Shown: positions 1 to 26,939 of the stretch, one piece after another
Numbering within the stretch: the stretch's first letter is position 1
Layout: each line of letters opens with the position of its first letter
The notes under the pieces: generated by a model
What the model saw: only the letters and a program-made list of their open reading frames with translations
Told to the model about the DNA's origin: nothing
Databases searched by the model: none
Program-made: the position numbers and the translations under genes
Source: a virus
IMG/VR virus record: IMGVR_UViG_3300032011_000103
Span: 1-26,939 of that record
DNA length: 26,939 bases
Reading direction: 5' to 3' (one strand)

Positions 1-111
1 GCCCATGTGGGTTATACAAAGTGGTTTATGGTAGGTGCAACAAATCAAGTTTCAAGTGGAACAAATTTCAATATAGGATTGAACCCATCATCAGGTTCTG
101 GAGGAGCTTAA
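1..111 (+). CDS. C-terminal end of a structural (fibre-like) protein, 5' truncated
   Basis: The reading frame is open from the first base and ends at TAA 109-111, giving 36 residues. The tail is rich in Gly, Ser and Asn and ends in SGSGGA, like the low-complexity ends of the appendage proteins that follow. The body of the gene lies outside the window, so no family can be assigned. Its position directly before a run of tail-fibre genes on the same strand suggests another virion protein. The stop codon touches the promoter-like element of the next gene. Confidence 0.6.
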   Translation, partial: AHVGYTKWFMVGATNQVSSGTNFNIGLNPSSGSGGA

Positions 112-128
112 TATTTATATATAAAGGA
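112..128 (+). promoter_or_regulatory. Late-promoter-like TATTTATA element and Shine-Dalgarno for the 195-aa gene
   Basis: TATTTATA lies at 112-119, 17 nt before the ATG at 137. AAAGGA at 123-128 is a good ribosome-binding site 8 nt before the start. The same 8-mer recurs before most structural genes in the window, which is the reason for calling it a promoter. Confidence 0.5.
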
Positions 129-136
129 AAAAAGAG

Positions 137-724
137 ATGCCATCATTTAGTTCAAAATTACAATTATCATCAACTGCACAGAGTAACAATATAGTACTTG
201 CTGATGTAGATAGAATAAAAGGTGCCTTTAAAACTTATGTATCTGCTTCAACTATGAATTCAACATCTGTAAATTATTTTTCAGATGGTCAAATTGTTTA
301 TGTAGAAGATAGTGGTTCTCTTTTTAAGGCAACAGTTACTCCAGCAGACCCACCAAACTCTTTTGTTGATACTGTAACATTTGCACCATTTTCATTCAAT
401 AGTGGTTCTTTTGTTAGTGCATCATTTGATGGAACTCATACATTAACACTATTTGGAGAAAATTTAAGTGGTTCTTCACAAGTATCCATGTCTGTTGATT
501 TATCGGCATTAACTGGTTCTGGTGGAGGAGGTGGTGGTAGTGGTGATATTACTGCTGTTTTTGCGGGAGATGGATTGACGGGTGGAGCTTCAAGTGGTAA
601 TGCTACTTTAGAAGTAGATGCAGGTAGTGGAATCACATTGACTGGTGGTGTATCGATTGATACAGGCTCGGCACATTTTACATCAGGCGTACAAAAAACG
701 AATTTAGACGGTGGTGAAGTATAA
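137..724 (+). CDS. Small tail-fibre/appendage-like protein (195 aa)
   Basis: A virion appendage protein is inferred from composition and neighbours, with no firm family match. Residues 1-125 look like a Ser/Thr/Val-rich beta domain. A pure Gly/Ser linker follows at about 127-136. Then comes a glycine-rich beta segment (GDGLTGGASSGNATLEV) of a type that recurs in the 674-aa and 1582-aa fibres downstream. The C-terminus ends NLDGGEV, close to the LDGGQF end of the next fibre. The N-terminus MPSFSS resembles MPSLSS of the Hint-containing protein at 9733. The start has a clear AAAGGA Shine-Dalgarno. It may be a short fibre or an adaptor carrying a fibre. The structural role is likely, the exact role unknown. 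Confidence 0.6.
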   Translation: MPSFSSKLQLSSTAQSNNIVLADVDRIKGAFKTYVSASTMNSTSVNYFSDGQIVYVEDSGSLFKATVTPADPPNSFVDTVTFAPFSFNSGSFVSASFDGTHTLTLFGENLSGSSQVSMSVDLSALTGSGGGGGGSGDITAVFAGDGLTGGASSGNATLEVDAGSGITLTGGVSIDTGSAHFTSGVQKTNLDGGEV

Positions 725-732
725 TCATCGTA

Positions 733-745
733 TATTTATAAAGGA
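733..745 (+). promoter_or_regulatory. Late-promoter-like TATTTATA element upstream of 758/844
   Basis: TATTTATA at 733-740 is followed by AAGGA at 741-745. It lies 17 nt before an ATG at 758, the same gap as for the genes at 137 and 9733, and 103 nt before the fibre gene at 844. Confidence 0.45.
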
Positions 746-757
746 ATAATCCTATAT

Positions 758-808
758 ATGGATTTAATCGGAGTATATACTCCAAGCAATACAATAAGTT
801 ATGTATAA
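758..808 (+). CDS. Possible 16-codon mini-gene
   Basis: ATG to TAA encodes MDLIGVYTPSNTISYV. It is preceded by AAGGA 12 nt upstream and by a TATTTATA element whose spacing to the ATG (17 nt) equals that of two real genes here. I recognise no homologue. It could be a leader peptide for the 674-aa fibre gene, a decayed gene start, or chance. A perfect 14-bp palindrome (770-783) lies inside it, so the stretch may be regulatory rather than coding. Confidence 0.25.
   Translation: MDLIGVYTPSNTISYV
770..783 (+). repeat. Perfect 14-bp palindrome in the leader of the 674-aa fibre gene
   Basis: GGAGTATATACTCC equals its own reverse complement. No T-run follows, so it does not look like a terminator. 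It may be a protein-binding site or a small RNA hairpin in the leader. Confidence 0.4.
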
Positions 809-843
809 ATTAATTTTAAAAATAAACGAGAAAAAGGAAAATT

Positions 844-2868
844 ATGGCTCAAACTATTAAACATAGAAGAGGTAAACTCGAAAGTATTGCAGGTTCAGTA
901 ACTCCGATTAATGGTGAGTTAATCATCGCTTCGGGTTCTGACTTGGCAGTACATCAAGAAGGTTTACTGTTTGTTGGAGTTGAAGGAAATGTATTAACTC
1001 CCTCTAACAAAATTTTAACTGGTTCGGCTACACTTGACGTTACTGGTGGTTCTTATAACCACTCAATTGACGGTGTACCTTACTATGAAACAGATGCTCA
1101 AAAATTAACAATTTTGGGTAAAGGTGGTAACACCGATGTAACATTGGCACATGGACAAATTGATTTCAAAGGTTCAGGTATCGTATCTTCATCTTCACAG
1201 GTATCTGCATTAGCTGGTATCAACGATTCAACTTTAACTATTACCGCTGGTGATGGTTTAAAAACTGGTGGTACATTTACTAGTAACCAAAGTGGAGATT
1301 CTTCAGTAACATTAAACATTGATGTATCTGATTTTGCAGGAACTGGCTTAGAAGCTGATGGTTCAGAAAATTTAAGAATAACACAACAAAACAATAACAC
1401 TATATTAGGTAATGTTTCTGGTGGTACTGCATCACCAACTGCTTTAACTGCAGCAAACGTTAGAACACTTATTAACGTTGAAGATGGTGCAACTGCTGAC
1501 CAAACTAAATCTGATATTGATGGATTGGCAATTACAACTGTTGGTACATTAGATAGTGGAGATGCAACTGGTATCGTATCCGCTGCATCTGCAACTGCTG
1601 CTGGTAAAGTTGAATTAGCAACAACTGCTGAAACAACAACTGGTACTGATGCAACAAGAGCGGTAACACCAGATGGATTGAAAGATGGTTATCAAGGTTC
1701 TGCTAATGTAACAACATTAGGTACAATTGGAACTGGTACTTGGAATGGTACTGTTATTGATAAACAATACTTAGATGATGAAGTTCTAAACACTTCATTA
1801 AACACACATTCAGGTTCAGTTATACAAAGATTAGGACAGATTGAATCTAATACAGGTTCTTACGAAAGTGGAGATATTTCAGGTGTAACTGCAGGAAGTG
1901 GTTTAACTGGTGGTGGTTCAAGTGGTGCTTTAACACTTAATATTGGTGCTGGTAATCTTATCGATGTACAAGCTGACCAAGTTGATGTTGATTTAACAGA
2001 ATTAACAGATATGACTCAAACCTTCGTACCTGGAGAGGATGAATTTGTAATATTAGATGGTGGAAGTGCTCAGAAAAGAAAACTTGCTTCTGAAATATTT
2101 GGTTCAAACGCATATACATCTACAACTATTGGTACAACTACAAATGCTTTAACAGTTGATGATTCATCAATTCAATTAAATAGTGGTACAACCTTTAATG
2201 GTTCTGCTGCTAGAACAATTAGTATTAAAGCAGGTGGTGTAACTAACGCTATGTTGGAAAATGATGGTATTACTATCGGTACTACTGATACTTCATTAGG
2301 AGGTTCAATTACTGCAATAGTAGGGTTAACTGATTTAGATTTAGCTGCTGGAGATAGAACAATCTTCGATACAGTAGGAGCAAACACTCTTACAGTTGGT
2401 GCTTCAACTACTGATGTTGTTATTGCTGGTAACTTACAAGTAAGTGGTACTACAACATATATCGATACTACAAACGTAGCAATTGGAGATAACATTCTTG
2501 AATTAAATGCTGCTGGTAGTAACGATGGTGGTATTTATGTAAGAGATGCTGAAGGTACTTCAAATTCTGGTTCATTACTATGGAATACAGGTGATGATAG
2601 ATGGATTGGTGGAGTTAAAGGTTCAGAAAAAATCTTAAGTTTCTACAATGCAGACCCAACAACTAATAACGTACAGAAGGTAAATTCTTCTAACCTATTA
2701 GTAGATTCAGCAATTTCTGATAATGGTACTGCAGTAACAATCAGTTCTAACCTAATTATAAGTGGATTAACTGCTTCTCAATTAGTTGTAACTAATGCTT
2801 CAAAACAGTTAGTATCTTCTACTGATATTTCATCTCTAACAGTAACGTTAGATGGTGGACAATTCTAA
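844..2868 (+). CDS. Tail fibre protein (674 aa)
   Basis: A long beta-rich phage fibre. The N-terminus (MAQTIKHRRGKLES) shares the basic motif that opens two other fibres here, at 3010 and 7771. This suggests a common docking domain of about 45 residues. Residues 252-275 (GKVELATTAETTTGT and after) resemble the repeat of phage tail-fibre proteins that continues ...RAVTP. A GTIGTGTWNGTVIDK module at nt 1718-1803 recurs in the 1582-aa fibre. The Gly-rich AGSGLTGGGSSG segment is at 350 onward. A GNLQVSG...GDNILELN module, common in marine phage fibres, starts at 529. There is no S74 chaperone; the protein ends LDGGQF. AAAGGAAAA before the ATG supports the start. A strong terminator follows at 2893. 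The receptor-binding role is inferred. Confidence 0.75.
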   Translation: MAQTIKHRRGKLESIAGSVTPINGELIIASGSDLAVHQEGLLFVGVEGNVLTPSNKILTGSATLDVTGGSYNHSIDGVPYYETDAQKLTILGKGGNTDVTLAHGQIDFKGSGIVSSSSQVSALAGINDSTLTITAGDGLKTGGTFTSNQSGDSSVTLNIDVSDFAGTGLEADGSENLRITQQNNNTILGNVSGGTASPTALTAANVRTLINVEDGATADQTKSDIDGLAITTVGTLDSGDATGIVSAASATAAGKVELATTAETTTGTDATRAVTPDGLKDGYQGSANVTTLGTIGTGTWNGTVIDKQYLDDEVLNTSLNTHSGSVIQRLGQIESNTGSYESGDISGVTAGSGLTGGGSSGALTLNIGAGNLIDVQADQVDVDLTELTDMTQTFVPGEDEFVILDGGSAQKRKLASEIFGSNAYTSTTIGTTTNALTVDDSSIQLNSGTTFNGSAARTISIKAGGVTNAMLENDGITIGTTDTSLGGSITAIVGLTDLDLAAGDRTIFDTVGANTLTVGASTTDVVIAGNLQVSGTTTYIDTTNVAIGDNILELNAAGSNDGGIYVRDAEGTSNSGSLLWNTGDDRWIGGVKGSEKILSFYNADPTTNNVQKVNSSNLLVDSAISDNGTAVTISSNLIISGLTASQLVVTNASKQLVSSTDISSLTVTLDGGQF

Positions 2869-2892
2869 AGTAGACACGTATTTTAAACAAAG

Positions 2893-2921
2893 AATCCTCA
2901 CTTCGGTGGGGATTTTTTTTT
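2893..2921 (+). terminator. Intrinsic terminator with UUCG tetraloop
   Basis: Arms 2893-2901 and 2906-2914 form nine pairs (one G-T wobble) around a TTCG loop closed by C-G, an unusually stable tetraloop. A run of nine T follows at 2913-2921. It ends the transcript of the 674-aa fibre gene. Confidence 0.9.
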
Positions 2922-2938
2922 ATTAATAAATAAATTCA

Positions 2939-2989
2939 TATTTATATAAGTGAAGAAACACCCAATTTATTGGGTTTGGAATATTTATA
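2939..2989 (+). promoter_or_regulatory. Tandem late-promoter-like elements before the long fibre gene
   Basis: TATTTATA occurs twice, at 2939-2946 and 2982-2989. The second is 20 nt before the ATG at 3010. Between them is an inverted repeat, ACCCAAT (2960-2966) and ATTGGGT (2969-2975). This is the only gene here with two copies, which fits a need for high expression. Confidence 0.5.
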
Positions 2990-3009
2990 TAAAATTTAGG
3001 ATGTAATTA

Positions 3010-6000
3010 ATGGCAGCTATTATACAATTAAGGAGAGGTTCATCCCCTTCATCACTTTCTTATGGTGAAATATATGTAAACGATGACTCGGCATCATTAG
3101 TCCTGAGACTATCAGGTTCTGGCGATATCGTAACGTTAACCAAACTAGAACAGAAAAATCATGGTAATCTTTGGATAGATGGTGATATAACAGCATCTTC
3201 CATATCAGCTAGTGGTGATATTAGAATTGGTGGAGAATTATATCTTGGTGATGAGGTAACTGATAATATTGTTATACAAGGTTCGTTAAGTTCATCTTTA
3301 ATACCACAATCAGATAATCAATTTGATTTAGGTTCAACTACCAAAAAATATAAAGATTTATATGTTGGAACTATACACGCATCAAATACTGTAATTAGTG
3401 GACAGGCAAATATATCTGGTTCTGAACAAATCACTGCGTTTGGATTTATAAGTGGTTCAGATTTAAATTCATTAAATGCATATACATCCTCAAACAATAT
3501 AAGAATAGATGGTATCGATGCCGTTACATCATCTTTCGATACAAGAATTACACAATTAGAAACTGATACAGGTTCACAAGACCAAAGATTAGATAGATTA
3601 GAATTAGAAACTGGTTCTATAAACACTACTAATACTGCACAAAATACTAGATTAACAACATTAGAAACTAAGACAGGTTCTTTAGATACAAACATTACAA
3701 CTATTAATGGTAGGTTAGGTAATGTTGAAACTACTACTGCATCATTTGATAGTAGGTTGGATAATTTAGAATCAAACTCAGGTTCATCTAACACCTTCCA
3801 GGCAGATGCAACGATTCAATTAAATAATATAGAATCAACAACATCTTCATTTGATGGAAGATTAAACAATATAGAATCAACTACGTCATCTTTTGATGGT
3901 AGATTAGATAATTTAGAATCTACTACTGCATCTATTGATGTTAGAATAGGTGGTATTGATACAACAACTGCTTCTTTAGATGGAAGATTAAATGTAGAAG
4001 AAGCAAAAAGTACAACACTTGCAACTGTAACTTCTTCCCTAGATGGTAGATTAGATGTTGAAGAGGCTAAGAGTACAACACTTGCAACTGTAACTTCATC
4101 TTTTGACCAAAGATTAGATAGATTACAACTAGAAACTTCTTCTCTTGATGGTAGATTAGATGTAGAAGAAGGAAAGAGTACAACACTTCAAACAGTAACC
4201 GCATCACTAGAGGGTAGATTAAATAATGTAGAAACTACAACTTCTTCACATGATGATAGATTAAGTAACCTAGAAACAAGTACAGGTTCTTCAGATGTAT
4301 CACTTACAAATGTACATTCATTTACATCCTCATTTAATACTGCAATTACTTTAGATAGTACAAACGTAACAGTATTAGGAAACCTAACAGTTCAAGGTTC
4401 ACAAACACAACTTAATACTCAGACCTTAAATATTGAAGATAAAAACCTATTAATAGCAAGTGGGGCAGCTGATTCAGCGGCAGCTAATGGTGCAGGTATT
4501 ACAATTGATGGTGCCAGTAAATCTTTAATTTGGGACCATGATGATTCAAACTTCTTATTTGATGCAAGAGTAAGTTCATCAGTTGGATTTGTTGGAGATG
4601 GTAGTGCATTGACGGGTGTAACTGCAAATTCAGTTGCATTTAATAGTATAACAAGTAAACCAACTTTATTAAGTGGTTCAAAACAAATAACTGATTTCGG
4701 ATTTATAAGTGGTTCGGATTTAGATAGATTACACTTATATACTGCATCTGCAGATATTAGATTAAGTAACTTAGAAACAACTACTGCATCTTTAGATAGT
4801 AGATTAGATGTAGAAGAAGGTAAAAGTACAACTATTGAAACAGTAACTTCATCTTTTGATGGTAGATTAACAAATATAGAATCTACAACTTCATCATTGG
4901 ATGGTAGATTGGATAATGTAGAATCTACAACTTCTTCATTAGATACTAGATTAACTCGTGAGGAATCGAAAAGTACAACACTTGAAGGTGTAACTTCTTC
5001 ACTAGATTCTAGGTTAGACATTGAAGAAGCAAAAAGTACAACACTTGAAGGTGTAACTTCTTCACTTGATTCAAGATTAGATAATGTAGAAAGTACTACA
5101 TCCTCATTTAGTGGTAGATTAACTAATTTAGAATCAACTACATCATCTTTGGATAGTAGATTGGATAATGTTGAAACTATTACATCTTCATTTGACCAAA
5201 GATTAGGTAGATTACAATTAGAAACTGCTTCAATTGATACTAGAATAGATGGTATTGATACAATAACCGCATCATTTGATAGTAGATTAGACCAAGTAGA
5301 AACATTTACAGGTTCACAAGATAATAAATTTACAAATATACATCTAACAACTCAATCTTTAGATAGTAGATTAGATAACGTAGAAACTACAACTTCTTCA
5401 CTTGTAAGTAGAGTAGACCAATTAACAACATTCACTGGTTCAGTTGGAACTGCTGCGTTCTTCAACGTAACAAGTTCTATTTTCAACGATACAACTGTTG
5501 TACCAACTGCAGCTGCAGTAAACGATGCAATCGTATCTTCTGGTGGTGGTGATGTTACATCGGTTGGTGCAGGTTTAGGTTTAAGTGGAGGTGGTGTAAG
5601 TGGTGATTTAACTTTAGCGTTAAATACTGGTTCATCACACTTTATAAATGCAGTTACTGCCAATGCAGGTGCTACCGATATTTCTTCATTGAATTCATAT
5701 ACTGCATCAAACGATACAACAAATTCAGGTCAAGATACAAGATTGAATCAACTAGCAGCAGCAACTGGTTCATACTTAACTTCACATCCAAGTATAAGTG
5801 CAGGTTCAAATATATCACAAGATAATTCTAATGGTACTGTAATACAAGATTTAACAATTACATTAGATTCTAATGGTCATGTAACTAGTTCAACTGCAAC
5901 AACTGTTGATTTAGATGGAAGATATTATACAGAAACAGAATCAGATACATTGTTTACTAAAAAATTAGGACAAGGTATAATCTCTGGTTCACAACAGGTA

Positions 6001-7758
6001 ATCGATTTTGTTGTAGCTTCTGATTTAGATATGGGAGGAAATAAAGTTCTCTTTGGGAATGTTTATTCTACTGAAGGAGATTTACCAAACGCATCAACTT
6101 ATCATGGTATGTTCGCTCATGTTCATGGAACTGGTAAAGGATATTTTGCACATGGAGGTAATTGGATAAAACTTATAGATGAATCAAGTTCAAGTACTTC
6201 TAACTTATCAGAAGGTTCTAATCTTTATTATACAGATGCAAGAGTAAAAACTAAATTAACTGCTGAAACCGTAATAAGTGGTTCTGGTCAAGTAGTACTA
6301 CAAAGTGCAGATAAGACAGGATTTACAGGTGCTAGTTCTATCACAACTGTTGGTACTATTGGAACTGGTACTTGGCAAGGTACAGTAATTGACAAAACAT
6401 ATTTAGATGATGAGGTTTATAATACATCATTAAATTCATATACTGCATCTAATAATGTTGATATTACAAACTTAGAATCATTTACATCATCTGTTGAAAC
6501 TGCAATTGCATTAGATTCAAGTAATGTAACAATTCTTGGTAACTTAACAGTTCAAGGTTCAACAACTGAACTTGATGTAACTAACCTTAATGTTGCAGAT
6601 AAAAATATTCTAATAGCAAGTGGGGCAGCTGATTCAGCAGCAGCTGATGGTGCTGGTATTACAATTGGTGGTGCCAATGAAACTTTAACATGGGTTCATT
6701 CAGATTCAAGATTCTCATTCTCAGATGATTTGCATGTTGTTGGTAATATAACACTAAGTGGAACAGTAGATGGAATCGATATTTCAGCAATAGATACTGA
6801 TGATGTTTCTGAAGCAACAAATAAGTATTATACAGATGCAAGAGTAAAAACTAAGTTAGATGCAGAAACAGTAGTTAGTGGTTCATCACAAGTATTAGGT
6901 ATTTTAAGTTCATTAAACACCTACACATCTTCTAATGATACAACTAATAACACACAAACAGATAGATTAAATCAATTATCCACAGAAACAGGTTCAATTA
7001 CTACTGAACAAGCTTTACAAGATACTAGATTAAACCAACTTGCAGCTGCAACATCCTCATATTTAACTTCTGTTGATATTTCATCTGATACAAATTTAGC
7101 AGTTTCTGATACTAATGAAGTTAATATGATATTAACTGGAGATACTCTCTCTGCTGAACTAATTGGTGGAGTAGTAAGTGGTTCATCACAAATAACTATC
7201 GGTGGAGATGCAACTGGTAGTGCTAATGATATTAATGTAATTGCTATAAATGGAGTTGCTATTAGTAATGCTGAAGCATCTCAATTGGCAAATATAAATT
7301 CAGTAACAATATCAAATACTCAATGGGGTTACTTAGGTTCATCTAATCAAGGAATTGCAACAAGTGATAATGTACAATTTGCTAAAGTTGGTGTAGGTGG
7401 AGCAAGTGATGCAACATACGAATTAAAAGTAACGGGTGATGTTGGGGCAACGGGAGATATTGTTGCATACATCTCATCTGATAAAAGATTAAAAGATAAC
7501 ATTCAACCAATCGAAGGGGCTTTAGATAAAGTTTCTCAAATAAGTGGTAACACTTTTGATTGGAATGAAGAGAAACAGAATATTTATAAAGGTAAGGATT
7601 ATGGGGTAATTGCTCAAGAAATTCAAGAAGTAATGCCAGAACTTGTAGATACAAGGGATAATGGTTACCTTGCAGTAAAATATGACAAAATTGTTCCTTT
7701 ACTGATTGAATCAATTAAAGAATTGAAAAAAGAAATCGAGGAACTAAAATCTAAATAG
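3010..7758 (+). CDS. Long tail fibre with coiled-coil repeats and S74 chaperone end (1582 aa)
   Basis: The largest protein in the window and probably a trimeric long tail fibre. It opens with the shared basic fibre start (MAAIIQLRRGSS). Residues 175-440 and 580-810 are arrays of 14- and 21-residue units of the form SxDxRLxNxExTTS, fitting a heptad coiled coil. Each array is preceded by a FGFISGSDL segment. Two copies of a NLTVQGS...LIASGAADSAAA module follow. The C-terminus (about 1490-1582) is an S74 intramolecular chaperone domain: SSDKRLKDN at 1489-1497, then DYGVIAQEIQEVMPELV. In that family a Ser and a Lys five residues later drive self-cleavage; here S1490 and K1495 fit. A short Lys/Glu coiled coil ends the protein. 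The next fibre gene starts 12 nt after the stop. Confidence 0.88.
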   Translation: MAAIIQLRRGSSPSSLSYGEIYVNDDSASLVLRLSGSGDIVTLTKLEQKNHGNLWIDGDITASSISASGDIRIGGELYLGDEVTDNIVIQGSLSSSLIPQSDNQFDLGSTTKKYKDLYVGTIHASNTVISGQANISGSEQITAFGFISGSDLNSLNAYTSSNNIRIDGIDAVTSSFDTRITQLETDTGSQDQRLDRLELETGSINTTNTAQNTRLTTLETKTGSLDTNITTINGRLGNVETTTASFDSRLDNLESNSGSSNTFQADATIQLNNIESTTSSFDGRLNNIESTTSSFDGRLDNLESTTASIDVRIGGIDTTTASLDGRLNVEEAKSTTLATVTSSLDGRLDVEEAKSTTLATVTSSFDQRLDRLQLETSSLDGRLDVEEGKSTTLQTVTASLEGRLNNVETTTSSHDDRLSNLETSTGSSDVSLTNVHSFTSSFNTAITLDSTNVTVLGNLTVQGSQTQLNTQTLNIEDKNLLIASGAADSAAANGAGITIDGASKSLIWDHDDSNFLFDARVSSSVGFVGDGSALTGVTANSVAFNSITSKPTLLSGSKQITDFGFISGSDLDRLHLYTASADIRLSNLETTTASLDSRLDVEEGKSTTIETVTSSFDGRLTNIESTTSSLDGRLDNVESTTSSLDTRLTREESKSTTLEGVTSSLDSRLDIEEAKSTTLEGVTSSLDSRLDNVESTTSSFSGRLTNLESTTSSLDSRLDNVETITSSFDQRLGRLQLETASIDTRIDGIDTITASFDSRLDQVETFTGSQDNKFTNIHLTTQSLDSRLDNVETTTSSLVSRVDQLTTFTGSVGTAAFFNVTSSIFNDTTVVPTAAAVNDAIVSSGGGDVTSVGAGLGLSGGGVSGDLTLALNTGSSHFINAVTANAGATDISSLNSYTASNDTTNSGQDTRLNQLAAATGSYLTSHPSISAGSNISQDNSNGTVIQDLTITLDSNGHVTSSTATTVDLDGRYYTETESDTLFTKKLGQGIISGSQQVIDFVVASDLDMGGNKVLFGNVYSTEGDLPNASTYHGMFAHVHGTGKGYFAHGGNWIKLIDESSSSTSNLSEGSNLYYTDARVKTKLTAETVISGSGQVVLQSADKTGFTGASSITTVGTIGTGTWQGTVIDKTYLDDEVYNTSLNSYTASNNVDITNLESFTSSVETAIALDSSNVTILGNLTVQGSTTELDVTNLNVADKNILIASGAADSAAADGAGITIGGANETLTWVHSDSRFSFSDDLHVVGNITLSGTVDGIDISAIDTDDVSEATNKYYTDARVKTKLDAETVVSGSSQVLGILSSLNTYTSSNDTTNNTQTDRLNQLSTETGSITTEQALQDTRLNQLAAATSSYLTSVDISSDTNLAVSDTNEVNMILTGDTLSAELIGGVVSGSSQITIGGDATGSANDINVIAINGVAISNAEASQLANINSVTISNTQWGYLGSSNQGIATSDNVQFAKVGVGGASDATYELKVTGDVGATGDIVAYISSDKRLKDNIQPIEGALDKVSQISGNTFDWNEEKQNIYKGKDYGVIAQEIQEVMPELVDTRDNGYLAVKYDKIVPLLIESIKELKKEIEELKSK
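3532..4329 (+). repeat. Coiled-coil repeat array 1 (16 units of 42 or 63 bp)
   Basis: This encodes residues 175-440 of the long fibre. Ten units are 14 residues and six are 21 residues, and their sum equals the 266 codons exactly. Typical units are SFDGRLDNLESTTA and SLDGRLDVEEAKSTTLATVTS-like. Unit lengths are multiples of seven, as expected for a coiled coil that cannot tolerate a heptad break. Confidence 0.85.
4451..4516 (+). repeat. Duplicated fibre module, copy 1 (copy 2 at 6611-6676)
   Basis: About 65 bp encoding LIASGAADSAAA(N/D)GAGITI is nearly identical at the DNA level to 6611-6676, 2160 bp away. It differs at only a few positions, although the flanking codons have diverged. The match lies inside a longer shared module (NLTVQGS onward). 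Confidence 0.75.
4747..5439 (+). repeat. Coiled-coil repeat array 2 (15 units of 42 or 63 bp)
   Basis: This encodes residues 580-810 of the long fibre. Twelve 14-residue units and three 21-residue units account for all 231 codons. The units are close in sequence to array 1, which indicates block duplication. Confidence 0.85.
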
Positions 7759-7770
7759 AATTTTAGTTAA

Positions 7771-8721
7771 ATGGCACAGACAATAAAATTAAAACGTTCT
7801 TCAACCGAAGGTAAAGTACCCTCTACTTCACAACTTGCCTTAGGCGAAATAGCAATAAACACATACGATGGTAGAATATTCTTTGAAAAGAACGATGGTT
7901 CTGCTACCATACAACATATAGTAACTACCGATTCCATTACAACTGGTTCAATTTCTATTATAGGAAATTTAACAGTAGATGATATTACTATTGATGGTTC
8001 TACAATTTCAGATGCTGGTGATTTTATTTTAGATGTAGGTGGAGATATTACATTAGATGCCGATGATGCAGATGTACTTCTTAAAGATAATGGTATTGAA
8101 TATGGTAGATTTAAAAGAGATAACTCAAATTTCATAATTAAATCATCAACGAATGATAAAGATATTATATTCAGAGGAGTTGATAATACTGTAACCATAG
8201 ATGCCCTTACCTTAGATATGTCTAATGGAGGTTCAGCAACATTCACAGATGATATCGATTTTGGTGGTAAGATTACTCAAACTGGTACAGGTGCTAATAC
8301 ACTTGCAGGTAGATTAGATGTAAATAATACAACTCAATCAACAAGTAAAACGGCTGGGGCATTAGTTGTAGATGGTGGTGTTGGTATAGTAAAAACACTT
8401 AATGTTGGTGAAGATGTTGTTGCATACGCTTCTTCAGATGAAAGATATAAAGATAATGTTACACCAATCGAAAATCCAAACGAAAAACTAAAACAAATCG
8501 GTGGATATACTTTTGATTGGAATAATAAACACGAAGTATTCAAAGGCCAACACGATGTTGGTGTAATTGCACAAGAAATAGAAAAAGTATTACCAGAGAT
8601 TGTAGAAACAAGAGAAAGTGGATATAAAGCGGTAAAATACGAAAAGATAGTAGCCCTACTCATTGAATCAAACAAAGAACTTCTTAAAAGAGTAGAAGAG
8701 TTAGAATCAAAAATCAAATAA
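7771..8721 (+). CDS. Short tail fibre with S74 self-cleaving chaperone (316 aa)
   Basis: The N-terminus (MAQTIKLKRSSTEGK, then LALGEIAINTYDGRIFF) is the classic start of marine T4-like phage fibre proteins and is related to the two fibres upstream. Residues 60-130 are Asp-rich beta repeats (DGSTISDAGDFILDVGGDI). The S74 chaperone runs from about 222 to 316: SSDERYKDN places the presumed nucleophile at S222 and Lys at K227, followed by DVGVIAQEIEKVLPEIVETR and an ALLIESNKELLKRVEELE coiled coil. In this family the chaperone assists trimer folding and is then cut off. The gene lies 12 nt after the long fibre and directly abuts the glycosyltransferase gene (TAA then ATG). Receptor specificity cannot be read from sequence. 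Confidence 0.85.
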   Translation: MAQTIKLKRSSTEGKVPSTSQLALGEIAINTYDGRIFFEKNDGSATIQHIVTTDSITTGSISIIGNLTVDDITIDGSTISDAGDFILDVGGDITLDADDADVLLKDNGIEYGRFKRDNSNFIIKSSTNDKDIIFRGVDNTVTIDALTLDMSNGGSATFTDDIDFGGKITQTGTGANTLAGRLDVNNTTQSTSKTAGALVVDGGVGIVKTLNVGEDVVAYASSDERYKDNVTPIENPNEKLKQIGGYTFDWNNKHEVFKGQHDVGVIAQEIEKVLPEIVETRESGYKAVKYEKIVALLIESNKELLKRVEELESKIK

Positions 8722-9723
8722 ATGTACGATATTTATTACACAACTGGCGGTGGTCCTTATACCAACGCAGGTTCTGATAAATGGGTAAATGATTGGTTAG
8801 AATTAATTGTACCAAACTTAAAAGTAAAACCCATACTTCTTATTCATAGAAATAAACCAAATAATTTTGATGAAATTGGATATCAATTTCCAATCGAAAC
8901 TTATTGGCATGGAGATGATATAGAAAAGTTTGAAGAACTTTGTAATGGTGCCAGAAGAATCAATATACTTCATGGACATTATACACCAATGAAATGTATT
9001 ATAGATAATAAAGATAAGATACATTCAAACATACTACATAATTCAGTAGACCATATACTAAAATCAACAATGGGAACAGATTCAAGAGTTGTTCATGCAC
9101 CATATATGGATTCTACATGGGAAAAGGAAGTTGTTGAATATAGTAAACATAATATATGGGTTGGATTATTTGATATTCCCATATCTGATAAAACAATTAC
9201 CAATCACTATGAGTTTAAAAGGAATTGGGAGTTATCAGAATCGAATACAATAGGATTCTGTGCAAGACCAGAAGGAAGAAAGAATGTACATTTTTTAGAT
9301 GGGTTAAAATCATTTATGTTTACAGAGGCATTAGAAACAATGTATTTTTGGAAAGGTGGACAAAAACTAGATTTGAGTAAATCCAAAATATATCATTACA
9401 ATTCTGAGTTTAAAGATACATTTTATAAAAAAGATTGGGGAGTATCTCATTCATGTTTCTTATATGAACCATTTGGATATGGTATATTTGAAGCAGTAGA
9501 TTATGGAAAACTTCCAATTTTACATGAAACTTGGTGTAAAGATTTTGATTATCCTTATCGTGCATCGTTTAAAAACGATTTTAATGATATTTATAACAAG
9601 ATATGTGAAACACCATATAAAACGAAATTAGAGTGGTTTAGGAAACTAAAATCATATATGATAGAAAACTATTCTGATAAAAATAAATGGATATCATCGT
9701 TAGTTGATATTTATAATATATAG
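8722..9723 (+). CDS. GT-B glycosyltransferase in the fibre cluster (333 aa)
   Basis: This looks like a GT4-type glycosyltransferase, which transfers a sugar from a nucleotide-sugar donor. The N-terminal TTGGGPY loop (residues 7-13) fits the glycine-rich loop of the first Rossmann domain. GFCARPEGRKN (178-188) has the R182...K187 pair expected to bind the donor phosphates. EPFGYGIFE (249-257) is the E-x7-E motif, followed by AVDYGKLPILHE, typical of the family. Length and two-domain layout are normal. No signal peptide or membrane segment is visible, so it should act in the cytoplasm. The ATG follows the stop of the 316-aa fibre with no gap, so it is co-expressed with fibres. Fibre glycosylation is the simplest inference; modification of host surface sugars or DNA is also possible. 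The donor and acceptor are unknown. Confidence 0.75.
   Translation: MYDIYYTTGGGPYTNAGSDKWVNDWLELIVPNLKVKPILLIHRNKPNNFDEIGYQFPIETYWHGDDIEKFEELCNGARRINILHGHYTPMKCIIDNKDKIHSNILHNSVDHILKSTMGTDSRVVHAPYMDSTWEKEVVEYSKHNIWVGLFDIPISDKTITNHYEFKRNWELSESNTIGFCARPEGRKNVHFLDGLKSFMFTEALETMYFWKGGQKLDLSKSKIYHYNSEFKDTFYKKDWGVSHSCFLYEPFGYGIFEAVDYGKLPILHETWCKDFDYPYRASFKNDFNDIYNKICETPYKTKLEWFRKLKSYMIENYSDKNKWISSLVDIYNI
9708..9715 (+). promoter_or_regulatory. Late-promoter-like TATTTATA inside the end of the glycosyltransferase gene
   Basis: The element overlaps the last codons of the glycosyltransferase. It is exactly 17 nt before the ATG at 9733, as for the gene at 137. AGGA lies 7 nt before the same ATG. Confidence 0.4.
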
Positions 9724-9732
9724 GAAAACATT

Positions 9733-11031
9733 ATGCCATCATTATCATCAGGAGATACTTTAAGTTTAAAACAATTAGGAACAGCAGTTAGAACAACATC
9801 AACTGGTAGTGGTGTTTCATTAAATGCCATTCAAACAAGTATTGATGCAACATTAGATGGTGTAACAAGACAACTTTCAGATTTTGCTGGAGATTCTGTT
9901 GATGGTATCTCTGGTTTTACATATGTAGTAGAAAATACATCAGAAACATATAGATTAAACTTTAGTGGTACTGGTTCAAGATTTACAGATGGAATAGCAG
10001 ACCAACCCACCAACTTTAAATGGAGTGTACCTGCTGGAAGTAACTTGAGTGTAAGTGAAAACGCTGGTGAAACTGCAGTATTTGCTGCTAGTGAAATGTC
10101 AAACGCGGGAACACAAACTGAATTACAAACAGTTGCAACACACACAGTAAGGGTTGTATTTGATGATACCTTCAACGGTCATATGAGTAACTTTGGTTCT
10201 AATAGAGATAAAACTGTTTATTCTGTTGATTCATATGATAACAACGCATCTGCTTTATGTTTAACTGCTGATTCACCAATCACAAAATGGGATGGTAGTA
10301 TTGTAGAAGTTGGGGATTTAGAAGAAGGAGATGAGTTAGTAGGATATAATCCAAATAACCTAAACCTAGATTCAGATGAAGATTTCTTTGAATGGAATGC
10401 AAGAGATGTACTAGGTGAATTCGAAAAAGTAAAGGTAAAAGATATTATTTATTCATTCGCATCATCATATTATAATATTAATGATGGTGAAATAACTGCA
10501 ACATCTGAACACCCAATGTTAGTTTGGGATAAAGCTGATTCAATTTATAGATTCAAAGAAATGTTTAGATTACAAGTAGGAGATAGATTGATTAAAGCAG
10601 CAGGTGGAATAAAAGATGGTTTAGTTGAGGTAAATGTAGATAAAATTGAAATAGTAAAGGAAAGTGTAGAAATCGTATCAATAAATGTAGAAGAAGTAGA
10701 TACCTATTTAGTAAATGGATATGTAACTCACAACAAAGGTGGTAATTCACATACAGATATAGCCGCACCAAGTGCAGTGACTGGGTTGGCTTATAATAGT
10801 CCAACACTTAGTTGGACAGCTTATAGTGGTGCAACTGCTTATGATTTCCAAGTATCTACCGCAAGTAACTTTAGTAGTACTGAGGCAAATGAAACAGAAT
10901 GGAATCAAAACTCAGCTGAATTGCAACAAGGATATAGTTTGGTTGCTGGTAATACATACTATGCTAGGGTTAGAGCTATAAAAAGTGGATTGGCAGGGGC
11001 TTATTCAAGTACTTTAACATTTACAGCTTAA
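9733..11031 (+). CDS. Structural protein with an embedded Hint (intein-like/BIL) domain and FN3-like end (432 aa)
   Basis: Three parts are visible. Residues 1-175 are a virion-like domain (MPSLSSGDTLSLKQLG...). Residues 176-334 form a Hint fold: C176 followed by LTADSPITKWDG and GDLEEGDELVGY (block A), T257-SEH260 (block B, TxxH), and VDTYLVNGYVTHN ending at H333-N334 (blocks F/G). At 159 residues it has no room for a homing endonuclease. The residue after HN is K335, not Cys, Ser or Thr, so standard intein splicing is not expected. This pattern fits bacterial intein-like (A-type BIL) domains, which cleave or ligate ends. Residues about 345-432 resemble a fibronectin type III domain (PSAVTGLAY...PTLSWTAYSGATAYDFQV). 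The protein is probably processed and may expose or shed the FN3 part. It belongs to the tail appendage cluster. Confidence 0.75.
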   Translation: MPSLSSGDTLSLKQLGTAVRTTSTGSGVSLNAIQTSIDATLDGVTRQLSDFAGDSVDGISGFTYVVENTSETYRLNFSGTGSRFTDGIADQPTNFKWSVPAGSNLSVSENAGETAVFAASEMSNAGTQTELQTVATHTVRVVFDDTFNGHMSNFGSNRDKTVYSVDSYDNNASALCLTADSPITKWDGSIVEVGDLEEGDELVGYNPNNLNLDSDEDFFEWNARDVLGEFEKVKVKDIIYSFASSYYNINDGEITATSEHPMLVWDKADSIYRFKEMFRLQVGDRLIKAAGGIKDGLVEVNVDKIEIVKESVEIVSINVEEVDTYLVNGYVTHNKGGNSHTDIAAPSAVTGLAYNSPTLSWTAYSGATAYDFQVSTASNFSSTEANETEWNQNSAELQQGYSLVAGNTYYARVRAIKSGLAGAYSSTLTFTA

Positions 11032-11056
11032 AATTAGCGTTTGAGAAAAAAACTTA

Positions 11057-11064
11057 TATTTATA
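11057..11064 (+). promoter_or_regulatory. Late-promoter-like TATTTATA before the 98-aa gene
   Basis: It lies within the longer A/T core TATATTTATATATA, 34 nt before the ATG at 11099, in a 67-nt gap with no terminator. No Shine-Dalgarno is seen for this gene. Confidence 0.5.
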
Positions 11065-11098
11065 TATACACAATAAACATTTTAAATTATATATCAAA

Positions 11099-11395
11099 AT
11101 GGCTGAAATAAAGTTTACAGAAGAAGAACTAGGGAAAATTAATAACCTTAGACAACAAATTGGTCAATCTTTTGCACAATTAGGACAACTTCATTTAGAA
11201 AAGAAGAGAAGAGTACAAGAGGTTGAAACAGAGTTAGGATTGGTAGAAGCCAATTATAACAAATTAGTGGTAGATGAACAAGAATTATTCACAACACTAA
11301 ATAAAAAATACGGAGATGGTAATTTTGACCCCCAAACGGGTGTATTTACACCATCTGAAGAAAAAACTACTGAACTCGTAGAAAGCGAGAAGTAA
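11099..11395 (+). CDS. Small coiled-coil protein of unknown role (98 aa)
   Basis: Function not known. Residues 5-70 are charged and helical (EEELGKINNLRQQIGQSFAQLGQ-type heptads), predicting a coiled coil. A short conserved-looking segment, KYGDGNFDPQTGVFTP, follows at about 69-84, then an acidic tail. Similar small proteins with this helical start and YGDGN..P.TG end are, from memory, common beside structural genes of marine T4-like phages, but no biochemical role is established. It sits between the appendage cluster and the sheath gene with its own promoter-like element, so a minor virion or assembly role is a reasonable guess. Confidence 0.7.
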   Translation: MAEIKFTEEELGKINNLRQQIGQSFAQLGQLHLEKKRRVQEVETELGLVEANYNKLVVDEQELFTTLNKKYGDGNFDPQTGVFTPSEEKTTELVESEK

Positions 11396-11422
11396 TTTTT
11401 GTGTTTTAGAATTATTTAATAA

Positions 11423-11446
11423 TACTTATATGTGTATCATTACACA
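11423..11446 (+). promoter_or_regulatory. Degenerate late element and small hairpin before the sheath gene
   Basis: TACTTATA (11423-11430) is one base off the TATTTATA element. It is followed directly by a perfect 6-bp inverted repeat, TGTGTA and TACACA, around TCAT (11431-11446). AGGAG near 11458 is the ribosome-binding site. Whether the hairpin is transcribed depends on the true start point. Confidence 0.35.
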
Positions 11447-11471
11447 AACTTGATAATAGGAGTAAAATAAA

Positions 11472-13784
11472 ATGGCAGAAAAAATAGTATCACCTGGTGT
11501 ATTTACAAGAGAAAATGACCTATCTTTCCTTTCACAAGGAATTGGAGAAATAGGAGCAGCAATCATAGGACCAACACATAAAGGACCTGCGTTTGTACCT
11601 ACTGTAATAAACACACAATCAGATTTCAATGAAATCTTCGGTACACCTGATGGGTCAAACTATACAGGATATACCGTACAAAATTATTTAAGAGAAGCAG
11701 GAACAGTAACAGTAGTAAGAGTTGGTCACTTAGGTGGTTATACTCAAACTAATGGTATTGCCCTTAAAATTAGTGGTTCTGATGGAGGAATCGTTGTAGC
11801 TGGAACACTATTCAATTCAAGTGGTTCAGATGCTTCAGTTGGGTTTAACCTAAATGGTTCAGCTTCAATTGATTCACAACAATCTGCATCGGCATTTTCA
11901 TTAAGTGGTTCATTTGGAGAAATATCTTCTTCAGTATTGTACACTGCAGGAAATGATATCGCTGATGTATTTGGAGAATCACCATATGGTTCAAAAACAG
12001 CTTATTCATATAACTGGTACCAATCAGCTTCATATGACCAAAGAACATATATCTCTGATAGTGGTTCTCAAGTAATTGCAGAACAACTACCGGCTCAATT
12101 GTTTACAAACGATGTACAACATGCTACTACTCCATATATCGTTTCTCAATTGATTTCTGGAGAAAGACATAACTTGTTTAGATTCCATACTTTAGGTGAT
12201 GGTACATACACGAATCAACAAGTATTAATTTCTATATTCAATGTAAAAGAAGCTGGTTCTTCTAATGCTACTGATTATGCTACATTCTCAATTGCAGTTA
12301 GAAAATTTGGTGATACTGATAAAAGAAAATCAGTACTAGAAACATTTAACAATGTAAACCTAGACCCTGCTTCACCTCAGTATATTTCAAAAGTAATCGG
12401 AGATAGAAACGTATCAATCGATGCTAATGGAAAACAAACTGATAGTGGTGATTATAGAAATAACTCAAAATATATTAGAGTAGACGTAAATAGTGGATTC
12501 CCTGTCACTGCTGGACCGTTTGGTCATGGTGCATACACTAATCCAATTAAACTTACAACTGAAACAGAATTATCTGCAGTTAAGTTTAAAACTAACTCTG
12601 ACTCTAACAATTCATCTAACAAACTAAACTACTCAGGTATCGATTTAGAAACTGCAGTAGTAAAGAAAGATAACCTTAATTATCTTGCTCCTCTACCAAC
12701 AAACGCTGGTGAAGGTTCAAATGCTGTATTTGCATTTGATAGTACATTATCATATGAACTGACTGGTTCAACTGATTCTAGTGCTAAGGCAATCGATGTT
12801 GCTAAGAGACAATTCTCAGTAGCATTTCAAGGTGGGTTTGATGGATGTGCACCAACAATATCTCCTTACTTAGGAGGAACGATATCTGCTGGTAACTCTC
12901 AAGGATTTAACTTATCTAGTTCAACTGCAAGTGGTTCAGTTGCTTATGTAAAAGCAATCAACGCAGTATCTAATCCAGATGATTTCGATATCAACTTGGT
13001 ATCTGCACCTGGTGTTGTAAGAAGATTACACTCTTATGTATTTGATAAGATTGTAGATATGGTAGAAGCTAGACAAGATGCATTCTTTATCGGTGATGTA
13101 ACTGCCCAAGATGATAGTATAGGACAGGTAGTAACACAAGCTGAGGCAATCGATTCTAATTATGTAGGTACATATTACCCGTGGGTCAAAACAATTGATG
13201 GAAATACTAACAAATTAACGGCAGTTCCCCCATCAACATTACTACCTGGTATTTATGCTGCAAATGATAGAGTTGCTGCTGAGTGGTTTGCACCAGCTGG
13301 TTTAAACAGAGGTGGTATCGTAGGTGCTGTTTCTGTACTAAACAGATTAACACATGCTGAGAGAGATACTTTATATGAAGGAAAAGTTAACCCAATTGCT
13401 CAGTTCCCAGGCGAAGGAATTGTTGCTTTCGGACAAAAAACTTTACAAGATAAGGCATCAGCTTTAGATAGAATCAACGTAAGAAGATTGTTAATCAAAG
13501 TTAAGAAGTTTGTTGCAAGTACTTCGAGATACTTAGTATTCGAACAAAATACGGCACAAACAAGAAGTAGATTTATTAACACAGTACAACCTTATTTAGA
13601 AGGAGTACAACAAAGACAAGGGTTATATGCATTTAGAGTTGTAATGGATGAAACTAACAACACTCCAGATGTAATCGATAGAAACGTTTTAGCAGGTCAA
13701 ATATTTTTACAACCTACAAAAACGGCTGAATTCATTGTAATTGATTTCAACATTCTACCGACTGGGGCATCATTCTCAGCTTAA
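11472..13784 (+). CDS. Contractile tail sheath protein (gp18-like, 770 aa)
   Basis: The sheath surrounds the tail tube and contracts to drive it into the host. The start IVSPGVFTREND (residues 5-16), then GIGEIGAAIIGPTHKGPAFVP, is the characteristic N-terminal arm and first domain of T4-type sheath proteins. The C-terminus IDFNILPTGASFSA, after FLQPTKTAEFIV, is equally typical and follows the family's conserved ring-forming region (around VRRLLIKVKKFVASTSRYLVFEQN). At 770 residues it is longer than T4 gp18 (659), with extra Ser/Gly-rich sequence at about 90-150 that may be a surface insertion. AGGAG 8-12 nt upstream fixes the start. It is followed by the tube gene, as expected for contractile tails. 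Confidence 0.93.
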   Translation: MAEKIVSPGVFTRENDLSFLSQGIGEIGAAIIGPTHKGPAFVPTVINTQSDFNEIFGTPDGSNYTGYTVQNYLREAGTVTVVRVGHLGGYTQTNGIALKISGSDGGIVVAGTLFNSSGSDASVGFNLNGSASIDSQQSASAFSLSGSFGEISSSVLYTAGNDIADVFGESPYGSKTAYSYNWYQSASYDQRTYISDSGSQVIAEQLPAQLFTNDVQHATTPYIVSQLISGERHNLFRFHTLGDGTYTNQQVLISIFNVKEAGSSNATDYATFSIAVRKFGDTDKRKSVLETFNNVNLDPASPQYISKVIGDRNVSIDANGKQTDSGDYRNNSKYIRVDVNSGFPVTAGPFGHGAYTNPIKLTTETELSAVKFKTNSDSNNSSNKLNYSGIDLETAVVKKDNLNYLAPLPTNAGEGSNAVFAFDSTLSYELTGSTDSSAKAIDVAKRQFSVAFQGGFDGCAPTISPYLGGTISAGNSQGFNLSSSTASGSVAYVKAINAVSNPDDFDINLVSAPGVVRRLHSYVFDKIVDMVEARQDAFFIGDVTAQDDSIGQVVTQAEAIDSNYVGTYYPWVKTIDGNTNKLTAVPPSTLLPGIYAANDRVAAEWFAPAGLNRGGIVGAVSVLNRLTHAERDTLYEGKVNPIAQFPGEGIVAFGQKTLQDKASALDRINVRRLLIKVKKFVASTSRYLVFEQNTAQTRSRFINTVQPYLEGVQQRQGLYAFRVVMDETNNTPDVIDRNVLAGQIFLQPTKTAEFIVIDFNILPTGASFSA

Positions 13785-13808
13785 TTAAATGAAAAAATAG
13801 AAACTATA

Positions 13809-13827
13809 TATTTATATTAGTAATAGG
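13809..13827 (+). promoter_or_regulatory. Late-promoter-like TATTTATA and Shine-Dalgarno before the tube gene
   Basis: TATTTATA at 13809-13816 is 23 nt before the ATG at 13840. AGGAG follows at about 13824-13828. The tube can therefore be transcribed separately from the sheath. Confidence 0.55.
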
Positions 13828-13839
13828 AGATAAACAAAA

Positions 13840-14328
13840 ATGGCAGAAGTATTAGAATTTAACGATATGTTTTATACCAACTTCGAACCGAAGATGAAAA
13901 ATAGATTCATCATGGAAATCGATGGTATCCCTTCATATCTTATCAAAACAGCTAACAGACCTTCAATTCAGTTTGAGGTTGTAACTCTTGACCACATTAA
14001 CGTTAAGAGAAAACTTAAAGGAAAAGGTGAGTGGCAAGATGTAGAAATAACATTATATGACCCAATTGTACCAAGTGGTGCACAATCTGTAATGGAATGG
14101 GTAAGAACATCTCACGAATCCCTAACAGGTAGAGATGGATATGCTGATTTCTACAAAAAAGATATCAACTTTTATATGTTAGGACCTGTTGGTGATAAGA
14201 TTGAACAATGGACTCTAAAAGGTGCATTTATCAACAACGCAGTGTTTAATGATGTTGACTGGAGTTCAAATGACCCGGCTGAAATCTCACTAACACTATC
14301 TTATGATTACGCAATCCTAGAATTCTAA
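13840..14328 (+). CDS. Tail tube protein (gp19-like, 162 aa)
   Basis: The protein stacks in hexameric rings to form the inner tail tube. Length (162) is almost that of T4 gp19 (163). The N-terminal NRFIMEIDGIPSYLIKTANR (residues 21-40) and the pattern of beta strands through VKRKLKGKGEWQDVEITLYDP, ending LTLSYDYAILEF, fit the T4_gp19 tube family. It lies directly after the sheath gene and is closed by a strong terminator, which should help it reach high stoichiometry. The AGGAG at the usual distance makes the start secure. Confidence 0.93.
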   Translation: MAEVLEFNDMFYTNFEPKMKNRFIMEIDGIPSYLIKTANRPSIQFEVVTLDHINVKRKLKGKGEWQDVEITLYDPIVPSGAQSVMEWVRTSHESLTGRDGYADFYKKDINFYMLGPVGDKIEQWTLKGAFINNAVFNDVDWSSNDPAEISLTLSYDYAILEF

Positions 14329-14351
14329 TACTAATAATATATTGAAGGAAG

Positions 14352-14379
14352 AAGGTTCTCTTAGTGAGAACCTTTTTTT
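14352..14379 (+). terminator. Intrinsic terminator after the tube gene
   Basis: Arms 14352-14360 (AAGGTTCTC) and 14366-14374 pair perfectly over 9 bp around a 5-nt loop, with a T-run at 14373-14379. Confidence 0.92.
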
Positions 14380-14410
14380 ATGTCCAATTTCTAACTTTTT
14401 AATTTTTATA

Positions 14411-14418
14411 TATTTATA
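14411..14418 (+). promoter_or_regulatory. Late-promoter-like TATTTATA before the gp26-like gene
   Basis: It lies in the core TATATATTTATATA, 22 nt before the ATG at 14441 and just after the tube terminator, so it should start a new transcript. Confidence 0.55.
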
Positions 14419-14440
14419 TACAAACAAATAAATTAACGTT

Positions 14441-15208
14441 ATGGCAAAATACGAATTTCCAACAGAGGTTATTGAACTCCCATCTAAAGGGAAAGTTTAT
14501 CCTCAAGACAACCCATTATCAAAGGGTAGAGTAGAAATCAAGTATATGACTGCTAAAGAGGAGGATATACTTGCTTCACAAAATTTGATAAGAAAGGGGG
14601 TGGTGCTCGATAAGTTGTTTGAATCAGTAGTTGTTGATAAGGATATTGATATTAATGATATTGTAGTAGGTGATAAGAATGCAATTCTTCTCGCTACTCG
14701 TATTCTTGGATATGGTGCTGAATATAAAGTAGAAATTACTGACCCATTTACAGGCGAACAACAACCAACTACAATAGATTTATCTAAAATTCAAACAAAA
14801 GAAGTAGATGAATCAATACTAACTTCAAGTAATTTGTACGAATTCGAGTTACCAAAAGCAAAAAAGAAAATTAAGTTTAAATTACTTACACATAAAGATG
14901 AAACTGATATCAATGCAGAAATTGCTGCATTACAAAGATTACAAAAAGGAAAATCAGACGTAAGTAATGATGTTACAACTAGATTAAAATATATGATACA
15001 AGAGGTTGATGGGAATCAAGATAGAGGATTCATCAATACATTTGTACTAAATGGCTTATTGGCTTTGGATACAAGGGCATTACGAGCTTATGTTAAACAA
15101 TTAAGTCCAGATATGGACATGAAGTTCAATTTCGTATCGAACATCACGGGTGAAGAGGAGGCTCTCGATATCCCCTTTGGGGTATCGTTTTTTTACCCTT
15201 CCGAATGA
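14441..15208 (+). CDS. gp26-like baseplate/tail-assembly protein (255 aa)
   Basis: It resembles the T4_baseplate family (T4 gp26): IELPSKGKVYP at about 11-21, then IKYMTAKEEDILASQNLIRKG and VGDKNAILLATRILGYG, are its hallmark segments. In T4 the gene is assigned to hub assembly. Here it lies between tube and tape measure, the place held in many tailed phages by the tail-assembly chaperone pair, so a chaperone role on the tape measure is a fair inference. The last 59 nt overlap a second reading frame (15150-15410). A hairpin plus seven T residues lies inside the overlap, 12 nt before this gene's TGA, so a fraction of product may be extended by frameshift. No Shine-Dalgarno is visible before the ATG. 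Confidence 0.78.
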   Translation: MAKYEFPTEVIELPSKGKVYPQDNPLSKGRVEIKYMTAKEEDILASQNLIRKGVVLDKLFESVVVDKDIDINDIVVGDKNAILLATRILGYGAEYKVEITDPFTGEQQPTTIDLSKIQTKEVDESILTSSNLYEFELPKAKKKIKFKLLTHKDETDINAEIAALQRLQKGKSDVSNDVTTRLKYMIQEVDGNQDRGFINTFVLNGLLALDTRALRAYVKQLSPDMDMKFNFVSNITGEEEALDIPFGVSFFYPSE

Positions 15209-15410
15209 CTATAGTATCCAGCTCCATGGTCAAATATGGGAGATGGTTAACTATGGTAATGGGTTTACTTGGAATGATGTTTACTTCATGCCTATCCATT
15301 GGAGAAGGTTCTACTTCAAGAAATTAGTAGATGCCAAGAAAAAGGAAAAAGAAGAATACGAAAAATCCTCTAAGAAATCAAGAGGACCAAATGTAAGAGT
15401 GAGGAAGTAA
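15150..15410 (+). CDS. gp51-like overlapping frame, possibly translated by frameshift (up to 86 aa)
   Basis: This frame is +1 relative to the gp26-like gene. Its conserved-looking content is FFTLPNDYSIQLHGQIWEMV, then GFTWNDVYFMPIHWRRFYFKKL and a basic tail; it resembles the short gp51-like partner found after gp26 in T4-type phages. No ATG precedes this content: the frame opens after TGA at 15120-15122 and offers only GTG 15150 or TTG 15177. The first ATG (15243) would drop the FFTLPNDY segment. A GAGGAGG sequence (15155-15161) could serve internal initiation. Alternatively a +1 slip on the T-run (UUU re-pairs with UUU) would give a fusion of about 322 residues. The 3' end overlaps the terminator. 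Confidence 0.65.
   Translation: MKRRLSISPLGYRFFTLPNDYSIQLHGQIWEMVNYGNGFTWNDVYFMPIHWRRFYFKKLVDAKKKEKEEYEKSSKKSRGPNVRVRK
15166..15194 (+). promoter_or_regulatory. Intragenic hairpin followed by seven T: slippage, frameshift or attenuator site
   Basis: Arms 15166-15175 and 15179-15187 give 9 pairs with one bulged T (15171) and a TTT loop. Four G-C pairs close the loop. Seven T follow at 15188-15194 with no gap, all inside the overlap of the gp26-like and gp51-like frames. The shape is that of an intrinsic terminator. Its position inside two coding frames suggests partial termination or reading-frame change. Confidence 0.6.
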
Positions 15411-15427
15411 ATTTCCTCACTTTTTTT
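15398..15427 (+). terminator. Intrinsic terminator overlapping the gp51-like stop codon
   Basis: Arms 15398-15406 (AGTGAGGAA) and 15413-15421 pair perfectly over 9 bp around a 6-nt loop; T-run 15421-15427. The TAA stop (15408-15410) lies in the loop. Confidence 0.9.
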
Positions 15428-15435
15428 ATGCTCTA

Positions 15436-15443
15436 TATTTATA
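15436..15443 (+). promoter_or_regulatory. Late-promoter-like TATTTATA before the tape-measure operon
   Basis: It lies in the core TATATTTATATAA, 26 nt before the ATG at 15470 and 8 nt after the preceding terminator. An AGGAG ribosome-binding site follows at about 15459-15463. It probably drives the near-gapless run 15470-23900. Confidence 0.55.
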
Positions 15444-15469
15444 TAAGAAGAATTACATAGGAGAAACAT

Positions 15470-15679
15470 ATGTCAAAAGAAAAAACAAACGAAGGATTAT
15501 TTGGTACTGCCAAAAAGTTTAGTGATTCATTCTTTAATGGATTACAAAAAAACACCCATGATAAGTTTATTCAGAGGGCTAGAAAAGCTGGTACTCCAAA
15601 AGTATTAACTGATAAAATGGAGAAAATCAGAAAAGAAAAAGCTGAACTCGATGCACTTATCAAAAAATATTCTAAATAA
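15470..15679 (+). CDS. Small basic helical protein before the tape measure (69 aa)
   Basis: Not recognised. It is lysine-rich (KEKTNEGLFGTAKKFSDSF... at the N-terminus) with a charged helical C-terminal half (LTDKMEKIRKEKAELDALIKKY) likely to form a short coiled coil. There is no membrane segment or signal peptide. AGGAG 7-11 nt before the ATG supports it, and the stop is 9 nt before the tape-measure start, with a GGAG in between. As first gene of the tape-measure transcript it may be a tape-measure partner or minor virion protein. That is inferred only from position. Confidence 0.65.
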   Translation: MSKEKTNEGLFGTAKKFSDSFFNGLQKNTHDKFIQRARKAGTPKVLTDKMEKIRKEKAELDALIKKYSK

Positions 15680-15688
15680 GGAGTATAA

Positions 15689-18199
15689 ATGGCTGACGAA
15701 AGAAGTAGATTAGAGTTCCTAAAACAAATAGAGAACGCAGAGGCACGAATCAAACGTGCAAAAGATTCTACTGTCTTAAGCCAAATAAAAATAAATAAAT
15801 ACATTGATGAACAGAAGGCAAAAATAGTTGCCCTGGCAAAAGAGTTAAAGAAAGCTAATCAAGATACTCTTAACGAATATTCTAGTATGGAACAAAGTAT
15901 AGGTTCTATATCAGGTGCGTATGGTAAACTTAGAGATAATCAAAAAGCAGCATTAGATTTAGCAGCAGGTGATGATAGGTTTACTGGTAAAAAATTACAA
16001 TCACTACAAAAAGTTCAAGATTACAATCAACAAATATCTCAATTAGGAAGAGATGATATTCATCAAAAAGCAGCATTGTTGAGTATGCGTGATGAAGAAA
16101 TGGCTAAGATTGGTGAAGGTATTCATGGTAATACTAAAATCTTACAAACTCTTAAAGACCAAAATTCATTAGCAGAAGATTATTCTAACCTCACCGATTT
16201 CCAAAAATCACAAATGGAAAATACCCATAAGGTATTAGAAGGTATAAAGGGTAGTATAAGTGGAGTATTGGATGTATTCAGTACACTTACATCAGGCCCA
16301 TTGGGTATGTTAGGTACTGGTCTTATTGGAGCTGGATTTGCAATTGAGGCATTAGGAAAATCTGCTAAACAACTAGGAACATTCTTTACAGAATCTACAA
16401 TGTCCGCAACAGTATTAGGACTTGTATTTGAAGATGCATTGGAAGTTGCCAAAGGATTGGCAAATGAAATGGGTGGTGTTGAAAATGCAACATTTGGTGC
16501 TCAACTTAAAACAAATTTACTAGCAACCAACTTAGGAATAGGTGGTGGTGAAGCAGCAAAATTAGTTGGAACATTTGCTAGATTAGGTGATGGAACAGCA
16601 GCCGCAGGTGCTGATATGTTATCACTTGTTAAATCTGCATCGATTGCAAATGGTGTAATTCCTGCTGCAGTTGCGGGAGATTTAGCAGCAAATACTGAAA
16701 AGTTTGCTGAGTATGGTAAAGATGGTGGAAAGAATATGGTTGAAGCTGCAATTGCGGCTAAGAAACTCGGTTTAGAAATGTCATCATTAACAAACGTTAC
16801 TGATGGATTATTAGATATAGAAAACTCCCTAACATCAGAGCTCGAATTAGGAGCAATGTTAGGTAAAAATATTAACTTCGAAGCAGCAAGAAGATTAGCA
16901 TATGAAGGAGAGATAGGTTCAGCAGTTAAATCAGCAATAGAACAATTAGGTGGTGTTGAAGAATTTAACAAAATGGATATCTATCAGAAGAGAGAAGCTG
17001 CAAAGGCCTTAGGTGTTTCAGTAGAAGAACTTCAGAAGATGACATCCAATATGGATAAGTTAAACGCTGATGGTTCTATACAACAATCTCAGTTTGATAT
17101 GATGAAAGAATCATTATCTGCAATTGCCAAAGGACCATTAGGTAATATGGTAAAAGGATTAGGTTCAGCTGCAGTTGCGGCTGGTCAAATGGGATTCAAT
17201 GTTGCCGGAACTGCCAAACAACTTAAAAATAAGGTATTTGAAAAAGTAGGTTCACTATTTGGTGGTGGAGCACCTGCTTCTGGTAAAACACCATCTGTTG
17301 CAAAAACCCCAAAAGTTCCAAAAGGTGGTGGAGATGCAATCGGTGGAAAAGGAAGTATAACACAATCACTTGGTAAAATAAACATGAGTGCGGTACTAAA
17401 AGGAGCAGCGGCTTTATTAATAGTTGCAGCTGCAGTATTCGTGTTTGGTAAAGCAGTTCAAGAATTTATGAAAGTTAGTTGGAGTGCGGTTGGAATGGCG
17501 GTAGTATCTATGTTGGCTCTAGTTGGTTCAGTTGCTTTATTAGGTGCTATTATGAGTAGTGGAGTTGGAGCAGTTGCAATTCTTGCAGGTGCAGCCGCTA
17601 TGTTGATTGTTGCTGGGGCTATGTTTGTTCTCGGAAAAGCAATACAAGAAATAGCAAAAGGAGCTGGTGTTGATTTCGCAACACTTGGTACTCAGTTATT
17701 GGCATTTGGATTGGCAGTTGTACCTCTTGGATTAATGGCTCTTCCAATATTCTTTGCATCGGCGGCATTAACTACACTAGGTATTGGTTTAACTGCATTT
17801 GGTATAGGATTACGAATGATACCATTTGAAACCTTAAACTTAGTAAAAGATACACTTACTAATATAGTACCACTAACGAGTGGAATAATATCACTTGCAG
17901 CAGGAATCACCGCATTGGCTGGTTCACTTTCATTATTAGGAATAGCTGGAATTGCTGCTTTACCTGGTCTGATGGCCTTATCAATGGTAGGTGGTATTAG
18001 TATGGCCTTAGGTGGATTGTTCGGTGGTGGTGAAAGTGAAGGTGGAGGTGATTCAATGGAAGCCTTACTCACAGAGATTCAAGGATTAAGAGCAGATTTA
18101 AATGCTGGTAAAGTTGCAGTTTACATGGATGGAACAAAGGTTTCGAGTGGAATTAAAAACGTAGTTAATGGAACAAAAGTTAACTCATATGGATTATAA
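15689..18199 (+). CDS. Tail tape measure protein (836 aa)
   Basis: It sets tail length and occupies the tube lumen. Residues 1-180 are charged helical coiled coil. Residues 190-480 are Ala/Gly-rich helices (e.g. GPLGMLGTGLIGAGFAIEALGKSAKQLG). A Gly/Pro/Lys linker follows at about 520-555. A strongly hydrophobic stretch from 568 to about 790 has several membrane-type segments (AALLIVAAAVFVFGKAV and similar), as in tape measures thought to form a channel in the host membrane. The C-terminus is GKVAVYMDGTKVSSGI, a common tape-measure ending. At roughly 1.5 Å per residue, the usual rule, the tail would be about 125 nm. GGAG lies just before the ATG. Position after the gp26/51-like pair and before baseplate genes agrees. 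Confidence 0.88.
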   Translation: MADERSRLEFLKQIENAEARIKRAKDSTVLSQIKINKYIDEQKAKIVALAKELKKANQDTLNEYSSMEQSIGSISGAYGKLRDNQKAALDLAAGDDRFTGKKLQSLQKVQDYNQQISQLGRDDIHQKAALLSMRDEEMAKIGEGIHGNTKILQTLKDQNSLAEDYSNLTDFQKSQMENTHKVLEGIKGSISGVLDVFSTLTSGPLGMLGTGLIGAGFAIEALGKSAKQLGTFFTESTMSATVLGLVFEDALEVAKGLANEMGGVENATFGAQLKTNLLATNLGIGGGEAAKLVGTFARLGDGTAAAGADMLSLVKSASIANGVIPAAVAGDLAANTEKFAEYGKDGGKNMVEAAIAAKKLGLEMSSLTNVTDGLLDIENSLTSELELGAMLGKNINFEAARRLAYEGEIGSAVKSAIEQLGGVEEFNKMDIYQKREAAKALGVSVEELQKMTSNMDKLNADGSIQQSQFDMMKESLSAIAKGPLGNMVKGLGSAAVAAGQMGFNVAGTAKQLKNKVFEKVGSLFGGGAPASGKTPSVAKTPKVPKGGGDAIGGKGSITQSLGKINMSAVLKGAAALLIVAAAVFVFGKAVQEFMKVSWSAVGMAVVSMLALVGSVALLGAIMSSGVGAVAILAGAAAMLIVAGAMFVLGKAIQEIAKGAGVDFATLGTQLLAFGLAVVPLGLMALPIFFASAALTTLGIGLTAFGIGLRMIPFETLNLVKDTLTNIVPLTSGIISLAAGITALAGSLSLLGIAGIAALPGLMALSMVGGISMALGGLFGGGESEGGGDSMEALLTEIQGLRADLNAGKVAVYMDGTKVSSGIKNVVNGTKVNSYGL

Positions 18200-18202
18200 G
18201 AT

Positions 18203-19966
18203 ATGCCAACAATATTAGAATTATTTCAAAGTAGTGGATTAAAAGATTCAGTTAAGGCGGATAACGAAACTCTAGTAGAACAAGAAACTAGTGGTATCAG
18301 AGTTAAATCCTTAGTTGAATTAAACAATCCTATCTTATATGGTAACGAATCTATTCGTATCGTAAATAGAACTACTGAAGCGGTTGAAAAACAAAGAACT
18401 GCAAATAGTTCAGCACCTGCTGATGGTGGATTAATTGGTAAAGGATTGGGTAAATTAACTGGTGGAAAGGTAAATTCTATATCAGAGGCTAGAGATAAAG
18501 TAAATAGTACACTTGGAATACCCGTTAATTTGATTCCTACTGATGTTGCTAAAGGTTTAGTAGGTAAGAACCCCGTCAACACTTCAATCACCTTAGAAGA
18601 GATTAGATTAGGTGGTGCTGGAACTGGTCTTGGTAAATTTTTAAAATCAACTGGTGGTGGAAATCCATCTGCAATTGCAAAACAAGCAATCGGTAAAGGA
18701 ATTGATTTAGTAAAAGGAGAAATCAGAGGAGCATTATTTGGTAAAAGAGGACCTGATGAACCTGCACAAGGTGAATATAAAAACCTAATACCTGATTATG
18801 GTAATGTAATAGCAAATAGACAAGATATACAAGAAAAGAAACCACAAAAAGAAGGTGGATTTACATATTCATCTACTGTTGATATATCTGCAGAGGCAAT
18901 CGAAGATAGAAACGATATGTCAACCAAACTTGAATATGTGAAATCATTGTATGAAAAAGGTATTTTTGGTACACCTCCATTAACAATTGCTAAAAATATT
19001 CAAATATCTGAAAATAAATTTAATGATGATGAAACTCGTTCAGGTAAAAAACCAAATCTTTATACTAAAGCATCAGAAGATTTAGTAATAGATGATTCAC
19101 AAGATTTAACAATCAATATAGATAAAGTATCATATACACCAACAAGAGGTGAAGGAAAAACATTTGGTGGAAAATATGGATTTAGATTTAAACCAAGTGA
19201 TAATTTTGATGGAGATGATTTTGATAAACAAAGAGATTTAGAAAACAAGTACTCAACAAATGATGATGTTATTGGAAGAACATTAGAAGGTGTAAGGGGT
19301 ATGACAAATAAAAAAGATATTATAAATCAATCACCAGTATCAGATGAAGATATCTTAGTTGATGGAGGAACTCCATTAGAAGATTTTGATTTAATACCTC
19401 TTGTAATTAAAAATACTTATAGTGGAAAGAGAGCACACTTCAGATGTTCTATAAATGGACTTACAGAAACGACTTCACCTTCATGGGATAGTTCTAAGTT
19501 TTTAGGAAATCCATTCAACCTATACACTTACAGCGGTGTAGAAAGAAGTGTAAACTTTAACTTACAGTTGTTTGCACTAAATGCAAATGAATTAGTTAAT
19601 AATTGGGAAAAATTAAAATTCTTAACTTACTTATGTTATCCAACTGGTTATCAAAGTGAAAGTATAGGATATGTAATACCACCATTTATAAAATTTACAT
19701 TAGGTGATATGTACAATCAAAAAGATGGATTTATTGAAAGTTTATCTTATACGATACCAGATAGTGGTGTATGGGAAACAGGACAAGGTAATGCAGTGGT
19801 TGATAATGAGTTTGTAAATAAGTTTAATACTAAAGAACTAACAGTAAACGATTTAAAAGGTTATAAATTACCTAAATTTATAGATGTATCAATAACAATT
19901 AAATTTGTTGAACAAAGAAGTACGACTGGTTTAAGTAAAATGTATAGTTTTAAATCAATAACATAA
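18203..19966 (+). CDS. Baseplate / tube-initiator-like protein (587 aa)
   Basis: Probably a baseplate component joining hub and tube (compare T4 gp48/gp54), judged by position and C-terminal character; I do not see a decisive motif. Residues 70-200 are Gly/Lys/Ala-rich with repeated IGKGLGKL- and IGKGIDLVKG-like segments. Residues 395-587 look like a beta-barrel domain (GKRAHFRCSINGLTETTSPSW, then YSGVERSVNFNLQLFALN and DVSITIKFVEQRS), reminiscent of tube-fold proteins. It starts 3 nt after the tape measure stop without a Shine-Dalgarno and ends 1 nt before the LysM gene, so it is likely coupled translationally. Related contractile systems place a tube-initiator and a LysM protein together, which supports the call. 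Confidence 0.6.
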   Translation: MPTILELFQSSGLKDSVKADNETLVEQETSGIRVKSLVELNNPILYGNESIRIVNRTTEAVEKQRTANSSAPADGGLIGKGLGKLTGGKVNSISEARDKVNSTLGIPVNLIPTDVAKGLVGKNPVNTSITLEEIRLGGAGTGLGKFLKSTGGGNPSAIAKQAIGKGIDLVKGEIRGALFGKRGPDEPAQGEYKNLIPDYGNVIANRQDIQEKKPQKEGGFTYSSTVDISAEAIEDRNDMSTKLEYVKSLYEKGIFGTPPLTIAKNIQISENKFNDDETRSGKKPNLYTKASEDLVIDDSQDLTINIDKVSYTPTRGEGKTFGGKYGFRFKPSDNFDGDDFDKQRDLENKYSTNDDVIGRTLEGVRGMTNKKDIINQSPVSDEDILVDGGTPLEDFDLIPLVIKNTYSGKRAHFRCSINGLTETTSPSWDSSKFLGNPFNLYTYSGVERSVNFNLQLFALNANELVNNWEKLKFLTYLCYPTGYQSESIGYVIPPFIKFTLGDMYNQKDGFIESLSYTIPDSGVWETGQGNAVVDNEFVNKFNTKELTVNDLKGYKLPKFIDVSITIKFVEQRSTTGLSKMYSFKSIT

Positions 19967-19967
19967 G

Positions 19968-20255
19968 ATGAGTAGATACGATAATAACGAAACGAAAAAA
20001 CTTGGTGATGGTAGAGTGGTATATAGAAGTAAAATATATCCACAAATCCCTCTAAGAGATGATGATATCTATGTAGTAACTCAGACTGGTGATAGATTAG
20101 ATACACTTGCAAATCAATATTATAATGATTCTAGTTTATGGTGGATTATTGCAGCTGCTAACAAAATACATAATGCATCTGTTGCATGTGAAGATGGAAC
20201 AGTTCTAAGAATTCCACAAAATTACATAGAGATTAAGAATAACTTTAACAAATAA
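19968..20255 (+). CDS. LysM-domain baseplate protein (gp53 / P2 gpX-like, 95 aa)
   Basis: Residues 35-82 carry a LysM motif: YVVTQTGDRLDTLANQYY, then SLWWIIAAANKI and LRIPQNY. In contractile tails, small LysM proteins (T4 gp53 carries one; P2 gpX is one) clamp the baseplate around hub and tube rather than bind peptidoglycan. At 95 residues it is shorter than T4 gp53 (196) and closer to the minimal gpX-like form. It starts 1 nt after the previous stop and lies 5 nt before the hub gene. Confidence 0.78.
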   Translation: MSRYDNNETKKLGDGRVVYRSKIYPQIPLRDDDIYVVTQTGDRLDTLANQYYNDSSLWWIIAAANKIHNASVACEDGTVLRIPQNYIEIKNNFNK

Positions 20256-20260
20256 GTGAT

Positions 20261-22546
20261 ATGTCATTTAGTTACTTTTCAAGTCCAGAAGGATATATAA
20301 AATCAGAAGTAGATAAACGTAAAGGAAATATCCTATACGCAAGTAAACTCAATGCTTGGATTCGTGTTACTTCTGGTGTTGGTGCTGGAATGATTATAAC
20401 ATCAAACCCAAACTTACCTTTATTTTATGCTGCAAATGCTATCTATGGTGGTATTGGTGCAGAATCTGGTGGAGCTAGAACAGTTACAACAGAGGATGAA
20501 GAAGGTAATACGAAATTAACTGATTTACAAGGTAATGAAATTGATTTTAAAGATAATAGATGGGGTAGACCAAGACCAATTATTAGTGGTATTGATATAA
20601 GTGAAGGAAATAATGGATTATCAAAAAAATGTGAATTACAGATAACTTGTTTTTCATTAGCACAGATGTTAGAGATTCAACAAAAATTTGGAGAACCGGC
20701 ACACTCTGTTTTTCTTGAATTTGGTTGGAATACTGCTAAAGGAGTAGAGGGTATAGTTGATGTACGAGATATTGCACAAGTTGTATCCATGAGAAACTTA
20801 GATTCAATCAAAGCAGTTAGAGAAAAAGCTGCTGGTCAATATGATAACTTCTTGGGTAGAATTACTGGTGGAGGAATTTCAATTGAAGGTGGTGAAAAAT
20901 ATATAGTAACAACAAAGATAACAGGTGTTGGTGATTTAGCAGCATATCTTCAAGGTCAAAAACCACCAAGTGATACTGAAAATAAAACAAACTTAGGTGG
21001 TAAATCATTTTGGTGGACAGGTGGAACTATTAATGATAAAAAAAGACAGTTCCAATATATGTTTAATGATTTACCTGCATACAATAGAACTGATGATGTA
21101 AAGGCATTAGTTGATAATGAATATTTTACAAAATCCTATAACTTTATAAACTTTGATGAAGAACTTAGAGAAGATATGGGAGATGAAACTGTTGATACAA
21201 ATATCAGACATCCTGAAGGAGGTAAAGTTGCTATACCTGGTAACACCCCATTAATTGGAAATGAAAGATTTGTAAAGTTAGATGTATTACTTTCGCTGAT
21301 AACACTTGTAAATCCAATACCAATTGTAACAGATGATAAAGGAAATATAGTAGAGGCACCACTAAGATTTCATAAAATACCAATACGTTCACATAGAAGA
21401 ATATTTAGTACAGATAAGAGTAAACTATTAATTCCAAACAATACAATGCCTAACTTTGGATTATGGTCAATACTAAAAGGAGATGAACCAGCACCAGCTG
21501 AAAGTGCAGGAACTGTTGACATGAGTTACAGTCCAGAGGGTGAAGCAATAAGTTTTCCATCCGAAAATAGATATGACCCAAAAGATGCTGGTATTTTTGA
21601 TGAATTAACTGATTTACGTGCAGGTAATTGGGGATATTTAGAAGATTTATATGTAAATTATGATTTTGCAAAAGGAGTTTTTGATTCTAAAACAAATACT
21701 ACATATGATATGGTTATTCAAATCTTGAATGGATTATCAGCTGCATGTAATAATATGTGGCAGTTTGAAATAGAACAACAAGTTTGTGACCAATATGATT
21801 TATATGGTAAAAAAACTGGTCAAATATTCCAACAACTAGTAATCGTTGATAAAGCAATGTCTTGTCCATCACCAAAAGCTGAAGCTATGCAATTAGTATT
21901 AGGTGGGGAACAATCTATATTTTTAGATGCATCACTACAATCAGATATACCTGGAGCTATGATGGGTACTATTACCATGAAAAAGGCAACTAAAGGTAGA
22001 ATACAAGTTAATCCAGATGGAAGTACAACTGCACCTACAACTGGTAGAGGATTATTTACAGATGAAGTAGATTGGATATCTGCAACAGTAAATCAACAGA
22101 ACTTACAAGCAAAACCACCGGAATCATCAAAAGAACCGAGTAAAGAAGAAAAAATAGCATCAATGTATTCTGTATTTCAAGATAAAGCTGGAGTATATCC
22201 AAATAGTATTAACAATAGTGCAGATGATTTAGATTCTCGTGGTTCGTATAATAAATTATTGATGGCAATTTATGATGACCCATCATTACTAAATTTAATT
22301 AGAAGAGAAGATGGAGTTCAGAGTGGTACACCAGAACATCAAATAGGACAAGCATTACTACCTATTAAGTTTTCATTTACAATACATGGATTAAGTGGAT
22401 GGAAACGAGGAGATAAATTTAAAGTATTAGGATTACCTCCACAATACGACAATGGATTTTTCCAAGTTACACAAATCAATCAACAGATTGAAGGTATGAA
22501 TTGGAAAACAAATATAGAAGGACAATTTAGAAACGTATCATCATGA
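20261..22546 (+). CDS. Large baseplate hub-like protein (761 aa)
   Basis: Probably the central hub, by place in the operon and by its ends. The N-terminal third has a beta-rich hub-like pattern (RPRPIISGIDISEGNNGLSKKCELQITCF at about 104-132; HSVFLEFGWN). The C-terminus (PIKFSFTIHGLSGWKRGDKFKVLGLP... then FFQVTQINQQIEGMNWKTNIEG) resembles the second barrel of gp27/gpD-type hub proteins. A Pro/Glu/Lys linker lies near 622-634. No lysozyme or needle repeat is visible, so the spike and any cell-wall enzyme are encoded elsewhere. The stop overlaps the next gene by 4 nt (ATGA). Confidence 0.65.
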   Translation: MSFSYFSSPEGYIKSEVDKRKGNILYASKLNAWIRVTSGVGAGMIITSNPNLPLFYAANAIYGGIGAESGGARTVTTEDEEGNTKLTDLQGNEIDFKDNRWGRPRPIISGIDISEGNNGLSKKCELQITCFSLAQMLEIQQKFGEPAHSVFLEFGWNTAKGVEGIVDVRDIAQVVSMRNLDSIKAVREKAAGQYDNFLGRITGGGISIEGGEKYIVTTKITGVGDLAAYLQGQKPPSDTENKTNLGGKSFWWTGGTINDKKRQFQYMFNDLPAYNRTDDVKALVDNEYFTKSYNFINFDEELREDMGDETVDTNIRHPEGGKVAIPGNTPLIGNERFVKLDVLLSLITLVNPIPIVTDDKGNIVEAPLRFHKIPIRSHRRIFSTDKSKLLIPNNTMPNFGLWSILKGDEPAPAESAGTVDMSYSPEGEAISFPSENRYDPKDAGIFDELTDLRAGNWGYLEDLYVNYDFAKGVFDSKTNTTYDMVIQILNGLSAACNNMWQFEIEQQVCDQYDLYGKKTGQIFQQLVIVDKAMSCPSPKAEAMQLVLGGEQSIFLDASLQSDIPGAMMGTITMKKATKGRIQVNPDGSTTAPTTGRGLFTDEVDWISATVNQQNLQAKPPESSKEPSKEEKIASMYSVFQDKAGVYPNSINNSADDLDSRGSYNKLLMAIYDDPSLLNLIRREDGVQSGTPEHQIGQALLPIKFSFTIHGLSGWKRGDKFKVLGLPPQYDNGFFQVTQINQQIEGMNWKTNIEGQFRNVSS

Positions 22547-23028
22547 GTTTAACAGATAAAAATAACTATATACCTAATGGATGGACTAGATTACCGAATG
22601 GTAAGTTAGTAAAGGGTGATGCATCAGAAGATAAAATGGTTACTTCTTACAAAAAAATATTGAATAAATCTGATGAACAGTTCAAAAGTATAAAAATAGT
22701 ACAACATAAACCAGAATTAACTGATAAAGATTATGAAACTGGTGTAATTAAACGCTACTTTATACAGAAATCTAATGATAGAAACTCACCTATATACGAA
22801 GTAAGTAGAAGAGAAAGTTCAAAATATACAAAAAGTACTAGATATAATTTAGCAATTATTAATTGGGTAATATTTGGTGGAGATACTTATAAAATTACAG
22901 ATGATATAACACAACCACTAACACCCAAAGACCAGAATGCATTGAGTATAGCATCAGTTTCAGATGTAATACCAAATCTTAATATGTATTTACCAAACTT
23001 GTTACAATATTATAAAAAAGAAAGATGA
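22543..23028 (+). CDS. Unrecognised tail-operon protein (161 aa)
   Basis: No family recognised. Residues 1-30 are NGWTRLPNGKLVKGD-like, residues 60-125 mixed alpha/beta with many charged residues (GVIKRYFIQKSNDRNSPIYEVSRR), and there is a hydrophobic strand at NLAIINWVIFGGDTYKI. The C-terminal part is VIPNLNMYLPNLLQYYKK. No signal peptide or membrane helix is seen. It is joined by ATGA overlaps to both the hub gene before it and the SGNH gene after it, so it is made with them. A small baseplate or hub-associated part is the best guess. Confidence 0.65.
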   Translation: MSLTDKNNYIPNGWTRLPNGKLVKGDASEDKMVTSYKKILNKSDEQFKSIKIVQHKPELTDKDYETGVIKRYFIQKSNDRNSPIYEVSRRESSKYTKSTRYNLAIINWVIFGGDTYKITDDITQPLTPKDQNALSIASVSDVIPNLNMYLPNLLQYYKKER

Positions 23029-23900
23029 TAAAACAAATATATGTAAATGGTTCTTCATTTACTTATGGTTATGGTTTAGACCTCCCATCCTTTTTAAAGG
23101 AATTAAATAAATACGAATCAGAGTATCCAAAATGGGATGCATCCGAAGAAGAAAGAGTAAAGTTTCGTATTGATAACAATTGGCCAACACTATTACAAAA
23201 CAAAATAAACTTACCAGTAACCAATGAAGCAGATTATGGTGGTTCTTGGGAAAGAGTATTAAGAATGACAAGTGATTTCATCTTGAAACACAAAAATCCA
23301 CAAGAAGTACTTTATATTTTAGAAATGCCTAATTCTGTTAGACATGATGTATGGTCTATAAATGAACAACGATATAAAAAAGTAACTGGTAATGTTGGTT
23401 GGGGAGAACCATATACTCATCACGAAGAAAATGCAATAATGAATTGGTATGGTTCATTTGAAGATGGTGGAATCAACTTCGAAAAAGAAATAAAAAGAAC
23501 TATATTTTTATGTTCTTGGTTAAGAGAACTAGGATGTAAGTTTTTAATAATACCAACAGAACAATTAGAAGAATTGAGACCAGATGGTAAAGAAGGTAAA
23601 GAAGAACCAGAAGCAATGAAATTACTATCTGAAGAAATTAAAAAAATAGATTTAAATCTTGTAAAATTTAAGGTAGAAAAAGATTGGCATGGATGTAGTT
23701 TACTTTATCATGATAAATCCGATTATACAAATGATTATGAGTATTGGACTACAAATATGATAGTTTTTTACAATGATTACATAGAAGGTAGAATAGGTAA
23801 TAAAGAAAATGGTATAGATGATGGTCATCCAAATCTATTAGGACATCAAAAACTTTCAGAAGAGATATATCGGTATATTAATTATTATTTAAATTTTTAA
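23025..23900 (+). CDS. SGNH/GDSL-hydrolase-like protein (291 aa)
   Basis: It fits an SGNH hydrolase fold, a family that cleaves esters, often acetyl groups on sugars. Block I is NGSSFTYG (residues 8-15) with S11 as likely nucleophile. Block II glycine is in NEADYGGSWERVLR. Block III may be around YILEMPNSVRHDVW. Block V is D265-DG-H268 followed by PN, the usual D-x-x-H pair. The final LLGHQKLSEEIYRYI helix is typical. There is no signal peptide. It is the last gene of the tail operon, linked by a 4-nt overlap. It may be a virion enzyme that deacetylates host surface glycans, or an intracellular esterase; the sequence does not decide. The fold is likely, the substrate unknown. Confidence 0.68.
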   Translation: MIKQIYVNGSSFTYGYGLDLPSFLKELNKYESEYPKWDASEEERVKFRIDNNWPTLLQNKINLPVTNEADYGGSWERVLRMTSDFILKHKNPQEVLYILEMPNSVRHDVWSINEQRYKKVTGNVGWGEPYTHHEENAIMNWYGSFEDGGINFEKEIKRTIFLCSWLRELGCKFLIIPTEQLEELRPDGKEGKEEPEAMKLLSEEIKKIDLNLVKFKVEKDWHGCSLLYHDKSDYTNDYEYWTTNMIVFYNDYIEGRIGNKENGIDDGHPNLLGHQKLSEEIYRYINYYLNF

Positions 23901-23904
23901 TATA

Positions 23905-23912
23905 TATAAATA
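23905..23912 (+). promoter_or_regulatory. T4-type late promoter TATAAATA before the dioxygenase gene
   Basis: TATAAATA reads in the same orientation as T4 late promoters and lies 18 nt before the ATG at 23931. Other genes here carry its reverse complement, TATTTATA. Confidence 0.5.
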
Positions 23913-23930
23913 TACAACTAAATTAGTTAT

Positions 23931-24683
23931 ATGAGTTACTTATCACAGGAAGAAAAACAACAATTACAATTTGACTGGAGATACAAGGGAGTATCTATAT
24001 TAAATCTACTAACAGACAGTGAAGTAGATTCTTACGCTGAGGAGTTAGAACGAATCAGAATTCAAAGACAAGAAAAAGATACAGAAGGACAATGGGGTGA
24101 GTATGACCCGTATATGTATCCACATAAAGAATCAGAACAACTTACTAATTTAATGAAACATCCTAAAATCATTGAGGCATGTGAGTTTCTTATGGATTCT
24201 AAAATATTTGGTGTACAAACTTGGGCATACTTTAAACCACCAGGTCAATTAGGAAGAGACCAACATCAAAATATATTTTATACACAATGTAAATCAAATG
24301 AAATAATCAACGTTTCGATTGCATTTGATAATCATGACCCCAATAATGGTTCTGTATGGTACTTAGAAGGTTCACATAGATTAGGAAAATTACCTATCGA
24401 AGTAGATGAAGAAAGGGTAGGTTCAAATCCTAAGAATTGGAAAAACGAAAGGGGTAAACCTTGTGTATTACCAGAGGACCATAATTTTCCACACATTGAT
24501 GGGTATCTAAGAAAAGGACAGGTTGCCTTACTACATTCTAATGTTATTCATGGTTCTGAACCAAATACATCAAAACGATTCAGAAGGGCATTCTTAACTG
24601 GTTATATTAAACAAGGTGCAAACTTTGCATCAGGTAACCATATGAAGAGAGAACCAATCGATGTAGGTTCTGCAAAAATTTAG
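23931..24683 (+). CDS. Phytanoyl-CoA dioxygenase (PhyH)-like Fe(II)/2-oxoglutarate oxygenase (250 aa)
   Basis: It matches the PhyH branch of Fe(II)/2-oxoglutarate oxygenases, which hydroxylate small molecules or lipids. Seen: GRDQHQNIFY with H112-x-N114 at the usual HxD metal site, the strand VSIAFDNHDPNNGSVWYLEGSHRLGKLP (the family's D...NG.....GSH.G pattern), and IHGSEPN (H207) with RFRRAFLTGY (R218/R219), the distal His and the 2-oxoglutarate Arg. Asn in place of the metal Asp is unusual and could lower or abolish iron binding, unless a nearby acid substitutes. No targeting signal is seen. It has its own promoter-like element, separate from the tail operon. The substrate is unknown; host metabolite, glycan or nucleotide modification are all open. 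Confidence 0.78.
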   Translation: MSYLSQEEKQQLQFDWRYKGVSILNLLTDSEVDSYAEELERIRIQRQEKDTEGQWGEYDPYMYPHKESEQLTNLMKHPKIIEACEFLMDSKIFGVQTWAYFKPPGQLGRDQHQNIFYTQCKSNEIINVSIAFDNHDPNNGSVWYLEGSHRLGKLPIEVDEERVGSNPKNWKNERGKPCVLPEDHNFPHIDGYLRKGQVALLHSNVIHGSEPNTSKRFRRAFLTGYIKQGANFASGNHMKREPIDVGSAKI

Positions 24684-24703
24684 CAAAATAATTCAAAAAT
24701 GCC

Positions 24704-24734
24704 TTGGAGCTTTGAGCTATTTTTCGTATATTAG
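24704..24734 (+). promoter_or_regulatory. Bacteroidota-type promoter (TTG - 20 nt - TATATTAG)
   Basis: TTG 24704-24706 and TATATTAG 24727-24734 fit the Bacteroidota primary-sigma pattern (TTG near -33, TAnnTTTG near -7). The 14-mer TTTCGTATATTAGC is repeated exactly at 26141-26154 with identical spacing. It should drive the gene at 24773. Confidence 0.7.
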
Positions 24735-24768
24735 CTATGTAAGATTGAGTTTAAAACCTAAAACATAG
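24735..24768 (+). repeat. Inverted repeat in the leader of the 205-aa gene
   Basis: CTATGT (24735-24740) and ACATAG (24763-24768) could pair around 22 nt, just before the ATG at 24773. A weaker GTTT/AAAC pair lies inside. It may shield the start site, but the stem is short. Confidence 0.3.
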
Positions 24769-24772
24769 TTAA

Positions 24773-25390
24773 ATGAGTAAATTAAAAAAAGTAAAAATTT
24801 CGATTAATGGAAATGACTTCCTAATCCCTTCAGAATCCATAGGTTATGATACCTATAACAACAACGAACCTTATGTTTATATGAGGGCTAAAGTTGTTGC
24901 TTCGATAATCAAACAATATGTTAAGAAAAATTACCCTTCATTAGTTGTGAGTTCTACCTCTGATGTTTATAGTGGTGGTTCTTCAGTAAGAGTGAATGTG
25001 TGTAATGGAGATGGTTCATCTGTTGATTCTACTATCTACCAAGATATTAAACAATGGGAATACATGCTGAAAGGTGGTTCTTTCAATGGTATGATTGATA
25101 TGTACGAAATGAGAGAAGATTCTCCTTCTACTGACAATGGAACTCCAATGAAGTACTTCCCTTCTTACATCTTTATAGAGAACAAACCGAATTGGGGAAC
25201 TAAACACTATTGGATGAACGAGTGGAACAAGTGGATAGAAATTACCGATTTAGATTATACTCCTACCGATAACGAAAAAGAGTGGATTGATAATGTAGTT
25301 ACGAAATACGGCGGTTGGTTAGGATATAACAAACAATTCATGAGTAAAACAGTTCTTAAAAACATCGACTCTATCATGGGTTGTATCTAA
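24773..25390 (+). CDS. LPD29-like domain protein (205 aa)
   Basis: Residues 38-112 match my memory of the LPD29 domain ('large polyvalent protein-associated'): RAKVVASIIKQYVKKNYP, then SDVYSGGSSVRVNV and GGSFNGMIDMYE. These domains occur in large phage and plasmid proteins; function is not established, and this standalone form is small. The C-terminal part is Trp-rich (NKPNWGTKHYWMNEWNKW) without a motif I know. A host-type promoter lies 38 nt upstream and there is no Shine-Dalgarno, unlike the tail genes, so early expression is likely. Confidence 0.6.
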   Translation: MSKLKKVKISINGNDFLIPSESIGYDTYNNNEPYVYMRAKVVASIIKQYVKKNYPSLVVSSTSDVYSGGSSVRVNVCNGDGSSVDSTIYQDIKQWEYMLKGGSFNGMIDMYEMREDSPSTDNGTPMKYFPSYIFIENKPNWGTKHYWMNEWNKWIEITDLDYTPTDNEKEWIDNVVTKYGGWLGYNKQFMSKTVLKNIDSIMGCI

Positions 25391-25400
25391 AATATAAAAT

Positions 25401-25721
25401 ATGAAAGTACTAATAAAACCACAAGTAACAAAACCTTGGTCTCAAGAAATGTATGATTACAATGATAAGGTAGCTACTATGATGATTCGTGAGATTCAAA
25501 AATCAATTAGAAAATATAAAAATAATTTCGATAAACTAAATGAACTAATGGTTCTTTGTGGTGGTATCAAATATGGTGATGGATATAGTATTGATGAACT
25601 TTACAAAGATGTTTTCTGTGAAGTTGTAAATGTTCAAAACTATTGGTTAAACGAAGAATATCCATACGCAGTTAAACAAGGATTGGTTGAATCAGTTCCT
25701 TATAACTTTATAGGTTATTAA
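25401..25721 (+). CDS. Unrecognised small protein, probable early gene (106 aa)
   Basis: No family recognised. Mostly helical; residues 15-50 (YDYNDKVATMMIREIQKSI and after) look like a two-helix segment with Lys/Asn-rich turns, followed by a Gly-rich turn (GGIKYGDGYS) and a Tyr-rich end. No membrane or metal motif. It lies 10 nt after the LPD29-like gene and 1 nt before the next, without a Shine-Dalgarno, so it belongs to the same short transcript. Confidence 0.6.
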   Translation: MKVLIKPQVTKPWSQEMYDYNDKVATMMIREIQKSIRKYKNNFDKLNELMVLCGGIKYGDGYSIDELYKDVFCEVVNVQNYWLNEEYPYAVKQGLVESVPYNFIGY

Positions 25722-25722
25722 T

Positions 25723-25977
25723 ATGAGAATAGGATATAAAAAATTTAAAGAAATTAAAAAGTGGTATGGTTCATCTGATTTTGAAATCGGATATGACTCT
25801 TACTTTACTAAAGGTAAAGGAATAACACTCAGATTTGGATATTGGCAAAAAGTAGATTTCGAAGGATTACAAGAAATACTACCACATTATTGTAAGGTTA
25901 CTGAAAACATTGTTGATGAAGATGATGATTGTGGAACTTTATACAATTATAACATTACAGATGATAGAATTTTTTAG
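25723..25977 (+). CDS. Unrecognised small protein, probable early gene (84 aa)
   Basis: No family recognised. Basic N-terminus (MRIGYKKFKEIKKWYGSS), beta-type middle (ITLRFGYWQKVDF) and an acidic patch ENIVDEDDDCG. It starts 1 nt after the previous stop and its end overlaps the next gene by 17 nt, a compact arrangement that supports coding. Small phage host-takeover proteins often look like this, but nothing specific can be claimed. Confidence 0.55.
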   Translation: MRIGYKKFKEIKKWYGSSDFEIGYDSYFTKGKGITLRFGYWQKVDFEGLQEILPHYCKVTENIVDEDDDCGTLYNYNITDDRIF

Positions 25978-26140
25978 ACACATATTTGGAATCTGTGGTG
26001 AACACTTTCATCCAAACATTTGGAATACTATGGCATCCTTACCAATCATAGCAACAACTGTACATTATATAAAATGTAAATGTGGAGGTTGGTTTTCACA
26101 CAAAAAAAATTGTGAAAATAATTTGGATAATTCAAAATAA
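25961..26140 (+). CDS. Small Cys/His protein, possible zinc-binding (59 aa)
   Basis: I prefer ATG 25961 over 25910: it overlaps the upstream gene by only 17 nt, while the longer version would add 17 Met-rich residues overlapping that gene's acidic codons. Residues C12, H15, H17, C39, C41, H47 and C51 (ICGEHFHP and KCKCGGWFSH) could coordinate zinc, but spacing matches no ribbon I know. The stop TAA (26138-26140) falls inside the promoter of the DNA polymerase gene. Confidence 0.45.
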   Translation: MIEFFRHIFGICGEHFHPNIWNTMASLPIIATTVHYIKCKCGGWFSHKKNCENNLDNSK

Positions 26141-26153
26141 TTTCGTATATTAG
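26123..26153 (+). promoter_or_regulatory. Bacteroidota-type promoter for the DNA polymerase gene
   Basis: TTG 26123-26125, 20-nt spacer, TATATTAG 26146-26153. Geometry and the 14-mer TTTCGTATATTAGC equal the promoter at 24704-24734. The ATG at 26159 starts 6 nt after the -7 element, so the transcript may have almost no leader. Confidence 0.7.
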
Positions 26154-26158
26154 CAAAT

Positions 26159-26939
26159 ATGGTTATAGTTGAATCTAATAAAGAGATAGCACAATTTCTT
26201 GAATATTGGAATACTCAAGAGTGTAAACTCATCCCTATATGGGGTGATTTAGAGTGTCATCCAATGAACAATGAGTTATCATTTATATATGTTAGATTTG
26301 AATCGGATGATTTTATACTTCCATTTAATCATAATGATTGTGAAAGATTAGAAATAGATTTGACAACCTCGAATCAAAATAAATGGTGTTGGAACAAAAA
26401 AGGTTTACTACAATGTGATTTAGGAATAAAAAATCTAAAAGATGTACAAACCTCATTATTCTTTGAACAAAACACAATATATCCAATAACATATAAATTA
26501 GAGACTCTAACGAACTTTTATACTCGTTTGAATATAAAAGATAGTTTGGGTAAAAGTATCTCTATAATGAGATGGGGTGAAGTGCTACGAGATATTGTTG
26601 ATGAATGGGAACTAAACTCTACTAATTCTTGGGTAGATGATACGATGATTCCGACCTTATCTCAGATTGAACGTTTCGGTTTAGAGGTCGATAGGGGAAA
26701 ATTTTTTGATAGATGGCCAAGTAATCACAAATCACTTAAAGGAAATAGAACATTCACCGAATACAATCCATATACAATAACAAGTAGACCATCCAATAGA
26801 CATTTAGGTATCAATTATGGTGCATTAAATAAACGAGATGGTAGTAGGGAGATATTCGTTCCCAAAGAAGGTAACAAGTTTGTACAATTTGATTACGATG
26901 CATATCATGTTAGGATTATTAGCAAGTTGATTGAATATG
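26159..26939 (+). CDS. Family A DNA polymerase, N-terminal 260 residues (3' truncated by window)
   Basis: Replicative polymerase cut by the window edge. NPYTITSRPSNR with the following GINYGALNKRDGSREIFVP corresponds to the TGR(L/P)S...PNLQ motif of family A. FVQFDYDAYHVRI holds motif A, with D245 as the metal Asp. Upstream, MIPTLSQIERFGLEVD matches the segment that precedes the thumb in Pol I. The N-terminal WGDLECHP (D30-x-E32) may be exonuclease motif I, but I cannot see a clear exo II Asp, so proofreading may be lost or altered. Only about 245 residues precede motif A, far fewer than the roughly 380 in Klenow, so the thumb is short. An in-frame TAA at 26138-26140 and no other ATG upstream fix the start. 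T4 itself uses family B; family A occurs in Far-T4 phages such as Rhodothermus phage RM378. Confidence 0.85.
   Translation, partial: MVIVESNKEIAQFLEYWNTQECKLIPIWGDLECHPMNNELSFIYVRFESDDFILPFNHNDCERLEIDLTTSNQNKWCWNKKGLLQCDLGIKNLKDVQTSLFFEQNTIYPITYKLETLTNFYTRLNIKDSLGKSISIMRWGEVLRDIVDEWELNSTNSWVDDTMIPTLSQIERFGLEVDRGKFFDRWPSNHKSLKGNRTFTEYNPYTITSRPSNRHLGINYGALNKRDGSREIFVPKEGNKFVQFDYDAYHVRIISKLIEY

Follow-up and report, generated by a model that had tools for sequence, protein, structure and literature searches.

A conserved candidate +1 frameshift site with an adjoining upstream hairpin in a tail assembly chaperone gene of contractile-tailed phages

The 26,939-base IMG/VR virus record IMGVR_UViG_3300032011_000103, analysed here over its whole length and referred to as the window, carries a contractile-tail cluster in which the gene for a T4 gp19-like tail tube protein (13840-14328, + strand; PF06841 E 6.5e-9, phrog_4542 E 2.2e-30) is followed by a gp26-like ORF, an ORF in the +1 frame, a small ORF and an 836-aa ORF (15689-18199, +). 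The gp26-like ORF (14441-15208, +) encodes 255 aa, the presumed short tail assembly chaperone (TAC-N, or 'G'), and matches PF12322 (E 5.1e-9) and phrog_150 (E 6.2e-13, family positions 9-232). Its C-terminal end reads ...IPFGVSFFYPSE*, with a hairpin and a run of seven Ts (T7) inside the last codons. The hairpin, CGATATCCCC-TTT-GGGGTATCG at 15166-15187 (+), directly adjoins the candidate slippery word TTT TTT T at 15188-15194 (+), and GGAGG, an internal Shine-Dalgarno-like word and possible stimulator, lies at 15157-15161 (+), 26 nt before T7. The zero frame closes at a TGA at 15206-15208 (+), ending the short form, and the +1 frame continues from 15195 to 15410 (+) as an extension of 71 aa plus stop (TAC-C, or 'T' domain). 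The first-pass annotation of this DNA had described a hairpin running into T7 inside a coding overlap, a downstream frame of +1 and a fused protein of about 322 residues; all three are read so in the window, where a one-base skip at T7 translates into 322 residues. Its nine stem pairs also stand, but its count of four G-C pairs does not, as the stem can be drawn either with six G-C pairs and a bulged T or with five and a loop of four.

The 836-aa ORF is a tape measure protein by position. Neither Pfam nor PHROG offers it a convincing family (best E 0.013 and 0.02), and Flavobacterium phage immuto has a large ORF at the corresponding position that carries the annotation tail tape measure protein. 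A tube-to-tape-measure order of the same kind is present in Microcystis phage Mel-JY01 and in immuto. The two-part gene lies between tail tube and tape measure genes, as tail assembly chaperone genes do, with the tape measure label in the window being positional. A terminator-like hairpin, readable on both strands, spans 15395-15424 at the end of the +1 ORF and is followed by a 69-aa ORF and the 836-aa ORF. Elsewhere in the window, a 432-aa ORF (9733-11031) contains the stretch CLTADSPITKWDGSIVEVGDLEEGDEL...YLVNGYVTHN, which by its motifs we take to be intein- or Hint-like, and a long ORF rich in TTSSLDGRLDNVE-like repeats (3010-7758) precedes an ORF at 7771-8721; each of these two ends in a stretch resembling the self-cleaving S74 intramolecular chaperone domain.

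A protein scan returned at least 80 near relatives among IMG/VR loci (48-74% identity), the best 80 of which were compared with the window. TTT TTT T stands in frame at the same place in 80 of these 81 sequences, the sole exception (L012) having TTC TTT T, and in 80/81 the distance from the end of the slip word to the zero-frame stop is 11, 14 or 17 nt, the sequence of L031 ending before that stop. Once loci with 90% identity or more and ORFs truncated at contig ends had been removed, 59 of the 81 remained as a non-redundant set. Both phenylalanine codons are TTT in 58 of these 59, against a codon-usage baseline of 77% TTT among Phe codons elsewhere in these genes (P ~1.6e-12, relatedness ignored). 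The base before T7 is a T in 0/59, where codon usage predicts 28.9 (P 4e-21, relatedness ignored), and a glycine codon at this position is GGG in 17 of 20 cases though GGG accounts for 10% of Gly codons. A preceding T would create the -1 heptamer U UUU UUU, which is present in none of the 88 deduplicated T7 loci. The hairpin and T7 are real and conserved, and these counts argue that a candidate slip word allowing one-base-forward P-site re-pairing is conserved beyond coding need.

The +1 ORF is closed in 76 of the 81 sequences, with 64-94 residues after the slip site, the other five running off their contigs, and the Y, P and R columns of the extension are invariant in 59/59 non-redundant loci. 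A family search with the T domain gave one weak PHROG match and three weak Pfam matches, each in one of 30 members. A search of solved structures by sequence gave no match up to E 1. The domain could be a separate small protein produced by independent initiation, in the window from a GTG at 15150 or a TTG at 15177, or by coupling. Both codons exist in the +1 ORF, and they qualify the earlier claim that no ATG precedes the downstream start, which is right for ATG itself, the first lying 16 codons after T7, but passes over these two. Among the 59 loci, 46 have no ATG before +1 codon 10 and 29 have no ATG, GTG or TTG there, six of the latter lacking even CTG, ATT, ATC or ATA; a +1 stop lies at most five codons before the end of T7 in 32/59. 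Initiation codons suited to a separate product do occur in the cyanophage-type loci described below and in two distant relatives (L261 and L266), which have an ATG. Independent initiation nevertheless explains neither T7 nor the missing preceding T, and we consider it very unlikely.

Folding of the 86-nt stretch of the window alone is unremarkable (z -0.97). Across the 59 loci, the 30 nt before T7 have a mean MFE of -7.3 compared with -4.4 in synonymous-codon shuffles (mean z -1.52, p <0.05 in 23/59; control blocks -0.28 and +0.03). Composition shuffles give a mean z of -1.50 for the same 30 nt, with 29/59 below -1.64, against mean z of -0.31 to -0.49 and 7 to 13 of 59 below -1.64 in four control blocks. 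Both tests treat the loci as independent, so that their P values are too small and the contrasts with the control blocks are the fairer measure. The MFE fold of the 33 nt upstream ends 0-4 nt before the slip word in 52/59, and stems vary in sequence and register among near relatives. As judged from predicted folds, what is conserved upstream is the structure of the hairpin, above the level of codon and composition controls, and not its sequence. The comparison of homologues that the first-pass annotation had suggested as a check shows T7 in 80/81, the hairpin kept as structure and no ATG ahead of +1 codon 10 in 46/59. A reading in which the hairpin is peculiar to the window was rejected by the fold tests across relatives. 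A downstream stimulatory structure was not established: the 60 nt after the site have a mean z of -1.24 relative to other segments of the same genes, but a 30-nt block beginning 16 nt past the first T has a z of only -0.31 in composition shuffles. GGAGG ending 26 nt before T7 is found in 30/59 loci, where codon usage for the encoded amino acids would predict 0.9, and is of doubtful use if the hosts are Bacteroidota. The geometry from GGAGG to folded hairpin and slip word ranges over 1-12 unpaired nt in these 30 loci, and because it varies we leave as a suggestion that the folded hairpin brings GGAGG near the slip word.

More distant relatives were collected with immuto (L083) and an uncultured 484-kb phage (L088) as queries, which gave 80 and 20 further loci. 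Of these, 98 (L170-L249 and L251-L268) were examined, L269 and L270 being too short; contig ends cut L192, L269, L270 and L288, L192 before the site. Slip words in the 97 readable loci are TTT TTT TGG (42), TTT CTT TGG (34), TTC TTT TGG (14) and TTT CTA TGG (4), with TTT CTT TAC, TTC TTG TAT and TTC CTT TGG found once each. Distant relatives keep the +1 ORF with words still permitting P-site re-pairing. In L261 and L266 a similar domain lies in another frame with its own ATG, and their slip words (TTC TTG TAT and TTC CTT TGG) have decayed; from their sequences these are natural losses of the frameshift arrangement, in which the slip word has gone together with the frame relation. They are the only two of the 98 to combine a separate ATG with the lack of a T-run, a combination that had been named beforehand as evidence against recoding. 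Mel-JY01 has T7 and a +1 ORF, the latter annotated as an overlapping hypothetical gene, and immuto has TTT CTT TGG. Of the 80 +1 residues of immuto (L083, 5713-5955) the existing annotation covers the last 36 alone, given as a hypothetical protein that starts at an internal ATG, and it may now be re-read as the tail end of an 80-residue +1 extension. GXN1 (L084, labelled Streptococcus phage) has TTC TTT CGT and a +1 ORF, with no predicted hairpin. A genome scan added at least eight MAG loci, of which the seven readable ones, five with Bacteroidota names, all have the +1 ORF; six carry T7 and one (L284) carries T8 (TTT TTT TTC), which contains the -1 heptamer.

The distant relatives also differ in the bases and folds upstream. 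A T precedes the slip word in 5 of 10 TTCTTTT loci and in 0 of 31 TTTC[TA]T loci, where 15.2 would be expected. Against codon shuffles the hairpin has mean z -1.52 and -1.54 in the two T7 groups and -1.24 in TTCTTTT loci (p <0.05 in 0/9), and in TTTC[TA]T relatives it is no stronger than codon usage predicts (mean z -0.36, n=31). In the immuto-type set the fold ends at most 4 nt from the slip word in 11/21 distinct TTTCTTT and 16/23 distinct T7 stretches. A predicted upstream duplex next to the E site is a property of the near relatives; immuto-type loci have it less regularly, and GXN1 lacks it.

These differences bear on stem-loop-mediated transcriptional slippage, the loss of one U already raised by the first-pass annotation, in which polymerase would drop one U at the hairpin and T7 and the resulting U6 mRNA would be translated normally into the fusion. 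Within T7 loci such slippage accounts for T7 and hairpin equally well: the conserved hairpin lies 0-4 nt from T7, it exceeds codon controls in the T7 groups and hardly does so in TTTC[TA]T relatives, conservation extends to the first TTT, and one-base loss beside a stem-loop is documented in the accessible part of PMC5009743. However, relatives with TTTCTTT, TTTCTAT and TTCTTTT keep the +1 ORF with words on which realignment would create mismatches or that offer only four Ts, so that a slippable homopolymer is found within T7 loci alone and not in all members. L088 has a 7-bp hairpin before TTTCTATTC, and the corresponding site of the cyanophage branch is a ribosomal -1 heptamer. We consider transcriptional slippage unlikely as the general explanation, although, with a hairpin that does not exceed codon usage in TTTC[TA]T relatives, polymerase slippage may contribute in T7 phages. 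A partial intrinsic terminator or attenuator tuning the transcript ratio, also put forward earlier, agrees with the window, where the site matches the terminator consensus; relatives lacking the T-run keep the +1 ORF, a G-C stem followed by a T-run is not conserved across the group, and a second terminator-like site lies at the +1 ORF end (15395-15424), all of which make this role highly improbable. A -2 ribosomal frameshift would enter the same frame with one more Phe. The T7 run permits it and phage Mu uses -2 shifting, according to the accessible part of PMC5009743, but to judge from their slip words the TTCTTTT and TTTCTAT relatives would lack good -2 re-pairing, and we give this route almost no weight.

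Our results support a model, to which we assign a probability of roughly 0.7, in which this part of a tail assembly chaperone gene serves as a programmed +1 ribosomal frameshift signal. The majority of ribosomes would read TTT TTT TAC CCT TCC GAA TGA and produce the 255-aa short chaperone. A minority would slip one base forward, with Phe-tRNA on UUU and U as the next base, so that UUU_U re-pairs as UUU in the P site, and would continue through ACC CTT CCG... to yield a long form of 322 aa that carries an additional C-terminal domain. The hairpin, re-forming directly upstream and next to the E site, may stimulate the forward slip, as may the weak UUU codon in the E site and the internal GGAGG that about half of the near relatives have. 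The slippage itself, its rate, the effect of the stimulators and the roles of both products we infer. As relatives keep the +1 ORF with TTTCTTT, TTTCTAT and TTCTTTT, ribosomal +1 slippage is favoured over polymerase slippage and attenuation. It would explain the slip words UUU_U, CUU_U and UUU_C, the lack of a T before T7 and TTTC[TA]T yet its occurrence before TTCTTTT, and the adjoining hairpin. According to the accessible part of PMC6321510, a hairpin placed immediately upstream of a shift site stimulates +1 shifting, and does so on 70S ribosomes as well. Several observations sit less easily with a +1 slip. A slip confined to the second codon could do without the first TTT, which is conserved all the same; we take the reason to be a weak E site, or slippage that can occur at each of the two codons. 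In the zero frame the A site holds UGG or UAC, which are not stop codons and do not look starved, the hairpin does not exceed codon usage in TTTC[TA]T relatives and is not predicted in GXN1, L261 and L266 have an ATG, and L284 has T8. The original suggestion that the overlap is a recoding site that would fuse both ORFs is supported by its conservation among relatives.

In cyanophage-type loci (L090-L169, the best 80 of a longer list) the homologous domain lies in the -1 frame. NNT TTT TTC, a canonical -1 heptamer, stands just before the stop in 80/80, GGAGG ends 11 nt before the TTT codon in 67/80 and an ATG lies 2 nt after the stop in 80/80. With both heptamer and ATG present, a fusion and a separate C-terminal product are each possible and may coexist. 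T TTT TTC with an open -1 frame recurs in Rhizobium phage IC12 (L087) and in a 595-kb phage (L089). According to the accessible part of PMC3037559, cyanophage 'gp51' has only about 20% of the length of others and lacks the first ~200 residues, a point already noted there; a -1 branch with its extension as a small gene fits that remark.

PF12322/phrog_150 is common to the window protein, T4 gp26 and T4 gp51, in keeping with homology of their N-terminal parts. On phrog_150 the matches lie at 14-235 for T4 gp26, 13-280 for T4 gp51, 5-232 for cyanophage gp26 and 241-278 for the small cyanophage protein, and these ranges suggest that T4 gp26 corresponds to the short form and gp51 to the short form plus extension. 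The T4 genes are separate, divergently transcribed and non-overlapping. In profile comparisons, the cyanophage fusion matches gp51 with E 1.4e-12 and the cyanophage extension matches the gp51 C-terminus with 2.4e-8 (10 gp51 rows). The window extension matches that of immuto (E 7.5e-32), which in turn matches the cyanophage extension (3.9e-5); immuto compared directly with gp51 gave E 0.044. Compared directly with gp51, the window C-terminal domain and the whole fusion gave no match (E 0.23 and 0.22 with 10 gp51 rows; 0.4 and 0.23 with 11, L279 included). Around position 2360, L279 has a T4-like gp51 gene with an internal frame break, a sequencing error or real; it was left out of the structure alignment, and its truncated reading is among the 11 rows and absent from the 10-row repeat. 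The window C-terminal domain appears to be linked to the gp51 C-terminus through intermediates only, and the earlier description of a gp26/gp51-like overlap is apt for its gp26-like part, with the downstream ORF probably corresponding to the gp51 C-terminal domain alone.

The AF2 model of the short form has a mean pLDDT of 91.3. The best two of 942 chains aligned to it, both with low Z, are YqbN (3klu; Z 5.1, 3.6 A, 82 aligned) and the tail assembly chaperone of HK97 (2ob9; Z 4.8, 4.7 A, 91 aligned); YqbN belongs to an XkdN-like chaperone group. Named BFVD matches of the model include T4-type 'baseplate hub' proteins. For a gp51 model, no tail chaperone is among the matches listed (812 chains aligned), the best being C1QBP (Z 4.7). 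Position, homology, two-product design and fold matches support the pair as tail assembly chaperones TAC-N/TAC-NC, akin to lambda G/GT as first proposed. The further proposal of a hidden chaperone pair in T4-type gp26/gp51 seems correct when the literature is combined with inference, though it was probably known before. Vladimirov, Gautam and Davidson (Virology 2022), in the reference list of PMC12846349, bears a title announcing the identification of chaperone genes in T4-like phages, and the claim to novelty was dropped.

A wider interpretation, for which we see even odds, is that a compact natural +1 cassette, often GGAGG followed by a hairpin and TTT TTT T, would operate at a sense codon in a large group of contractile-tailed phages with the hairpin as its main stimulator, and that the Phe-Phe position would have switched direction, with +1 at NNV TTT TTT T, -1 at NNT TTT TTC in cyanophages and two genes without a shift in T4. 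Environmental relatives of the T4-type module appear to frameshift in both directions, which bears on the origin of the two-gene arrangement of T4. The locus represents a conserved natural candidate +1 site with a 5' hairpin that is open to simple reporter testing. Tail chaperone frameshifting is known from other phages, and the forward-shifting version with a 5' hairpin appears new; no +1 site in this chaperone family was found in the literature searched, mostly papers outside subscription, which is weak evidence of absence.

Known recoding systems include the influenza PA-X shift site. The lambda tail assembly chaperones gpG and gpGT arise by a -1 frameshift and neither is found in virions, according to the accessible part of PMC5009743; the window resembles lambda in gene design and differs in its proposed +1 direction and in the hairpin upstream of the slip word. 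The same source, from 2016, describes tail chaperone frameshifting as widely conserved among long-tailed phages, 'except T4'. T4-like chaperones are presumably of the same family as those described here (PF12322/phrog_150), with two separate genes in T4 where the window has a single gene and a proposed shift. The title of Vladimirov 2022, as given in PMC12846349, refers to a mechanism other than frameshifting in T4-like phages, and the accessible part of PMC12846349 cites that paper for poly-T -1 signals in T4-like phages. That part also describes a -1 shift at GTTTTT in the chaperone locus of Vandenendeviridae and Andersonviridae. There, as in the window, TAC-N precedes the tape measure gene and carries a poly-T slip word at its 3' end, but the frame used is -1. 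The tail chaperone of the haloarchaeal myovirus HSTV-2 very likely uses a +1 shift (PMC5009743, accessible part), the direction proposed for the window. In prfB (RF2), the +1 frameshift takes place at CUUUGA with an internal Shine-Dalgarno sequence (PMC6321510, accessible part). It has in common with the model for the window one-base-forward P-site re-pairing and an upstream duplex next to the E site, and immuto-type relatives have CTT_T, whereas in the window the A site holds no stop codon and the hairpin stands instead of, or besides, the Shine-Dalgarno duplex. Stem-loop-mediated transcriptional slippage in Roseiflexus IS630 (Penno 2015, cited in the accessible part of PMC5009743) likewise places a hairpin next to a T-containing slip word with the loss of one base, but relatives of the window, in which we favour a ribosomal +1 shift, do not keep a slippable homopolymer.
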